From Caulobacter sp. FWC26 (lineage in GTDB: Bacteria > Pseudomonadota > Alphaproteobacteria > Caulobacterales > Caulobacteraceae): a stretch of DNA of 64,000 nt. Both the position numbers and the translations under genes were made by a program. The stretch covers positions 2,396,001 through 2,460,000 of the forward strand of contig NZ_CP033875.1 in the NCBI RefSeq assembly GCF_002742645.2, in the 5' to 3' direction. Numbering within the stretch: the stretch's first letter is position 1; each line of letters begins with the position of its first letter. The notes beneath the pieces are model-generated. The model searched no databases. It saw nothing but the letters and a program-made list of their open reading frames with translations, and had not been told where the DNA came from. Shown piece after piece: positions 1 to 64,000 of this stretch.

Positions 1-86
1 GCGTCGCCTGACCCGCGACAAAACCGCCGTTCACACAACCGCGCTTGCTTTTTGCACCGCAGCAAGCGCATAAGGCCACTCATCGG

Positions 87-128
87 GCCCCCTTCGTGTC
101 GCTTCGGCGGCGGAAGGGGGCTATTTTT
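87..128 (+). terminator. Rho-independent terminator of an upstream gene outside the window
   Basis: A 9-bp perfect stem (GCCCCCTTC at 87-95 pairing with GAAGGGGGC at 113-121) is followed by TATTTTT. It would end a plus-strand transcript that enters from before base 1. The rest of 1-247 shows no convincing gene. Confidence 0.7.
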
Positions 129-247
129 GTTGGAATTCGACCAAGAAGCGGTCCGAGGGAAGCGTTCAAGGCTTCAAAGGGGCCCGATTTGGTCATGGCG
201 CGAGCCGCGCGTGTTTGTGTGCGGCCGCAGACGTGAACTGGACCCTT

Positions 248-2440
248 ATGCCCTTCCCTGCCTCCCACCCCGCTCTTGAGCGGGCGCTCGCCGCTCAAGG
301 TTACGCCGAGCCCACCCCCGTCCAAGCCGCCGTTCTGGCCGCCGACGCCGCAGACCGCGACCTGCTGGTCAGCGCCCAGACGGGCTCGGGCAAGACCGTC
401 GCCTTCGGCCTCGCGGCCGCCCCCACCCTGCTGGGCGACGCCGAAACCTTTGGCCAAGCCGCCGAGCCGCTGGCCCTGGTCATCGCTCCGACCCGCGAAC
501 TGGCCATGCAGGTCAATCGCGAACTGGGCTGGCTCTACGCCGAAGCCAAGGCCGCGGTGATCAACTGCGTTGGCGGCATGGACGCCCGTCGCGAGCAGCG
601 CGCCCTGAACTACGGCGCCCATATCGTCGTGGGCACGCCCGGCCGTCTGCGCGACCACATCGAACGCGGTCACCTGGATCTTTCCAAGCTGAAGGTCGCC
701 GTCCTCGACGAGGCCGACGAGATGCTGGACATGGGCTTCCGCGAGGACCTGGAGTTCATCCTCGACGCCGCCCCGCCCGAGCGCCGCACCCTGCTGTTCT
801 CGGCCACCCTGGCCCGCGACATCGTCGAGCTGGCCAAGCGCTACCAGAACGACGCCGTCCGCATCGACACCATTGGCCGCAACGAGCCGCACCGCGACAT
901 CGAGTACCGCGCCGTGCGCGTGGCCCCCAACGAGGTCGAGCACGCCGTCGTCAACCTACTGCGCTTCTTCGAAGCCCCCGGCGCCCTGGTGTTCGCCAAC
1001 ACCCGCGAGAGCGTCCGCAGCCTGCACGCCAAGCTGCGCGAGCGCGGCTTCGCCGTGGTCGGCCTGTCGGGCGAGCTCAGCCAGCGCGAACGGGCCGACG
1101 CCCTGCAAGCTCTTCGGGATGGCCACGCCCGCGTCTGCGTCGCCACCGACGTCGCCGCGCGCGGCCTCGACCTGCCGGATCTGGGCCTAGTGATCCACGC
1201 CGAGCTGCCGATCAACAAGGCGACCCTCCTGCACCGGTCGGGCCGCACCGGCCGCGCCGGCAAGAAGGGCGTCAGCGCCCTCGTCGTGCCCTACACCCGT
1301 CGCCGCAAGGCCGAGCAACTCTTGTACGCCGCCGGCGTCGAGGCCGACTGGGGCGGCGCCCCCAGCGCCGACTCGATCCGCGAGAAGGACCAGGAGCGCC
1401 TGCTCGAGGACCCGATCTTCAGCGAGACCTCGACCGAGGAAGACATCGCCTTGGCCGAAGCCATGCTGGCCAAGCGCACGCCGGTCGAGATCGCCGCCGC
1501 GCTGATCCGCACCCGTCGCGCCAAGCTGCCGTCGCCGGAAGACATCTACGACGATCCGCGTCACGGCGCCGATCCCGGCCCGCGCCTGCGCACCGGCGAA
1601 CCGGGCGAGCGTCCCGAGCGCGAGCCGCGCGTCAGCATGGAAGGCTCGGAGTGGTTCCGGATCAGCGTGGGCCGTCGCGGCAACGCCGACCCGAAGTGGC
1701 TGATCCCGATGATCTGCCGCCTGGGCCACATCACCAAGAAGGATATCGGCGCGATCCGGATCTTCGACTACGACACCAAGTTCGAGATCTCGGCCGAGGC
1801 GGCGACCAAGTTCGGCGCCGCAGTGCAGGCGACCGTCCGCGAGGACGTCTCGATCACCCCGACGACTGCGCCGGCCCCGCGCGGCGAGCGCCCGCCCCGC
1901 GAACCGCGCGACCACGACGCGCCGCGCCGTGAGTTCAAGCCCCGCGCCCCGCGTGAGGACGGCCCTCGTCCGCCGCGCGCCAACGCCCCTGGTTCGCGCG
2001 ATCACACCCCGCGCCCGTCCAGCTTCGGCGAAGATGGCTTCAGCAACGCCAAGCCCTATGGCCGTGGCGAAGAGCCCAAGGGCGACTACAAGCCGCGCCG
2101 CGCGCCGCGCGACAACGACGCGCCGCGTCCGTACTCGCCGCAGGACTCCGAAGGCGCACCCAAGCGCGCCTTCAAGCCGCGCCACGAGGCTGGCGCCGAC
2201 GCGCCGCGCGAGTACAAGCCCCGCGCCCCGCGCGCGGACGGTGACGCGCCCAAGAAGCCGTTCAAGAAGGCCTTCAGCGACAACGCCGCCGGTCCGAAGC
2301 CCTATGCCAAGCCCTACGCTGGCAAGCGCGACAGCGACGCCCCCCCCAAGCCGTTCAAGGGCCCCAAGCCCTTCAAGGCCAAGAGCTTCGACGCCAAACC
2401 TGGCGGCAAGCCGGCCGGTAAGCCGTTCAAGAAGAAGTAG
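248..2440 (+). CDS. DEAD-box ATP-dependent RNA helicase with DbpA-type RNA-binding domain
   Basis: This is an ATP-driven RNA helicase of 730 residues, probably acting in ribosome assembly or cold-linked RNA unwinding. The helicase core carries the Q motif (PTPVQ), Walker A AQTGSGKT near residue 44, PTRELA, TPGR, DEAD near 154, SAT, and HRSGRTGRAG. Residues about 465-528 match the DbpA RNA-binding fold seen in DeaD/CsdA and DbpA. Residues from about 541 to the end form a low-complexity tail rich in Arg, Lys, Pro and Ala, with recurrent APR and FKPRAPR motifs. I chose ATG 248 because the upstream alternative is a TTG at 215 and the Q motif follows soon after 248; no strong ribosome site is seen for either. 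Family assignment is secure; whether to name it deaD, rhlE or dbpA is not. Confidence 0.93.
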   Translation: MPFPASHPALERALAAQGYAEPTPVQAAVLAADAADRDLLVSAQTGSGKTVAFGLAAAPTLLGDAETFGQAAEPLALVIAPTRELAMQVNRELGWLYAEAKAAVINCVGGMDARREQRALNYGAHIVVGTPGRLRDHIERGHLDLSKLKVAVLDEADEMLDMGFREDLEFILDAAPPERRTLLFSATLARDIVELAKRYQNDAVRIDTIGRNEPHRDIEYRAVRVAPNEVEHAVVNLLRFFEAPGALVFANTRESVRSLHAKLRERGFAVVGLSGELSQRERADALQALRDGHARVCVATDVAARGLDLPDLGLVIHAELPINKATLLHRSGRTGRAGKKGVSALVVPYTRRRKAEQLLYAAGVEADWGGAPSADSIREKDQERLLEDPIFSETSTEEDIALAEAMLAKRTPVEIAAALIRTRRAKLPSPEDIYDDPRHGADPGPRLRTGEPGERPEREPRVSMEGSEWFRISVGRRGNADPKWLIPMICRLGHITKKDIGAIRIFDYDTKFEISAEAATKFGAAVQATVREDVSITPTTAPAPRGERPPREPRDHDAPRREFKPRAPREDGPRPPRANAPGSRDHTPRPSSFGEDGFSNAKPYGRGEEPKGDYKPRRAPRDNDAPRPYSPQDSEGAPKRAFKPRHEAGADAPREYKPRAPRADGDAPKKPFKKAFSDNAAGPKPYAKPYAGKRDSDAPPKPFKGPKPFKAKSFDAKPGGKPAGKPFKKK

Positions 2441-2447
2441 CCTAAGC

Positions 2448-2570
2448 GGTCACTTGCCCCCACCTGACCTGCTTCGCAGGTCGTCCGCCCCCGAAAGGGG
2501 GCGGAAGGTTTGCGCGGTCCTTCTTCCCCCTCCGGGGGAGGAGCGCGAAGCGCGGAGGGGGCAAGTGATC
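2448..2570. repeat. Palindrome-rich intergenic element with nested hairpins
   Basis: It sits between two convergent genes. Outer arms at 2448-2461 and 2557-2570 are inverted repeats of 14 bases with one mismatch; the inner 11 (CACTTGCCCCC) are perfect. Inside are further hairpins: ACCTGC/GCAGGT, CGCCCCC-GAAA-GGGGGCG, CCCCCTCCGGGGGAGG and GCGCGAAGCGCG. It looks like a REP/BIME-type extragenic palindrome that may also end transcription from both sides. Copy number elsewhere in the genome cannot be seen here. Confidence 0.6.
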
Positions 2571-3750
2571 ACACCGACTGGCCCGCGCTCCAACCGGAAC
2601 TCCAGGCCCACTGGAAGTTATAGCCGCCTAGCCACCCGGTGACGTCCACGACTTCGCCGATGAAATAGAGGCCGGGTACGGCCTTGGCCTCGAGCGTGCG
2701 CGAGTCCAGAGCATCGGTGTCGACCCCGCCCAGGGTGACTTCCGCCGTGCGGTAGCCTTCCGAGCCCACCGGCTTGAAGGTCCAGGCGTTGACCGCCCCG
2801 GCCAGCCGCCCCAGCACCTTGTCAGAGCAGTCGGCGATGTTGCCCTTGTCGGGAGCCTCCTCCTCGGCGATCAGCTGGGCGACGCGTTTGGGCAGCAGGG
2901 TCGCGAGCACCGTCGCCACGGCCTGACGCGGCGTGGCCGTGCGCGCCGCCTTCAGCGCCGCCAAGGCGTCGACGCCCGGCGCCATGTCGACCCGGATCTC
3001 GTCGCCCTCCCGCCAGTAGGACGAAATCTGCAGGATCGAAGGGCCCGACACCCCCCGGTGCGTGAACAGCATGCCTTCCTGGAACTTGGTCTTGCCGTGG
3101 GCGACCACGGCGTCCAGCGCTACGCCCGACAGCGGCGTCAGGCGCGCCAGCATCCCGGCCTCGAAGGTCAGCGGCACCAGCGCCGGGCGAGTATCGATGA
3201 TGTTCAGGCCAAACTGCCTGGCGATGTCATATCCGAGGCCCGTCGCGCCCATCTTCGGGATCGACTTGCCGCCGCTGGCCACCACCAGCGCGGTGCAGGC
3301 GACCTTGCCGGACGAGAGGGAAACCTCGAATCCGGACACACCCTTGGCCACGCTCTCTACGCCGGTCTCCAGGCGCAACGTCACGCCGGCGGCCTTCATC
3401 TCGGTCAGCAGCATGGTGATGATCTGCTTGGCCGAGCCGTCGCAGAACAACTGCCCCAGGGTCTTTTCGTGATAGGCGATGCCATAGCGCTCGACGAGGG
3501 CGACGAAGTCGCGCGGGCGATAGCGACGCAGGGCCGACAGGGCGAACTTCGGATTGGCCGACAGGAAGTTATGGATCGTCGCGCCGGTGTTGGTGAAGTT
3601 GCAGCGCCCGCCGCCGCTGATGCGGATTTTCTCACCGGGCGCCTTGGCGTGGTCGATCACCAGGACCGAGCGACCGCGCTTGCCCGCCTCAATGGCGCAC
3701 ATCATGCCAGCCGCACCCGCGCCGATCACCACAACGTCGAAGGTTTCCAA
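2569..3750 (-). CDS. HI0933/YhiN-family FAD-dependent oxidoreductase
   Basis: A flavoprotein of 393 residues whose substrate is not established for the family. The N-terminus holds the dinucleotide-binding motif GAGAAG (about residues 11-16), followed by the family signature ISGGGRCNFTN near residue 45. Near the C-terminus, GLYFIGEVVDVTGWLGGYN is the second FAD contact typical of the family, and the length is normal. The start codon is TTG at 3750, preceded by GGGAAA at a suitable distance. It converges on the helicase, and its TGA lies within the last bases of the palindromic element, so that element may be its terminator. Confidence 0.9.
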   Translation of the reverse strand: METFDVVVIGAGAAGMMCAIEAGKRGRSVLVIDHAKAPGEKIRISGGGRCNFTNTGATIHNFLSANPKFALSALRRYRPRDFVALVERYGIAYHEKTLGQLFCDGSAKQIITMLLTEMKAAGVTLRLETGVESVAKGVSGFEVSLSSGKVACTALVVASGGKSIPKMGATGLGYDIARQFGLNIIDTRPALVPLTFEAGMLARLTPLSGVALDAVVAHGKTKFQEGMLFTHRGVSGPSILQISSYWREGDEIRVDMAPGVDALAALKAARTATPRQAVATVLATLLPKRVAQLIAEEEAPDKGNIADCSDKVLGRLAGAVNAWTFKPVGSEGYRTAEVTLGGVDTDALDSRTLEAKAVPGLYFIGEVVDVTGWLGGYNFQWAWSSGWSAGQSV

Positions 3751-3893
3751 GATTTTCCCGCTCTTTGCTCGCCTTCCTTCGACCGGAGGCGGCCGCCGGA
3801 GTCAACCGACCGGGACCGCGAGACCGGCTTGACCTTCCGGCGGAAGCCGCTACGACGCTCGCCCCCTCCCGCACCGCACGATCGAGCCCCTCC

Positions 3894-5234
3894 ATGACGG
3901 CCGCTTCCCCCGTTTCGGCCCCACGCGCGCCGACCATCGGCGTCGACTTCGGCACCACCAACACCGTGGTCTCGCTGACCCTGGGCGACGACCAGGCGCG
4001 CCTGGTGCGCTTCTCGATCGACAACCGCGACCTCTTCGCCTTCCGCTCCGCGCTCAGCTTCCACAGCGTCCAGGGCGTGGGCGACGCGGCGAACGAGCGG
4101 GTGGTCGAGGCCGGTCCCTGGGCGATCGAAGCCTATCTGGAAGATCCGCTGGAGACGCGGTTCATCCAGTCGTTCAAGACCTTCGCCGCATCGGCCGCCT
4201 TCACCGAGACCCGCATCCTCAACAAGCGCTACCAGTTCGAGGATCTGCTGGCCGCGTTTCTGCTGCGCCTGCGCGATCACGCGGGCGAGCAGCTCTCGAA
4301 CCTGCCGCCCCGGATCATCGTCGGCCGCCCGGTGACGTTCGCCGGCTCTTCGCCGGACGAGGCGCTGGCCCTGACCCGCTACGAAGCCGCGTTCCAACGC
4401 CTGGGCTTCACCGACATCCGCTACGCCTACGAGCCCGTCGGCGCGGCCTTCTTCTTCGCCCGACAGCTGAAGCAGGACGCCACCGTGCTGGTGGCCGACT
4501 TCGGCGGCGGCACCAGCGACTTCTCGCTCGTGCGGTTCGAGCGCGCGACGGACGGCACGCTGCGTTCGACGCCGCTTTCGCGCTCGGGCGTCGGCGTGGC
4601 GGGCGACGCCTTCGACTACCGGATCATCGACCAGCTGGTCTCACCGGAGCTGGGTAAGGGCTCGGACTACCGGTCGTTCTCCAACAGCCTGCCTATCCCG
4701 CAGCGCTACTACGCCGCCTTCGCACGCTGGGATCAGTTGGCGCTGCTGCGCGCCTCCAAGGACATGCGCGACATCCGCGCTCTGGAGCGCACGGCGCTGG
4801 AGCCTGACAAGATCGCCGCCCTGATCGAGGTGCTGGACGGCAATCACGGTTATGCCCTCTACCGCTCGGTCTCGGCGCTGAAGGAGGCGCTGTCGAGCCA
4901 GGCGCAAGCGACGTTCCGGTTCGAAGCCGGTTCGGTGCGGATCGAAAAGCCCGTCGCGCGGTCGGAGTTCGAAGCCTGGATCGCGCCCGAGCTCTCGGCG
5001 ATCGAAACGGCCGTGGGCCAGGCCCTCGACCTGGCCAACCTCACCGAGGCCGGCGTCGATCGGGTGTTCCTGACCGGCGGCAGCTCATTCGTGCCGGCGG
5101 TCCGCGAAATCTTCCTGCGCCGGTTCGGGGCCGGCAAGATCGAGACCGGCGGCGAGTTCGAGTCCATCGCCTCGGGCTTGGCGCTGATCGGCCGTGAGGC
5201 GGATCTCGACCTCTGGACCATGCGCGCAAGCTAG
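3894..5234 (+). CDS. Hsp70-family protein, YegD-like
   Basis: An actin-fold ATPase of the short Hsp70 group, 446 residues, lacking the long substrate-binding and lid region of DnaK. The phosphate-1 motif GVDFGTTNTVVSL is near residue 15, ADFGGGTSDFSLVRF (phosphate 2) near residue 200, and LTGGSSFVPAVREIF (adenosine motif) near the end. The reading frame is open upstream to 3765, but ATG 3894 puts the conserved motif at the usual distance from the start. E. coli YegD is the nearest known type; its client is unknown. It is divergent from the flavoprotein and has no co-chaperone gene beside it. Confidence 0.9.
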   Translation: MTAASPVSAPRAPTIGVDFGTTNTVVSLTLGDDQARLVRFSIDNRDLFAFRSALSFHSVQGVGDAANERVVEAGPWAIEAYLEDPLETRFIQSFKTFAASAAFTETRILNKRYQFEDLLAAFLLRLRDHAGEQLSNLPPRIIVGRPVTFAGSSPDEALALTRYEAAFQRLGFTDIRYAYEPVGAAFFFARQLKQDATVLVADFGGGTSDFSLVRFERATDGTLRSTPLSRSGVGVAGDAFDYRIIDQLVSPELGKGSDYRSFSNSLPIPQRYYAAFARWDQLALLRASKDMRDIRALERTALEPDKIAALIEVLDGNHGYALYRSVSALKEALSSQAQATFRFEAGSVRIEKPVARSEFEAWIAPELSAIETAVGQALDLANLTEAGVDRVFLTGGSSFVPAVREIFLRRFGAGKIETGGEFESIASGLALIGREADLDLWTMRAS

Positions 5235-5323
5235 CTGCTTCTCGCCGCATGGTGGCGCCCCGCGCTTTGGCTTAGGGTTAACGCGATCGATTCGCGTCGC
5301 GACCTTGTGGGGCAACGAGTCCA

Positions 5324-7762
5324 GTGCCGATTTCGTATCTGTCCGCCGCCCAGATCGCCGCCTTGGCGACGACGACGATACAGAACCTTTCGACGACCAA
5401 GCTGGAGTCGCTGACCAAGACCCAGGTCGGCGCGCTTTCAGAGGCGGCTATTGGCGTGCTGGACGCCAGTCAGGTTTCCGCGCTGTCGGCGACCCAGGTC
5501 AAGGGCCTGACGGCGACCCAGATCCCCGCCTTCTCGCAGAATCTGCTTTTCGACGTCGATCAGTTGCAGGCCTTCAGCGGCGCTCAACTAAACGCCCTGA
5601 CCTCCACCCAGCTGGCCAAGCTGGACGCCGATCGCCTCAAGGCGCTGAGCGCGATCCAGATCGGCGCGATGGACGCCACGCATTTCACCGCGCTCGACGC
5701 CACGCAGATCGCAGCGCTGGACACCACCCAGCTGGCCCAGCTGACGCCCACCCAGATCGCCGCCTTCAGCGTCACCGATCTGGAGGAGCTGTCCGCCGAC
5801 AAGATCGCCGCCCTGACCGCCACGCAGGTTGCGGCCCTCCCCGCCGATGTCATCCCGTCGCTGCAAGGCTCGCGTCTCGCCGCCCTCAGCGCCACCCAGC
5901 TGCAAAAGATGACGACCGACCAGATCGGCGCGTTGTCGACGACCCAGCTTCGCACCCTGGGCTCCAGCACCGCCGCGCTGGGGCCGAGCCAACTTGCCGC
6001 CCTGACCGCCGAGCAGACCGCGGCCTTCTCCGACGGCGTGGTCCAGGCGTTGACCGGGACGCAGCTGGGCGCATTGAGCCCGGAGGGCTTCTCGGGGCTA
6101 TCTGCGACGCAGGTGGCCAACCTTGGCGGCGATCAGATTTCTGGCCTCAAGACGACGCAGCTGCGGGCGCTCAGCGAGAACGACCTGGCGAAGTTCACCG
6201 CCGGGCAGATGCGAAGCTTCAGCGCCGCGCAGCTCGCGGGCTTGAGCACGACCGGCCTCAACAGCCTGAGCGTCGACCGGGTTCAGGTCTTTGACGCAAC
6301 CCAACTGACGGCGCTGACCGCCACGCAGTTCGCCGCCCTGACCGCCGACGACCTTGCAGAGTTCACGCCGGCCCAGGTCGAGGTGTTTACCACGACCCAG
6401 CTGGCTGCGCTCTCGACGACCAGCCTGAACAGCCTGGGCCGCGAGCAGATCCAGGCCCTGACGGCCACGCAGCTGAAGAGCCTGGGCAAGACGCAGGTTG
6501 GCGGGCTTTCCGAGACCAGCCTGGCCGCCTTCACCGCGGACCAGATTCAGGTGCTGAGCACGACCCAGCTCAGCGCTTTGTCGACGACACGTTTCAACAG
6601 CCTGGGCGCCACCCAGGTCCAGGCGCTGACCGCCACCCAACTGGCCGGGCTGACCACGACCCAGATCGCGGGCCTGACCCAGGACGACTTCGGAGAATTC
6701 ACGACCGATCAGGCGGAGGTCTTCAACAAGACCCAGATGGCGGCCCTGGCCACCACGACGCTGAACGCGATGTATCAAGGCGCGATCCAGGCCTTCACCC
6801 CATCGCAGCTGGCGGCGCTGACGACGACCCAGATCAGCGGACTGTCGAGCGTCGGCTTCGATAAGTTCTCCGAGACCCAGGTGAAGGCGTTCGCGCCGAC
6901 CCAGATCGCGGCCCTGAGTCCGGCCAACTTCAACCGGCTGAGCGCCAGCGCGATCCAGGCTCTTTCAGCATCGCAGCTCGGCAGCGTCAGCGTTACTCAG
7001 ATCGCGGCCCTGACTGAAACGGACTTCGCGCGCTTCACAGCGACCCAAGTCGCCAGCTTTAGCGGCGAGCAGATCGGCGCGCTGACGACGACCAACTTTA
7101 ATGGCCTGAGCCAGACCCAGATCGCGGCGCTGTCGTCCGCCCAGTTGGCGGGCGTCAGCGCGACCCAGATGGGCGGACTCACCAACACCGACCTGGCTGA
7201 ACTGTCGACGACCCAGTTCTCCGCTCTCACCGGCGCGCAGATCGGAGGGCTTTCGACCCGCCATCTTACCGGGCTTGACCGCACAGCGTTCCAAGCTCTG
7301 ACCCCCGCCCAGATTTCGGGCCTGAGCGCCAGCCAGCTCGGCGCGCTGTCGGCGACCGACATCGGCGACTTCACCCCCACCCAGATCGCCGCGTTGACCG
7401 CCTCCCAAATGATGGCGCTGTCGGTGACCAACCTGGCCAACCTGTCGTCCGAGCAGTACGCGGCGCTGACCCCAGACGCGCTCAAGGGCCTGTCGGCGTT
7501 CCAGCTGCGGAGCCTGTCGTCCAGCGCCTTCGGCCAACTTGACGCCACTCAGGTTCAGGCCCTCAGCCCCAGTCAGCTCGGCGCGCTTTCGACATCCGTG
7601 ATCGCCAGCCTGACCCCGACGCAGATCGGCTACCTCGCGCCGACCCAGATTCCGGGCCTGACGATCAATCAGCTGGACTGGCTGTCGACCACCAACATCG
7701 CCGCCATGACGCCGCTGCAGGTCGGCGCCTTCACGCCCGCGCAGGTCGAGAGCCTGGGCTAG
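5324..7762 (+). CDS. Giant octapeptide-repeat protein (Leu-Thr-x-Thr-Gln-Ile type)
   Basis: I do not recognise a named family. The 812-residue protein starts at a GTG and is almost entirely an eight-residue repeat: Leu at position 1, Ser/Thr at 2, often Thr at 4, Gln at 5, Ile/Leu/Val/Phe at 6, small residues at 7-8. I count about 99 octads, interrupted by a 6-residue unit at 71-76 and a 7-residue unit at 213-219. From residue 252 to 811 the octads form ten consecutive blocks of seven (56 residues each); block octad 5 tends to be acidic and Phe-ended, such as TQDDFGEF. There is no signal peptide, transmembrane segment, Cys, or other domain. Ser/Thr-x-x-Gln resembles a helix N-cap, so a helical or other solenoid is possible. 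It stands alone: 89 bases upstream, and its stop is 17 bases from the convergent LysR stop. Confidence 0.9.
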   Translation: MPISYLSAAQIAALATTTIQNLSTTKLESLTKTQVGALSEAAIGVLDASQVSALSATQVKGLTATQIPAFSQNLLFDVDQLQAFSGAQLNALTSTQLAKLDADRLKALSAIQIGAMDATHFTALDATQIAALDTTQLAQLTPTQIAAFSVTDLEELSADKIAALTATQVAALPADVIPSLQGSRLAALSATQLQKMTTDQIGALSTTQLRTLGSSTAALGPSQLAALTAEQTAAFSDGVVQALTGTQLGALSPEGFSGLSATQVANLGGDQISGLKTTQLRALSENDLAKFTAGQMRSFSAAQLAGLSTTGLNSLSVDRVQVFDATQLTALTATQFAALTADDLAEFTPAQVEVFTTTQLAALSTTSLNSLGREQIQALTATQLKSLGKTQVGGLSETSLAAFTADQIQVLSTTQLSALSTTRFNSLGATQVQALTATQLAGLTTTQIAGLTQDDFGEFTTDQAEVFNKTQMAALATTTLNAMYQGAIQAFTPSQLAALTTTQISGLSSVGFDKFSETQVKAFAPTQIAALSPANFNRLSASAIQALSASQLGSVSVTQIAALTETDFARFTATQVASFSGEQIGALTTTNFNGLSQTQIAALSSAQLAGVSATQMGGLTNTDLAELSTTQFSALTGAQIGGLSTRHLTGLDRTAFQALTPAQISGLSASQLGALSATDIGDFTPTQIAALTASQMMALSVTNLANLSSEQYAALTPDALKGLSAFQLRSLSSSAFGQLDATQVQALSPSQLGALSTSVIASLTPTQIGYLAPTQIPGLTINQLDWLSTTNIAAMTPLQVGAFTPAQVESLG

Positions 7763-7779
7763 AGTGTCGTCTAGCGGCC

Positions 7780-8685
7780 TTAGCCGCGGCTGGCGCCCAA
7801 GGCTTTCACGAGATAGCTGGCGAGCGCTTCCACGCGCGCCGGGCGCGGCCCGCCGGGTGGCATCACCAGGTGGAGCGCGATAGGCGTTGCGCTCCAGTCG
7901 CTAAGCACGACTTCCAACCGCCCCTCTGCGACGGCCGCCCCGACGATGAAGTCCGGCAACATCGCGACCCCTGTACCCGCCAGCAGCGCGGGCAGCAGGG
8001 CGTCGCCGTTGTTGGCGCGCAGCACCGAGCGGGGACGAACCGCAGCCTCATCGCCCGCGCCCTTCTGAAAGCGCCAGGTCTCGGGCGAGGCCTGATGGCC
8101 GTAGGTGAGGCCCCGATGCGCGGCGAGATCGGCCGGATGGTTCGGGCGTCCGTGACGATCCCAATAGATAGGCGCGGCCACGACGAAGCGGTTCACCGCT
8201 CGCAGCCGCCGCGCGACCAGCGAACTGTCGGGCAGGTCGGCGACACGCAGGGCGAGATCGAAACCCATGCCGATCAGGTCGACCGTGGCGTCGGACAGAT
8301 GCAGATCGACCGACACGTCGGGATAGGACGCCAGAAATTCCGGGAGAACGGGGGCTAGACTGGTCACGCCCAACGACATCGGCGCGGCCATCCGCACCAG
8401 GCCCCGCGGCGCGGCGGACTGGCTGGACGCCTCCTCCTCGGCCGCCTCGCCCTCGGCCAGCACGCGGCTGGCCCGTTCCACGAGGGCATGACCCGCGTCG
8501 GTCAGGGCGAGGCGGCGCGATGTTCGGTTGAACAGCCGCGCGCCCAGCCGCAACTCCAGCCGCGTCACCGCTTTTGACACCGTGGCCTTGGACATGGCGA
8601 GCTCCTCGGACGCGGCGGCGAACGAGCGGAGCTCCGCCACCTTGGCGAAGACCGCGAGACCTTCCAGATCAGGGAGCTTGGACAT
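7780..8685 (-). CDS. LysR-family transcriptional regulator
   Basis: A DNA-binding regulator of 301 residues. The N-terminal winged helix-turn-helix is clear (AKVAELRSFAAASEELAMSK then SKAVTRLE-type recognition helix, ending RTSRRLALTDAG). The rest is the LysR effector-binding domain, with the usual start VRMAAPMSLG near residue 97. The gene is divergent from the pirin gene, the classic LysR arrangement, so pirin is its likely target along with itself. A perfect inverted repeat sits between the two starts. The effector cannot be told from sequence. Confidence 0.93.
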   Translation of the reverse strand: MSKLPDLEGLAVFAKVAELRSFAAASEELAMSKATVSKAVTRLELRLGARLFNRTSRRLALTDAGHALVERASRVLAEGEAAEEEASSQSAAPRGLVRMAAPMSLGVTSLAPVLPEFLASYPDVSVDLHLSDATVDLIGMGFDLALRVADLPDSSLVARRLRAVNRFVVAAPIYWDRHGRPNHPADLAAHRGLTYGHQASPETWRFQKGAGDEAAVRPRSVLRANNGDALLPALLAGTGVAMLPDFIVGAAVAEGRLEVVLSDWSATPIALHLVMPPGGPRPARVEALASYLVKALGASRG

Positions 8686-8701
8686 GGCAAGAGGTTATAT
8701 A

Positions 8702-8737
8702 TCGAAACAATGAGTTTCGACAGTTTCCATTTATAAT
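8702..8737. promoter_or_regulatory. Candidate LysR operator and pirin promoter
   Basis: A perfect 7-bp inverted repeat, TCGAAAC-N5-GTTTCGA, lies at 8702-8720. A TATAAT at 8732-8737 follows, a good -10 for the plus-strand pirin gene. The palindrome covers where its -35 would be and lies 17 bases from the lysR start, so bound protein could control both genes. No good -35 hexamer is visible, as expected for an activated promoter. Confidence 0.55.
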
Positions 8738-8812
8738 CTCCGCTCAAGCCCTATCTTCTCATCGACAGGACGCGCCGACGCGGCGCGCCAGAGACGCATG
8801 AAAGGTAGAGCC

Positions 8813-9511
8813 ATGATCGACCGCAAACCGTTCGACAAGCTTGGCGGCGCCGACCACGGTTGGCTGAAGGCCAAACACCACTTCTCGTTCGCCAGCTACT
8901 ACGACCCCAACAACATGAACTGGGGCGCGCTGCGGGTCTGGAATGACGACGAGATCGCCCCGAACACCGGCTTTCCGCCGCATCCGCACAGCGACATGGA
9001 GATCATCACCTATGTCCGCGATGGCGCGATCACCCACCAGGACAACCTGGGCAACAAGGGACGCACCGTTGCGGGCGACGTCCAGGTGATGAGCGCAGGC
9101 TCGGGTATCCGTCACGCCGAGTACAATCTCGAAGCGGAGACCACTCGGATCTTCCAGATCTGGATCGAGCCGAAGTCGTTCGGCGGCGCGCCCTCCTGGG
9201 GCTCCAAACCGTTCCCGAAGGGCGACCGCTCGGGAAAGTTCGTAACGCTGGCCAGCGGTTTCGCCGATGACGCCGACGCCCTGCCGATCCGCACCGACGC
9301 CCGCGTCCTGGGGGCGACGCTGAAGGCGGGCGAGAGCACCACCTATGCGCTTGGCAAGGATCGTAGCGGCTATCTGGTGCCGGCCGTTGGGACCGTCGAA
9401 GTCAACGGGGTCAAGCTGAACGCCCGTGACGGCGCCGGCATCAAGGACGAGGACGTCATCACCGTCACCGCGCTGGAAGACGCCGAGCTCGTGCTGGTCG
9501 ACGCCGCCTAG
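8813..9511 (+). CDS. Pirin-family bicupin protein
   Basis: A metal-binding bicupin of 232 residues; relatives include quercetin 2,3-dioxygenase (E. coli YhhW type). Metal ligands are visible as PPHPHSDMEIITYV near residue 56 and GIRHAEYN near residue 102, giving the three-His/one-Glu set. ATG 8813 is preferred over the in-frame ATG at 8798 because AAAGGTAGAG lies just before it. The gene is divergent from a LysR regulator and is followed by a strong terminator, so it is monocistronic. The physiological substrate is unknown. Confidence 0.92.
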   Translation: MIDRKPFDKLGGADHGWLKAKHHFSFASYYDPNNMNWGALRVWNDDEIAPNTGFPPHPHSDMEIITYVRDGAITHQDNLGNKGRTVAGDVQVMSAGSGIRHAEYNLEAETTRIFQIWIEPKSFGGAPSWGSKPFPKGDRSGKFVTLASGFADDADALPIRTDARVLGATLKAGESTTYALGKDRSGYLVPAVGTVEVNGVKLNARDGAGIKDEDVITVTALEDAELVLVDAA

Positions 9512-9562
9512 AGCAGGTCCCCATAGGTCGTCCGCGCCCTCCCCCATGGCGGACGGTCTTAG

Positions 9563-9599
9563 CCGCCCCGAGGCTCCCCGCCTCGGGGCGGTTTTCTTT
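9563..9599 (+). terminator. Rho-independent terminator of the pirin gene
   Basis: A perfect 12-bp stem (CCGCCCCGAGGC at 9563-9574, GCCTCGGGGCGG at 9580-9591) with a five-base loop is followed by TTTTCTTT. It lies between the convergent pirin and DUF4861 genes; the T-run serves only the plus strand. Confidence 0.85.
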
Positions 9600-9606
9600 C
9601 GGGCGC

Positions 9607-10527
9607 TTAGTGCGAGGGATCGAAGTCAGGCTTCTGCGCCGCGACATATGCGTCCCAGTCGGCGGCGTTATGGAAGTCGAGGCCTTTGTCCCAGGCCGCG
9701 CCCATGTAGTAGACGAATGGCTTGCCCGGCTCGACCCGGACCAGCACGAGGTAGTTGTCGAAGTCCTGCCGCACCTCGACCACGGACTTGGGGTCAACCA
9801 TGAGGGCGATGGCCATCGCGCCCTTGTCCGGGTCTGCCGGTTCCCAGAACGTCACCCGCCCCGGGACCAGATCCTTTCGGAACAGGCCCGCGCCGCTGGC
9901 GCGCTTGCGCTTGGAAATGCCAATCCCGACGACCAGGGGTCCCGGCTTATCCGAGCTGATCGTCGACACCATGCGCGTGAAATTCGTGCCCATCGGCAGC
10001 GAGAAGACCCGGGTCTCCCAGACCTTACGGTCGACATCGACCGGCCAGGGCGCGTAGTCGACGCTGAACGACGCCACATCGGGCCCGTTCTGGATCAGCT
10101 TCCAGGCGGCCCAATTGCGGGACGTCCACAGCTTGTTGTCGCGCCAGATCCCGAGCCCACCCGCCCCGCGCGCCGTGCCCACGTCGTAGAAATCCAGGCC
10201 CTCGCCGTGGTTGGCATGTTGGTCGCCGGTCTGGAGCTGGCGATCCATGTAGGGCCACCGCACGCTCTTGCCCCAGGCGTCGATACCGGAGGTCGACGGC
10301 GGCTCGGCCTTTTCCAGGTCACGGCTGTAGATGCGATGCGCCGTGCGGTCGTTTTCCCAGAGAATGTCGTTGTAGCGGTAGGGCGCAAGGGTCACGGCCG
10401 CGCGGGGCTTTCGGCCCACGGCGTCAGGCGCTTCGAGCGGTTTGGTCGGCGGATGCGCTTGGGCGTAGGCCTGAGACGCGGCCGCCCCCACAGCGATGGC
10501 GAGAGCGACGGCGAAGATCTTGGACAT
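9607..10527 (-). CDS. Exported DUF4861-family protein
   Basis: 306 residues with a typical signal peptide (MSKIFAVALAIAVGAAASQAYAQ cleaved after AYA or AQA), so it is probably periplasmic. The body resembles DUF4861, a family often found beside polysaccharide-utilisation genes: motifs include YNDILWENDRTAHRIY, a GIDAWGKSVRWP segment, and HANHGEGLDFYDVG. ATG 10527 is chosen because the signal peptide begins there; the frame is open 36 bases further. Related proteins are linked to uronate or pectin breakdown, but no catalytic role is proven and no such genes flank it here. Confidence 0.8.
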   Translation of the reverse strand: MSKIFAVALAIAVGAAASQAYAQAHPPTKPLEAPDAVGRKPRAAVTLAPYRYNDILWENDRTAHRIYSRDLEKAEPPSTSGIDAWGKSVRWPYMDRQLQTGDQHANHGEGLDFYDVGTARGAGGLGIWRDNKLWTSRNWAAWKLIQNGPDVASFSVDYAPWPVDVDRKVWETRVFSLPMGTNFTRMVSTISSDKPGPLVVGIGISKRKRASGAGLFRKDLVPGRVTFWEPADPDKGAMAIALMVDPKSVVEVRQDFDNYLVLVRVEPGKPFVYYMGAAWDKGLDFHNAADWDAYVAAQKPDFDPSH

Positions 10528-10600
10528 CAAACACGCTCCGGCTCGACGGGCTGACGACGTCAAGCGCCGTGCCGAAAGCTGGTATAGCGCACCGAGATAA

Positions 10601-10634
10601 TTGGTCTATCCAAATGATGGAATTGGACAGTCCA
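10601..10634. promoter_or_regulatory. Two small palindromes upstream of the DUF4861 gene
   Basis: TTGG-TCTAT-CCAA at 10601-10613 and TGGAC-A-GTCCA at 10624-10634 lie 75-110 bases before the DUF4861 start, just past the end of the methyltransferase gene. The first resembles sites of GntR/FadR-type repressors. No promoter hexamers are convincing, so this is a weak call. Confidence 0.3.
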
Positions 10635-10646
10635 GACACCCACTCG

Positions 10647-11306
10647 TCACCGCGCCGGACGCACGACCGCCACCAGCCAGCCCCCGCCCCACGGCGTGTT
10701 GATCACGGCCTCGTCCAGCACCTCGCCCAGCCCCTTCAGCCGATGCCACAGGCGCAGCGGCTTCAGCGCCAGCCACATGGTCAGGCCCACAGCGCCGCCG
10801 GACTTCAGGTTGCGTGCATAGTGAGCGACCACGGCCTCGACTTCGCCAAGGTGCTCGATGCACTCCGAGAACACCACCACATCGAAGGTCTCGTCGGTCG
10901 CGAAGGTGCGGCCGTCGCCCAGCAGCATCTTGACCTCGCCGATCGCGATCTCGGGGGCCAGGCGCAGTTCGCCCCGCTCGATCGCCGGCTTGGAGAAGTC
11001 GACGCCGACATAGCGGGCCGGACGGTGGGCGCGCAGGGCCTCGTAGAAGACCCCCTCGCCTGCGCCGATCTCCAGGACGCGCGGATTTGGCCAGCGGTCC
11101 GCGATCATCGCCGCCAGAAGGCGATGGTGATGGCGCTGCTCGGACCGGTTCAGACGATCATAGACGCCTGCCTGGTACTCGGCGTCCCACTTCTCGACGG
11201 GCGCGGCGACGATAGGCTTGTGGCGCTTGCGCATGAAGAGCTCGCCGAGCCAGGGGCGGTCCAGCGAAAGAAGCTCCGTGAACCGTCGCCAGCGCAGATA
11301 GGCCAT
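10647..11306 (-). CDS. SAM-dependent class I methyltransferase
   Basis: A 219-residue Rossmann-fold methyltransferase. Motif I is PRVLEIGAGEGVFYEAL near residue 78, then VGVDFSKPAIERG, and FDVVVFSECIEHLG (motif II) near residue 142. The C-terminal half ends in a hydrophobic segment typical of the family. ATG 11306 has GGGAGGGGAA just upstream; the longer open frame to 11477 is non-coding leader that includes the ppdK terminator. The acceptor substrate is unknown. Confidence 0.85.
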   Translation of the reverse strand: MAYLRWRRFTELLSLDRPWLGELFMRKRHKPIVAAPVEKWDAEYQAGVYDRLNRSEQRHHHRLLAAMIADRWPNPRVLEIGAGEGVFYEALRAHRPARYVGVDFSKPAIERGELRLAPEIAIGEVKMLLGDGRTFATDETFDVVVFSECIEHLGEVEAVVAHYARNLKSGGAVGLTMWLALKPLRLWHRLKGLGEVLDEAVINTPWGGGWLVAVVRPAR

Positions 11307-11345
11307 GACTTCCCCTCCCCGACGACCGTTGCCTCCCGGATAGGC

Positions 11346-11376
11346 AAAGGGCCCCGGGCTGTCCAGCCCGAGGCCC
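11346..11376 (-). terminator. Terminator of ppdK
   Basis: On the minus strand GGGCCTCGGGCT (11376-11365) pairs with AGCCCGGGGCCC (11360-11349), one G-T wobble, followed by TTT. The T-tract is short. It separates ppdK from the methyltransferase gene. Confidence 0.6.
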
Positions 11377-11407
11377 CTTCTTGCCCGGTTCCAGCCTGAA
11401 GGGCTGC

Positions 11408-14095
11408 CTAGCCCTTGTTGGCCAGCGCCGCCTGGGCGGCCGCCAGACGCGCGATCGGCACGCGGTAGGGCGAGCACGACACGTAGTCGAGGCCGACCTT
11501 CTCGCAGAAGCCGATCGAGGCCGGATCGCCGCCATGCTCGCCGCAGATGCCCAGCTTGACGTCCGGACGAGCCGCGCGGCCACGCTCGGCGGCGATGCGG
11601 ATCAGGTCGCCAACGCCGTCCTGGTCGAGACTGACGAAGGGGTCCTTATCGAAGATGCCCTTTTCGATATAGGCGTTCAGGAACTTGCCGGCGTCGTCGC
11701 GGCTGATGCCGAACGTCGTCTGGGTCAGGTCATTGGTGCCGAAGCTGAAGAACTCGGCGTTAGCCGCCAGGTCGCCAGCGCGCAGGGCCGCGCGGGGCAG
11801 TTCGATCATGGTGCCGACAGTGTACTCCAAGGCCACGCCCTGCTCTTCCAGCACCGCCTTGGCGACACGGTCTGTCAGGTCACGCAGGTACTTCATCTCC
11901 TCGCCCTTGGCGACCAGCGGGTGCATGATCTCGGGGACCGGAGCAGCCTTGCCGGACTTGGCGATCTCGCACGCCGCCTCGAGGATGGCGCGCACCTGCA
12001 TCTCGTAGATCTCGGGATACGAGACGCCCAGGCGGCAGCCGCGATGGCCGAGCATGGGGTTGGTCTCGTGCAGTTCCTTGGCGCGACGCATCAGCTTGGC
12101 GGCGTCGAGGCCGGTAGCCTGTGCGACGGCCTGAACGTCTTCCTCGGTGTGCGGCAGGAACTCGTGCAGCGGCGGATCCAGCAGACGGATCGTGACCGGC
12201 AGGCCTTCCATGATCGTGAACAGCTCGACGAAGTCGGCCTTCTGGAACGGCGCGATCTTGGCGAGCGCCGCGCGGCGTCCCTTCTCGTCGTCAGCCAGGA
12301 TCATCTCGCGCACGGCGGCGATCCGGGTGTCGTCAAAGAACATGTGCTCGGTGCGGCAAAGGCCGATGCCTTCCGCGCCGAACTGGCGGGCGGTCTTGGC
12401 GTCCAGCGGCGTTTCGGCGTTGGCGCGCACCTTCAGGCGGCGAACCTCGTCGGCCCAGCCCATCAGGGTGGCGAAATCGCCGGTCAGCTCAGGTTCGATC
12501 ATCTTCGGCGCGCCGGCCAGGATGTCGCCGGTCGAGCCGTCGATGGTGATGATCTCACCGGCCTTGAACTCGCGACCACGGACGCGGAAGAGGCCCTCCT
12601 TCTCAAAGATGGCCACGTCGCCGGCGCCCGAGACGCACGCCCGGCCCATGCCGCGCGCCACGACGGCCGCGTGGCTGGTCATGCCGCCCCGGGCGGTGAT
12701 GATGCCGCGCGCGGCGTGCATGCCGTGGATGTCTTCCGGCGAGGTCTCTTCGCGCACCAGGATCACCGACTCGCCATTGGCGGCGGCCTTCTCGGCGGCG
12801 TCGCTGTCGAAGACGATCTTGCCCGTGGCCGCGCCGGGCGAGGCCGGGAGGCCTTTGGCGATCACGTCGCGATGGGCTGACGGATCGATGGTCGGGTGAA
12901 GCAGTTGGTCCAGCGAGGCGGGCTCGACGCGGCCCACGGCTTCCGACTTAGAGATCACGCCTTCAGCCGCCATGTCGACCGCGATCTTCAGCGCGGCCTT
13001 GGCGGTGCGCTTCCCGTTGCGGGTCTGCAGCATGTAGAGCTTGCCCTGCTCCACGGTGAACTCGATGTCCTGCATGTCGCGGTAATGACGCTCCAGCGTC
13101 TCCACGACCGTCTTGAACTGGCCGAACACCTCCGGCATCGCCTCTTCCATCGAGGGGGCGACATCGCCCATTTCCTCGCGGGCGGCCTTGGTCAGGGACT
13201 GCGGCGTGCGGATGCCCGCCACCACGTCCTCGCCCTGGGCGTTGATCAGGAACTCGCCGTACAGGCGGTTGTCGCCGTTCGACGGGTTGCGGGTGAAGGC
13301 CACGCCGGTCGCCGAGGTCTCGCCCATATTGCCGAACACCATCGACTGGATGTTGACGGCCGTGCCCCAGCTTTCCGGGATGTCGTGCATGCGGCGATAG
13401 AACTTGGCGCGGTCGTTCATCCAGCTGGCGAACACGGCGCCCACCGCGCCCCACAGCTGCTCCTGGGCGTCCTGCGGGAACGGCTTGCCCAGCTGCTCGC
13501 GGACGGCGGCCTTGTAGTCCTTGATCACCGCGGCCCAGTCGTCGGCGGTGAGGCCGGTGTCGACATGGACGTCCAGACGATCCTTATGGTCGTCGAGGAT
13601 CTCCTCGAACATATGGTGCTCCAGATTGAGCACGACGTTCGAGTACATCTGGATAAAGCGGCGGTAGCTGTCATAGGCGAAGCGGCGGTCGCCCGACAGC
13701 TTGGCCAGGCCCTCGACGGTCTCGTCGTTGAGGCCCAGGTTCAGCACTGTGTCCATCATGCCCGGCATCGAGGCGCGCGCGCCCGAACGCACCGACACCA
13801 GCAGCGGGTTGGTCACGTCGCCGAACTTCTTGTTGGTGAGCTCTTCGATCCGGGCGAGCCCCGCCTGGACCTGCTCGGCCAGTTCGGTCGGGTATTGCTT
13901 GCCGTTGGCGTAGTAGTGAACGCAGGCTTCGGTCGTGATCGTAAAGCCAGGCGGCACCGGCAAACCCAGCGCCGACATCTCCGCCAGATTGGCGCCCTTG
14001 CCGCCCAGGAGGTTCTTCATCGAGGCGTCGCCGTCAGCGCCGCCTCCGCCGAATGCATAAACCCAACGGGCCTTGGTCAGCGTCTCAACCGGCAT
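11408..14095 (-). CDS. ppdK: Pyruvate, phosphate dikinase
   Basis: Interconverts pyruvate, ATP and phosphate with PEP, AMP and pyrophosphate in central carbon metabolism. The 895-residue length is normal. The N-terminal nucleotide-binding domain starts WVYAFGGG and contains LLGGKGANLAEM. The phosphohistidine domain carries the catalytic His in GGMTSHAAVVARGMG near residue 455. The C-terminal TIM-barrel has GICGEHGGDPASIGF and the catalytic-loop Cys. ATG 14095 is chosen because the family start immediately precedes the WVYAFGGG motif. A hairpin terminator follows. Confidence 0.97.
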   Translation of the reverse strand: MPVETLTKARWVYAFGGGGADGDASMKNLLGGKGANLAEMSALGLPVPPGFTITTEACVHYYANGKQYPTELAEQVQAGLARIEELTNKKFGDVTNPLLVSVRSGARASMPGMMDTVLNLGLNDETVEGLAKLSGDRRFAYDSYRRFIQMYSNVVLNLEHHMFEEILDDHKDRLDVHVDTGLTADDWAAVIKDYKAAVREQLGKPFPQDAQEQLWGAVGAVFASWMNDRAKFYRRMHDIPESWGTAVNIQSMVFGNMGETSATGVAFTRNPSNGDNRLYGEFLINAQGEDVVAGIRTPQSLTKAAREEMGDVAPSMEEAMPEVFGQFKTVVETLERHYRDMQDIEFTVEQGKLYMLQTRNGKRTAKAALKIAVDMAAEGVISKSEAVGRVEPASLDQLLHPTIDPSAHRDVIAKGLPASPGAATGKIVFDSDAAEKAAANGESVILVREETSPEDIHGMHAARGIITARGGMTSHAAVVARGMGRACVSGAGDVAIFEKEGLFRVRGREFKAGEIITIDGSTGDILAGAPKMIEPELTGDFATLMGWADEVRRLKVRANAETPLDAKTARQFGAEGIGLCRTEHMFFDDTRIAAVREMILADDEKGRRAALAKIAPFQKADFVELFTIMEGLPVTIRLLDPPLHEFLPHTEEDVQAVAQATGLDAAKLMRRAKELHETNPMLGHRGCRLGVSYPEIYEMQVRAILEAACEIAKSGKAAPVPEIMHPLVAKGEEMKYLRDLTDRVAKAVLEEQGVALEYTVGTMIELPRAALRAGDLAANAEFFSFGTNDLTQTTFGISRDDAGKFLNAYIEKGIFDKDPFVSLDQDGVGDLIRIAAERGRAARPDVKLGICGEHGGDPASIGFCEKVGLDYVSCSPYRVPIARLAAAQAALANKG

Positions 14096-14416
14096 CTTTG
14101 AATTCACCCTGCGATAAGTGAAAAGGCCGCGCCCCTCTTTTGGGGGTCGTCTCGCCCTGGAACAGCGCTGCTTTGTTGTGATCCCGCAGTGCAATATCCG
14201 GGGGCCTCAGTAGCACTTCGGTCAAGAACGCGTCCACTGGCGGTTCGCGTTCCAGGCTGTAAGGGCTGAATTCGGCAAATAATTCCAATGACAACGTTGT
14301 CCGATCGACAAGCTTGGCCGGCTCGTCGTCAATTTAGACCCAATCACGCGACTTAAGCCGGCCCCGGACGATTATCGCGACTTGCCTTGGCGTCCTGAAA
14401 CGCTTCCGATGGCCCC
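14096..14416. other. Divergent intergenic region, ppdK / acetyltransferase
   Basis: 321 bases, lower in GC than the neighbours. It must hold the ppdK promoter and probably that of the acetyltransferase. I see no -35/-10 pair with good spacing, no tRNA and no convincing small gene; a 69-codon minus frame at 14085-14294 has weak third-position GC and overlaps the ppdK start. Confidence 0.6.
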
Positions 14417-14953
14417 ATGACCGCGCGGATCGCCCGACTCGGAGCCTCGCCGGGCGACGCCCATGCGATCGCCGATCTGCATACGCGCAGCCGTCAGGTC
14501 GCCTATCGCGGTCTCTACGGCGATTACTATCTGGATCATCAGCTCCCAGCGATCTCACGCGCCGTCTGGCGGGAACGCTTCGAAACCTACGCACCTGGCG
14601 CTGACCTGATCCTGGCCGCGATGGAGGACGCCGCGCCAATCGCCCTGGCCTATGCCTCCTTCCGCCTCAATCCCGAAGTAGGTCTGCTCGTCGACAATCT
14701 GCACGTCGCGCCGGAGCGAAAGGGCGAGGGTCTGGGCTCACGCCTTCTATCCGAAGTGGCGCGCTGGCTGTGCGATGAGCACGCGGGCTCGCCTCTGCAC
14801 CTGGAAGTCTATGCGTCAAACGCAGCCGCGCTCGGCTTTTATGAGCGCAAGGGCGGCGTGGAGGTGGCGCGCTATCGCGAGACTCCTCCCGGCGGACATG
14901 AAGTCGAGGTAGCTCGCTTCAGATGGTCGCGGCCGCGAGACCTGATTCCATAG
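14417..14953 (+). CDS. GNAT-family N-acetyltransferase
   Basis: A 178-residue acetyl-CoA-dependent acetyltransferase. The acetyl-CoA loop is APERKGEGLGSRLL near residue 98, followed by the family's YASNAAALGFYERKG near residue 135. The start sits close to a divergent ppdK. No neighbour suggests the substrate. Confidence 0.87.
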   Translation: MTARIARLGASPGDAHAIADLHTRSRQVAYRGLYGDYYLDHQLPAISRAVWRERFETYAPGADLILAAMEDAAPIALAYASFRLNPEVGLLVDNLHVAPERKGEGLGSRLLSEVARWLCDEHAGSPLHLEVYASNAAALGFYERKGGVEVARYRETPPGGHEVEVARFRWSRPRDLIP

Positions 14954-14979
14954 GCTCCAGAGCCGGCAAATGACCGAAC

Positions 14980-15660
14980 TTACCGCGCGCGGTAGACGCT
15001 GCGCAGATAGGCTTGGTCGGCCTCGGTCAGCGCCTGGGGCGCTGCGTTCGCTGCCTCGAAAAGGGCGAGGATTGAATCCGAGGGCGCCGGGCGCGCGCGG
15101 ACATCAGCCAGGGACACCATCGCCAGATAGTCCGCCAAGGCCGAAACCTTCACGTCTCCAGCCTTGGCGGCATCCACCACGATGAGGGCGTTGTGAGGCC
15201 GGGCGTCGCCGGCGGCCGAGCCGCGCACGTCGCCCCCATGGACCCAACGAACCGGGCCGGCGCCGGATTTGAACGCTTCGACCGCTGCGGCCGGCGCACC
15301 ACTATAGTTGAAGCGCTTTGCTCTCGCCGCCGCTTGGATCAACTGATCCGGCTCGGCCGAGAACAGCACGACGACATTAGGCTCGCAGGCCCGCGTAGCG
15401 TAGGACGCGCCCGCTTGCCGAGCCACCTGATGCAGGCGGGCGGCGACATAGGCGTTGACCTCGGCGGAGGCGCCGCGAACCAGCGGACACAGCCCATCTC
15501 GCGCGCTGCCCGGCGAGGACTGCCTTAGCCGGCTCATTTCCGACTCAAGTCCGTTCTGGCGGCGGGCGTCCCCAATCAGGGTGTCGGCCTGCCGCGCATG
15601 GACGGCGGGCGCGAGCGCCAGAGTGGCGGCGACAGAGAGACCGAAAAGCACATTCCGCAT
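14980..15660 (-). CDS. Exported hypothetical protein
   Basis: 226 residues with a clear signal peptide (MRNVLFGLSVAATLALAPAVHA, cleavage after VHA), so probably periplasmic. The mature part is helical, begins RQADTLIGDARRQNGLES, and has two Cys (in GLCPLV and RACEPN) that could form a disulfide. I recognise no catalytic motif. It is followed by an acetyltransferase on the other strand and preceded by ssb on the same strand, separated by a hairpin. Confidence 0.75.
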   Translation of the reverse strand: MRNVLFGLSVAATLALAPAVHARQADTLIGDARRQNGLESEMSRLRQSSPGSARDGLCPLVRGASAEVNAYVAARLHQVARQAGASYATRACEPNVVVLFSAEPDQLIQAAARAKRFNYSGAPAAAVEAFKSGAGPVRWVHGGDVRGSAAGDARPHNALIVVDAAKAGDVKVSALADYLAMVSLADVRARPAPSDSILALFEAANAAPQALTEADQAYLRSVYRAR

Positions 15661-15732
15661 GGCTCACCTCCGTGAAGCCTTGAGCGAAACACAACCTCAA
15701 CTCGTTGTCCACTTACAGTTCGCACGCAATAC

Positions 15733-15760
15733 GGCGGATGGCTCTATCGGACCATCCGCC
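15733..15760 (-). terminator. Hairpin after ssb
   Basis: A perfect 9-bp stem, GGCGGATGG/CCATCCGCC, with a 10-base loop lies 56 bases past the ssb stop. There is no T-run, so it is a weak intrinsic terminator or an mRNA 3' stabiliser. Confidence 0.45.
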
Positions 15761-15815
15761 GCTCGCCCGTGCAGTGCGCGTGACCGCTAGGGTCGCCCGC
15801 GCGCCTCCACTGTTC

Positions 15816-16322
15816 CTAGAACGGGATCTCGTCATCCAGGTCGGCCGAGAAGCTCTCGCGCGGGCCGCTGGGCTGGCTGCGCTGGCCGCCGCCGAAGCTG
15901 GAGCCGCCGCCGGAGTAGCCGCCGCCGTAGCCGTCATCACCGCCGGAGGACATTCCGGAATCGGCGCCGCCGCGACCGCCCAGCATGGTCAGTTCGCCAC
16001 GGAACTTTTGCAGCACAATCTCGGTCGAGTACTTTTCCTGACCGGTGTTGTCGGTCCATTTGCGGGTCTGCAGCGCGCCCTCGATATACACCGTCGAGCC
16101 CTTGCGCAGGTACTGCTCGGCAACCTTGACGAGGTTGTCGTTGAAGATCACGACCCGGTGCCATTCGGTCTTTTCCTTGCGCTCGCCGCTGTTGCGGTCG
16201 CGCCAGGTTTCCGACGTGGCGATCCGCAGGTTGGCGACGCGGTCGCCCGAACCCAGGCTGCGGATTTCGGGATCGGCGCCGAGATTGCCGACCAGAATGA
16301 CCTTGTTGACGCTGCCCGCCAT
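15816..16322 (-). CDS. ssb: Single-stranded DNA-binding protein
   Basis: Coats single-stranded DNA in replication, repair and recombination. 168 residues: an OB-fold N-terminus ([20 protein letters not shown]), a Gly/Ser-rich linker from about residue 115, and the acidic tail DLDDEIPF that recruits partner proteins. All are hallmarks of bacterial SSB. A GTTC-N7-GTTC SOS box lies about 90 bases upstream, so LexA control is likely. Confidence 0.97.
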
Positions 16323-16408
16323 CGTTTAGACCTTGCTCTCGCCCGGCGACCCATGCGCCGGAATCTGGAGCGAGACGTTAACGAGGCGCTAAGACGCGCG
16401 CAAGTTTT

Positions 16409-16423
16409 GTTCCCGTAACGTTC
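16409..16423. promoter_or_regulatory. SOS box (LexA operator) for ssb
   Basis: GTTC (16409-16412), seven bases, GTTC (16420-16423) matches the alphaproteobacterial LexA operator exactly. It is 87 bases before the ssb start, in a 153-base gap. Confidence 0.75.
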
Positions 16424-16475
16424 TTGTGGGCAAGCGCAAGCTCTGTGGACGGACCGTTGGGCTTACCGTCCCGCC

Positions 16476-16874
16476 CTACTCGGCCGGAACACGCCGGATC
16501 GCGCCCGGCACGGCCAAGCGGCCGTCGCCGGTCCGCACCAGCGACATGAAGCGCGGGCCTTCGTAGGTCTGGCCCACATAGATGCCTTCCTTCTCGATGA
16601 AGATGAAGGATCCCTGGTATGCACCGACCATGCTGCGGCTGTTGGACTGGCCCAGGCGCACGAAGCGCATACGCATGCCCTCGAGCGTCGCCGCGCACTC
16701 TTCCAGCTGAGGCACATTCCGGCTGACCGGATTGAAGCGCAGCGTCTTGTCCTTGTTGGTCGCGACATGGAAGCAGACGCCCTGCTCAAACGGCGCCTTG
16801 GTCTGCTTCTCGCAACCAGCGAGGACGAGGCCCGAGGCGGCGAGAACGGCGGCGGCGAGGACGGTCTTTTTCAT
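16476..16874 (-). CDS. Small lipoprotein of unknown function
   Basis: 132 residues with a lipoprotein signal peptide ending in the lipobox LAGC (Cys 21), so it is membrane-anchored in the periplasm. The mature part has two more Cys (GVCFHV, LEECAATLEG) that may pair. No known domain is recognised. It lies 17 bases after the next upstream gene, 16892-17581, so the two are probably co-transcribed. Confidence 0.78.
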   Translation of the reverse strand: MKKTVLAAAVLAASGLVLAGCEKQTKAPFEQGVCFHVATNKDKTLRFNPVSRNVPQLEECAATLEGMRMRFVRLGQSNSRSMVGAYQGSFIFIEKEGIYVGQTYEGPRFMSLVRTGDGRLAVPGAIRRVPAE

Positions 16875-16891
16875 GGCCTACACCTATAAAC

Positions 16892-17581
16892 CTATCCGGC
16901 GTTGGGAATAGAGCAGTTCGGCGACTGCTCGAACGCGGTATGGAAGCTGCGGTTGTCCGACGAGATCTCGACACGCCCCGGGACTAGGCGAAGCGTCTCC
17001 TCGCCCCACCGGCCGTAGGTCGCGCCGCCCGCCTTCTCGCAGCGCCCGCCGAAAAGCTGCTGGGCGCAGGCGTTCAGGGTGATTTCGCCCGGCAGGCGAC
17101 GCCACTCGTTGCTGGCGTAGCGCCAACAGGCAGCGAGCGGCGCGGTGGCCGAGGCGGCCGTCGGCGTGGTTGGCGTCGCGGCTGGCGCCGGCGTCGCAGC
17201 CGGCGCTGGAACGGCTGTCGGAACAGGCGGCAGGGGAGTCAAAACCATGCCGGCCTGGTCAGCGGCCGCCAGGGCGCCGGTCTCGTCGACGCCGACGTCG
17301 AGCGCGCCGGTGGCCACGCCGTTCTTCTTGGCGCATTCGGCCAGGGTGATCTCGCCGACGAACGCGCCGCCCACGAAGCAGCGCAGCGGACGGGCGGGAT
17401 CAAGCTTGGTGTCGTCGGCGCGGCCCGTCTCCACGATCAGACCTGCCCGCGAGGCCGGAGGCTCTTCAGCGGGCTTCTTGTCATGACCCGACATCAGGGC
17501 CACGGCGATGCCAAGGCCGGCCACGAGCGCCAGCGCCGCGCCGCCGCCCAGGATGATCCGTCGATCTTTCAGAAAGTCCAT
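16892..17581 (-). CDS. Membrane-anchored protein with duplicated Cys-rich module
   Basis: 229 residues of unknown function. A single N-terminal membrane helix (about residues 9-30, IILGGGAALALVAGLGIAVA) is followed by a periplasmic module with CFVGGAFVGEITLAECAKK, then a Pro/Ala/Thr-rich linker at about residues 115-145, and a second module with CWRY and GEITLNACAQQ. The repeated C-x(n)-GEITLxxCA suggests an internal duplication with disulfides. It is probably in an operon with the following lipoprotein gene. Confidence 0.75.
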   Translation of the reverse strand: MDFLKDRRIILGGGAALALVAGLGIAVALMSGHDKKPAEEPPASRAGLIVETGRADDTKLDPARPLRCFVGGAFVGEITLAECAKKNGVATGALDVGVDETGALAAADQAGMVLTPLPPVPTAVPAPAATPAPAATPTTPTAASATAPLAACWRYASNEWRRLPGEITLNACAQQLFGGRCEKAGGATYGRWGEETLRLVPGRVEISSDNRSFHTAFEQSPNCSIPNAG

Positions 17582-17642
17582 GCCTCTTGGCTACGACGCG
17601 CCGATGACGCTTTCAAGCTTGGCGGCCATGGAAAAGGACAGC

Positions 17643-20507
17643 TTAGCCGCCCGTCAGACGATTGAGCGCCGCCTGATAGTTGGCGACCTGGTTCTTCAGA
17701 TAGGTCGGAACCGTGCCGCCCGTCTTTCCCGAGCTGGACGCGTTGTTGTTCTTTACGCCCAGAGCAGTGTCGGCGATCTCGCGGTAAGCCGAACGAACCT
17801 GCGACATCGCGCGCGTGATCACCATGTTGGCGTTCTTGCGCCCAGCCTCGGTGGTCAAGTCCAGTTCAGGCGGCAACTGCAGCCCGTAGACCGGCCCGCT
17901 GCCATCAGCCGAGACCGTCTTGCCGTCTTCGGTCTTGGTCGCGCGCACCACGCCCCCGGCCAAGCCCAGCGACCGCAGAACATCGGTCCCGCCCTTGCCC
18001 GGCACGATTTCGATCGTGGCGTTGTTCGAGGCGGGGCTGATCTTCAGAACGCGACTATTGCCATTGGAGGCCGTCTCGACCTTGGCCCGGAAACCCGAAG
18101 CGCGCTTGATCTTGTCGGCCAGGGTTTCGAGGGTGTCGTTGGCGTCGATCGTGATCGTCGTCAGCGCGCCGCGTTCACGCGTGCGGATCTGGAAGGTGTC
18201 ACCCGCGCGCGCCGAGGTCGCCGAAACGATCCGGTTCGACTGGCTGAAATCCATCCTGCCGCTAGGAAGGCCCAAGGCGTCCAGCGCCGAGGCTCCCGAG
18301 GCCGATACGGCGACCGATGTGGGCGTCGCGTAGCCGTCCTTGCCGGTGACGCGCTGGCTCCAATCGACAGCGCCGGTGCCGACATTGACCTGGGCGACAT
18401 AGCCGTCCTTGGTCCCCACCGTCTCCTCGCCATCGAGGTTCTTGCCCGCGGCGCCGACCAGCCAGGCCTTGCCGTTTGACACCGCGAAGCCCGTGACCGT
18501 GTCATCGCCGGTCCCGCCGTAGTAGGTCAGGGTGTCGCTGCCGGTATCCGAAATGTCGAGCGACATCCGACCGACGAAGGCGTCCATGCCGCCCGACGAT
18601 GCGGTGGTGGCGCCGCCGATCGACATCAGGTTGTTGGCGGTATAGCCGCCAACATAGAGCTGGCCGCCGTCGATCTTCAGCCCGACGATCTCGCCGCCCT
18701 TCAGCGAACCCAGGTCCCGAGTCGCGCCCGCCGTGATCGTAGCGGTCTTGGTATAGGTGACCGGCACGCTCTCGTAGGCGCCGTATTGGTTCAGCTGGGT
18801 CACGTTCTCGGTGACGACCGACGGACTGACCTGGAAGCTGCGCAGCATCGCCTCGCCGTTCTCCTTGGAGCCGACGATGACCTGCGAGCCATTGACGACG
18901 ATGTCGGAGACGGAGTCGTTCTCGGCGGTGCCGAATTTCTGGGTGAAGAGGGCCTTAGGCTTGCCGCCGGCGTCGGTGGCGAAGGCGGAAAGATAAGCGT
19001 CCCAGCCGCCGGCGGGGTCGGTCCCCACAGCGCCAGGCAGATCCGACTTGCTGCGGCCGCCCACGTAAAGAATGCCGTTGGCGCCGAACGCCAGGGCCGT
19101 GGCCTCGTCTTCCTGCAGGCCGCCGCGACGGACGGTCCACTGCTCGTCGCCCTTGGCGTCGTAGCGCGTGACGAAGCTGTCGGTCGTGGTCGAGCTGTCG
19201 CTGTTGTTGATTGGCCCGTTGACCGCGCCTTGCAGACGGCCGCTGACCGAACCGGCCACGGCCACGCTGCCGTCATCGGCGACGGCCAGGGACAGGCCGC
19301 TGGCGTTGTCGGTCGCGCCCAGCGATCGGGCGTACAGCAGGTGCCCGGCGCTATCGTACTTGAGCAGCGCGACGTCGCTGTCGCCCTTGATCGGTTGACC
19401 ATTGATGTCGGTCTTGCCGTCGACGGCGGTGGCGACATCCGCCAGCATGTAGATCGAACCGTCGGCGCCCGTCACCGATTTGCGGACACTGGAAATGGTG
19501 CCCTGCAACGTCTCGCTGAACACCTTGCCGCCCGGCGCGCCGGCGCCAGGCCCGCCAGCGCTTCCAGCCGCGCTGTACTTGGTCAGGGTCGTTTCGAAGA
19601 CGCCGTCGTCGGTTTCGGCCTTCTTGTCGGGATTCGGGTCTCCGGCCCGGGTCGTCACATAGACGGCTGGCGCGGTGGTCGGCGCGCTGAACGTCAGCTG
19701 CTCGACGGAGTCGCCGTTGACCCGCAGCGCGAAATCATCACCCGTGGCCGGCAACTTCACGGGCTTGCCATTGACCTGGACAGTGCGCTCCTCGCCCACC
19801 GTGCGCTGGACCGAGAAGTCGGTGTTGAAGCCCGCCGCCTTCATCTTGCCGTTCATGTAGCTGACGACGTTGGACATCGTCCGCGGCGTCGCGCCCATTT
19901 CCGACAGGTCCATGGTCACCGTCGACGTGACGCCGAAGCTCTTCACCGAAACATCGAACGAGACGTTCCCCTTGAACTTGGGAACCTCGTCATCGATCTG
20001 CCCCGAATAAAGGGTGTCGGTCGTATAGCTGTAGGTCGCCTTGGGGACACCGACGGCGCCCTTGTCGCTGGTCATGACCGCGCCCGTCGTCAGGCGCATC
20101 TGGTCCAGCGACAAATTCTGCACATAGCCGCTGATCTCGCCGAGCCCCTTCGTCAGGGCCGTCTGCAGGCGAGACACCTCCCCGTCGGTGACACCCTTCT
20201 CGCCGGCCCGCGCAGCGAGGGCAGAGAGCGTGTTCAACGCCTGGTACGTGGCGAACAGTTTCTTGTAGTCGGGGCTCACGCCCTTCAGGGCGGAGGTATT
20301 GGCGCCCTCATCGATGAACTTGCGACCATTGAGGGCCGAGCGGACAAGGTCGCTAGCCGGCGGCGAGGCGTTGCTCAGCCAGGGCGCGTTGGGCACCACA
20401 GCCTTTGATTTCGTCGACGCAGTCGAGACACCCGACGCGCCAGCGCCCGTCAGGCCCGAACGGGCCTGATAGTAGCTGATCAGCGCGCTGGTATCGAAAG
20501 TGATCAC
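17643..20507 (-). CDS. flaEY: Flagellin-locus regulatory protein FlaEY
   Basis: A 954-residue protein whose position beside the fljJKL flagellins matches Caulobacter FlaEY, a protein needed for normal flagellin expression or assembly. It starts at GTG 20507. The N-terminal third is helical with repeated Thr/Ser-rich strands. Residues about 340-720 hold several beta-propeller-like repeats (short G-x-DAF/DVALLKYD-x-G units and LAVADDGSVAVAGS strands). Residues about 745-850 resemble the flagellin/FliD IN-type module (DTLETLADKIK then GTDVLRSLGL). No signal peptide is present. Identification rests on locus and general resemblance; the molecular role is not clear. Confidence 0.8.
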   Translation of the reverse strand: MITFDTSALISYYQARSGLTGAGASGVSTASTKSKAVVPNAPWLSNASPPASDLVRSALNGRKFIDEGANTSALKGVSPDYKKLFATYQALNTLSALAARAGEKGVTDGEVSRLQTALTKGLGEISGYVQNLSLDQMRLTTGAVMTSDKGAVGVPKATYSYTTDTLYSGQIDDEVPKFKGNVSFDVSVKSFGVTSTVTMDLSEMGATPRTMSNVVSYMNGKMKAAGFNTDFSVQRTVGEERTVQVNGKPVKLPATGDDFALRVNGDSVEQLTFSAPTTAPAVYVTTRAGDPNPDKKAETDDGVFETTLTKYSAAGSAGGPGAGAPGGKVFSETLQGTISSVRKSVTGADGSIYMLADVATAVDGKTDINGQPIKGDSDVALLKYDSAGHLLYARSLGATDNASGLSLAVADDGSVAVAGSVSGRLQGAVNGPINNSDSSTTTDSFVTRYDAKGDEQWTVRRGGLQEDEATALAFGANGILYVGGRSKSDLPGAVGTDPAGGWDAYLSAFATDAGGKPKALFTQKFGTAENDSVSDIVVNGSQVIVGSKENGEAMLRSFQVSPSVVTENVTQLNQYGAYESVPVTYTKTATITAGATRDLGSLKGGEIVGLKIDGGQLYVGGYTANNLMSIGGATTASSGGMDAFVGRMSLDISDTGSDTLTYYGGTGDDTVTGFAVSNGKAWLVGAAGKNLDGEETVGTKDGYVAQVNVGTGAVDWSQRVTGKDGYATPTSVAVSASGASALDALGLPSGRMDFSQSNRIVSATSARAGDTFQIRTRERGALTTITIDANDTLETLADKIKRASGFRAKVETASNGNSRVLKISPASNNATIEIVPGKGGTDVLRSLGLAGGVVRATKTEDGKTVSADGSGPVYGLQLPPELDLTTEAGRKNANMVITRAMSQVRSAYREIADTALGVKNNNASSSGKTGGTVPTYLKNQVANYQAALNRLTGG

Positions 20508-20586
20508 GGCGAATCTCGGTCGGGGCGCAATTCACCCCGAAAATACCTTTGCCGGACGATCGCTGACGACTCGTTAAGGCCTGAGA

Positions 20587-21141
20587 TTAACCGGCGATAA
20601 GGTGAGCGTCGGAAAGCGCCCGGCGGGCCTCTTCGCGGAGTTCGCCCCACTCGGACGCGAGGATCCCGAGCAAGACCACGTCGCAGGGACGGCCGTCTTT
20701 CAGGACGTGGCCGCGTAGATAGCCTTCACGTCTGAAGCCTGCTGCGGACTGCGCTTTCAGCGCCGCGTCATTGTCCGCCATCACCTCGGCGAAGACTTTG
20801 TGCAATCCAAGATCGAGGAAGGCGCGATCCAGTCCAAGCACCTGAGCGGCGCGCCCCACGCCCCTGCCCCGCGCTTCAGCCGACCCCAGGAACCAGTTCC
20901 AACTGGCGCGCCGATGATGGCTAGTCAGACCCGTCAGCGTCAGCAGCCCCATAGGGACTCCGCCGCGCGTGATCATCCAGCCCCGCATGTCGGGATCGAG
21001 CTTCAGCGCCCGGAACCAAGCGGCGTGGGCTTCCCGGCTCGGAAGATCGGCGTCGGACATCCAACGGTCGACCTCGGGCTCGGATCGCCACTGAAAGAGG
21101 AGCGCTTCGTCCTCGTCCAACAAGTCGCGCAGTTCGATCAT
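20587..21141 (-). CDS. PseH-like GNAT acetyltransferase in the flagellin locus
   Basis: 184 residues of the GNAT fold. The start LRDLLDEDEALLFQWRSEPEV, the AHAAWFRAL segment, the acetyl-CoA loop AEARGRGVGRAA near residue 90, and GFRREGYLRGHVLKDGRPCDVVLLG resemble sugar-nucleotide N-acetyltransferases of the PseH/FlmH kind. It lies between flaEY and fljJ on the same strand, so it may act on the flagellin glycan or on flagellin itself. The substrate is inferred from context only. Confidence 0.8.
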   Translation of the reverse strand: MIELRDLLDEDEALLFQWRSEPEVDRWMSDADLPSREAHAAWFRALKLDPDMRGWMITRGGVPMGLLTLTGLTSHHRRASWNWFLGSAEARGRGVGRAAQVLGLDRAFLDLGLHKVFAEVMADNDAALKAQSAAGFRREGYLRGHVLKDGRPCDVVLLGILASEWGELREEARRALSDAHLIAG

Positions 21142-21206
21142 GCCCGTAGCCGAATCCCCGGTTCGCCCAGCGCCAGCTTAAACCCTGGACGTGACAGGAC
21201 CTAACG

Positions 21207-22043
21207 CTACTGCCCCTTGAACAGCGACAGGATGATCTGCGGCGCGCCGTTGGCGATCGACAGGGCCTGCGCGCCGAGTTGCTGCTTGACCTGCAGCGCC
21301 TGCAGACGCGCGCTTTCTTTGGCTAGGTCGGCGTCCACAAGGTTGCCGACACCGGTCTCGAGCACGTCGTTCAGCTTCGAGACGAACGTATTATGAGCGT
21401 CAATCTGCTTGGCCTGGGTGCCGATGTTGCCGACCGCCTGGTTCACCGCGCTCAAGGTCGCATCGAGTCGCGTCAGGACCGCTCCGGCGTTGGTCGTGTC
21501 GAGAATATCGTCGGTGGCGGTGAGGGTGTTGATCGTCCCGCCCAGCGAGAGGTTCTGGAGAGTCAGAGTGATCGACTGGCCGGCGTCGGCGTCCGCGAGG
21601 AACGTCATATCGGCGGCCTGACTGCCGTCCAGCAGGTTTGCGCCGTCAAACGTCGCGCTTCGGATCACCTGAGCTAGGTTCTTGATGAGCCCCTGGAAGT
21701 CGGCGTTCAGAGCCTGACGCGACGTCGTGGTCAGCGAGCTGTCCTTCGCGGCCACCACCTTTTCGCGCATCAGTTTGAGCAGGTCGGAAACCGACTCGCC
21801 GGCCGCAAGGGCCACGTCAGCGATCGAGGTCGCGCGATCCAGGCTCATCTTGACGGCGCCCAGCGCGCTCATGTCGGCGCGCTGCGATTGAGCGATCGAC
21901 CAGACGGCGGCGTTGTCCTTGGCGGTGGAGATGGACTCGCCCGTGTTGATACGGGTCTGCACCGCCTGCATGTCGTCGTTGGTGCGATTGAGATTCTGCA
22001 GCGCGATCAGCGCGGGCTGGTTCGTGTTGACGCTCAGCGTCAT
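21207..22043 (-). CDS. fljJ: Flagellin FljJ (29 kDa type)
   Basis: A flagellin of 278 residues with conserved coiled-coil ends: N-terminal [20 protein letters not shown] with INTGESISTAKDNAAVWSIA, and C-terminal [20 protein letters not shown] ending QIILSLFKGQ. It is the most diverged of the three here, starting MTLSVNTNQPAL, and fits FljJ, the minor flagellin that in C. crescentus also takes part in translational control with FlbT. GGAGG lies just before ATG 22043. Unlike fljK and fljL, I find no sigma-54 promoter in its 177-base leader. Confidence 0.9.
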   Translation of the reverse strand: MTLSVNTNQPALIALQNLNRTNDDMQAVQTRINTGESISTAKDNAAVWSIAQSQRADMSALGAVKMSLDRATSIADVALAAGESVSDLLKLMREKVVAAKDSSLTTTSRQALNADFQGLIKNLAQVIRSATFDGANLLDGSQAADMTFLADADAGQSITLTLQNLSLGGTINTLTATDDILDTTNAGAVLTRLDATLSAVNQAVGNIGTQAKQIDAHNTFVSKLNDVLETGVGNLVDADLAKESARLQALQVKQQLGAQALSIANGAPQIILSLFKGQ

Positions 22044-22220
22044 GCGCGGCCTCCGATCGGCGATTTTGCCGTTGGTTGCGATCGCGCGCGATTCGGCGTG
22101 CGATCCGGTCGCCGCCAGAATTGAGGCCAGAAAGTAAGATTATGGTTAACAGAAATAAACCATGCGCATTAACCGCCGCGACCTGACGTCGCATCGGCGG
22201 CTAGGTCAGGCGCGACAGCC

Positions 22221-22589
22221 TCAGGCCTGCCCGTCGAAAACGTCCCCGCTTTCGTAATCCGCGCCATCCCGCATCCGCAGCACTTCCTCTCGCGGGAACT
22301 GCTGAAGGGTTTCCCCCGTGCGGCGATCGACGGTCTTATAGACAAATTCGCCAGAGGCTTCGTCATGCTCGATGACGAGCCTTAGGTCACCAAGCTGAGG
22401 ACCATCATCGACCGGCTTGGCCGGCTCGGCCTTTTGAGCGGCCTCAGTCGTCCGTGCGGCCTCAGCTTCAACGGCCTGGAAGACCTGTCCCACAACGGCT
22501 TTAGCGCCCTCGGAAGCCTCCGGGGCGTTGGGCGGGGAAACGGGAGCGACGTAGTCCTTGATGGCCGACAATGCGGCTTTGGGTTCCAT
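22221..22589 (-). CDS. FlaG-domain protein
   Basis: 122 residues. The C-terminal half, from about residue 66 (LGDLRLVIEHDEASGEFVY then DRRTGETLQQFPREEVLRM), matches the FlaG family, which influences filament length in other bacteria. The N-terminal half is Ala/Glu/Pro-rich and probably disordered. It lies between fljK and fljJ on the same strand, after the fljK terminator, so it needs its own promoter or read-through. It should not be confused with the historical Caulobacter locus name flaG. Confidence 0.85.
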   Translation of the reverse strand: MEPKAALSAIKDYVAPVSPPNAPEASEGAKAVVGQVFQAVEAEAARTTEAAQKAEPAKPVDDGPQLGDLRLVIEHDEASGEFVYKTVDRRTGETLQQFPREEVLRMRDGADYESGDVFDGQA

Positions 22590-22655
22590 TTGCTAAACGC
22601 CGACTTTTATCGGTCGGCCCTCCTTTTCTGTTGAGGTTGGTCCCGCAACCGAACC

Positions 22656-22691
22656 GGAAAAGGCGGAGGCGGGCCGAAGAGCCCGCCTCCG
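22656..22691 (-). terminator. Terminator of fljK
   Basis: On the minus strand an 11-bp perfect stem, CGGAGGCGGGC/GCCCGCCTCCG (22691-22681 and 22674-22664), with a six-base loop is followed by CCTTTTCC. It is 11 bases beyond the fljK stop. Confidence 0.85.
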
Positions 22692-22701
22692 TCCCTGCCC
22701 C

Positions 22702-23523
22702 TTAGCGGAACAGGCTCAGGATCGACGACGACGATTGGTTCGCGATCGACAGCGCCTGCACGCCCAGCTGCTGCTTGGTTTGCAGCGACTGCAGCTTGGC
22801 GCTTTCCTTGGCCAGATCGGCGTCCACCAGATTGCCCACGCCGGCGTCCAGGCTGTCTTGCAGCTTGCCGACGAAGGTCAGGTGGGTGTCGAGACCGACA
22901 GAGCTGGTGCCCAGCGAAGCCAGCTTGTTGGTGGCCGTCTGCAGCGCCGTATCAATGGTGCCGATCATCGTCTTGGCGGCCGCCGCGGTCGCGAAGGTCG
23001 AGCCGGTCGTCAGGCCAATGCCCGCCAGCGAGATGGTCTTAGCGTTGACGGTGAAGCCGGTGCCGTCCGAGTTGGCCAGGAAGGTCAGCTTGGTGGTCGA
23101 ACCGTCAGCGATGCTGACGCCGTTGAACTTGGCGTTCGTCGCGGCCTTCTCGATCTGGTCGCGCAGCGACTCGAAGTCGGCCTTCAGGGCGTTGAAAGAA
23201 GCGGTGTTCAGCGAGGTGTCGGAAGCGGCCAGGGCCTTTTCCTTCATCTTGCCGAGCAGGTCGGTGATGGTGTCGCCGGCGGCGAGCGCGACGTCGATCG
23301 TCGACTGGCCACGCTGCAGCGAGTCCTTGACCGAGTTCAGGCTGGAGGCGGTGGCCGACTGGTTCTTCGCGGTCGCCCAGATCGCGCCATTGTCCTTGGC
23401 GGTGGCGATCTTCTTGCCGGTGTTGATCCGCTGCTGAACGGTCGTCAGCTCGGAGTTCGTCGAGTTCAGGTTTTGCAGGGCGATCAGAGCGCCCGAGTTC
23501 GTATTGATGCTGTTCAGCGCCAT
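22702..23523 (-). CDS. fljK: Flagellin FljK (25 kDa type)
   Basis: Major filament flagellin of 273 residues. It begins MALNSINTN and ends [10 protein letters not shown], as I recall for FljK of C. crescentus. The two conserved helical ends flank a short central region (about residues 130-190), typical for this small flagellin. ATG 23523 is set by the flagellin N-terminus; AAAAGGA lies just upstream. Its own sigma-54 promoter, a structured leader and a strong terminator make it a single-gene unit. Known regulation of this family member is FlbT-dependent mRNA repression through the leader. Confidence 0.95.
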
Positions 23524-23545
23524 AACGAAAGAGTCCTTTTCAAGG

Positions 23546-23585
23546 TGTCCGACGCCATTTTGGCTGCCGGGAGCATTTTGCTCGG
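23546..23585 (-). promoter_or_regulatory. Structured 5' leader of fljK
   Basis: The start of the predicted transcript reads CCGAGCAAAATGCTC and can fold into a hairpin (GAGCA/TGCTC) at its very 5' end. The motifs GCAAAA, CCCGGCA and CGGACA recur in the same order in the fljL leader. FlbT of C. crescentus is known to act on the fljK leader, so this is a candidate target. Confidence 0.5.
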
Positions 23586-23595
23586 AAGGACCCGT

Positions 23596-23611
23596 AGCAA
23601 TTGCCGGGCCA
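23596..23611 (-). promoter_or_regulatory. Sigma-54 promoter of fljK
   Basis: On the minus strand TGGCCCG-GCAA-TTGCT matches the sigma-54 -24/-12 consensus with the exact four-base spacer. It lies 73 bases before the fljK start codon. Confidence 0.9.
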
Positions 23612-23679
23612 ATTCTGCCCAGCGACGGACCGGAGCTAAAGCGCTGAAAAATATACGTTATTGTTCCATTAACGACGAA

Positions 23680-23708
23680 GGCCCCCGGCACTTTCTGCCG
23701 GGAGCCTT
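23680..23708. repeat. Inverted repeat between fljL and fljK
   Basis: AAGGCCCCCGGCA and TGCCGGGAGCCTT form a 13-bp stem with one mismatch and a three-to-five-base loop. It lies between the fljL terminator and the fljK promoter and may be a second terminator or insulator. Confidence 0.5.
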
Positions 23709-23761
23709 TCGTCATGGGAAAATTTTGCCGGGCACTAAATGCGCACCCAGCAGGAAAGAGG

Positions 23762-23791
23762 CGCCGGACGGCTTTTGACGGCCGTCCGGCG
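23762..23791 (-). terminator. Terminator of fljL
   Basis: A perfect 11-bp stem, CGCCGGACGGC/GCCGTCCGGCG, with an eight-base loop lies eight bases past the fljL stop and is followed on the minus strand by CTCTTTC. Confidence 0.75.
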
Positions 23792-23799
23792 TATCGGGA

Positions 23800-24621
23800 T
23801 CACCCCTTGAACAGCGACAGGATCGACTGCGGCGTCTGATTGGCGATCGAAAGCGCTTGAACACCCAGCTGCTGCTTGGTTTGCAGCGACTGGAGCTTGG
23901 CGCTTTCCTTCGCCAGGTCCGCATCGACCAGGTTGCCGACACCGGCGTCCAGGCTGTCCTGCAGCTTGCCCACGAAGGTCAGGTGCGTATCCAGACCGAC
24001 AGAGGACGTACCCAGAGACGACAGCTTGTTCGTGGCCGTCTGCAACGAGGTCGTGATCGTCGCGATCATGGTCTTGGCCGTAGCGGCATCGGTGAAGGTC
24101 GACGCCGCCGTCAGACCAATCCCGGTGAGGGACAGGGTCTGGGCGGTCACCGTGAAGTTGCTGCCGTCTTCGTTGGACAGGAAAGCAAGCTTCGTGGTGC
24201 TGCCGTCGGCGAGGCTGACACCATTGAACTTCGCGTTCGACGCGGCCTTGGCAATTTGGTCGCGCAGAGACTCGAAGTCCGCCTTGAGGGCGTTGAACGA
24301 GGCGGTGTTCAGCGAGGTGTCGGAAGCGGCCAGAGCCTTTTCCTTCATCTTCGTGAGCAGATCGGTGATGGTGTCGCCAGCAGCAAGCGCCACATCGATC
24401 GTCGACTGACCGCGTTGGAGGGAGTCCTTCACCGCATTCAGGGACGAAGCGTTTGCGCTTTGCATTTTGGCCATCGACCAGATCGCGCCGTTGTCCTTGG
24501 CGTTAGCGATCTTCTTGCCGGTGTTAATACGGCCCTGAGTGGCGGCGAGCTCCGTGTTAGTTGCGTTCAGGTTCTGGAGCGCCAGCAGCGCACCAGGATT
24601 GGTGTTGATCGAGTTCAGCAT
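23800..24621 (-). CDS. fljL: Flagellin FljL (27 kDa type)
   Basis: Filament flagellin of 273 residues starting [19 protein letters not shown] and ending QSILSLFKG. It is very close to FljK through both helical ends (for example [20 protein letters not shown] is shared) and differs mainly in the centre. ATG 24621 is set by the flagellin N-terminus, with GGTAGG upstream. It has its own sigma-54 promoter and terminator. Assignment as FljL rather than FljK follows the N-terminal sequence and gene order. Confidence 0.93.
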
Positions 24622-24647
24622 TTGATACCTACCGTTTTGGTGGGATT

Positions 24648-24683
24648 TGTCCGGCGTATTGCCGGGCTGGCGTTTTGCCCGCG
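24648..24683 (-). promoter_or_regulatory. Structured 5' leader of fljL
   Basis: The predicted transcript begins near CGCGGGCAAAACGCC and can pair GGGC with GCCC. Its GGCAAAA, CCCGGCA and CGGACA blocks match those in the fljK leader. Confidence 0.45.
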
Positions 24684-24691
24684 CGAACCAT

Positions 24692-24707
24692 CGCAAGCGG
24701 CGGGCCA
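24692..24707 (-). promoter_or_regulatory. Sigma-54 promoter of fljL
   Basis: Minus-strand TGGCCCG-CCGC-TTGCG fits the -24/-12 consensus with correct spacing, 71 bases before the fljL start. Confidence 0.88.
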
Positions 24708-24775
24708 GTTCGACGCCGATCGCGGAAAATCGCTATAATGCTGTTTTTATTGAGCTTTTAAGGATACTTGAGCTC

Positions 24776-24815
24776 AAAACGAAACCGCCCGACGAATGCA
24801 ACATTCGCCGGGCGG
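24776..24815 (-). terminator. Terminator of flbT-flaF
   Basis: A 14-bp stem with one mismatch (24785-24798 with 24802-24815) and a three-base loop is followed on the minus strand by TTTCGTTTT. The plus side also ends in GGTTTTT, so it could stop transcription both ways. Confidence 0.8.
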
Positions 24816-24869
24816 CAGGTTTTTCCAGAACTGGTAGGCAAGAGCTTCAGTCTTGCACAAATAGGGGAA

Positions 24870-25232
24870 TCAGGACGCGTCGGCGCGCCCCGCCAAGCCC
24901 TGCATGATCATCCGGTTGATTTCGATCAGGGGCTCGAAATCCTCCTCCTTGCGCATCACCGCGCTGGAGTGCCGACCGACCCAGAGGCTGAGCGAAATGA
25001 TGCTGGCGCGCAGCTCCATTGGGAGCTGGTTTTCCGGGAGCGCGCAATCGGTCGCAAGCGCAGACCAGACCTTGCGGTTCCAGTCCAGCGCATCGATCCG
25101 CGTGGCGATGTCGTCCGCCGGGGCCTGCGACGCATCCAACAGGGCGCGCGTCACCTGCCCGAACAGGCGGTACTCCATTTCACGGGGATTCTCAGCCCGC
25201 GTCGCCGCCTGCTGATACGCCCGAAGAGACAT
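24870..25232 (-). CDS. flaF: Flagellin secretion/synthesis factor FlaF
   Basis: 120 residues of the FlaF family, which promotes flagellin synthesis and export and opposes FlbT. The sequence is collinear with Caulobacter Fla[21 protein letters not shown] at the start and [14 protein letters not shown] at the end. It starts inside flbT, overlapping its last 41 bases in another frame, so translation is probably coupled. A strong terminator follows. Confidence 0.95.
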
Positions 25233-25617
25233 GCCCCAACCTCTCGTCTTCGTACTCGATAAGCTTCCGGCTCAGCATTAGAGCCTTGTAGTATTCTCGC
25301 GCCATCACGTGCTTCGAAATGGCGATGCAGTCCTGAAGGACCACAGGATTACGCACAACACCCATAAATTCGTTAAGGCGCGTAGCGAATTCCTCGTAAA
25401 ACTTCTCAGCGCCGCTCTCGTCGAGATACATCATCATCACCGGGAAATAGATGTGACGCGCGGGCGTCGTCACCTGATCCGGCTGCATGATGTCCTTCTC
25501 GCGAAGGACGGAGGCCTTGTTCTGGAGAACCAGAACCCCGCGCCGATCTCCGTTCTGGACCACGGCGCCGTTGAGAACGAACTTTTCTCCGGGCTTCAGC
25601 GACAGCTTCAAAGGCAC
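25192..25617 (-). CDS. flbT: Flagellin mRNA repressor FlbT
   Basis: A 141-residue post-transcriptional regulator that represses flagellin translation and stability through the mRNA leader. Starting at GTG 25617 gives the canonical N-terminus (M)[28 protein letters not shown] lies upstream. The longer open frame to 25683 adds unlike residues. The conserved core includes [12 protein letters not shown] and [12 protein letters not shown]. It is the first gene of a two-gene unit with flaF and is divergent from flmG. Confidence 0.95.
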
Positions 25618-25815
25618 TGGATGCCGTTCCTTTTGTTGACGCCGCGAGCCCAAATCCGCCGATGACGACGGGTTAAGCGGCACGCTAGGCGAACACGTGT
25701 TAACGCCATCTTGCCGCTCCCGGCGACCGCCGGTGCGACCATGAGACGCAGCTTAGGACTCAGTTAAGCATAGGGCCTCAAAACATGGTTAACAGCAAAG
25801 TCTAAGGCTACCGCC
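25618..25815. promoter_or_regulatory. flbT/flmG divergent control region
   Basis: It contains four TTAA half-sites (25673, 25700, 25764, 25789), two of them as GTTAAC, a perfect AACACGTGTT palindrome at 25692-25701, and a GANTC methylation site at 25757-25761. CtrA is the obvious candidate regulator, but no pair has the canonical seven-base spacing, and no sigma-54 site is seen. Confidence 0.35.
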
Positions 25816-27606
25816 ATGTCCCGCAAAAGCGCCCTGGAATCCTCGGCAAGCGCCCTCGCCCAAGCCGATGTCGGCGTCTCCGGGATCCATCCGAGCGTCA
25901 TCGCCAACGCGATGGGCGACTCGGCCTCAGCCGAGGCGCTGGACCGGCTTAACCGCGCCGCCCAGGGGACCAAGAACGTCGAGAACGCCAAGGCCTTGGG
26001 GCGCGCGATCCAGGCCGTGCAGTTGCAGGACTACGCCAAGGCCGACAAGCTGGCGCTGAAGCTGTTGGAAAAGGACGAGCGCCTGGGTCTGGCCTGGCAC
26101 ATCCTGGCGATCGCCCGCGAGAAGACCGGCGACTTCGCCTCCTCTCTTCGCGCCTATGAAGCCGCGCTGACCTTGCTGCCGGACCACGGCCCGGTGGCGG
26201 GCGATCTGGGCCGCCTGGCCTTCCGCATGAATATGCCCGAGTTGGCGGCCAAGTTCTTCGCGCATTACCGACTCTCACGGCCCGACGACGTCGAGGGCGC
26301 CAACAACCTGGCCTGCGCGCTCCGCGAATTGAACCGCGAAAGCGAGGCCATCGAAGTCCTGAAGGCCGCACTGAACGCCAATCCCGAAGCGCCAGTTTTG
26401 TGGAACACGCTTGGCACGGTTCTTTGCAACATCGGGGATGGCGCGGGCTCCATTGTCTTCTTCGACGAGGCGCTTCGCCTCGCGCCGGACTTCTCCAAGG
26501 CCTACCACAACCGCGCCTTCGCCAAGCTGGACCTCGGCGACATCGAGAGCGCGCTCGTCGATTGCGAAGCGGCGATGCGCAATCCCGGGTCGCCCGAAGA
26601 CCTTGCGATGATGCAGTTCGCCCGCGCGACGATCCTGTTGGCTCTGGGGCGCGTGTCCGAGGGCTGGGACGCTTACGAATCGCGCTTCTCGCCGGCCCTG
26701 ACCGACGCGCCGCGCTTCCAGATTCCCGGCGTTCGGTGGTCGGGCCAGGATCTGAAGGGCAAGTCCCTGATGATCACGACCGAACAGGGCCTGGGCGACG
26801 AGGTGATGTTCGCCAACATGCTGCCAGATATCGTCGAGGCCTTGGGTCCGGACGGCTTCCTGTCGCTTGCGGTCGAGCGTCGCTTGGCGCCCCTGTTCGC
26901 CCGATCGTTCCCGAACGTCGAGGTGACGGCGCACCGCACGGTGGCTTACGAAGGCAGAGTCTTCAGGGCCGCGCCGCATATCGAGAATTGGGATCGCTTC
27001 GACTACTGGGCGGCGATCGGCGATTTCCTGCCCAGCCTGCGCCCCTCGGCCGAGGCGTTTCCCAAACGGCCGGCCTTCCTTCAGCCGGATCCGGCCCGGG
27101 TGGCGCACTGGAAGGCGCAACTCGAAAAGCTTGGTCCCGGCCCCAAGGTCGGCCTTCTCTGGAAAAGCCTCAAGCTTAACGCTGAACGCGCGCGGCAGTT
27201 TTCGCCGTTCCACCTGTGGGAGCCGGTTCTCCACACGCCAGGTGTGGTGTTCGTGAACCTGCAGTATGGCGACTGCGACGAAGAGATCGCCTTCGCCAAG
27301 CAGGAGCTGGGCGTCGAAATCTGGCAGCCGGAAGGCATCGATCTGAAAGCCGACCTCGACGACGTCGCGGCGCTGTGCGCGGCGGTCGATCTGGTCATTG
27401 GCTTCTCGAACGCCACCATCAACCTGGCCGGCGCCGTAGGCACGCCGATCTTTATGCTCACCGGCGCGTCGTCCTGGACCCGCCTGGGGACTGACTACTA
27501 TCCCTGGTATCCGAGCGTGCGCTGCTTCGTCACCGAGCAGTACGGGGTCTGGGAGCCGACCATGGGCCGCGTGGCCGAGGCTCTGCGCGATTTGGCCGCA
27601 TCCTGA
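25816..27606 (+). CDS. flmG: Flagellin glycosyltransferase FlmG
   Basis: A 596-residue modular protein. The N-terminal half (about residues 40-290) is tetratricopeptide repeats, for example LGLAWHILAIAREKTGDFAS and AYHNRAFAKLDLGDIESALV. The C-terminal half is a GT-B/heptosyltransferase-like domain with PKVGLLWKSLKLN and VDLVIGFSNATINLAGAVG. This matches FlmG of Caulobacter, in which the TPR part binds flagellin and the C-terminal part attaches the sugar. It is cytoplasmic (no signal). It lies divergent from flbT and upstream of flmH, the known flmGH pair. Confidence 0.93.
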   Translation: MSRKSALESSASALAQADVGVSGIHPSVIANAMGDSASAEALDRLNRAAQGTKNVENAKALGRAIQAVQLQDYAKADKLALKLLEKDERLGLAWHILAIAREKTGDFASSLRAYEAALTLLPDHGPVAGDLGRLAFRMNMPELAAKFFAHYRLSRPDDVEGANNLACALRELNRESEAIEVLKAALNANPEAPVLWNTLGTVLCNIGDGAGSIVFFDEALRLAPDFSKAYHNRAFAKLDLGDIESALVDCEAAMRNPGSPEDLAMMQFARATILLALGRVSEGWDAYESRFSPALTDAPRFQIPGVRWSGQDLKGKSLMITTEQGLGDEVMFANMLPDIVEALGPDGFLSLAVERRLAPLFARSFPNVEVTAHRTVAYEGRVFRAAPHIENWDRFDYWAAIGDFLPSLRPSAEAFPKRPAFLQPDPARVAHWKAQLEKLGPGPKVGLLWKSLKLNAERARQFSPFHLWEPVLHTPGVVFVNLQYGDCDEEIAFAKQELGVEIWQPEGIDLKADLDDVAALCAAVDLVIGFSNATINLAGAVGTPIFMLTGASSWTRLGTDYYPWYPSVRCFVTEQYGVWEPTMGRVAEALRDLAAS

Positions 27607-27762
27607 CCGCCCGCCTGGCTTGAGGCGGATCAATGCCCCCGTCGTCCAAGCCCTCAGACTGGAGCCCGGTCGGGATATCCTCTCGGCGGTTCCACATCCG
27701 CACTTGAAGGCGCGAGTCCAGACCTAAGCCCCGGACGCGCCGTCTGCGGCGCGAAGGCTGGA

Positions 27763-28353
27763 GTGATGGACATGGTCACGGTGCGATTGCGCGAGGTTGT
27801 TGAAGGGGATCGCGAACGGCTTCTGGCGTGGCGCAACAGTCCCGACGTTTCCGCCTACATGTACTCCGACCACAAGATCGGCCACGAGGAGCACGATCAC
27901 TGGTTCGATGTGGCGCGGCACGATCCCCGCCGTCGCTACTGGGTTATCGAGGCGGATGGCGAGCCGGTCGGACTGGCTAACCTGGCCGATATCGACTTCG
28001 CCCACCGTCGCTGCGCCTGGGCCTACTATCTGGCGAGCCCCAAAGTGCGCGGTCTGGGCGTCGGCTCGTTCGTCGAGTTTCAGATCATCGAGTACGTGTT
28101 CGGCCAACTGGGCCTGAACAAACTTTGGTGCGAGGTCCTGATCTCGAACGAGAGCGTCTGGCGGCTGCATGAACTGTACGGTTTCCAGCGCGAAGCTCTC
28201 TTCCGGCAACATGTGATGAAGCAGGGCCACGAGGTTGATGTGGTTGGCCTGGGCCTGTTGTCATGCGACTGGGCGGTGCGCCGAGAGGCCATGGCCGAGC
28301 GCTTGCGCGGCAAGGGTTTCGAAATCCCGTCCCAAGTTCACCAAGCCGCCTGA
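27763..28353 (+). CDS. flmH: PseH-like N-acetyltransferase FlmH
   Basis: 196 residues of the GNAT fold, closely resembling the N-acetyltransferase of pseudaminic acid synthesis (PseH). Features: VRLREVVEGDRERLLAWRN at the start, the acetyl-CoA loop SPKVRGLGVGSFVE near residue 98, and LNKLWCEVLISNESVWRLHE near residue 125. It follows flmG by 156 bases on the same strand. The inferred role is to acetylate the amino-sugar nucleotide that FlmG transfers to flagellin. ATG 27763 is followed by an in-frame ATG at 27769, which cannot be excluded. Confidence 0.88.
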   Translation: MMDMVTVRLREVVEGDRERLLAWRNSPDVSAYMYSDHKIGHEEHDHWFDVARHDPRRRYWVIEADGEPVGLANLADIDFAHRRCAWAYYLASPKVRGLGVGSFVEFQIIEYVFGQLGLNKLWCEVLISNESVWRLHELYGFQREALFRQHVMKQGHEVDVVGLGLLSCDWAVRREAMAERLRGKGFEIPSQVHQAA

Positions 28354-28460
28354 CAACGCCTTCCGCACCGACACCCTTGCCAACAGCGCAAGCGCCGGTA
28401 GTTTGATCCGCTCAATTTGAACAACTGTTCGAACCGGATCCGATTCCGGCGGAGATAGGC

Positions 28461-29330
28461 ATGAGCCAGCGCTTCGAAGGCACTTCCGACTATGTGGCCA
28501 CCGACGACCTGAAGGTCGCGGTCAACGCTGCGGTCGCTCTTGAACGTCCTTTGCTGATCAAGGGCGAGCCCGGCACCGGCAAGACGGTCCTGGCCTATGA
28601 AGTCGCCAAGGCGATGGGCGCGCCGCTAATCACCTGGCACATCAAGTCGACGACCAAGGCCCAGCAAGGCCTCTACGAGTACGACGCCGTCACCCGCCTG
28701 CGCGACAGCCAACTGGGCGACGAGCGCGTCAAGGACGTCAAGAACTACATCAAGAAGGGCAAGCTCTGGGAAGCTTTCGAGAGCGAAGTCCGCCCCGTGC
28801 TGCTGATCGACGAGATCGACAAGGCCGATATCGAGTTCCCGAACGACCTCCTGCAGGAGCTCGATCGCATGGAGTTCTTCGTCTACGAGACCGGCGAGAC
28901 CATCAAGGCCAAGGTGCGGCCGGTGATGATCATCACCTCGAACAATGAGAAGGAACTGCCTGACGCGTTCCTTCGCCGCTGCTTCTTCCACTACATCCGC
29001 TTCCCGGAAGCCGAGACGATGCAGGCCATCGTCGACGTCCACTTCCCGGGCATCAAGCAGAAGCTCGTCGCCGAGGCGCTGCGCATCTTCTACGACATGC
29101 GCAAGGTGCCCGGTCTGAAGAAGAAGCCTTCCACCTCGGAATTGCTGGACTGGCTGAAGCTGTTGCTGGTCGAGGACATCGACGAGACGATCCTGCGCGA
29201 AAAAGACCCCACCAAGCTGATCCCGCCGCTGCATGGGGCCTTGCTGAAGAACGAGCAGGACGTTCACCTGTTCGAACGCCTGGCGTTCCTGGCGCGTCGG
29301 GAAGGTTCCGGCGGTCGTCCTGGGCAGTAG
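28461..29330 (+). CDS. MoxR-family AAA+ ATPase
   Basis: 289 residues. Walker A is GEPGTGKT near residue 37, Walker B VLLIDEIDKAD near residue 115, and sensor 1 with arginine finger ITSNNEKELPDAFLRRC near residue 155. MoxR ATPases act as chaperones, usually with a VWA-domain partner encoded directly downstream. Here the next gene is a lipoprotein and no VWA gene is present, so the partner is elsewhere or absent. Confidence 0.92.
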   Translation: MSQRFEGTSDYVATDDLKVAVNAAVALERPLLIKGEPGTGKTVLAYEVAKAMGAPLITWHIKSTTKAQQGLYEYDAVTRLRDSQLGDERVKDVKNYIKKGKLWEAFESEVRPVLLIDEIDKADIEFPNDLLQELDRMEFFVYETGETIKAKVRPVMIITSNNEKELPDAFLRRCFFHYIRFPEAETMQAIVDVHFPGIKQKLVAEALRIFYDMRKVPGLKKKPSTSELLDWLKLLLVEDIDETILREKDPTKLIPPLHGALLKNEQDVHLFERLAFLARREGSGGRPGQ

Positions 29331-29428
29331 TCCAGCCTGCGACGAAATGGCCGTTACCGGGAATTCACTGGACGCACGCTATACGCGCGACCAACGTCCA
29401 GGCTTCAAGGGAAGGCCAAAGGAACACC

Positions 29429-30238
29429 ATGCGTCATTCGAAATGGCTGGTCGCCGCGCTGCTGGTTGGCGTGGGCGCCAGCGCATTGACCGCCTGCCAG
29501 CCCGGCGCGCCGGACAAGGACCACAGGGCAGAGCGGCGCCTGGGCAGGGAGCCCGTGCGCGCCATCGAGCGGCTGGACTGTCCCGAACGACAAGGCGGCC
29601 TGACTCGCTTGAGCGCCGCGCCGGACGGCCAGTCCTGCACCTACACCTCCAGCGAAGGGACGGTTGATCTGCGTCTTATTCGTTTGAACGGTGGAGACGC
29701 CGAAGCGGCGCTGGCTCCGATCGAGGCGGAACTCAAGGGCGTGATGCCCACGCCCCCCGCCCCGCCGGTCCCGCCCGAGACCAAGGATGGCAAGAACAAG
29801 ACCAGCATCCATCTGCCGGGCATCAATATCGACGCCCACGGCGACAGCGCCGACATCCGGATCGGCCATCTGACCATCAACAGCGATGGCGGCGCGGCCG
29901 AAGTGAAGGTCAACAAGAACGTCAACATCAAGAGCGAAGGCGGCCAGGCGTCGGTCAATGTCGCTGCCAACGACGACCACGAAGGCGACGTCACGATCAA
30001 GGCCAATGACAACGGGGCGGAAATCCGCGCTCAGAAGGGCGGCGACGCGGTCCGCTCGACCCTGATCCTCGCCAACGACAAGGCGCCTAAGGGCTATCGC
30101 CTGGCCGGCTATGAAGCGCGCGGCCCCAAGGGCGGTCCTTTGGCCGTGGCCGTGGTCAAGGCCAAGAACCGCAACACCGACGATCATGACCTGTTCAAGG
30201 ACATGAAGGCGCTGGTCCGCCACAACGTCGGCGGCTGA
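29429..30238 (+). CDS. Lipoprotein with beta-strand repeats
   Basis: 269 residues. The signal peptide ends in the lipobox LTAC (Cys 23). After a charged region and a Pro-rich linker (about residues 107-120), residues about 125-215 consist of short Asn/Asp/Lys-rich strands such as INIDAHGDSADIRIGHLTIN, suggestive of a small beta-helix (DUF4097-like). No catalytic motif is seen. It lies 98 bases after the MoxR gene and is followed by a hairpin. Confidence 0.75.
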   Translation: MRHSKWLVAALLVGVGASALTACQPGAPDKDHRAERRLGREPVRAIERLDCPERQGGLTRLSAAPDGQSCTYTSSEGTVDLRLIRLNGGDAEAALAPIEAELKGVMPTPPAPPVPPETKDGKNKTSIHLPGINIDAHGDSADIRIGHLTINSDGGAAEVKVNKNVNIKSEGGQASVNVAANDDHEGDVTIKANDNGAEIRAQKGGDAVRSTLILANDKAPKGYRLAGYEARGPKGGPLAVAVVKAKNRNTDDHDLFKDMKALVRHNVGG

Positions 30239-30250
30239 CGGGAAAGCCAA

Positions 30251-30280
30251 ATCCCGGCCGGGCAACCACCCGGCCGGGAT
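30251..30280. terminator. Bidirectional hairpin between convergent genes
   Basis: A perfect 12-bp stem, ATCCCGGCCGGG/CCCGGCCGGGAT, with a six-base loop lies between the lipoprotein gene and the convergent gene at 30307. No T-run follows on either side. Confidence 0.55.
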
Positions 30281-30306
30281 GATAAAGCCAACGCCTACGC
30301 CGCCTA

Positions 30307-30678
30307 TCAGAGCGGCGTGACTTCCATGACCTTGTAAGTCAGCGGTCGACCGTCCTCATCGGTGACGGTGACATATTCACCCAGCGCGAACCGATGCTCG
30401 CCCAGGCGATGCAATGGCTCGTCGTCCGACTCTTCCGCGGCGTCGTAGTCGAAGAACCAGCGCTGACCACGCTTGTTCAGCCGGCCATCGACCGCGTCCT
30501 CGGCAGGCGCGAAGCGTCGCACGCTGCAGGACGCCTTGACCTTGGCGTACTCACCCTCGTCGATGTGACCGTCGGCGGTGAGCGGCGCCGTCAGAGCGTA
30601 GCCGCGATGGTCGTCGCCGCCGGCGAACTCGGTGCCTGGGTTACGCGCCAGGCGCATGACGATGCGGGATAAGGACAT
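30307..30678 (-). CDS. Hypothetical cytoplasmic protein
   Basis: 123 residues, no signal peptide or membrane segment. It is rich in charged residues, with GDDHRGYALTAPL near residue 22 and a WFFDYD motif near 73. It resembles small conserved alphaproteobacterial proteins of unknown function. It lies 33 bases after the universal stress gene on the same strand, so the two may be co-transcribed. Confidence 0.7.
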   Translation of the reverse strand: MSLSRIVMRLARNPGTEFAGGDDHRGYALTAPLTADGHIDEGEYAKVKASCSVRRFAPAEDAVDGRLNKRGQRWFFDYDAAEESDDEPLHRLGEHRFALGEYVTVTDEDGRPLTYKVMEVTPL

Positions 30679-30711
30679 CCAGCCTCCCTTTTCTTCTAGT
30701 CTTTCAGACGT

Positions 30712-31524
30712 CTAGTGCGACAGGAACAAGGACGGCCCTTCGCTGCCGAGTAACGTTCGGGTTGTCCCGCCAAAAATGAACTCCTGCAACCTCGGGTGAC
30801 CGAACGCGCCGGCGACCAGGAGGTTCGCGTTCACGTCCTTGGCCGCGCCTAATAGAAGCGAGGCGGCGTCGCTGCTTCCTTCCAGCGTCCGCGCGCGGGC
30901 CGTCACCCCTCGCGCGGCAAGGAAGTCGACCAAACGACCAAGTTCGAACGCGCGCGACGAGGCGGCGGGCGCGCCGGCCACGATGACGGCGCTGGCCTTC
31001 TCAAGCAGCGGCAGCGCGGTGCGGACCGCCCGGCTGGCTTCCTTGCCGCCGTCCCAGGCCACAAGAGCGACGCCATCTGTCCGGAAGCCCGGCCGGGCGA
31101 CCAAGGTGGGCCTTTGCTCGTCAGCGACCAGTTGCTGGAACGCTTCGGCCAGCGGCCCCTTGCCGCGCGCCGACGCATCATCGAACACGATGACGTCGGA
31201 CAGGCGCCCCTCCATCGCCAGGCCCGCCCAGACCGGCGATTCCAGGGTGATGACGCGCGTGCGGCCATAGCCGAGGTCCGCAGCCAGCTTGCCAACCGCC
31301 TTCGCGCCCTCTTGAGCCGCTTCCTTGAGGCTTTCCAGCGCCGTAACCTGCACGCCGCCCATGAAGCCCTCGCCCATCCAAGGCATCAGGTCCGCCATGT
31401 CGGCGGGCGCATGGACACAGGCCAGTTCAGCCTTGAAGGCCGTCGCGAGGGTCGCGGCGGAGGTCAGGACGCCTTGGTCGTTCGGGGTTCCGGCCAGCGG
31501 AACCATGATTCTCGCCCAACTCAT
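30712..31524 (-). CDS. Universal stress protein (tandem UspA)
   Basis: 270 residues, long enough for two UspA-type domains. It starts MSWARIMVPLAGTPNDQGVL at ATG 31524 (GGGAG upstream). The second domain begins near GVALVAWDGGKEASRAVRT, with VAGAFGHPRLQEFIFGGTTR near the end, the G-x-x-G-x(9)-G-x-T nucleotide-site pattern. The open frame extends 139 codons upstream, but that segment is antisense to the HD gene and is not coding. The role in stress is inferred from family only. Confidence 0.88.
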   Translation of the reverse strand: MSWARIMVPLAGTPNDQGVLTSAATLATAFKAELACVHAPADMADLMPWMGEGFMGGVQVTALESLKEAAQEGAKAVGKLAADLGYGRTRVITLESPVWAGLAMEGRLSDVIVFDDASARGKGPLAEAFQQLVADEQRPTLVARPGFRTDGVALVAWDGGKEASRAVRTALPLLEKASAVIVAGAPAASSRAFELGRLVDFLAARGVTARARTLEGSSDAASLLLGAAKDVNANLLVAGAFGHPRLQEFIFGGTTRTLLGSEGPSLFLSH

Positions 31525-31591
31525 GATCGAACTCCCTTTTGAGGGCATTTCCACAGATGACGGCGAACCGCTCATTGATCTTTCGCAACCG

Positions 31592-32275
31592 ATGCGCCAG
31601 TCAACCGACTTCATCACAAGGAACGAACGCGTGGCCAAAGGGCTGCAAAGGGGCGGACCGCCCCGTGCATGGCAGAGAATGCTCTCCGGACGTCGGCTCG
31701 ACCTGCTCGACCCGTCGCCGATGGATATCGAGATCGAGGACATCGCCCATGGTCTGGCGCGCGTCGCGCGCTGGAACGGACAGACCGTGGGCGAGCATGG
31801 CTTTTCGGTGGCCCAGCACAGCCTTGTGGTCGAAGAGATCGCCGCGCACATGAAGCCGGATCTGGAGCCGCGATGGCGCCTCGCGGCGCTACTGCACGAC
31901 GCCAGCGAGTATGTGATAGGCGACATGATCAGCCCGTTCAAGGCGGCGCTGGGCGTCAGCTACAAGGATTTTGAGACCCGGCTGGAAGACGCGATCCACA
32001 TCCGCTTCGGCCTGCCGGTAAAGACCCCCGCCCCGATCAAGAAGCTGATCAAGCAAGCCGACCGCGCCTGCGCCTTCTTCGAAGCCACCCAGCTGGCGGG
32101 CTTCGAGCGCGCCGAGTCCCTGACGATCTTCGGCGCTCCGCCGGCGGGGTATGATCTGCAGATCACGCCCCTGGCGCCCTTCGAGGCCCAGGCGCGCTAT
32201 GTTCAGCGCTTCCATGTGCTGTCGCGCGCAGCGGGCTATGAGTCTGCGCCCGACGCGGCGTTTGAAACCGAGTAG
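31592..32275 (+). CDS. HD-domain phosphohydrolase, YfbR-like
   Basis: A metal-dependent HD hydrolase; YfbR relatives are 5'-deoxynucleotidases. Length is 227 residues from ATG 31592. Metal ligands appear as GEHGFSVAQHSL (first His), ALLHDASEYVIGD (HD pair) and KQADRACAFFEA (late Asp). The start is uncertain: the frame is open to 31325, with ATGs at 31505, 31523 and 31679; the first two overlap the divergent stress gene start. The substrate is not known. Confidence 0.82.
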   Translation: MRQSTDFITRNERVAKGLQRGGPPRAWQRMLSGRRLDLLDPSPMDIEIEDIAHGLARVARWNGQTVGEHGFSVAQHSLVVEEIAAHMKPDLEPRWRLAALLHDASEYVIGDMISPFKAALGVSYKDFETRLEDAIHIRFGLPVKTPAPIKKLIKQADRACAFFEATQLAGFERAESLTIFGAPPAGYDLQITPLAPFEAQARYVQRFHVLSRAAGYESAPDAAFETE

Positions 32276-32284
32276 CGGGGCGCG

Positions 32285-33265
32285 ATGAACACGGCGGTCG
32301 TCATCGGTCTGTCAGCGGTGGTCGTGGCGATCCGCGACGGCGAGGCCGTTGTGCTGACCGTTCGGCCGCATGACGCCGTCACCGATATCGCCTCCCCGCT
32401 GTCCGGCCTGCCCTTCGGTCCTTTCGATCCCGAGGCGCACCGAACCTTTGAGCTGGGCCTGCGCGCCTTCGTGACCCAGCAGACCCGTTTCCAGCTGGGC
32501 TATGTCGAACAGCTCTACACCTTCGGCGACAAGGGCCGTGACGCGCCGCGCGCCGAGGTGGGGGCCGGCGCCGCTCGCGTGGTTTCGGTCGGCTACCTGG
32601 GCCTGACGCCCAAGGCGGTCGACACCGACGCGCCCGACACCGCCTGGGCCCCCTGGACCCGGTTCTTTCCCTGGGAGGACTGGCGCGCCGGCCGCCCTGC
32701 CCTGCTCGACGACGCCATCGCCCCGGCCCTGAAACGCTGGGCCGCCGACGACGCCGGCAAATGGTCTCGCGCGCGCCTGGCCTTCGCCCTGGACGGCGCG
32801 CCCTGGAACGAGGAACGGGTGCTGGAGCGCTACGAGCTGCTCTACGAGGCGGGCCTGGCGCCCGAAGCCGCCCGCGACCGCGCCCGCGCCGACGGCCAGG
32901 ATCCCGCCGAACCTGCGGCGCTTTCGGCGGCCTTGGGCGAGCCGATGATTTCGGACCACCGGCGGATCCTGGCCACCGGCCTGTCGCGCCTCCGCGGCAA
33001 GATCAAGTACCGCCCCGTGGTGTTCGAGCTGACGCCGGAGGAGTTCACCCTCTCGACCCTGCAGCGCACGGTCGAAGCCATCGCCGGCGTGCCGCTGCAC
33101 AAGCAGAACTTCCGCCGCGTGGTCGAGCGCGAGGAGCTGGTCGAGGGCCTGGGTCGCCTCGACGCCGAAACCGGCGGCCGCCCGGCGGAGCTGTTCCGTT
33201 TCCGCCGCGAGATGCTGGCGACGCGGCAAGCGACGGGGCTCTCGCTGCCACTCCTGCGGGACTAA
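32285..33265 (+). CDS. Nudix-fold NAD regulator, NrtR-like
   Basis: 326 residues. The N-terminal half has the Nudix fold but its Nudix box is degenerate: the stretch GPFDPEAHRTFELGLRAF then VTQQ lacks the REUxEE residues, so it is unlikely to hydrolyse. The C-terminal half (KIKYRPVVFELTPEEFTLST then LQRTVEAIAGVPLHKQNFRR) matches the winged helix of NrtR-type regulators. It lies 9 bases after the HD hydrolase, so they form an operon. The ligand is probably an NAD-related metabolite. Confidence 0.8.
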   Translation: MNTAVVIGLSAVVVAIRDGEAVVLTVRPHDAVTDIASPLSGLPFGPFDPEAHRTFELGLRAFVTQQTRFQLGYVEQLYTFGDKGRDAPRAEVGAGAARVVSVGYLGLTPKAVDTDAPDTAWAPWTRFFPWEDWRAGRPALLDDAIAPALKRWAADDAGKWSRARLAFALDGAPWNEERVLERYELLYEAGLAPEAARDRARADGQDPAEPAALSAALGEPMISDHRRILATGLSRLRGKIKYRPVVFELTPEEFTLSTLQRTVEAIAGVPLHKQNFRRVVEREELVEGLGRLDAETGGRPAELFRFRREMLATRQATGLSLPLLRD

Positions 33266-33400
33266 GGGTCGTCATCGACAATCTGTGGTCTCAGCCCACA
33301 CGCCGTCATCAAATTTTTGAAACCGTACTGGTTGCGATTTCGGTCGGCGACGCCACATCCGGGCTCTCACCGCTGCGCGCGGATCAAACGAGGGTTTCCT

Positions 33401-34033
33401 GTGCTGCTTGAAAAACTGAACTGGCGCTACGCCACCAAGAAGATGGATCCGACCAAGGTCGTCTCCGAGGACAAGGTCGAGCGGATCGTGGAAGCTGCAC
33501 GATTGGCCCCGACGTCCAGCGGGCTGCAGCCCTTCGAGATCATCGTCCTCACAAACGCCGAGGTCCGCGAAAAGATCAAGGCTATCGGCTGGAACCAGAG
33601 CCCCATCACCGACGGCTCGCACCTGCTGGTCTTCGCGGCTTGGGATAACTACACCGCCGAGCGGATCAACCATATGTTCGACCTCGTCAACGAGGTGCGT
33701 GGTTTCCGGAACGAAGGCTGGGAAAACTATCGCCAGATGCTTCTGTCGACCTATCCGCAGCGCGACGCCGAGACGAACTTCGAGCACGCCGCCCGCCAGG
33801 CCTACATCGCGTTTGGCCTCGCCTTGGCTCAGGCGGCCTTTGAGGGCGTCGATGCGACCCCGATGGAAGGTTTCGATCCCAAGGCTCTGGACGAGATCCT
33901 CGGCCTCCGGGAGCGCGGACTGCGCTCGGTGACGATTGCCCCGCTAGGCTATCGTCAGGCCGAGGGCGACTGGCTGGTGAACCTGCAGAAGGTCCGTCGC
34001 CCGCGCGACCAGTTTGTCACCGAGGTGAAATAA
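33401..34033 (+). CDS. Nitroreductase-family NAD(P)H oxidoreductase
   Basis: An FMN-dependent reductase of 210 residues. It starts at GTG 33401 (CGAGGG upstream), giving MLLEKLNWRYATKKMDP. Motifs include EAARLAPTSSGLQPFEIIVL near residue 30 (FMN-binding), and late RSVTIAPLGYRQAEGDWL. The length is typical. It resembles NfsB/DrgA-type enzymes, which reduce quinones and nitroaromatics; the natural substrate is unknown. Confidence 0.9.
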   Translation: MLLEKLNWRYATKKMDPTKVVSEDKVERIVEAARLAPTSSGLQPFEIIVLTNAEVREKIKAIGWNQSPITDGSHLLVFAAWDNYTAERINHMFDLVNEVRGFRNEGWENYRQMLLSTYPQRDAETNFEHAARQAYIAFGLALAQAAFEGVDATPMEGFDPKALDEILGLRERGLRSVTIAPLGYRQAEGDWLVNLQKVRRPRDQFVTEVK

Positions 34034-34068
34034 CCTAGACGGGTCGAGCGCCCCGACAGGGGCGCTCG

Positions 34069-34971
34069 CTACTCAGCCTCCACCCGCGCCCGCCACTTGG
34101 CCTTGAGCGTGTGGGAGGTGTCGCGCGACCCATCCGGGCTCCAGCCCGGCGGGCCGAACACATAGCCCAGCGCCTCCTTGGGCGACTTTGAGTTCGCGAC
34201 GTCCTTGGCGATGCCGACCCACTCGTGGAAGACGTTGTGCAACAGGTTGAAGTTGCCGAGGTTCTTAACCGTGCCATAGCGGCAGGGCTCCTCGTCGACC
34301 TCGGGGATGAAGGTGCCGAACATCCGGTCCCAGATGATCAGGATGCCCGCGTAGTTGGCGTCCAGATAGCGCGGATTGCGCGCGTGGTGGACGCGGTGAT
34401 GCGAGGGGGTGTTGAACACCGCCTCGAACCAGCGCGGCATGCGCCCCACCGCCTCGGTGTGGATCCAAAATTGGTAGACGAGGCTGATCCCCTTCTGGAT
34501 CGCCACCATGGCCGGCGGGAAGCCCAGGAACGACAGCGGCAGCCAAAGCAGCCACGTTCCGGCGACGCCGCCGGTCCAGGTCTGCCGCAGGGCGGTCGAC
34601 AGGTTGTAGTGGGTCGAGGTGTGGTGGTTGACGTGGCTCGCCCACCAGAACCGCCGTTCGTGCGCGAGACGGTGGAACCAGTAGTAGGTCAGGTCCTCCA
34701 GGAAGAAGACCGCGACCCAGGCCCAGACCGCCGTCATCGGGATCGTGAACAGACGGTGCTGGTAGACCCAGACGGTGGTGGCGAACACGACGCCGCCGAA
34801 CAGCACCCCAGCGATCGTGCTGCCCAGGCCCATGCTGAGCGACATGGCCGTATCGCGCGTCTCGTAATTGGCCTTGGCCTTGCCGAAGCGGCCGAGCAGA
34901 ATTTCCAGGATGATGGCCAGCACGAAGAACGGGATCGCCAGCTGGACGGGGTCAAAGGGGGCTTTCAGCAT
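34069..34971 (-). CDS. Sterol desaturase / fatty acid hydroxylase family membrane protein
   Basis: A di-iron membrane oxygenase of 300 residues. The His clusters are HRLAH near residue 102, HVNHH near residue 115, and HRVHH near residue 195. Several hydrophobic helices precede and separate them. ATG 34971 overlaps the previous gene's TGA by one base (TGATG), so translation is coupled. The substrate (lipid, hopanoid or ether lipid) is not evident. Confidence 0.88.
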   Translation of the reverse strand: MLKAPFDPVQLAIPFFVLAIILEILLGRFGKAKANYETRDTAMSLSMGLGSTIAGVLFGGVVFATTVWVYQHRLFTIPMTAVWAWVAVFFLEDLTYYWFHRLAHERRFWWASHVNHHTSTHYNLSTALRQTWTGGVAGTWLLWLPLSFLGFPPAMVAIQKGISLVYQFWIHTEAVGRMPRWFEAVFNTPSHHRVHHARNPRYLDANYAGILIIWDRMFGTFIPEVDEEPCRYGTVKNLGNFNLLHNVFHEWVGIAKDVANSKSPKEALGYVFGPPGWSPDGSRDTSHTLKAKWRARVEAE

Positions 34972-35354
34972 CAGGAGAGCTCTTTCGGCGGCCAGACGTC
35001 GTCCCTGACGGCAAAGGTGGGACGGGCGTCGGAGACCCGGACTGTTACGCGTCCGCCGGTCGGCTTCAGAGACGCCACGGCGCTCCACGGAAGGTCGCGG
35101 GCGACATAGCCGTCGCCACGCTTGTAGAGGACCAGCGCGAGTTCTCCGTCCCGCGCGATCAGGCCCGCGCCATCGGAAGCAATCCAGGTGGCCTTGGGAC
35201 GATGATCGGGGAATTCGACATCTAGCAGCGCCTTGGCCGAGGCGGCGTCCAGCGGAGGCGTGGGGCGGGCCACGCCTAGCCAGCGAACGAACGCCACCAG
35301 CAGCGCCACGGCGACGAGTGAGCCGCCCAACTGAATCACTAGCGCCTTGTCCAA
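34971..35354 (-). CDS. Hypothetical single-pass membrane protein
   Basis: 127 residues: an N-terminal transmembrane helix (about residues 7-28, VIQLGGSLVAVALLVAFVRW) and a soluble domain with no motif I know. It overlaps the sterol desaturase start by one base, so the two are co-translated and may work together. Confidence 0.75.
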   Translation of the reverse strand: MDKALVIQLGGSLVAVALLVAFVRWLGVARPTPPLDAASAKALLDVEFPDHRPKATWIASDGAGLIARDGELALVLYKRGDGYVARDLPWSAVASLKPTGGRVTVRVSDARPTFAVRDDVWPPKELS

Positions 35355-35422
35355 GACCGACGCATCCCCCCGTAACTTATTGCCGTTCAGATTGACGACC
35401 GAGGGATCGTCGTCAAGCGCCC

Positions 35423-35454
35423 AAAGAAAATGGCGCGCCCCTAAGGACGCGCCA
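35423..35454 (-). terminator. Terminator of the outer-membrane barrel gene
   Basis: TGGCGCG/CGCGCCA, a perfect 7-bp stem with a 10-base loop, is followed on the minus strand by TTTTCTTT. Confidence 0.75.
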
Positions 35455-35479
35455 CGCTCAGAACCTTGGCGCCCAGGTG

Positions 35480-36013
35480 TTAGAAGTGACGGACGTAGCC
35501 GACAGACACCGTGTTCGAGTTGAGGTCGCTCTTGGTGTACTCGGACTTCGTCCAGTCGGCGCGGATACCGTTCTTGCCATCCAGCTTGTACTCGGCGCCG
35601 ACGCCATAGTTCCAGCTGTCACGGCTGCCGTCGAACTGCGTCGCGGCCGGGTTGTTGGTGCTGAATTTGGTCGTGCCGTAGCCGACCCGGGCGGTCAGAT
35701 CCAGGTTGGGGTTCACGGGAAGATAGCCGACCGCATAGCCCGCGACCTGATGCTGCATCTTCACGCGGGCCGGACCGCCGGGCGTGTAGACCGTGTCGCT
35801 ATCGACGCCGCCAGCGACCTCGCCCTCGACGCCAAAATAAGGCGTAAGCTTGGCGCCGACCCGCCCTTGAATTGCGCCGGTGTCAGCGCCCTTCGTCCGA
35901 GTTTGACCATAGTTCAGCGAACCATAGATGTCAGTCGAGCTCTGGGCCTGTGCGAACATCGGGGCCGCGAGAACCGAACCAGCGACCAGGGTAGCAGCGA
36001 TGAGAGTTTTCAT
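35480..36013 (-). CDS. Small outer-membrane beta-barrel protein
   Basis: 177 residues with a signal peptide (MKTLIAATLVAGSVLAAPMFAQA). The mature part alternates polar and aromatic residues (IYGSLNYGQTRTKG, LTPYFGVEGEVAGG, WNYGVGAEYKLDG) and ends VSVGYVRHF, with the terminal Phe needed for barrel insertion. It resembles the OmpA/OprF-type eight-stranded barrel superfamily. Function unknown. Confidence 0.85.
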   Translation of the reverse strand: MKTLIAATLVAGSVLAAPMFAQAQSSTDIYGSLNYGQTRTKGADTGAIQGRVGAKLTPYFGVEGEVAGGVDSDTVYTPGGPARVKMQHQVAGYAVGYLPVNPNLDLTARVGYGTTKFSTNNPAATQFDGSRDSWNYGVGAEYKLDGKNGIRADWTKSEYTKSDLNSNTVSVGYVRHF

Positions 36014-36251
36014 TCTTGTACTCCAATTCTACACGTACTCTTCAGCCCACTCAGCCATCCCCTGCTAGGCTCATAACGCGGCGACCATGCGGCGGTTCAC
36101 GGTCCCGTTTGGGGCCATTGCGTGTCGATCGCCCGACCGAGGGTGGATGACGAGGCCGCCAACCGTGCTATCTACGGGCTCAAACAAGCGTCAGAACGCG
36201 AACCCGTCTCTCCTTCGAGCGAGGTCCGCGCGCATCATCGGGACCGTCGTC

Positions 36252-37367
36252 TTGCCGCAAGCCGTCATCGCCGCCACGGGGCTGTACACCCCACCCCACA
36301 GCATCTCGAACGCCGAACTGGTCGAGGCCTTCAACACCTTTGTCGAACGCTTCAACGCCGCCAACGCAGAGGCCATCGCGGCCGGCGAGGTGGTTGCGCT
36401 CGCCCCCTCCTCGCCCGAGTTCATTGAGAAAGCTTCGGGCATCAAGTCGCGCTTCGTGATGAACAAGAGCGGGATCGTCGATCCCGAGATCATGCGACCG
36501 ATCATTCCCGAACGTCCGAACGAAGAAATCTCGATCCTCGCCGAAATGGCCGTGGAAGCCGCCAAGCAGGCGATCGAGCGCTGGGGCAAACCGGCGTCCG
36601 AGATCGGCGCGGTGATCTGCGCGGCTTCGAACATGCAGCGCGCCTATCCGGCCATGGCCATCGAGGTCCAGCAGGCGCTGGGCATCGAAGGTTTCGCCTT
36701 CGACATGAACGTCGCCTGCTCGTCGGCGACCTTCGGCATCAAGACCGCCGCCGACTTCGTGACCAGCGGCAGCGCCAAGGCGGTGCTGATGGTCAATCCC
36801 GAGATCTGCTCGGGGCACCTCAACTTCCAGGACCGCGACAGCCACTTCATCTTCGGGGACGTCGCCACGGCCGTGATCATCGAGGACGCCGACCAGGCGC
36901 AGGGCGGCTGGGAGATCGTCGGCACGCGCCTGAAGACCCAGTTCTCGAACAACATCCGCAACAACTTCGGCTTCCTCAATCGCGCCGCGCCCGAGGGGAT
37001 CGGGGCCAAGGACAAGCTCTTCGTCCAGGAAGGCCGCAAGGTGTTCCGCGAGGTGGTGCCGATGGTCAGCGAAATGATCGTCGAACACGCCAGGGACCTG
37101 GGCGTGGACCCGACCGGCCTCAAGCGGCTGTGGCTGCACCAAGCCAATATCAACATGAACGAGATGATCGGTCGCAAGGTGCTGGGTCGGGATCCCGCGC
37201 CGGGCGAGAACGTCATCATTCTGGACGAGTACGCCAACACCAGCTCGGCCGGCTCGATCATCGCCTTCCACTCGGCCAATGACGACTTCGCCGCCGGCGA
37301 GACGGGCCTGATCTGCAGCTTTGGTGCGGGTTATTCGGCGGGCACGGTGTTCGTCCGCAAGCGCTGA
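36252..37367 (+). CDS. Beta-ketoacyl-ACP synthase III family protein
   Basis: A condensing enzyme of 371 residues. The thiolase-fold catalytic triad is visible: Cys in MNVACSSATFGIKTA near residue 155, His in RLWLHQANINMNEM near residue 297, and Asn in EYANTSSAGSI near residue 330. It is longer than E. coli FabH (317). I place the start at TTG 36252, with GGGA upstream, because the sequence there (PQAVIAATGLYTPP) is the conserved family start; ATG 36147 is the alternative. The acyl acceptor is not known. Confidence 0.88.
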   Translation: MPQAVIAATGLYTPPHSISNAELVEAFNTFVERFNAANAEAIAAGEVVALAPSSPEFIEKASGIKSRFVMNKSGIVDPEIMRPIIPERPNEEISILAEMAVEAAKQAIERWGKPASEIGAVICAASNMQRAYPAMAIEVQQALGIEGFAFDMNVACSSATFGIKTAADFVTSGSAKAVLMVNPEICSGHLNFQDRDSHFIFGDVATAVIIEDADQAQGGWEIVGTRLKTQFSNNIRNNFGFLNRAAPEGIGAKDKLFVQEGRKVFREVVPMVSEMIVEHARDLGVDPTGLKRLWLHQANINMNEMIGRKVLGRDPAPGENVIILDEYANTSSAGSIIAFHSANDDFAAGETGLICSFGAGYSAGTVFVRKR

Positions 37368-37476
37368 ACCCGACCCATCGACCACGGCGCGTCCTCGCCG
37401 TGGCAAGGTTCAGGCTAGCGGAGCGCGCGCGCCTGTATAGAAATGCGCGTGACTGTTTCGCCGTAAGGTCCGTTCG

Positions 37477-38262
37477 ATGCGATTCCCTGCCCGCCGCGCC
37501 GTTCTCTCCGGCCTTGGCCTCGCCGTGCTGGCCGCTTGCGGCAAGAAGCCCGATGACGGCGCCAGCGGCTGGGAACGGATCAAGGCCTCCGGCAAGTTGC
37601 GCGTGGGCCTGGAAGGGACGTATCCGCCCTTCAACTTCCAGGACAAGTCCGGTCAGTTGGCCGGATTCGAGGTCGATTTCGCCAAGGCGCTAGCCCAGCA
37701 GCTGGGTCTGAAGGTCGAGTTCAGCCCGGCCCCGTTCGCCGGCCTGCTGGGCTCTCTGGAATCGGGCCGTGTCGACGTGGTGATCAACCAGATCACCATC
37801 ACCCCCGACCGTCAGGCCAAGTACGACTTCTCCGAGCCCTACACCGTCTCGGGCATCCAGATTATCGCGTTGAAGGGCAAACCTGCGCCGACGGGTCCGG
37901 AGGATCTTGCCGGCAAGAAGGTCGGGGTGGGGCTGGGCACGAACTACGAGCAGTGGGTTCGCGCCAATGTTCCCAGCGCGGACGTGCGGACCTATGACGA
38001 CGATCCGACCAAGTACCAGGACCTGCGCGCGGGCCGTATCGACGCGGTACTGAACGATCGTCTTGTCGCCGCCGACTTCGTGAAGACCTCGCCGGAATTC
38101 GTGGCTTCCGGCCAGCCGTTCGCCGCCCAAGGGTCGGGCGTGGCGATGAAAAAGGACCCGGGCCTAAAGATCGTGATCAATCAAGCCATCGACGCCCTGC
38201 GCGCCAACGGCAAGCTCGCCGCGATCTCGCAGCAGTGGTTTGGCATGGACGTCACGCACTAG
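37477..38262 (+). CDS. tcyJ: Cystine ABC transporter, substrate-binding lipoprotein
   Basis: 261 residues; the signal peptide ends in lipobox LAAC (Cys 22). The mature sequence is very close to E. coli TcyJ/FliY: LRVGLEGTYPPFNFQDKSGQ, VDVVINQITIT, KVGVGLGTNYEQWVR and DVRTYDDDPTKYQDL. It captures cystine (or a close analogue) in the periplasm and hands it to the permease encoded three bases downstream. Confidence 0.9.
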   Translation: MRFPARRAVLSGLGLAVLAACGKKPDDGASGWERIKASGKLRVGLEGTYPPFNFQDKSGQLAGFEVDFAKALAQQLGLKVEFSPAPFAGLLGSLESGRVDVVINQITITPDRQAKYDFSEPYTVSGIQIIALKGKPAPTGPEDLAGKKVGVGLGTNYEQWVRANVPSADVRTYDDDPTKYQDLRAGRIDAVLNDRLVAADFVKTSPEFVASGQPFAAQGSGVAMKKDPGLKIVINQAIDALRANGKLAAISQQWFGMDVTH

Positions 38263-38265
38263 CCG

Positions 38266-38925
38266 ATGGACACCAGCCTCGATCTGTTGCGCCAATCCGC
38301 GCCGCTTCTTCTAAAGGGCGCGTCTTACACGATCGTCCTGAGCGTCCTCGGCATGAGCATCGGGGTCGTTCTGGGCTTCGGGCTCGCCCTGATGCGCCTG
38401 TCGCGGTCGGCGCTGCTGAGATGGCCGGCGGGCGTCTATGTGTCGGCGTTTCGCGGCACACCCCTGCTGGTGCAACTGTTCCTGATCTATTACGGCCTGC
38501 CGCAATTTGGCCTGGAGATGCCGCCGCTGCTGGCGGCGGGCATCGGCTTTTCGCTGAACGTGGCCGCCTATAGTTGCGAGATCCTGCGCAGCGCCTTAGC
38601 CGCTGTCGACAAGGGCCAGTGGGAAGCCGCCAGCGTGCTGGGCATGAGCCGGGGTCAGGCCCTGCGCCGTGTGATCCTGCCCCAGGCGGCCCGCACCGCC
38701 GTCGCGCCGCTTTCCAACAGCTTCATCAGCCTCGTGAAGGACACCTCACTGGCCGCGACCATCCAGGTGCCCGAGTTGTTCCGCCAGGCGCAGTTGATCA
38801 CCGCCCGAACCTACGAGATCTTCACGATGTATCTGGCTGCGGCGGCGATCTACTGGATCCTGTCCACGATGCTGGCGGCCGTGCAGACTCGCCTCGAACG
38901 TCGCGCAGCGGAGGGTCGCCGATGA
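38266..38925 (+). CDS. tcyL: Cystine ABC transporter, permease
   Basis: 219 residues with about five membrane helices. The start LLRQSAPLLLKGASYTIVLS and FRGTPLLVQLFLIYYGLPQF are typical of polar amino acid permeases, and the EAA loop is EAASVLGMSRGQALRRVILP near residue 125. It lies between the binding protein and the ATPase and overlaps the latter by four bases (ATGA). Confidence 0.9.
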   Translation: MDTSLDLLRQSAPLLLKGASYTIVLSVLGMSIGVVLGFGLALMRLSRSALLRWPAGVYVSAFRGTPLLVQLFLIYYGLPQFGLEMPPLLAAGIGFSLNVAAYSCEILRSALAAVDKGQWEAASVLGMSRGQALRRVILPQAARTAVAPLSNSFISLVKDTSLAATIQVPELFRQAQLITARTYEIFTMYLAAAAIYWILSTMLAAVQTRLERRAAEGRR

Positions 38926-39662
38926 GCGCGATCGACGCCAAGTCCCTGAAAAAGAGCTTCGGAGACACCCCTGTCCTGGCTGGCGTCGACCTGACCGTCT
39001 CCCCTGGCGAGGTCGTCGCGATCATTGGGCCCAGTGGGTCGGGCAAGAGCACCCTGCTCCGCTGCCTTGCGGGCCTTGAGCCGTTGAACGGCGGCCACCT
39101 GACGATTGCGGGCGTCACCGCCGACGCCAAAGTCGCCCTGGCCAAGACGCTGAACGGTCGAGTCGGGTTTGTCTTTCAGAGCTTCAACCTGTTTCCGCAC
39201 CGGACAGCGCTGGAAAACGTGATCGAAGGTCCGATCGTCGTCCGCAAGCAGCCCCCCGCCCAAGCCCGCGCGAAGGCTTTGGCCCTGCTGGAAAAGGTCG
39301 GATTGTCGGATCGCGCGAACGCCTATCCCGCCGCATTGTCGGGCGGCCAGCAACAGCGCTGCGCCATCGCGCGCGCCCTGGCCATGGATCCCGAAGTCAT
39401 TCTCTTCGACGAGCCCACGTCCGCTCTGGATCCTGAACTGGTGGGCGAGGTGCTGGCGGTTATCCGAGACCTGGCCGTCGAGAAGCGCACCATGGTGATC
39501 GTCACTCACCAGATGGATTTCGCCCGAGACGTGGCCGATCGCACGATTTTCATGGACGGCGGCGTGATCGTCGAGCAAGGACCGTCTCGTCGGCTCCTCG
39601 CATCGCCGCGCGAAGAGCGGACCCGGCGCTTCCTGGCCAGATCGGGCGTTCTCCAGCCATAA
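38922..39662 (+). CDS. tcyN: Cystine ABC transporter, ATP-binding subunit
   Basis: 246 residues. Walker A GPSGSGKST near residue 36, Q-loop FVFQSFNLFPH, signature LSGGQQQR near residue 140, Walker B VILFDEPTSALDP, and the switch His in IVTHQM. It powers uptake with the two preceding genes; the start codon overlaps the permease stop. Confidence 0.92.
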   Translation: MSAIDAKSLKKSFGDTPVLAGVDLTVSPGEVVAIIGPSGSGKSTLLRCLAGLEPLNGGHLTIAGVTADAKVALAKTLNGRVGFVFQSFNLFPHRTALENVIEGPIVVRKQPPAQARAKALALLEKVGLSDRANAYPAALSGGQQQRCAIARALAMDPEVILFDEPTSALDPELVGEVLAVIRDLAVEKRTMVIVTHQMDFARDVADRTIFMDGGVIVEQGPSRRLLASPREERTRRFLARSGVLQP

Positions 39663-39727
39663 TTTGGCCCACGGGACGCGTCACGACCTGACCGTCTACG
39701 CCGGGTGGCTTTTTTGGCGAGGACTGC

Positions 39728-40030
39728 GTGAAGCCTTATATCGAACTCAAGGGCGCCTCGGGCGCCGTCTACCGCTACAAGCTGGCCGAAAACGGCGAGC
39801 CCGGCACAACGATCGCCGGCAACTTCGTCTATGTCGACGCCAAGGGCGCGGTGGTGTTCGCCGGTCAGGCCAACAATCTGGTGGACGCCAAGGCCCGCTG
39901 GTCGGAAGCCTATTCGCGGTATGGGGCCACCTGGCTCTACACCCGACTCAATGTGTCCGGCGCTTCGCGCGCGGAAGAGTATTCCGACCTGGTGATCGCC
40001 CTTCAGCCGGCGATGAATCAGGCGGACTAG
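39728..40030 (+). CDS. Small conserved protein of unknown function
   Basis: 100 residues, cytoplasmic. It starts MKPYIELKGASGAVYRYKLA and has a compact alpha/beta look with LYTRLNVSGASRAEEYSDL near the end. It slightly resembles DUF1508/YegP in its opening strand pattern but lacks the tandem repeat. It lies 65 bases after the transporter and 40 before recG. Confidence 0.75.
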   Translation: MKPYIELKGASGAVYRYKLAENGEPGTTIAGNFVYVDAKGAVVFAGQANNLVDAKARWSEAYSRYGATWLYTRLNVSGASRAEEYSDLVIALQPAMNQAD

Positions 40031-40070
40031 GCTCGCCCGCCGGGCGCCGACGCGGCTATGGTCGCATCGA

Positions 40071-42152
40071 ATGCGCCCGGAGATTCTTTTCCCCCTGTTC
40101 ACCGCCGTGTCCACGCTCAAGGGCGTGGGTCCCAGGGTCGCGCCGCTGGTCGAAAGACTGGCCGGCCCGATCGTGCGCGACGTGTTGTTCACCGCGCCCA
40201 CGGGCCTGATCCGGCGAACCCCGACCACCGTCGATCAGGCCGTCGAGAACCAAGTTCAGACCTTTCTGGTCACGATCGACAGTCATCAGCCGCCGCATCG
40301 CCTGGGACAGCCCTGGAAGATCCGGGCCTGGGACGGAACGGGGTTTCTCACCCTGGTCTGGTTCAAGGGCCACGGGCCGCATCTGGAACGCCAGCACCCT
40401 AAGGGCGCGCGCCGCGCGGTCAGCGGCAAGGTCGAACGCCCTGAAGGCTTCGCCTCCGAACTGCAGATCGCTCACCCGGATTACATCGTCGCCGAGGAGA
40501 AGGCCGGCGGTATTCCGCTGGTCGAAACCGTTTATCCGGCCACCCAGGGCCTGCCTTCCCGAACCTTCCGCAAGTTCGCGCTGGAATCGCTTGAACGCGC
40601 CCCTTCGTTGCCGGAGTGGCAGGACGCCGCTTGGCGCGAACGCGAGAAACTGCCCAGCTGGCGCGAGGCGCTGGCGGCGCTCCACGCGCCCACCGGCGAG
40701 GCCGACCTGTCGCCCCTGGCGCGGCCGCGCCGACGTCTGGCCTATGACGAACTGCTGGCGCACCAACTGGCCTTGGCCCAACGCAAGGCCGCCCGCAGGT
40801 CACATCCCGGCCCGCGCATCCCGGCGGGCCCGCTGGCGGACGCCGCCGAGAAGGCCCTGCCCTTCCGATTGACCGGAGCACAAATCCGCGCCCTCTCCGA
40901 AGTCCGGGGCGATCTGGCGTCCGGCGAACGAATGAGTCGCCTGCTGCAGGGCGATGTGGGCTCGGGCAAGACCGTGGTGGCGATGCTAGCCATGGCCGAC
41001 GCCGCCAGTGCGGGGCTGCAGTCGGCCTTGATGGCTCCGACGGAAATCCTGGCGCGCCAGCACTTCGAGACCATCGCCGCCCCTCTGGAAGCGCTGGGCC
41101 TGTCGGTGATCCTGCTGACGGGCCGAGACAAGGGGACGGCTCGTGCTGGCAAGCTAGCGGGCCTGGCGTCGGGCGCCCACCACATCGCCGTCGGCACCCA
41201 CGCCCTGTTCCAGGACGATGTCGTCTTCCGATCCCTGGCCTTGACCATTATCGACGAGCAGCATCGCTTCGGGGTCAATGAACGCCGTCGCCTGCAAGAC
41301 AAGGGGGACGGGGTCCACCTGCTGGCCATGTCCGCCACGCCGATCCCGCGCACGCTGGAACTGACGGTGTTTGGCGACCTGGACGTGTCCCGGATCGACG
41401 AGAAACCACCGGGACGCACGCCTGTCGCCACCCGCGCCGCGCCGACCTCGCGCGTACCGGAGATCATCGAGCGGCTGCGCGGGGCCATCTCAGGTGGGGC
41501 TCAGTCTTTCTGGATCTGCCCGCTGGTGTCGGAGTCCGAGAAGGTCGATCTACGCGCCGCCGAGGATCGCGCGGCCGACCTGGCCCGCCACTTGCCCGGC
41601 GTGGGCCTCGTCCACGGCCAGATGCCGCCGGCCGAGAAGGACTCGGTCATGCAACGTTTCGTCGACGGCGAGGTAAGTGTGCTGGTGGCGACCACGGTGG
41701 TCGAGGTCGGGGTCAATGTGCCCAACGCCAGCATCATGGTGATCGAGCACGCCGATCGCTTTGGCCTGGCCCAGCTTCACCAACTGCGGGGCCGGGTGGG
41801 CCGAGGGACGCGGGAGAGCGCGTGCGTACTGCTCTACGATCCCCCGCTGTCGGAGGTGGCCCAGCAGCGCCTCGACATCCTGCGTCGCAGCGACGATGGC
41901 TTCGAGATCGCCGAGAAGGACCTGGAGCTGCGTGGCGGCGGCGACCCGCTAGGCCTCAAGCAGAGCGGCTTTCCGGCCTATCGCTTGGCTGACCCCGTGG
42001 CCCACCGCGACCTTATCGCGGTCGCGGCCGACGACGCCCGCCTGATCCTGGCGCGCGATCCCGAGCTCTCCTCGCCACGGGGTCAGGCGCTGCGAACGCT
42101 GCAGGAGTTGTTCGATTGGAAGCCGGCCGCGCCCTTGAACGAGGCCGGCTAA
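40071..42152 (+). CDS. recG: ATP-dependent DNA helicase RecG
   Basis: Branch-migration helicase of 693 residues, standard length; it remodels stalled forks and recombination intermediates. The N-terminal wedge domain contains the family's PLSTLKGVGP-like start (STLKGVGPRVAPLVERL). Walker A GDVGSGKT near residue 304, DEQH box near 398, SATPIPRTL, and late QLRGRVGRG complete the set. Confidence 0.97.
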   Translation: MRPEILFPLFTAVSTLKGVGPRVAPLVERLAGPIVRDVLFTAPTGLIRRTPTTVDQAVENQVQTFLVTIDSHQPPHRLGQPWKIRAWDGTGFLTLVWFKGHGPHLERQHPKGARRAVSGKVERPEGFASELQIAHPDYIVAEEKAGGIPLVETVYPATQGLPSRTFRKFALESLERAPSLPEWQDAAWREREKLPSWREALAALHAPTGEADLSPLARPRRRLAYDELLAHQLALAQRKAARRSHPGPRIPAGPLADAAEKALPFRLTGAQIRALSEVRGDLASGERMSRLLQGDVGSGKTVVAMLAMADAASAGLQSALMAPTEILARQHFETIAAPLEALGLSVILLTGRDKGTARAGKLAGLASGAHHIAVGTHALFQDDVVFRSLALTIIDEQHRFGVNERRRLQDKGDGVHLLAMSATPIPRTLELTVFGDLDVSRIDEKPPGRTPVATRAAPTSRVPEIIERLRGAISGGAQSFWICPLVSESEKVDLRAAEDRAADLARHLPGVGLVHGQMPPAEKDSVMQRFVDGEVSVLVATTVVEVGVNVPNASIMVIEHADRFGLAQLHQLRGRVGRGTRESACVLLYDPPLSEVAQQRLDILRRSDDGFEIAEKDLELRGGGDPLGLKQSGFPAYRLADPVAHRDLIAVAADDARLILARDPELSSPRGQALRTLQELFDWKPAAPLNEAG

Positions 42153-42160
42153 TCGGCTGT

Positions 42161-43105
42161 TCAATGCGCCTGAGCGCCCTTGCGATGATGCCAGAGGTGC
42201 ATGATCCCCGCGAGCACGCCACCGATCGCCAGACCCACGACCGCCGAGCCTAGCGCGAAGGCCAGCCATCCTGCGACCGGCCCCACGATCGGGGCCTGGC
42301 CAGCCCAATGCGAAAGTCCCTCAACCCAGTGCGGGATCGGCGTCAGGTGGAACTTCTCCAGTCCGTGGACGATGATGCCGCCGCCCACCCAGAGCATGGC
42401 CGCCGTGCCGATCAAGGTCAGGGCCTCCATGGTCACCGGCATGGCCTTGACGAGGCCTCGGCCGAAGGCCTGAGCGCCCTTGTTCGGACGGCGAGACAGG
42501 TGAAGACCGATGTCATCCATCTTCACGATCAACGCGACCGCGCCATAAACGCCGATGGTGAGCAGAACGCCGACCAGAGCAAGCGCTGCGGCCTGCATGG
42601 CGAGCCCGAGGTTCGCGACCTCGGCCAGTGCGATGGCCATGATCTCACCCGACAGGATCAGATCGGTGCGGATCGCGCCATCGACCTTCTGCTTCTCCAG
42701 GGCCGGACCGCTGAGCGCGAGCTCCTCGATCGCTTCCCCCTCGGCCTGAGGCGTAAAGGCCTCGAGCACCTTCTCGGTCGCCTCGAAGGCCAGGTAGGCC
42801 CCACCGACCATCAGGATGGGCGTCACCGCCCAGGGGGCGAAGGCCGACAACAACAAGGCGCCCGGCAAAAGGAAAATCAGCTTGTTGCGTAGTGACCCCA
42901 GCGCGATCTTCCAGACGATCGGCAGCTCGCGGTCGGGCGTGAAACCCATCGCGTAACCCGGCGTCACGGCGGCGTCGTCGACCACCACGCCCACCGCCTT
43001 GGTCCCGGCCTTTCCCGCAGCGGCGCCGACGTCGTCCAGCGAGGCGGCGGCGATCTTGGTGATGGCCGCGACATCATCGAGCAGCGCGGCAAGGCCGGAG
43101 GGCAT
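42161..43105 (-). CDS. DUF808/YedI-family membrane protein
   Basis: 314 residues, several membrane helices. It starts MPSGLAALLDDVAAITKIAA at ATG 43105 and has LPIVWKIALGSLRNKLIFLL and APWAVTPILMVGGAYLAFEA, as in E. coli YedI. The open frame runs 126 codons further upstream, but that part is antisense to the phosphotransferase gene. Function unknown. It converges on recG with eight bases between. Confidence 0.9.
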   Translation of the reverse strand: MPSGLAALLDDVAAITKIAAASLDDVGAAAGKAGTKAVGVVVDDAAVTPGYAMGFTPDRELPIVWKIALGSLRNKLIFLLPGALLLSAFAPWAVTPILMVGGAYLAFEATEKVLEAFTPQAEGEAIEELALSGPALEKQKVDGAIRTDLILSGEIMAIALAEVANLGLAMQAAALALVGVLLTIGVYGAVALIVKMDDIGLHLSRRPNKGAQAFGRGLVKAMPVTMEALTLIGTAAMLWVGGGIIVHGLEKFHLTPIPHWVEGLSHWAGQAPIVGPVAGWLAFALGSAVVGLAIGGVLAGIMHLWHHRKGAQAH

Positions 43106-43217
43106 CGGAGATCCTGTGAGAAGCGCTTGAAGGCCTCGTTGCGTAAGGCGCGCCGCGCGTGTCGTAAAGTGCGGAGCCTCTTGCCTGACGCTGGGTGAAG
43201 ACTGGAACGCTGATCTC

Positions 43218-44186
43218 ATGGATGTCGCCACCGCTCTCGATCGCCTCGCGCCGCAGCTTTCACCGTCCGCGACCGGTGTGGTCAACGCGCGCCGTTTGTC
43301 TGGTGGCGCCAGCCTGGAAACCTGGGCCTTCGACCTCAGCGACGGAACGCCCCTGATCCTGCGTCGCAGGCCTGAGGCCGCGCTGCCCCGCGAAACCGCC
43401 CTCCCGCTGGCGTCGGAAGCGGCGCTGATCCGCGCGGCCGAGGCGGCCGGCGCACCGACCCCGACCGTGCTGCGGGTTTGCACGCCCGATGACCAACTGG
43501 GCGAGGCCTATGTCATGCGGCGGCTGGAGGGCGAGACCCTAGGCCGGCGCATCACGCGCGACGAAGCCTTTGCATCAGTCCGGCCCGGCCTGGCGCGACG
43601 CTGCGGCGAGGTTCTGGCGCGGATTCACGCTGCGCCGACGACCGATCTGCCGCCTCTGGCGACGTCGGACGCGCGCGGCGAGCTGGAGCGTTACGAAGCC
43701 ATCTACCGCAGTCTCGAGGCCCGCCGCCCGATTCTGGAGGCCGCCTTCCGTTGGTTGGAAGCGGTCGCGCCGGCGCCCCCCGAACGGCCCGTTCTCGTCC
43801 ACGGGGATTTCCGGAACGGCAATCTGATGATCCACCCCGAGCGCGGTCTCGTGGGCGTGCTCGACTGGGAGCTGGCGCACCTGGGCGATCCCGCCGAAGA
43901 CCTGGGCTGGATCTGCGTCAACTCGTGGAGGTTTGGCGCGTGGCGCAGCCCCGTCGGCGGTTTTGGCGACTATGCCGAGCTGTTGGCCGGCCATGGCGGC
44001 GACATATCGCTGGACCGCGTCCAGTTCTGGCAGGCGCTGGGTTCGCTGAAATGGGCGGTGATGTGCCTGATGATGTACCAGAGCTTCGCAACAGGCGCAG
44101 ACCCCTCGATCGAGCGCGCAATGATTGGCCGCCGGACCAGCGAGGCCGAGATTGACCTGGTGACCCTGATGGAGGGCGCAACGTGA
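43218..44186 (+). CDS. Phosphotransferase (APH/choline kinase-like)
   Basis: 322 residues of the aminoglycoside phosphotransferase fold. The catalytic loop is VLVHGDFRNGNLM near residue 195, and the magnesium site GVLDWELAHLGDPAEDLGW near 215. This subtype is often encoded near acyl-CoA dehydrogenases. It overlaps the next gene by four bases (GTGA), so the two are translated together. Confidence 0.88.
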   Translation: MDVATALDRLAPQLSPSATGVVNARRLSGGASLETWAFDLSDGTPLILRRRPEAALPRETALPLASEAALIRAAEAAGAPTPTVLRVCTPDDQLGEAYVMRRLEGETLGRRITRDEAFASVRPGLARRCGEVLARIHAAPTTDLPPLATSDARGELERYEAIYRSLEARRPILEAAFRWLEAVAPAPPERPVLVHGDFRNGNLMIHPERGLVGVLDWELAHLGDPAEDLGWICVNSWRFGAWRSPVGGFGDYAELLAGHGGDISLDRVQFWQALGSLKWAVMCLMMYQSFATGADPSIERAMIGRRTSEAEIDLVTLMEGAT

Positions 44187-44563
44187 TCAGCCATCCTACC
44201 GCCGCGGAGCTGGCCGCAGGGTTGGCCGCCTTTGCAGCCGAACCCGCCACGCCTGGCGACGCGCGTCATGTCTTTCTCTCGCGTGTCGCCGAGAACGCGC
44301 GGGCGATTCTGGCGCGCGAAGCCGAGCACGGCGCCAGGCTGCAAGCCGAAGCGACCGAACGCCTGGCCGCCCTGCTGGGCCAGACGGGCGACTTCGAAAC
44401 CCTGAACGATCAACTGTGCCAGGCGCTAAGGCAGAGCAAAATGGCGCCGCTGGCCCCGGAGCTGCTGGCTCACCTGCGAGCCACGGCTATCGGCCAGATC
44501 GCTATCGACCAGCCAAGCTATGGCGGGCTAGCCGCCTTGCTCGACGTTAGCGACAGGACTTAG
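44183..44563 (+). CDS. DUF6285-family protein
   Basis: 126 residues, helical, cytoplasmic, starting at GTG 44183. It resembles DUF6285, which recurs next to the phosphotransferase above, so the pair is probably a functional unit. The last 36 bases overlap the end of the convergent DUF3089 gene. Confidence 0.75.
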   Translation: MISHPTAAELAAGLAAFAAEPATPGDARHVFLSRVAENARAILAREAEHGARLQAEATERLAALLGQTGDFETLNDQLCQALRQSKMAPLAPELLAHLRATAIGQIAIDQPSYGGLAALLDVSDRT

Positions 44564-45682
44564 CGGTCGACCGATCTGGACCTCGGCGCGCGCCAGGGCG
44601 TCGGCTTCGATGTCGGCATAGAACAGATTGAAGGCGGCGACCTTGCGCCGATCGGCCCAGGAGCCGCTGTCGCGCAATGCACTGGACTTGGGACGGCTGG
44701 TGCGCAGCAGGCCGTTCTCGCATCGCGCCGCCACCTGCCGCTGCAAGAACGCCGGACGAGCACCCCAGTCCAGACCTGTGGCGTTGGCCGCGCCGAGGTT
44801 CATCCGCGCCGGCGCGCGCTCAAGCGTCACACCGCCGAGCAGCGGATTGAAGCAAAGGGGCTGGCGATGCTCGAGATTCACCAGCTGATCGGCGCCGTCC
44901 CAGACCAGAGACCGTCCGGTAAGCTCCTGGGCGGCGCGGAAATCTCCCTCCTGCGCCGAGGCCCAGGCCGCGACGCAGCGGATTTGACCCCGACGTTCGC
45001 AGGCCGGCAGCGGCGCCTCGGGGCCGTACTCGTCGGCGGGCACAACAGTTTCGATCAGATAGGCGGCGACAAGTCGTCGCTTCAGCTCCGGCTTGCCGGC
45101 GATCTCCTCGCGCAACAGTCGCGCGGCCAGGGATCCCCCCTGTTCGACGCCGACGATCACGAAGGGACGGTCCTGACCGTAACGCGAGACATAAGCGCGG
45201 AAGGCCTGCAGCACGTCGCCATAGGCGAAGCGGCGGGCGTCGCGCGCGTCGTCGCGCAGGGTCAGATAGGTGTAGAGGCTGGCCTGACGATAACGAGGCG
45301 CAAACAGACGCCCCACCCGCTCGAACGGCCCCGCGTAGTTGGGCAGCACCACCCGCGACAGGAACCTCTGCGCCTTGGGCTGGTCGATGCCGCCATTCCA
45401 GTCGCGCCCACCGTCGAAGGTGGTGGGATGGACGAAGAACACGTCCACCGACGGATCGGCGGCTGTCGGCGTTTCGGCGCGCCCCGGCAGCAGGGCCCAG
45501 GCCTCGCGCTTGCCATAGTCCGGCGCGGGCGGCGGCTTGTAAGTCAGGAACGGGATCTTGGGATCGAGCGCGTTGCTGAGGATGTCGTAGCGCCAGATGA
45601 AGGCGGCCGCGAGGATCAGCGCCAGGAACAGCGCCGCCCCCGCGAAGATCCAGCGCTTGAAGCCTTTGAACGAGCCGCTCAT
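44528..45682 (-). CDS. DUF3089 alpha/beta-hydrolase-like protein, probably inactive
   Basis: 384 residues, with an N-terminal membrane anchor (about residues 11-30). The body matches DUF3089: VDVFFVHPTTFDGGRDWNGG near residue 79 and the ARRFAYGDVLQAFRAYV segment near 149. The nucleophile elbow, normally G-x-S-x-G, reads GVEQGG (residues 178-183), with Glu 180 where Ser is expected. It lies 31 bases after the thiolase gene and may be co-transcribed. It overlaps the convergent DUF6285 gene by 36 bases. Confidence 0.82.
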   Translation of the reverse strand: MSGSFKGFKRWIFAGAALFLALILAAAFIWRYDILSNALDPKIPFLTYKPPPAPDYGKREAWALLPGRAETPTAADPSVDVFFVHPTTFDGGRDWNGGIDQPKAQRFLSRVVLPNYAGPFERVGRLFAPRYRQASLYTYLTLRDDARDARRFAYGDVLQAFRAYVSRYGQDRPFVIVGVEQGGSLAARLLREEIAGKPELKRRLVAAYLIETVVPADEYGPEAPLPACERRGQIRCVAAWASAQEGDFRAAQELTGRSLVWDGADQLVNLEHRQPLCFNPLLGGVTLERAPARMNLGAANATGLDWGARPAFLQRQVAARCENGLLRTSRPKSSALRDSGSWADRRKVAAFNLFYADIEADALARAEVQIGRPLSPVANVEQGG

Positions 45683-45713
45683 GCGCTTGGGTTACACCAA
45701 GGCTTGGGCGGCT

Positions 45714-46916
45714 TTAAGCCCCTTCCTGGCCAATGATGGCGACTGAACAGACGTTGCTCGCCGGCGCGCCGCCCAGGTTGTGGGTCATGCCGAAAACCGG
45801 GTTGGCCAGCTGTCGCTCCCCCGCGCGGCCCTGAAGCTGCAGGTACATCTCGTAGAGCATCCGCAAGCCCGACGCGCCGATCGGGTGCCCAAAGCACTTC
45901 AGGCCGCCGTCGATCTGGCACGGCACGCCGCCGTCGGCGTCATAGAAGCCGTCCAGGACGTCACGCCAGCCCTTCCCCTCGGGCGAGATGAACAGGTCCT
46001 CCATCGTGACCAGCTCGGTGACGGAGAAGCAGTCGTGCACCTCCATCATCGAAATCTGCTCGCGCGGGCGCTCGATGCCGGCCTCCTTGTAGGCCTTGCC
46101 GGCGGCGATCCGGGCGGTGTGGAAGTGGCTACCGTCCCAGCCGTTGTACTGGCTCTCGTAGCCGTTCGAGACCGACAGCTGCAGGGCCTTCACGGTGACA
46201 AGATCGTGCTTGCCCAGCGCGCGGGCGATCTCCGGCGTGGTGACGATCGCCGCCGCCGCGCCGTCCGAGACGCCGCAGCAGTCGAACAGGCCCAGCGGTT
46301 CGGCGATCAGCGGCGCATTGAGGGCCTGCTCCTCGGTGATCGGCTTGCGCAGGTGGGCCTTGGGGTTCTTGGCGCCGTTGGCGTGGCTCTTGACCGAAAC
46401 GTGGGCGATGGCGCGCTTGAGGTCTTCCTTCGAGACCCCATGCTTGGCGCGGTAGGCGCTGGCCAGCTGCGCGAAGTTTCCGGGCGCCGAGCCGTTCGGC
46501 ATCACCTGCGGGCTGAGCGTGCCGGGATTGGCGACCGGCAGGCCGCCGTAGCCGGTGTCCTTCAGCTTCTCGACCCCGACCGCCAGGGCGATGTCGGCCG
46601 CGCCGGCCGCCACCGCATAGACCGCCCCCCGGAAGGCTTCTGAACCGGACGCGCAGAAGTTCTCGACCCGCGTCACGGCGATGTTGGGCAGTCGCAAGGC
46701 TATCGACAGCGGCGTGCCGCCTTTGCCCGAGCCGATCTCGTCGATGTGGGTGGAGAACCAGGCCGCGTCCAGCTGGGTCGGCTCAATGCCGGCGTCCTGC
46801 ATGGCCTCCAGATAGGCTTCGACCATCAGGTCGTCAGGCCCGGCGTCCCAACGCTCGCCGAACTTGCTGCAGCCCATCCCGAGAATGGCGACCTTGTCGC
46901 GAATACCTTGAGGCAT
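45714..46916 (-). CDS. Thiolase (SCP-x / acetyl-CoA acetyltransferase family)
   Basis: 400 residues. The active Cys is in VENFCASGSEAFRGAVY near residue 88, and the C-terminal motif is LKCFGHPIGASGLRM near residue 345. It is of the SCP-x/lipid-transfer type often paired with OB-fold DUF35 proteins. Ten bases separate it from the upstream HMG-CoA-synthase-like gene, so they form an operon; a role in acyl-CoA chain metabolism is inferred. Confidence 0.9.
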   Translation of the reverse strand: MPQGIRDKVAILGMGCSKFGERWDAGPDDLMVEAYLEAMQDAGIEPTQLDAAWFSTHIDEIGSGKGGTPLSIALRLPNIAVTRVENFCASGSEAFRGAVYAVAAGAADIALAVGVEKLKDTGYGGLPVANPGTLSPQVMPNGSAPGNFAQLASAYRAKHGVSKEDLKRAIAHVSVKSHANGAKNPKAHLRKPITEEQALNAPLIAEPLGLFDCCGVSDGAAAAIVTTPEIARALGKHDLVTVKALQLSVSNGYESQYNGWDGSHFHTARIAAGKAYKEAGIERPREQISMMEVHDCFSVTELVTMEDLFISPEGKGWRDVLDGFYDADGGVPCQIDGGLKCFGHPIGASGLRMLYEMYLQLQGRAGERQLANPVFGMTHNLGGAPASNVCSVAIIGQEGA

Positions 46917-46926
46917 GTCGGTCTCC

Positions 46927-48393
46927 CTATTCGGCTGCTTGAGCGGTTTGCGCGGCGATGGCGGCCCGGTCGAGCGTGGCCTTCCAGAAGTAGCGGACGA
47001 AGCCGCGCTTCTCGTCGACCTCCTTGATGCGGAACACCATCCGCACCGGCAGGCCGGTCTCGACGTCGCCCGGCGAGACGTCAGTGATGTCCATCATGAT
47101 TCGACCACCGCCCTCGAAGACGACCATCCCGTAGTGGTTCGGCGGAGCCATCGAAAACGTCAGATAATCAGCCGAGTAACTGAGAATGCTCGCACGACGT
47201 TCGGCGAACTTGTACGGCTCCTGGGTGTCGACAGCGGGATTGTTCGGGGCCACCGAGATGCGGGTGCGCGGGAACTGGATGACCCCCGTCTCGCGGCAGC
47301 GACCGCCCACAAGGCCCAGGATCATGTCCTCGTTGCGATAGAGGGTCGTCAGGGCCGTCTTGTTGTCCTTCTCGGCCCGCATGCCCTTGTCCCAGTCAAT
47401 AAGGCCGTTGAAGGTCAGGAACTTCAGATAGTTGGTCTCGACTTCTCGATCCGCGAGCGAACCGGTTACGCCCCGCGCCGGACGCGCGCCCTGGCCCGTG
47501 GCGCGGAACACCAGGGCCTCAGCGCCCTGGCCGAACTGGGCGACCAGGATGACCTCGCCGGCCTTCGCCTGCTCCAACGCGTGGGCCAGCATGATCGGAC
47601 CATGCGCGCAGCCCGCCTCGCCCATAACGGCGGCGAGGTTGTCGCGGACCGCCTCCGGCTTGATCCCGACCGACTTCGCCACGGTGGCGGCCATGCCGGC
47701 GAACGTCGACGGGAAGCAGAAATGATCGATATCCGAAGCACTTACCCCCGAAACCTCCAGCGCCTTGCGGATCGCCGGCGGGACCAGTTTGACGATGCCC
47801 TCGTCGCGGATCCAGCGCTCTTCCCAGTAGTAGTCAAAGCCCCCGTCATCACCGCGGAAGTGGTCGACGAAGTCATCGGTGATGCTGCCGCGTCCTAGGA
47901 ACTCGGCCGCGCCGGGATCGTCAGAGATCATGAAGGCGGCCGCGCCGTCGCCGAAGTCCAGCTCCTGAGCCGAGACCGCACGGGCCTTGCGGTGTTCGCC
48001 CACCGCGACGAGAGAGGTTCCGCCCGCAGCCAGCGCCTGCCCCAGCGCCGTCAGCCCGCAACGCTGCGAGCCCGTCACGTCACTGGCCGTAATCGACTTC
48101 TCAAGGGTGAGCGCCGCCGAGACGACGCCCGCGTTCAGTCGGTCGGCGAACGGCGCGGTCGTCGAGGCGAAATAGAGGCTGCTGATGTGCGAGCGATCAT
48201 CGTCGGGACCGAGGGCGTCGCGCGCCGCCTCGACCGCCATGGTCAGGGCGTCCTCGTCCCAGTTGGCCATGGATCGCTCGCCCTTGCCCTTGGCCTTGAG
48301 ATTGGGCGCGACCCAGGCGTTGGCCTCGGTAACGGCCTTGCGGCTCAAACGCAATCGCGGCGCATAGGCGCCCCAGGCGGCGATGCCGACCAT
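46927..48393 (-). CDS. HMG-CoA-synthase-like / DUF35 OB-fold fusion
   Basis: 488 residues. Residues about 1-325 are a thiolase-fold condensing enzyme of the HMG-CoA synthase/KAS III type: start MVGIAAWGAYAPRLRLSRK, Cys in SDVTGSQRCGLTALG near residue 111. Residues about 345-475 are a DUF35-type rubredoxin/OB-fold unit, but its zinc ribbon keeps only one Cys (GGRCRETG), so metal binding is doubtful. The following thiolase gene is its likely partner; such pairs often act in acyl-CoA metabolism. Confidence 0.85.
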   Translation of the reverse strand: MVGIAAWGAYAPRLRLSRKAVTEANAWVAPNLKAKGKGERSMANWDEDALTMAVEAARDALGPDDDRSHISSLYFASTTAPFADRLNAGVVSAALTLEKSITASDVTGSQRCGLTALGQALAAGGTSLVAVGEHRKARAVSAQELDFGDGAAAFMISDDPGAAEFLGRGSITDDFVDHFRGDDGGFDYYWEERWIRDEGIVKLVPPAIRKALEVSGVSASDIDHFCFPSTFAGMAATVAKSVGIKPEAVRDNLAAVMGEAGCAHGPIMLAHALEQAKAGEVILVAQFGQGAEALVFRATGQGARPARGVTGSLADREVETNYLKFLTFNGLIDWDKGMRAEKDNKTALTTLYRNEDMILGLVGGRCRETGVIQFPRTRISVAPNNPAVDTQEPYKFAERRASILSYSADYLTFSMAPPNHYGMVVFEGGGRIMMDITDVSPGDVETGLPVRMVFRIKEVDEKRGFVRYFWKATLDRAAIAAQTAQAAE

Positions 48394-48493
48394 TTCTCGC
48401 TCCCTGCCTATCGGGCTCGACCCGACTTATCGGCGTTCAGCTTACGCTCGCGGAAATGGACGGCAACCGTGCCCCGACGTTAGCGGAACGCGC

Positions 48494-49495
48494 TCAGCGG
48501 TAGGGATCGTCGGTGTTCAGATAGCCGGCCACATAGTCGGCCACGCCGTCCTCCAGCGCGGTCATCGGGGCGTCGTAACCGGCGGCGCGCAGACGGCTCA
48601 TGTCGGCCTGGGTGTAGTATTGGTACTTGCCGCGCAGCACCTCGGGCATGTCGATATAGGTGATGTCCGGCGCGCGGCCCGCCGCTTCGAAGGTGGCGAC
48701 GGCGAGATCGCGGAACGAGCGCGCCTGGCCCGAGCCGAGATTGAAGACGCCGTTGACCGCCGGGCTCTTAGCCAGCCAGCCGACCACGTCGACCACGTCG
48801 CGGACATAGACGAAGTCGCGCAGTTGGCCGCCGTCCTCGTAGTCCGGGTGATGCGACTTGAAGAGCTTCACCCCCTCACCCGCCGCGATGCGCGGCCAGA
48901 TCTGGGCCACGACCGACTTCATGCCGCCCTTGTGGTCCTCGTTGGGCCCGTAGACGTTGAAGAACTTCAGCCCCGCCCACTGCGCCGGCGCGCGGCCGCG
49001 CTGGGCCTCGCGCACTGCATAGATGTCGAACAGGGCCTTGGACCAGCCATAGGCGTTCAAGGGCCGCAGGGCCTGCAGCGAGGCCAGATCGTCCTTGCCA
49101 TCAAAGCCCAGAGCGCCGTCGCCATAGGTGGCGGCCGACGAGGCGTAGATCAGGCGCTTGCCGCGCTGGGCGCACCAGTCCCACAGATCCCGCGAAAGCA
49201 CGAAGTTGGACTGCACGATCTTGTCGGCGTCGATCTCGGTGGTCGAGGACACCGCGCCCATGTGGATCACGAGCTCAAGCTCGGCGCCGCGCTTGGCAAG
49301 CCAGTCGAACAACTGCTCGGGCGCGACGAAGTCGGCGATCGGATGCTTGGCGATGTTGCGCCACTTGCCGCTGGCCGCGTCGCGCAGGCGATCGCAGACC
49401 ACGACATCCAACTCTGGGTCCTCGCAGAGCCGGGCGACGATGTTCGAACCGACGAAGCCGGCGCCGCCGGTGACCAGGACGATGCGGCGGCTCAT
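48494..49495 (-). CDS. hldD: ADP-L-glycero-D-manno-heptose 6-epimerase
   Basis: Makes the heptose donor for the LPS inner core. 333 residues; NAD(P) motif VTGGAGFVGSN near residue 8, catalytic YGWSK near residue 148, and GLKFFNVYGPNEDHKGGMKS typical of HldD/RfaD. ATG 49495 is two bases after the kdsA stop, so the two are an operon for lipid A-core biosynthesis. Confidence 0.93.
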   Translation of the reverse strand: MSRRIVLVTGGAGFVGSNIVARLCEDPELDVVVCDRLRDAASGKWRNIAKHPIADFVAPEQLFDWLAKRGAELELVIHMGAVSSTTEIDADKIVQSNFVLSRDLWDWCAQRGKRLIYASSAATYGDGALGFDGKDDLASLQALRPLNAYGWSKALFDIYAVREAQRGRAPAQWAGLKFFNVYGPNEDHKGGMKSVVAQIWPRIAAGEGVKLFKSHHPDYEDGGQLRDFVYVRDVVDVVGWLAKSPAVNGVFNLGSGQARSFRDLAVATFEAAGRAPDITYIDMPEVLRGKYQYYTQADMSRLRAAGYDAPMTALEDGVADYVAGYLNTDDPYR

Positions 49496-49497
49496 GC

Positions 49498-50361
49498 TCA
49501 GGCGGCCTTGGTCAGGGCGTCGTAGCGCAGCAGGTTGGCGACCAGGGCCTCGAACTGGTTCATCGGCACCATGTTCGGACCGTCCGACGGCGCGTTGTCC
49601 GGATCGGGATGGGTCTCGATGAAGACGCAGGCCACACCGACGGCGACGGCGGCGCGGGCCAGGGTCGGCACGAACTCGCGCTGACCGCCCGAGGACGTGC
49701 CCTGCCCGCCCGGCTGCTGCACGCTGTGGGTGGCGTCGAACACCACGGGGCAGCCGATCTCTTTCATGATCGGCAGGGCGCGCATGTCGCTGACCAGGGT
49801 GTTGTAGCCGAACGAGGCGCCGCGCTCGCAGGCCATGACGTTGGGGTTGCCCGCGCCCGTGACCTTGGCGATCACGTTCTTCATATCCCACGGCGCCAGA
49901 AACTGGCCCTTCTTGATATTGATCGCGCGGCCGGTGTTGGCGGCGGCGACCAGCAAGTCGGTCTGGCGACACAGGAAGGCCGGGATCTGGATGACATCGA
50001 CGGCCTCGGCCACGATCGGACAGTGGCTGGTCTCGTGCACGTCGGTCAGGGTCGGCAGGCCGGTGACCTCGCGGATCTCCTGGAAGATCGGGAGGCTGTC
50101 CTTCAGGCCGATGCCGCGCTGGGCGTTGGCCGAGGTGCGGTTAGCCTTGTCGTAGGAGGTCTTGTAGATCAGGCCGACGCCGAGCCGGTCGGCCATTTCC
50201 TTCAACGCATGCGCTGTTTCCAGGGCGTGCTGGCGGCTCTCCATCTGGCAGGGCCCGGCGATGATCGAGAGCTTCTCACCGTTGCCGATACGAACGGGCG
50301 CGCCGTTCGGCGTCTTGATCTTGACGACGGCGTTGGGGGCGACGGCTTTCGGCTGATCCAC
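49498..50361 (-). CDS. kdsA: KDO-8-phosphate synthase
   Basis: Condenses arabinose-5-phosphate with PEP to KDO-8-phosphate for LPS. 287 residues, standard. Motifs: [15 protein letters not shown] near residue 33, [11 protein letters not shown] near 67, and [20 protein letters not shown] near 208. It is transcribed just before hldD. Confidence 0.96.
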
Positions 50362-50422
50362 GGCGGCTATTCCAGCGTATTAGGGCTTCGGGCGCCCCAG
50401 AGGTGACCCTTAGGACGAGACG

Positions 50423-51874
50423 GTGCAAGTGCGGAACGACTCTGGCGACAGCAAGGCGGGCTCCGGCGCCGTCATCGTATGGTTTCGCAAGGACCTGCGC
50501 ATAGCCGACAATCCGGCTCTGCGCCATGCTGCGGAGACCGGCCGCCCGGTGATCCCGCTCTACATTCTCGACGAGACGCCCGGCGTGCGCCCGATGGGCG
50601 GCGCTTCGCTCTGGTGGCTCGACAAGTCTCTCAAGAGCCTTGCAGAGAGCCTGAAGGCCCTGGGAGCCCCCCTCGTGCTCCGCAAGGGCGTCGCAGCGCA
50701 GGTGCTCGATGAGGTCATTGCGCAATCCGGCGCGACCTGCGTGCTGTGGAACCGACTCTACGATCAGGCCTCCGTAGACCGAGACGCCGCGATCAAGGCC
50801 GCGCTCAAGGATCGCGGCGTCGATTGCCAGAGCTTCAACGCCAGCCTTCTGAACGAGCCCTGGACGATCAAGAACGGCTCGGGCCAGCCCTACAAGGTCT
50901 TCACCCCGTACTGGCGCGCCGCACGGGAGCACCTGACCGATGTTGCGGTCGCGCCGGCGCCCGACCGCCTTGTCGCGCCGGCACAACTGCCGCGCAGCGA
51001 AGACCTCGCGAGTTGGAACCTGCACCCGACGAAGCCGGACTGGTCCAAGGGCTTCGACCTCTGGACGCCCGGCGAGCCCGGCGCTCATGCGCGGCTCGAC
51101 GTGTTCCTGAAAGGAGCGATCAAAGGCTACGGCGACCAGCGCGACATCCCGGGGGTGGAAGCAACCTCCAGGCTCTCGCCGCATCTGCACTTCGGCGAGA
51201 TCGGTCCGCGTCAGGTCTGGCTGGCGACGCGCAACGCCGCAGACCAAGGCGACATACCGGTCGTCGAGGCCGATAAGTTCCTGTCCGAGATCGGCTGGCG
51301 CGAGTTCAACCACTCGATCCTGTTTCATTGGCCCGAGATGCCCAGCCGAAACTTCAAGCCGGAGTTCGACAGTTTTCCCTGGATGAAGGATGACGGCGCA
51401 CTAGAGGCCTGGAAGATGGGCCAGACCGGCTATCCGATCGTCGACGCAGGGATGCGCGAGCTTTGGGCCACCGGCTTCATGCATAATCGCGTGCGCATGA
51501 TCGTAGCGTCGTTCCTGATCAAGCACTTGATGATCGACTGGCGCGAGGGCGAGGCCTGGTTCTGGGATACGCTGCTGGACGCCGATCTGGCCAACAACGT
51601 CGGCAATTGGCAGTGGACCGCCGGCAGCGGCGCGGACGCCGCGCCCTACTTCCGCATCTTCAATCCCATCGCCCAGGGCGAGAAGTTCGACCCCAAGGGC
51701 GACTATGTCCGACGCTGGGTTCCCGAGCTTCGCAGCGCTCCAGACGAGGTTATCCACAAGCCGTGGACCAAGCCCCTGCATCTGACGGCCGGCGCCAAAC
51801 GTCTCTATAGTCGACCGATCGTGGACCACGCCAAGGCGCGGGAACGCGCGCTGGAGGCCTATCACAGCCTCTAG
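50423..51874 (+). CDS. phrB: Deoxyribodipyrimidine photolyase
   Basis: Repairs UV pyrimidine dimers with light and FADH. 483 residues from a GTG start. N-terminal antenna domain: VIVWFRKDLRIADNPALRHA near residue 17. C-terminal FAD domain: WREFNHSILFHWPEMP near residue 293 and NNVGNWQWTAGSGADAAPYF near residue 391. The divergent neighbour is kdsA. Confidence 0.95.
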   Translation: MQVRNDSGDSKAGSGAVIVWFRKDLRIADNPALRHAAETGRPVIPLYILDETPGVRPMGGASLWWLDKSLKSLAESLKALGAPLVLRKGVAAQVLDEVIAQSGATCVLWNRLYDQASVDRDAAIKAALKDRGVDCQSFNASLLNEPWTIKNGSGQPYKVFTPYWRAAREHLTDVAVAPAPDRLVAPAQLPRSEDLASWNLHPTKPDWSKGFDLWTPGEPGAHARLDVFLKGAIKGYGDQRDIPGVEATSRLSPHLHFGEIGPRQVWLATRNAADQGDIPVVEADKFLSEIGWREFNHSILFHWPEMPSRNFKPEFDSFPWMKDDGALEAWKMGQTGYPIVDAGMRELWATGFMHNRVRMIVASFLIKHLMIDWREGEAWFWDTLLDADLANNVGNWQWTAGSGADAAPYFRIFNPIAQGEKFDPKGDYVRRWVPELRSAPDEVIHKPWTKPLHLTAGAKRLYSRPIVDHAKARERALEAYHSL

Positions 51875-51930
51875 CTGAGCGCGGGGGTTTACGGCGCGGT
51901 CGTCGAAGGCGTTAATGAACGCGTAACCGG

Positions 51931-53160
51931 ATGCGAGGCTTGGCCTTGGAAACTGCGCTCTGGAACGATCCCGATCTGCGAACCGCCCCCACGGCTTTCC
52001 GCGCGGCTTTGCGCGTGGTCGCCAGCAACTGGGACGCAGGCTCGATCACCTGGATCCTGCCCACGGGCAAGACGATGACGATCACGGGCCCGAACCCAGG
52101 TCCCGACGCCACGCTCAAGGTCAATGATTACAACTTCATGCGGCGGGCTTTTACGTCCGGCGCGATCGGCTTCGCCGAGGGCTTCATGGCCGGCGAATGG
52201 GAAACGCCGGACCTGTCGGCCCTGCTGGAGGCGTTCTCGCTGAACTTCGACAAGCTGGGCGCTCTGGTGTCCGGCAATCCGCTGATGCGCGCCTTGCACG
52301 GTCTCTACCACCTGCTTCACCGCAATAGCCGCTCGGGTTCGAAAAAGAACATCCACGCCCACTACGACCTGGGTAACAGCTTCTACTCGCGATGGCTGGA
52401 CCCGACGATGACCTATTCGTCGGCGCTCTACGAACGCCCGGGTCAGCCCCTGCCGGAGGCGCAACGCGCCAAGTACGCGGCCCTGGCTCGCACAATCGAC
52501 CTGCGCCCCGGCAAGCATGTGCTGGAGATCGGCTGCGGCTGGGGCGGCTTCGCCGAGTTCGCCGCCAAGGAGGTCGGGGCCAAGGTCACCGGCATCACCA
52601 TCTCTCAGGCCCAGTACGATTTCGCCCGCAAGCGCTTGTTCGAACAGGGCCTTTCGGAAAAGGCGGACATCCAGCTCGTCGACTATCGCGACGTCGAAGG
52701 TCGCTTTGACGCCGTCGCCTCGATCGAGATGTTCGAGGCCGTGGGCGAGGAGTACTGGCCGGCCTACTTCGCCAAGGTGCGCGATGTCCTGGTCCCCGGC
52801 GGCCGCGCGGGCCTGCAGATCATCACGATCCGGGACGAACTGTTCGACGAGTATCGCGGCCAGACCGACTTCATCCAGCGCTACATCTTCCCGGGGGGCA
52901 TGCTCCCCAGCGAGGCGCGCCTCAAGGAAGAGACCGAGCGCGCGGGCCTGGAATGGAGCGATCTCAAGCGCTTCGGTCAGAATTATGCCGACACGCTAGC
53001 CGAATGGGCCCGCCGGTTCGAAGCCGCCTGGAGCGAGATCCGCAAGGATGGTTTTGACGAACGCTTCCGTCGCCTGTGGCGGTTCTATCTGAGCTACTGC
53101 GAGGCGGGCTTCCGGACCGAGCGAACCAATGTGATCCAGCTGGGTCTCAGCCGAGCCTAG
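51931..53160 (+). CDS. cfa: Cyclopropane-fatty-acyl-phospholipid synthase
   Basis: SAM-dependent methylene transfer to unsaturated membrane lipids. 409 residues. Motifs: HAHYDLGNSFYSRWLDPTMT near residue 143, the SAM site VLEIGCGWGGFAEF near 197, and the acidic-rich IEMFEAVGEEYW near 268. It lies 56 bases after the photolyase gene on the same strand. Confidence 0.93.
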   Translation: MRGLALETALWNDPDLRTAPTAFRAALRVVASNWDAGSITWILPTGKTMTITGPNPGPDATLKVNDYNFMRRAFTSGAIGFAEGFMAGEWETPDLSALLEAFSLNFDKLGALVSGNPLMRALHGLYHLLHRNSRSGSKKNIHAHYDLGNSFYSRWLDPTMTYSSALYERPGQPLPEAQRAKYAALARTIDLRPGKHVLEIGCGWGGFAEFAAKEVGAKVTGITISQAQYDFARKRLFEQGLSEKADIQLVDYRDVEGRFDAVASIEMFEAVGEEYWPAYFAKVRDVLVPGGRAGLQIITIRDELFDEYRGQTDFIQRYIFPGGMLPSEARLKEETERAGLEWSDLKRFGQNYADTLAEWARRFEAAWSEIRKDGFDERFRRLWRFYLSYCEAGFRTERTNVIQLGLSRA

Positions 53161-53334
53161 GGGTGAGGCTGTCGGCTTGGCGTCTAGGCGGGCTTGTTGT
53201 GGATAAGAGCCTAAACATCTCAAGACCATGATGCTTTGGCCCGTCGCGCACCGTGCTTTCAGGAAAACTAGGCTTGCGCCGGCGCGGGACGACACGATCT
53301 ACCAGCCACCTGAAAACCGCGCCCAAGGCTCGCC

Positions 53335-54333
53335 ATGTCCATCCTGCCCAGCGTCCTCGACGCGATTGGAAATACGCCCCTGATCCGCCTCGCCCGTGCG
53401 AGCGAGGCCACCGGGTGCGAGATCCTTGGCAAGGCCGAGTTCATGAACCCGGGTCAGTCGGTCAAGGACCGCGCGGCGCTCGCCATCATCCGCGACGCCG
53501 AGGCCAAGGGCCTGCTCAAGCCCGGCGGGCGCATCGTCGAGGGCACGGCGGGCAATACGGGTATCGGCCTAGCCATGGTCGCCTCCGCGCTCGGCTACAG
53601 GACGACGATCGTCATCCCGCGCACCCAAAGCCAGGAAAAGAAGGACGCTATCCGATTGCTCGGCGCGGAGCTCGTCGAAGTTGACGCCGTCCCCTACTCA
53701 AACCCCGACAATTATGTCCGCTACTCCGGGCGCTTGGCCGAGGACCTCGCCAAGACCGAGCCTAACGGCGTGATCTGGGCAAACCAGTTCGACAACACCG
53801 CTAACCGCGATGCGCACTATCGCACCACGGGACCAGAAATCTTCGATCAGACAGGCGGTAAGGTCGACGGCTTCATCTGCGCCGTCGGCTCGGGCGGCAC
53901 GCTGGCGGGCGTGGCGGCGGCGCTGCGGGAACGCAAGCCGGGCGTCCGGATCGGCTTGGCCGACCCCTACGGCGCGGCGCTTTACGCCTGGTACAAGGAC
54001 GGCGAGCTGAAATCGGAAGGCTCCTCGATCAGCGAGGGCATCGGCCAGGGTCGGATCACGGCCAATCTCGAAGGCCTCGCCATCGATGATCCGTTCCGCG
54101 TCTCGGACCAGGAGATGCTGGAGGTGCTCTATGACCTCGTGCAGCACGAAGGTCTGTGCCTGGGCGGATCGGCGGGGATCAATGTCGCCGGCGCGATCAA
54201 GCTGGCCAAGGCGATGGGTCCTGGGCACACCATCGTGACGGTGCTGTGCGACCACGGCTCACGCTACCAGTCCAAGCTCTTCAACCCCGCCTTCCTTAAG
54301 GAAAAGGGCTTGCCGACGCCGCCTTGGATGTAG
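53335..54333 (+). CDS. cysK: Cysteine synthase A family protein
   Basis: PLP enzyme making cysteine from O-acetylserine and sulfide. 332 residues: start IGNTPLIRLARASEATG, the PLP Lys in NPGQSVKDRAALAII near residue 43, phosphate loop GTAGNTGIGLAM near 71, and SGGTLAGVAAALRERKPG near 185. It differs from E. coli CysK in details, so another beta-replacement activity is possible. It heads a set with sseA and metC. Confidence 0.88.
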   Translation: MSILPSVLDAIGNTPLIRLARASEATGCEILGKAEFMNPGQSVKDRAALAIIRDAEAKGLLKPGGRIVEGTAGNTGIGLAMVASALGYRTTIVIPRTQSQEKKDAIRLLGAELVEVDAVPYSNPDNYVRYSGRLAEDLAKTEPNGVIWANQFDNTANRDAHYRTTGPEIFDQTGGKVDGFICAVGSGGTLAGVAAALRERKPGVRIGLADPYGAALYAWYKDGELKSEGSSISEGIGQGRITANLEGLAIDDPFRVSDQEMLEVLYDLVQHEGLCLGGSAGINVAGAIKLAKAMGPGHTIVTVLCDHGSRYQSKLFNPAFLKEKGLPTPPWM

Positions 54334-54407
54334 CTTGCGATCGGGGCGCGCGGGCGCGATGTTGCCCGGCCCGCAACGTGGCGAGTCAGACCCCGAAAGG
54401 CGCCCCC

Positions 54408-55265
54408 ATGAGCACTCCGTCCGATCCGTTGGTGACCACCGCCTGGCTGGCCCAGCACCTCGACGCTCCCGACGTGCGCGTGGTCGACGCCTCCTGGCAC
54501 ATGCCGGCCGCCCAGCGGGACCCGCACAAGGAGTTTTTGGCAGCGCACATTCCCGGCGCGGTGTTCTTCGACATCGACGAGATCGCCGACGAGACCAGCG
54601 ACCTGCCCCATATGATCCCGTCGCCGACCAAGTTCGCCTCGCGGGTCCGTAAGCTGGGTCTGGGCGACGGCTCCCGCATCGTCGTCTATGACAGCACCGG
54701 CATTCTGCCGGCGGCGCGCGTGTGGTGGCACTTCCGGGCCATGGGCCACGAGGACGTCGTCGTGCTGGACGGCGGTCTTCCCAAGTGGATCTCTGAGGGC
54801 CGCCCGATCGAGGACGGCCCGGCTTCGCCACAGGAACGGCATTTCACGCCACGTTATCAAGCCGATGTCTATCGCTCGCTGGAGCAGATGCGCGACATCG
54901 TGGCCAGCGGCCGCGAGCAGATCGTCGACGCCCGCGCCGCAGGTCGGTTCGAGGGCGTCGATCCGGAGCCCCGCGCCGGCCTGCGTGGCGGGCACATGCC
55001 CGGCGCCCGCAACATCCCCCTCTCGGCCCTGATCGCGCCGGACGGAACCATGCTGCCGGCGGAAAAGCTCAAGCCCGTTTTCGAAGCCGCCGGCGTCGAT
55101 ACCAACAAGCCCATCGTCTCCACCTGCGGCTCGGGCATCACCGCCTCGGTCGTGGCCCTGGCGCTGGCGCGCATGGGCAAGCCCCGCTCGGCGGTCTATG
55201 ACGGCTCCTGGACGGAATGGGGCGGCCTGGCGGATACGCCTGTCGTCACGGGACCCGCCCAGTAG
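54408..55265 (+). CDS. sseA: 3-Mercaptopyruvate sulfurtransferase
   Basis: 285 residues with two rhodanese domains. The catalytic loop STCGSGITAS near residue 244 (Cys-Gly-Ser-Gly-x-Thr/Ala) marks mercaptopyruvate rather than thiosulfate specificity. The first domain starts VTTAWLAQHLDAPDVRVVD. It lies 75 bases after cysK and 24 before metC. Confidence 0.92.
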   Translation: MSTPSDPLVTTAWLAQHLDAPDVRVVDASWHMPAAQRDPHKEFLAAHIPGAVFFDIDEIADETSDLPHMIPSPTKFASRVRKLGLGDGSRIVVYDSTGILPAARVWWHFRAMGHEDVVVLDGGLPKWISEGRPIEDGPASPQERHFTPRYQADVYRSLEQMRDIVASGREQIVDARAAGRFEGVDPEPRAGLRGGHMPGARNIPLSALIAPDGTMLPAEKLKPVFEAAGVDTNKPIVSTCGSGITASVVALALARMGKPRSAVYDGSWTEWGGLADTPVVTGPAQ

Positions 55266-55289
55266 CTCACCACACCACCGAGACCCGCC

Positions 55290-56450
55290 ATGGATGAAGA
55301 AACCCGCCTGATCCACACGGGCTCGAAGCCTGCTCGCCTGGGGCGGACCGTCAATCCGCCGATCCAGCGCGGCTCGACCGTTCTGCTGCCCGACGCCGCC
55401 TCGCTCTATGACGACGATCAGCTCACCTACGGGATCACAGGCCTCTCGACGCCCACCGCGTTGCAAAGCGCCTTGGCCGAACTGGAGGGCGCGACGAACG
55501 TCACGCTGTATCCCTCCGGTCTGGCGGCGATCACGGGGGCAATGCTCGCCGTGCTGAAGGCCGGCGACGAGGTCCTGGTCGTCGACAGCGCCTACAAGCC
55601 CACCCGCCGGTTCTGTGATCGGGTGCTGGGCCGCTTTGGCGTCACCACGCGCTACTACGATCCGAAGCTCTCGCCCGAAGCGCTCCTGGCGTTGGTGTCT
55701 CCCAGCACTCGCCTGATCGTATTGGAAGCCCCCGGCTCGCTGACCTTCGAGATGCAGGACATTCCCGCCATCGCCGCGGGGGCGAACGCGCGCGGCGTGC
55801 TGACCCTGATTGACAACACCTGGGCGGCCGGCCTGCTGTTCAAGCCGCTGGCGCATGGCGTCACTTTGAGCGTCCAGGCCCTGACCAAGTATGTTGGCGG
55901 GCACTCCGACTGCTTCATGGGCTCGGTGGCCACCCGCGACGACACGGTCGCCAAGCTCTTGGGCGACGCCATGTGGGATATCGGCTGGTCGGTGTCGTCT
56001 GACGACGCCTACACCATGCTACGCGGTCTACGGACCTTGGCGACCCGCCTGCCCCGCCATGCGGAGAGCGGCCTGGCCATGGCGCGATGGCTCCAGGAAC
56101 GGCCCGAGGTGGCGCGCGTGCTTCACCCTGCTCTGCCTGGCGATCCGGGTCATGCGATCTGGAAGCGCGACTTCACCGGCGCCTGCGGCCTGTTTGGCGT
56201 CGTTCTCAAACCGTACTCGCAGAAGGCGGTTCATGCCTTCATGGACAGCCTTAAACTTTTTGGTCTCGGATTCTCCTGGGGCGGCTACGAGAGCCTGGCG
56301 CTGCACTGCGACCCGCAGCTGGGCGCACGGTCTATCCCGGTGAATCTGGAAGGGCCGCTGCTGCGCTTCCACATCGGCCTGGAGAATATCGAGGACCTCA
56401 AGGCCGATCTGCGCCGGGGCTTCGACGCGCTACGCGAGCACGGAGCCTAG
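55290..56450 (+). CDS. metC: Cystathionine beta-lyase
   Basis: PLP enzyme cleaving cystathionine to homocysteine. 386 residues. The PLP Lys is in SVQALTKYVGGHSDCFMG near residue 197; the start is LIHTGSKPARLGRTVNPPIQ; VTLYPSGLAAITGA near residue 71 is typical. It follows sseA closely, so the three sulfur genes are probably co-transcribed. Confidence 0.92.
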   Translation: MDEETRLIHTGSKPARLGRTVNPPIQRGSTVLLPDAASLYDDDQLTYGITGLSTPTALQSALAELEGATNVTLYPSGLAAITGAMLAVLKAGDEVLVVDSAYKPTRRFCDRVLGRFGVTTRYYDPKLSPEALLALVSPSTRLIVLEAPGSLTFEMQDIPAIAAGANARGVLTLIDNTWAAGLLFKPLAHGVTLSVQALTKYVGGHSDCFMGSVATRDDTVAKLLGDAMWDIGWSVSSDDAYTMLRGLRTLATRLPRHAESGLAMARWLQERPEVARVLHPALPGDPGHAIWKRDFTGACGLFGVVLKPYSQKAVHAFMDSLKLFGLGFSWGGYESLALHCDPQLGARSIPVNLEGPLLRFHIGLENIEDLKADLRRGFDALREHGA

Positions 56451-56581
56451 AGCCCGCTTCGAGATTTCGAGGCGTCGCTTTCAGAGGAAATCAGCGTCCG
56501 TCGTAGTTGCAGCGGGCGGGAGCGCGACCAGATAGGTCTGCAGACGCCGACGCTGGTCGGCGCATGCCTAGGGACGAGTTC

Positions 56582-57658
56582 ATGCCCAATCTGTTCGATC
56601 CGCTGCGCGTCGGCGACCTGACCCTGCCCAATCGTGTCGTGATGGCGCCGCTCACGCGACTGCGCGCCGGTCCGACCCACATCCCCAACCCGCTGATGGC
56701 CGAGTACTACGCCCAGCGCGCCTCCGCCGGCCTGCTGATCAGCGAAGGCGTGCCGGTCTCGCCGCAGGGCGTCGGCTACCCGGGTGTTCCGGGGATCTGG
56801 TCGGCCGAGCAGACCGAGGCCTGGAAGCAGGTCACCAAGGCCGTGCATGACAAGGGTGGTCGAATCTTCATGCAGATCTGGCACGTCGGCCGCATATCCG
56901 ACCCGTCGCACCTGAACGGCGGGACGCCAGTCGGCCCCAGCCCGATCGCCGCCAAGGGCCATGTCAGTCTCCTCCGTCCCGAGCGCCCCTACCCCGTTCC
57001 GCACGCGCTCTCGATCGAAGAAATCGGCGGCGTGGTCGAAGATTTCAGGCGCGCGGCCGAGAACGCTCAGGCCGCCGGCTTTGACGGCGTGCAACTGCAC
57101 GGCGCTAACGGCTACCTGCTCGACCAGTTTCTGCAGGACGTCAGCAACCAGCGCACCGACCAGTATGGCGGCGTGATCGAGAACCGCGCACGTTTGCTGC
57201 TGGAAGCGACTGACGCAGCGATCTCAGTTTGGGGCGCCGATCGGGTCGGCGTACATCTGGCGCCGCGCGCCGACAGCCACTCGATGGGCGATGGCGACCT
57301 GCCCACCACCTTTGGCTACGTCGCCAAGGCCTTGGGCGAGCGAAAGATCGCCTTCGTCTCCGCACGGGAGTATGAGGCCGCTGACAGCCTCGGGCCGGCG
57401 CTGAAGGCGGCGTTCGGGGGGCCCTACATCGCCAACGAGAAGTTCGACCTGGCCAGCGCCAACGCGGCCATCGAGTCCGATCGCGCCGACGCGATCGCGT
57501 TCGGCAAGGCCTATATCGCCAACCCGGATCTCGTCGAACGCCTGAAGCTCGGCGCCCCGCTGAACGCACCCGATCCTTCGACCTTCTACGGTTACGATAA
57601 CGGGCCGCGCGGCTACACGGACTATCCTACTTTGGCGGAAGCTGCCGAGGCGGCCTGA
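56582..57658 (+). CDS. Old Yellow Enzyme family alkene reductase
   Basis: FMN-dependent ene-reductase (NemA-like), 358 residues. Motifs: LTLPNRVVMAPLTRLRAGPT near residue 15, QIWHVGRISDPSH near residue 100, GVQLHGANGYLLDQFLQDVS near residue 170, and TDQYGG. ATG 56582 has GGGACG upstream and matches the family start MPNLFDPLRVG. Natural substrate unknown. Confidence 0.92.
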   Translation: MPNLFDPLRVGDLTLPNRVVMAPLTRLRAGPTHIPNPLMAEYYAQRASAGLLISEGVPVSPQGVGYPGVPGIWSAEQTEAWKQVTKAVHDKGGRIFMQIWHVGRISDPSHLNGGTPVGPSPIAAKGHVSLLRPERPYPVPHALSIEEIGGVVEDFRRAAENAQAAGFDGVQLHGANGYLLDQFLQDVSNQRTDQYGGVIENRARLLLEATDAAISVWGADRVGVHLAPRADSHSMGDGDLPTTFGYVAKALGERKIAFVSAREYEAADSLGPALKAAFGGPYIANEKFDLASANAAIESDRADAIAFGKAYIANPDLVERLKLGAPLNAPDPSTFYGYDNGPRGYTDYPTLAEAAEAA

Positions 57659-57721
57659 GCCAGGCCAGCGGCGCGCCGGGCAAAGGCTTTTAGGTCGGCC
57701 TCGGCGCGCCTGCCCCCTCAC

Positions 57722-59362
57722 TCAACAGGCGCTGATCAGCCCCTCGACGACGTACTGCTTGGCCACGGCTTCAGCGACCTTGATCCCGTCAACGGCGGCC
57801 GAGAGGATGCCGCCGGCGTAGCCCGCACCCTCGCCCGCCGGATAAAGGCCGGCGGTGTTGAGGCTCTGGAAGTCCTTGCCGCGCGTGATCCGCACCGGCG
57901 AGGAGGTGCGGGTCTCCACGCCGGTCAGAACGACATCCGGATGGTCGTAGCCGGGGATCTGGCGGCCGAAGACCGGCAGCGCCTCGCGCATGGCCTCGAT
58001 GGCGAAGTCGGGCAGGCATTGCGCCAGATCCGTCAGATGCACCCCCGGCTTGTACGACGGCGTCACCGCGCCGAACGCGGTCGAGGGTCGGCCGGCCAGG
58101 AAGTCGCCAACCAGTTGGCCCGGCGCCTGGTAGGTTCCGCCGCCGGCCTGGAAGGCCAGGCTCTCCCACTTGCGCTGGAACTCGACGCCGGCCAATGGAT
58201 GCCCCGGATAATCCTGTTCCGGGTTGATATCGACGACGAAGCCGGAATTGGCGTTCCGCTCGTTACGCGAATACTGGCTCATGCCGTTGGTTACGACCCG
58301 ACCTGGTTCCGAGGTCGCAGCCACGACCGTGCCGCCCGGACACATGCAGAAGCTATAGACTGTCCGACCGTTCTTGGCGTGGTGAGAGATGGCGTAGGCC
58401 GCCGCGCCCAGGTCCTTGTGCCCCGCGCAGTCGCCAAAGCGCGCGCGGTCGATCCACGACTGCGGATGCTCGATCCGCACGCCGATCGAAAACGGCTTGG
58501 CCTCGATATGGACGCCGCGATCGTGGAGCACCTGGAAGGTGTCACGGGAGCTGTGACCCAAGGCCATGACCACGTGGTTGGCCGGCAGGTAGGGTTGGCC
58601 GGCGATATGCAGACCCTTCACGCGCCGCACGCCATCCTCGCCCACCGCGATGTCGAAGTCCTCGACCCGGTGCTGCCAGCGATATTCGCCGCCCAGACTT
58701 TCGATCAGCGCCCGCATGTTCTCGACCATGTGCACCAGGCGGAAGGTGCCGATGTGCGGATGGGCCTCGGTCAGGATCTCCTCGGGCGCTCCAGCCTTGA
58801 CGAATTCGGTCAGCACCTTGCGACCCAGGAAGCGAGGATCCTTGATCTGGCTGTAGAGCTTGCCGTCCGAGAAGGTCCCCGCCCCGCCTTCGCCGAACTG
58901 GACGTTGGACTCCGGATTCAGCTCGCTACGCCGCCACAGAGCCCAGGTGTCCTTGGTGCGCTCGCGCACGACCTTGCCGCGATCGACGATGATCGGCTTC
59001 AAGCCCATCTGCGCCAGGATCAGGCCGGCGAACAGGCCGCAAGGGCCCGCGCCGATTACTACTGGACGCGGCCCGTCAAAGCCTTCGGGCGCCTTTGCGA
59101 CGAAGCGGTAGTCCGTGTCAGGCGTAACCCGCACGTGGTGGTCGCCCTCGAACCGGCGCAGCACCTCTGCCTCATCGCGCAGCACGACATCGACAGAGTA
59201 GACCATCTGGATGGCGGACTTCCTGCGCGCGTCATTGGCGCGCCGGGCCAACTCAAAGCTCACTAGGTCAGCGGCCGGAACGCCCAGACGCGCCAGGATG
59301 GCGGGCTCCATCGCGTCCGGCGGGTGGCCGAGCGGCAGCTTCAATTCCGAAATACGCAGCAT
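57722..59362 (-). CDS. FAD-dependent dehydrogenase of unknown substrate
   Basis: 546 residues, a large uncharacterised flavoprotein family. FAD motif VIGAGPCGLFAGLILAQMG near residue 105, VQFGEGGAGTFSDGKLYSQ near residue 155, and LYPAGEGAGYAGGILSAAVD near residue 510. The N-terminal 85 residues are a small domain. ATG 59362 matches the family start MLRISELKLPLG. It lies 44 bases after the GH95 gene. Confidence 0.9.
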   Translation of the reverse strand: MLRISELKLPLGHPPDAMEPAILARLGVPAADLVSFELARRANDARRKSAIQMVYSVDVVLRDEAEVLRRFEGDHHVRVTPDTDYRFVAKAPEGFDGPRPVVIGAGPCGLFAGLILAQMGLKPIIVDRGKVVRERTKDTWALWRRSELNPESNVQFGEGGAGTFSDGKLYSQIKDPRFLGRKVLTEFVKAGAPEEILTEAHPHIGTFRLVHMVENMRALIESLGGEYRWQHRVEDFDIAVGEDGVRRVKGLHIAGQPYLPANHVVMALGHSSRDTFQVLHDRGVHIEAKPFSIGVRIEHPQSWIDRARFGDCAGHKDLGAAAYAISHHAKNGRTVYSFCMCPGGTVVAATSEPGRVVTNGMSQYSRNERNANSGFVVDINPEQDYPGHPLAGVEFQRKWESLAFQAGGGTYQAPGQLVGDFLAGRPSTAFGAVTPSYKPGVHLTDLAQCLPDFAIEAMREALPVFGRQIPGYDHPDVVLTGVETRTSSPVRITRGKDFQSLNTAGLYPAGEGAGYAGGILSAAVDGIKVAEAVAKQYVVEGLISAC

Positions 59363-59406
59363 GACGCGCCTCTTAGCCGGAACGCGGCCGATGCGCCATC
59401 CAGGAC

Positions 59407-61752
59407 CTAGATCAGGGCAAGCCGGCCTTCGCGCAGGCCCACGCGCCGGGTTTGTCCCTTTCGCAGGTCGAGCACCAAGCGTGAGCCGCCGCACACGAGG
59501 CGAACAGTCCCATCCGTTCCGGCTCTGACGGTCGCCTCCTCGAGCCGCCCAGCACGCCAGCGCACGTCGACGCCCACCGCGCCGCGCGCCCGCAGGCCCG
59601 TCATGCGCCCGCTCGGCCAGACGGAGGGCAAGGCGGGCAGCAGGAGGATCTCATCGTTGCGGCTTTGCAGGATCATCTCGGTCATGCCCGAGACGCCGCC
59701 GAAATTGCCGTCGATCTGGAACGGCGGGTGGGCGTCGAACATGTTCGGGTAGGTGCGCTCGGGCCCGAGCAGGAGCTTTAGGATGTGATGGGCGTGATCC
59801 CGCTCGCCCAGGCGAGCCCAGAGGTTCAAACGCCAGGCGATGGCCCAGCCTGTCGACAGATCGCCCCGCGTCTTGAGGCTGGTTCGCGCAGCGGCCGCCA
59901 ACGCCGGCGTCTGGTCGATCGTGATCTGGTCGGACGGAAACAGACCGTAGAGATGCGAGACGTGGCGATGCTGGATGTCCGGCGCATCGGCATCCCAGTC
60001 CTCGAGCCACTCCTGTAGTTGTCCGTTCTTGCCAATCTTGTACGGCGCCAGCCGGGCGCGCGCGGACTCTAGTTCGGCGACGAAGGCTTCGTCCGGCCCG
60101 AGAACCGCCTCGGCCTTCAGGCAGTTGTCGAACAGGTCGCGGAGGATGGCCTGATCCATGGTTGGACCGGCAACCAGGGCGGCGCCGTGGCCATGTTCGT
60201 TCTCCGGCGAGATCGAAGGACTGGTCACCAAAGCTCCGGAAGCGGGATCGACCACCAGGGTGTCGAGGAAGAACCGCGCTGCGCCCTTCATCAGCGGATA
60301 GACGCGCGCCAAGTAGGCTCGGTCGCGCCCGTAGTCGTAGTGGTCCCACACGTGCTTGCAGAGCCAGGCTCCGCCGGTCGGCCACACCCCATACTTGGCG
60401 CCGTCGATAGGGCCGGTCGCACGCCACAGGTCGGTATTGTGGTGAGCGACCCAGCCGCGCGCGCCGTACACCGCCTTGGCCATGCGCTCGCCGGTCTGGG
60501 CGATATCTGACACCAGCGCGATCAAAGGCTCGACCAGTTCGGGGAGCGATGTCGGCTCGGCGGGCCAGTAGTTCATCTCGGTGTTGATGTTGATCGTGTA
60601 CTTGCCGCCCCAGGGCGCCGACGTCTTGTCGTTCCAGATCCCCTGCAGATTGGCCGGCTGGCTTCCCGGCCGCGAGCAGGCGATCAACAAGTAGCGCCCA
60701 TATTGGAAATACAGCGCCGCCAGGGACGGATCATCCGTCGTCGGTGAGCGCCGGATCCGTTCGTCGGTGGGAGCGAGTTCGGCTCGCGTGCGCCCGAAAT
60801 CCACGCTCACGCGTCGAAAGAGCGCGCGATGGTCGGATTGATGCGTCGCGAGCAACTGCGCCCACGATCTGCCCGCCAACCGCGAAAGCGTCGCCTTGTT
60901 CAGCGCCTGCGGATCGCCGGAAACATCGTCGTATCGACGGAAGCTGGTTGCGGCCGCGATCAGTAGAAAGACCTCGTCTGCGCCCTCGACACGCAGCTTG
61001 CCCTCGCCGCGAGCGAGCCGCCCGCCCTTGGCGCGCACTTGGACACGGCATTCAAACCGCAAGCGCGCTGGTACCCCTTGCTGACCTTGGTTGACGCCCG
61101 AGAGCACCAACGTGTCGCCCTCAATCGCGACACCCGTCTTGAGAGGCGAGGCGAAGCTCAGATCGACCGAAATCGTGCGAGCGCGGCTGGCCGAAAGGCG
61201 AACCACGATCACACCGTCCGGCGCGCTGGCGAACACCTCGCGCTGGTGCGCCACGCCGTCCAGCCCAAAGCGCGTCGTCGCAATGGCCCCGTCGAGGTCC
61301 AGCTCTCGCCTGTAGTCCGAGATCGGCCGGTCCAAGCCCGGAAAGTCCAGGCGCAGGTCCCCGATCGTCTGGTAGGACATCTGATACTTGGGCCGCGCCA
61401 GGAACTTGGCGTCCGCCAAAGCCTCGGCCTTGGCGTACTCGCCGGCCGCGATCAAATGTCGGATCTCGGGCAGCGCAACGCGGGCCTCGGGATTGATCGG
61501 CTCGTAAGGGCCGCCGGCCCAAAGTGTGTCTTCGTTCAGCTGCAGCCGTTCAGCCGCCACGCCGCCAAAAACCATAGCGCCAAGCTTGCCGGAGCCGATC
61601 GGCAGAGCCTCGACCCACTCGACGGCGGGCTGCCGGTACCAGAGACGATCCGTCAGATCTTCAGTCGAGCGCGCCAATGTCGGCGCGCCGCCGGCGAGCG
61701 CGGTGGCGCCAAGACCTGCGACAGCGCCACGGCGGGTGAGCTCTGCGGCCAC
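59407..61752 (-). CDS. Glycoside hydrolase family 95, alpha-L-fucosidase type
   Basis: 781 residues. The N-terminus has TRRGAVAGLGATALAGGAP, a Tat-type export signal. GH95 features: GSGKLGAMVFGG near residue 53, ININTEMNYWPAEPTSLPEL near residue 385, WVAHHNTDLWRATGP near residue 430 (catalytic Asn/Asp), and ITSPSISPENEH-like VTSPSISPENEHGH near residue 508, with the general-acid Glu. It may remove L-fucose or L-galactose from plant polysaccharide. It lies 10 bases after the GH51 gene, as part of one operon. Confidence 0.9.
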   Translation of the reverse strand: MAAELTRRGAVAGLGATALAGGAPTLARSTEDLTDRLWYRQPAVEWVEALPIGSGKLGAMVFGGVAAERLQLNEDTLWAGGPYEPINPEARVALPEIRHLIAAGEYAKAEALADAKFLARPKYQMSYQTIGDLRLDFPGLDRPISDYRRELDLDGAIATTRFGLDGVAHQREVFASAPDGVIVVRLSASRARTISVDLSFASPLKTGVAIEGDTLVLSGVNQGQQGVPARLRFECRVQVRAKGGRLARGEGKLRVEGADEVFLLIAAATSFRRYDDVSGDPQALNKATLSRLAGRSWAQLLATHQSDHRALFRRVSVDFGRTRAELAPTDERIRRSPTTDDPSLAALYFQYGRYLLIACSRPGSQPANLQGIWNDKTSAPWGGKYTININTEMNYWPAEPTSLPELVEPLIALVSDIAQTGERMAKAVYGARGWVAHHNTDLWRATGPIDGAKYGVWPTGGAWLCKHVWDHYDYGRDRAYLARVYPLMKGAARFFLDTLVVDPASGALVTSPSISPENEHGHGAALVAGPTMDQAILRDLFDNCLKAEAVLGPDEAFVAELESARARLAPYKIGKNGQLQEWLEDWDADAPDIQHRHVSHLYGLFPSDQITIDQTPALAAAARTSLKTRGDLSTGWAIAWRLNLWARLGERDHAHHILKLLLGPERTYPNMFDAHPPFQIDGNFGGVSGMTEMILQSRNDEILLLPALPSVWPSGRMTGLRARGAVGVDVRWRAGRLEEATVRAGTDGTVRLVCGGSRLVLDLRKGQTRRVGLREGRLALI

Positions 61753-61762
61753 GCTCGCCCGC

Positions 61763-63313
<1,551 letters not shown>

Positions 63314-63362
63314 AGTGCTCTCCCAACCCTTTGTCGTTGAGCAAGCCTTAGCAGGCGATTAT

Positions 63363-63377
63363 TTGTCCGACAATATA
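63363..63377 (-). promoter_or_regulatory. Candidate operator/promoter of the GH51-GH95 operon
   Basis: TTGTC-C-GACAA at 63363-63373 is a perfect palindrome of the kind bound by GntR/FadR-type repressors. It overlaps the minus-strand TATATT (63377-63372), a possible -10, about 60 bases before the GH51 start. A bound repressor would block that promoter. Confidence 0.45.
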
Positions 63378-63419
63378 GCTTACAGATCGACGTTCGTCGT
63401 ACGGCGTCGATCCGGCTCC

Positions 63420-64000
63420 CTAGTGGTTGTCGCGCGGCAACCCCTTGGTCTGGGCGATCCGCTGATATTTCACCGCCGGCTCCAGCACCGCGCCTGTATC
63501 CATCTGTCCGATAGCGTTCCGCTGGATTTCCTGCCAGGGCGTCTGGCTCTCCGGATAGGCGTAGCCGCCCCCCGCCTCCAACGCCCTGCGACGCTCGACG
63601 ACCTCAGAGGCGGAGATCAGGACGTCCACCCGCGACTTGCGGAGATCAAAGCGAACCCGGTCACCTGTCTTCAGCAAGGCGAGGCCACCGCCGGCCGCAG
63701 CTTCGGGCGAGGCGTTCAGGATCGAGGGCGACCCGGACGTGCCCGACTGGCGTCCGTCGCCGATGCAGGGAAGTTGATGAATACCCTGCTTGATCAGGTA
63801 ATTCGGCGCGCGCATGTTCACGACCTCGGCCGCGCCCGGATAGCCGATCGGTCCCGCGCCGCGCATGAACAGGATCGAGTTGGCCGTGATCCCCAGCGCG
63901 GGGTCATCAATCCGGTGATGGTAGTCCTCGGGGCCGTCGAACACGATCGCGTCCCCTTCGAAGGCGTCTGGATCGTCGGGGTTGGACAGATAGCGCGCGC
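63420..64000 (-). CDS. IlvD/Edd-family dehydratase, C-terminal part
   Basis: Partial: the frame is open to the window edge, and about 193 C-terminal residues are present. It reads [20 protein letters not shown], then [40 protein letters not shown], and [17 protein letters not shown], the C-terminal swivel domain of the sugar-acid dehydratase group (arabonate, xylonate, altronate). This fits the neighbouring arabinofuranosidase. The iron-sulfur cluster region lies outside the window, so the substrate is open. Confidence 0.88.

Follow-up and report, generated by a model that had tools for sequence, protein, structure and literature searches.

What can a protein built almost entirely from a single eight-residue unit be for, and with what other protein might it work? 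The question is raised by an open reading frame on the forward strand of the window (the whole stretch of DNA analyzed, 64,000 nucleotides from Caulobacter sp. FWC26), which reads from a GTG start and encodes 812 residues (Table 1). Segmentation by dynamic programming divided the protein into 99 octads, one 6-residue unit and one 7-residue unit, reproducing the run of octads with two irregular units given in a preliminary description of this DNA; a five-residue N-terminal leader (MPISY) precedes the units and two residues trail after the last of them. Among the 99 octads, position 1 is occupied by L (74), F (19), M (4) or V (2), position 2 by S in 42 and T in 34, position 4 by T in 51, position 5 by Q in 64, and position 6 by L, I, V, F or M in 96. 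All 99 are distinct, none occurring twice. The window protein has 96 octads scoring above 5, whereas 200 shuffles of its residues averaged 13 such octads and never exceeded 22; because the scoring matrix was trained on this protein, the result shows order rather than providing an independent test. Tandem repeats at the DNA level are weak (3.1 copies at best), and the repeat is thus a diverged protein repeat rather than a recent DNA array. The GTG start is backed by four orthologues, in which PISYLSA follows an initial M, V or L. A Pfam scan found no catalytic domain in the protein, as had been claimed previously, and no signal peptide or membrane span was seen by eye. Rfam and promoter scans yielded nothing useful.

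Table 1. Coordinates of the short ALTTAQ gene, its parts and its surroundings in the window.
Feature	Position	Strand	Basis
Hsp70/YegD-like neighbor gene	3765..5234	+	Pfam, genome comparison
Approximate stretch absent from close relative G008, between the Hsp70 and LysR genes	5317..7772	.	Flank alignment
Short ALTTAQ-repeat protein, 812 aa, 99 octads, GTG start	5324..7762	+	ORF, Pfam, segmentation
Conserved N-terminal region, residues 1-172	5324..5839	+	Gapless alignment in 5/5 short orthologues
Irregular 6-residue unit, residues 70-75	5531..5548	+	Segmentation
24-octad piece, residues 78-270, folded alone	5555..6133	+	pLDDT 94.0, pTM 0.87
Irregular 7-residue unit, residues 212-218	5957..5977	+	Segmentation; AF2: within one longer helix, 206-218
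Conserved C-terminal region, residues 700-812	7421..7759	+	No internal gaps in 5/5 short orthologues
LysR-type regulator, convergent; kept at the empty site too	7780..8685	-	Pfam, G008 comparison

The preliminary description knew of no named family with this unit, a statement refuted by the match of the window protein to PF20080 (ALTTAQ_rpt) at 310.2 bits against a cut-off of 26.4 (1.1e-94), in 29 stretches. Tandem octads of the form L-[ST]-x-x-Q-[ILVF]-x-x span the protein over all 99 units. It does not, therefore, found a new family: judged by its sequence, it is a new member of a known repeat family. Of 7996 candidates scored in a protein search, 323 passed as homologues at E 0.001. A calpain-like protease domain (PF00648) is common in the 120 listed, and others have RTX repeats (PF00353) or PF26745. 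A restriction of homologues to Caulobacterales had been named as possible support for novelty; the homologues are not so restricted, relatives being found elsewhere in the Alphaproteobacteria and in Desulfovibrio, Polyangiaceae, Verrucomicrobia and further groups. The octad pattern of the window protein recurs in PDB entry 9zem (“HeliScrew4”, 120 aa; phmmer 8.7e-16, profile 8.3e-34), which was compared by its sequence and the name given by its depositors, no paper on this entry having been found. Leucine-rich repeat profiles gave either a score below the cut-off (PF13855, 13.4 vs 27 bits) or one above it but with 0 independent stretches (LRR_EndoS, PF23952, 41.7 vs 27.9 bits); the latter match was set aside as one of Leu-rich composition, together with those to CAAP1 and DUF4351 (likewise over their cut-offs, with 0 independent stretches), and the LRR chains matching the protein in PDB sequence searches were set aside on the same grounds.

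For the window protein, AlphaFold2 (AF2) predicts, from 26 sequences, a solenoid to which each octad contributes one short helix (mean pLDDT 89.2, pTM 0.51). A helix occupies roughly positions 3-7 of nearly every octad (e.g., residues 8-12 of the octad at 6-13), with Ser/Thr2 just ahead of it. The structure prediction that had been proposed as a check thus gave a regular and confident fold, and the “novel solenoid” suggested at that time stands as a solenoid, both in the full-length model and in the separately folded piece (Table 1), but is not novel, given PF20080. The model also supports the helix N-cap role attributed to Ser/Thr2, as the helices begin right after this residue, and the hydrophobic stripe of Leu1 and Ile6, which appears as the core. 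Searches of the PDB for similar folds (Foldseek, VIA-align) yielded no convincing match, which is weak evidence; the armadillo-like, mesothelin-like and similar resemblances that they returned are possibly of a general kind, and for the mesothelin and armadillo-repeat folds, the Z values against the window model lie in a range that may mean just a common arrangement. The armadillo repeat is about 42 residues long, as opposed to eight residues per octad here. PDB 9zem was not among the 50 fold-search matches listed, from a library of structures ending in April 2026.

The gene for this protein lies between the Hsp70 and LysR genes in four genomes (that of the window, G000, together with G001, G003 and G006); in a fifth (G016), Hsp70 is about 1.1 kb upstream. 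At the corresponding site in G008, the gene is missing: the Hsp70 protein is 95% identical, and the window flanks align over 167 and 128 columns. Such a clean absence from a close relative is compatible with a low-complexity reading frame devoid of function, but the frame is open in five genomes, with 51-79% identity to the window protein, conserved ends and a middle of variable length, and this, with the confident predicted fold, makes the lack of a function scarcely credible. Hsp70 was considered as a functional partner and rejected: its gene is present in 23 of 25 same-genus genomes (E 1e-60), mostly without the short ALTTAQ gene, and is therefore not coupled to it.

The window's own genome contains one further ALTTAQ gene, which lies outside the window and encodes a giant of roughly 309 octads. 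Directly after this giant comes a gene encoding TPR repeats and a Glyco_transf_41 domain (GT41, O-GlcNAc-transferase-like); the next gene has an FkbM domain. Among 41 genomes compared (this one included), ALTTAQ proteins are encoded in nine, and a GT41 gene lies directly downstream of an ALTTAQ frame in all nine; G386 is a tenth genome with this arrangement, and in these ten the pair is on the same strand, with a gap of -16 to 188 bp between the open frames. GT41 is also present in five of the 32 genomes without ALTTAQ, and all six of their GT41 genes lie outside the linked clade in the GT41 tree. In a sample of 398 genomes of the phylum, ALTTAQ was detected in 28 (25 over the family cut-off, so that some of those without GT41 are weak members), GT41 in 133 (129 over the cut-off) and both in 19. 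One genome from another family (G407, family f45) has a GT41 gene 75 bp after an ALTTAQ ORF of 5446 aa.

The pair was followed further with an alignment of 12 linked GT41s, searched against a one-genome-per-species collection. Among the best 80 of at least 530 relatives, fetched with GT41s that had been chosen because they lie beside ALTTAQ, an ALTTAQ ORF was found at 75 loci, and at 70 it is upstream of the GT41 gene, on the same strand and within 300 bp (median gap 123 bp); at least two of the 80 loci (L155, L156) are probably query genomes again, as their contigs have the same lengths. The ten remaining loci comprise two with ALTTAQ on the opposite strand (L200, L217), one with the nearest ALTTAQ downstream (L208), one with ALTTAQ 5.9 kb away (L225), one in which the ALTTAQ frame overlaps the GT41 match (L227), two with just 206 and 3 bases available upstream of GT41 (L191 and L201, respectively), and three at which no ALTTAQ was found (L162, L228 and L220, the last with 2.5 kb of upstream sequence covered and an HlyD match). 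A reversed-sequence control of the octad detector was positive at two of the 80 loci, and the next most common cluster near GT41 occurs at no more than 17 (same-strand ORFs of at least 180 aa, within 5-6 kb). Among the taxa represented are Caulobacter, Phenylobacterium, Hyphomonadaceae, Magnetospirillum, Azospirillum, Roseomonas, Rhodoplanes, Methylosinus, Desulfovibrio, Polyangiaceae, Opitutaceae and Verrucomicrobiales.

The enzyme encoded beside the giant matches PF13844 with 279 bits (cut-off 25) and has TPR matches that mostly fall below their own cut-offs. It belongs to the same GT41 family as human OGT, SPINDLY and XcOGT of Xanthomonas campestris (PDB 2jlb, 2vsn, others), the last of these being its best solved relative (1e-90 over residues 81-629). 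Residues His290 and Lys459 of the 699-aa protein align with a His and a Lys of XcOGT, which we take to be the catalytic residues, and their equivalents are invariant in all 12 linked GT41s aligned. We know of no natural substrate of XcOGT, and of few bacterial GT41s with a known substrate beyond FlmG and the flagellins; the giant's enzyme differs from XcOGT in having a candidate substrate encoded next door. In a tree in which several rows are long-branched, G407 included, and from which L098 (3781 aa) was omitted for its length, the linked GT41s group together with support (97/98) in a single clade, which holds 15 of the 29 rows and stands apart from a clade of Caulobacter GT41s of about 600 residues; both clades are starred, and G000 has one gene in each. 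The latter clade would, from its length, be FlmG, the flagellin O-glycosyltransferase of Caulobacter crescentus, which is described as a 596-aa TPR-OGT glycosylating Caulobacter flagellins in the cytoplasm (PMC7591256). FlmG resembles the giant's GT41 in its combination of TPR repeats and an OGT-like domain, within the same genus. The giant's enzyme, by contrast, is about 700 residues long, does not group with the 600-residue clade, and has an ALTTAQ gene as its constant neighbor.

If the ALTTAQ proteins are substrates of this enzyme, position 4 of the octad is a candidate acceptor. With octads detected without the use of positions 3 and 4, and with proteins of at least 60 octads retained in the linked set, the mean fraction of threonine at position 4 is 0.69 (range 0.41-0.92) in 61 GT41-linked proteins, i.e., the G000 giant and the proteins of 60 among the 75 loci, including L200, with ALTTAQ on the opposite strand, and L208, with ALTTAQ downstream. 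The corresponding values are 0.19 in calpain-linked homologues (n=46), 0.19 in those with PF26745 (n=13) and 0.20 in others (n=61), these groups being formed irrespective of their own gene neighborhoods. In the phylum sample, the fraction is at least 0.25 in 18 of the 19 genomes with GT41 and at most 0.19 in all eight measurable ALTTAQ genomes without it (nine in all; G171 has no measurable octads, and the values for G096 and G227 come from just 13 and 8, respectively), a contrast confounded with lineage, as the sample rests on few families (f1 and f48 high, f45 low, and f13, f39, f44 and f50 without GT41). The exception, G407, has the GT41 pair and yet a Thr4 fraction of 0.03-0.07, with Ser/Thr3 at 0.68-0.74; position 4 is, thus, not universal. 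The window protein itself has values of 0.53 for Thr4 and 0.24 for Ser/Thr3, and Thr4 amounts to 0.55-0.72 in its four orthologues and 0.32-0.48 in eight longer Caulobacter paralogues. By helix geometry, position 4 lies about 200 degrees from core position 6, and would therefore face outward.

The same comparison bears on the idea that GT41 acts on other proteins, with the ALTTAQ solenoid serving as a non-covalent scaffold or anchor bound by its TPR part. The giant's GT41 does carry TPR repeats, which in other OGTs bind peptides, and constant adjacency fits a complex as well as it fits an enzyme and its substrate. The Thr4 contrast between linked and unlinked proteins is, however, expected of a substrate, whereas a scaffold would have no clear need of it, and we regard the scaffold as distinctly unlikely.

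A higher order is superimposed on the octads. In the window protein, an octad i is similar to the one seven units further on, i+7 (3.30 identical positions, the median being 2.4), as well as to i+14 and i+21; this order of seven octads (56 aa) went unreported in the preliminary description. For most of the other members of the family that were tried, the best lags belong to the series 4, 7, 10, 14, 17, 20, 24 and 28, near multiples of 24/7 = 3.43 octads, and the octad autocorrelation spectrum gives a pooled period of 3.43 octads, or 27.4 residues (3.515 octads for the window protein alone). Of 62 proteins in the first spectrum, 60 were testable (L178 and L229 were too short); 48 peak at 3.35-3.5 octads and 11 have their top at period 2, which is the edge of the range. 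When the range was limited, 60 of the 61 testable proteins (GT41-linked plus window) scored above all 20 octad shuffles, and 58 lay at 3.35-3.55, the others being one that was not above the shuffles and two with periods elsewhere (4.78 and 7.17). The band of 3.35-3.55 octads contains six of seven Caulobacter paralogues, and no such periodicity was seen for G425, a genome without GT41, in the range-limited spectrum. Among the 120 unlinked homologues listed, 24 were testable and 96 too short; 12 exceeded the shuffles and two fell within the band, their shorter octad runs giving the test less power. The value of 3.43 may correspond to the number of octads per superhelical turn, as suggested by these sequence periods, but the lags could instead reflect duplication in whole blocks. 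The lengths of the short orthologues relative to the seven-octad block are mixed: L040 (756 aa) is 56 residues shorter than 812, L042 (531 aa) is 280 shorter once a terminal Gly is discounted, L044 (532 aa) deviates by one, and L045 (724 aa) misfits.

On balance, and with somewhat more belief than doubt, the ALTTAQ rods are seen here as proteins that a dedicated O-glycosyltransferase modifies in the cytoplasm, and the window protein as a short rod modified in trans. The core of this system would be the giant ALTTAQ protein, whose gene directly precedes that of its own GT41, an enzyme with TPR repeats and an O-GlcNAc-transferase-like domain. In the cytoplasm, this enzyme would attach a sugar to the octads, chiefly at Thr4, on the face opposite core residue 6. 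The window gene would give rise to a short rod-like solenoid, in which Ser/Thr2 caps each octad helix and Leu1 and Ile6 pack; as it has no adjacent GT41, it would depend on the giant's enzyme for modification in trans. The product would be a rod bearing a regular helical array of O-glycans, with about 3.4 octads per turn. The basis of this reading consists of the sequence, the family, the predicted fold, the gene pair, the Thr4 enrichment, the periodicity and one joint absence, and it is from these that we infer glycosylation, the acceptor position, modification in trans and the octads per superhelical turn. Caution is called for in that the Thr4 fraction of the window protein is intermediate and that of the longer Caulobacter paralogues lower still.

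Alternatively, the giant may be the GT41 substrate and the window protein an unmodified relative with another task, such as that of a spacer, adhesin or scaffold. No GT41 match was found near the window gene or its four orthologues, the giant sits elsewhere in the genome, and the Thr4 and Ser/Thr3 values of the window protein are below those of most giants. A Thr4 fraction of 0.53 is nevertheless far above the approximately 0.20 of unlinked homologues, and the two proteins share the seven-octad order, a periodicity of 3.4-3.5 octads and both ends (window residues 1-172 match the N-terminus of the giant at 52%). Each of the genomes with a short orthologue (G001, G003, G006, G016) also carries a GT41-linked ALTTAQ gene, and the window gene, the giant and the linked GT41 are all missing in G008, which has no ALTTAQ match to the window protein and a GT41 of another type only; this joint absence is a single case, and hence suggestive only. 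An unmodified relative is, for these reasons, unlikely, but it deserves serious weight.

The notion of a modified rod can be extended to giant rods (from ORFs reaching 5446 residues and beyond) in many bacteria of several phyla, each with a dedicated OGT-like enzyme and with sugar on most octads, at about 3.43 sugars per turn, the window protein being a short rod modified in trans; in this bold form, its chances fall somewhat short of even. If true, bacteria would possess an equivalent of a mucin-like rod, and the widespread bacterial enzymes of the SPINDLY/OGT type, the targets of which are mostly unknown, would gain a natural class of substrates; the genes for such enzymes are common in bacteria, as the sampled genomes of the phylum indicate (133/398). 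Protein rods that are both very long and regularly glycosylated would then form a class of their own, and the octad would offer protein design a modular scaffold. The cross-phylum pair names a substrate and, in octad Thr4, a site, and the genomes lacking the enzyme serve as controls, making the question directly testable. Pfam names the repeat only, and the literature searched contained no paper naming the repeat or printing its motifs, none stating a link to GT41, and no description of a conserved ALTTAQ-GT41 pair with its Thr4 mark.

Where such rods would reside is suggested by gene neighbors in some lineages. ABC and HlyD genes directly precede the ALTTAQ-GT41 pair in L223 and L224 (Roseomonas rubea, Neoroseomonas) and are nearby in L225, an ABC transporter with a C39-like domain is nearby in G113, and HlyD is nearby in G085; type I export is thus likely in the lineages with such neighbors. 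The window protein could instead be an ordinary extracellular repeat protein (spacer or adhesin), exported by a type I system and unglycosylated, with the octads as a rigid stalk, and some homologues do have RTX domains or DUF4347 names. This account has a small chance of being right, as it leaves GT41 as a near-constant neighbor unexplained, the RTX repeat PF00353 is absent from the families matching the window protein to E 1, and the transporter relatives are unspecific for ALTTAQ-bearing Caulobacter. The ABC query, from the Niveispirillum type I transporter, had its strongest matches (E <1e-130) in ten genomes, two of the nine with ALTTAQ (G003, G004) and eight of the 32 without, and relatives of the HlyD query likewise showed no specificity. 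Type I export in Caulobacter thus found no support in this comparison, over 25 same-genus genomes, with one ABC and one HlyD query and with the neighborhoods of the giants partly annotated; beside the window gene, there was no ABC or HlyD gene among the four neighbors scanned (Hsp70, LysR, HI0933 and pirin).

The gene that follows GT41 varies: at some loci this third gene encodes an FkbM methyltransferase or a TPR protein, neither being constant, and in L043 and L101 it encodes a GT61.

In genome G407, from family f45 of the phylum sample, GT41 lies 75 bp 3' of an ALTTAQ ORF of 5446 aa, the octads of which are almost devoid of Thr at position 4 and frequently have Ser or Thr at position 3. Judging from these octad sequences, the acceptor position in this genome is possibly different from Thr4. 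The strongest octad periodicity in the unrestricted spectrum was 2 (an alternation of octads) in 11 of 60 ALTTAQ proteins (loci L180, L182, L187, L193, L194, L195, L196, L199, L202, L205 and L222).

Four further paralogues in the genus (L048, L102, L107 and L113), ranging between them from 132 to 170 octads, fall outside the GT41-adjacent ALTTAQ set. The protein search also retrieved an ALTTAQ protein (P0120) from a eukaryote data set (eukprot), labelled Mesvir1, presumably the alga Mesostigma viride; its presence there may reflect horizontal transfer or contamination.

The Niveispirillum locus has a tandem pair of GT41 genes together with HlyD and ABC genes, and the contig end holds the start only of an ALTTAQ gene. 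Long GT41 ORFs share contigs with ALTTAQ genes in the f48 genomes, and GT41 matches per genome reached 47 in G081 and 43 in G140.

Coordinates of features at the fetched loci
Feature	Locus and position	Remark
ALTTAQ-GT41 locus, G407	L094:7845-19501	
ALTTAQ-GT41 locus, G407	L095:2-5185	
Niveispirillum GT41/HlyD/ABC/ALTTAQ cluster	L225:9890-18613	
ALTTAQ paralogue	L048:4968-9044	132-170 octads
ALTTAQ paralogue	L102:8277-12308	132-170 octads
ALTTAQ paralogue	L107:8495-12769	132-170 octads
ALTTAQ paralogue	L113:7044-10319	132-170 octads
TonB-dependent receptor gene	L102:12412-14904	after ALTTAQ paralogue
Long GT41 ORF, family f48	L098:5251-16596	3781 aa, several GT41 matches
Long GT41 ORF, family f48	L097:1815-5714	1299 aa
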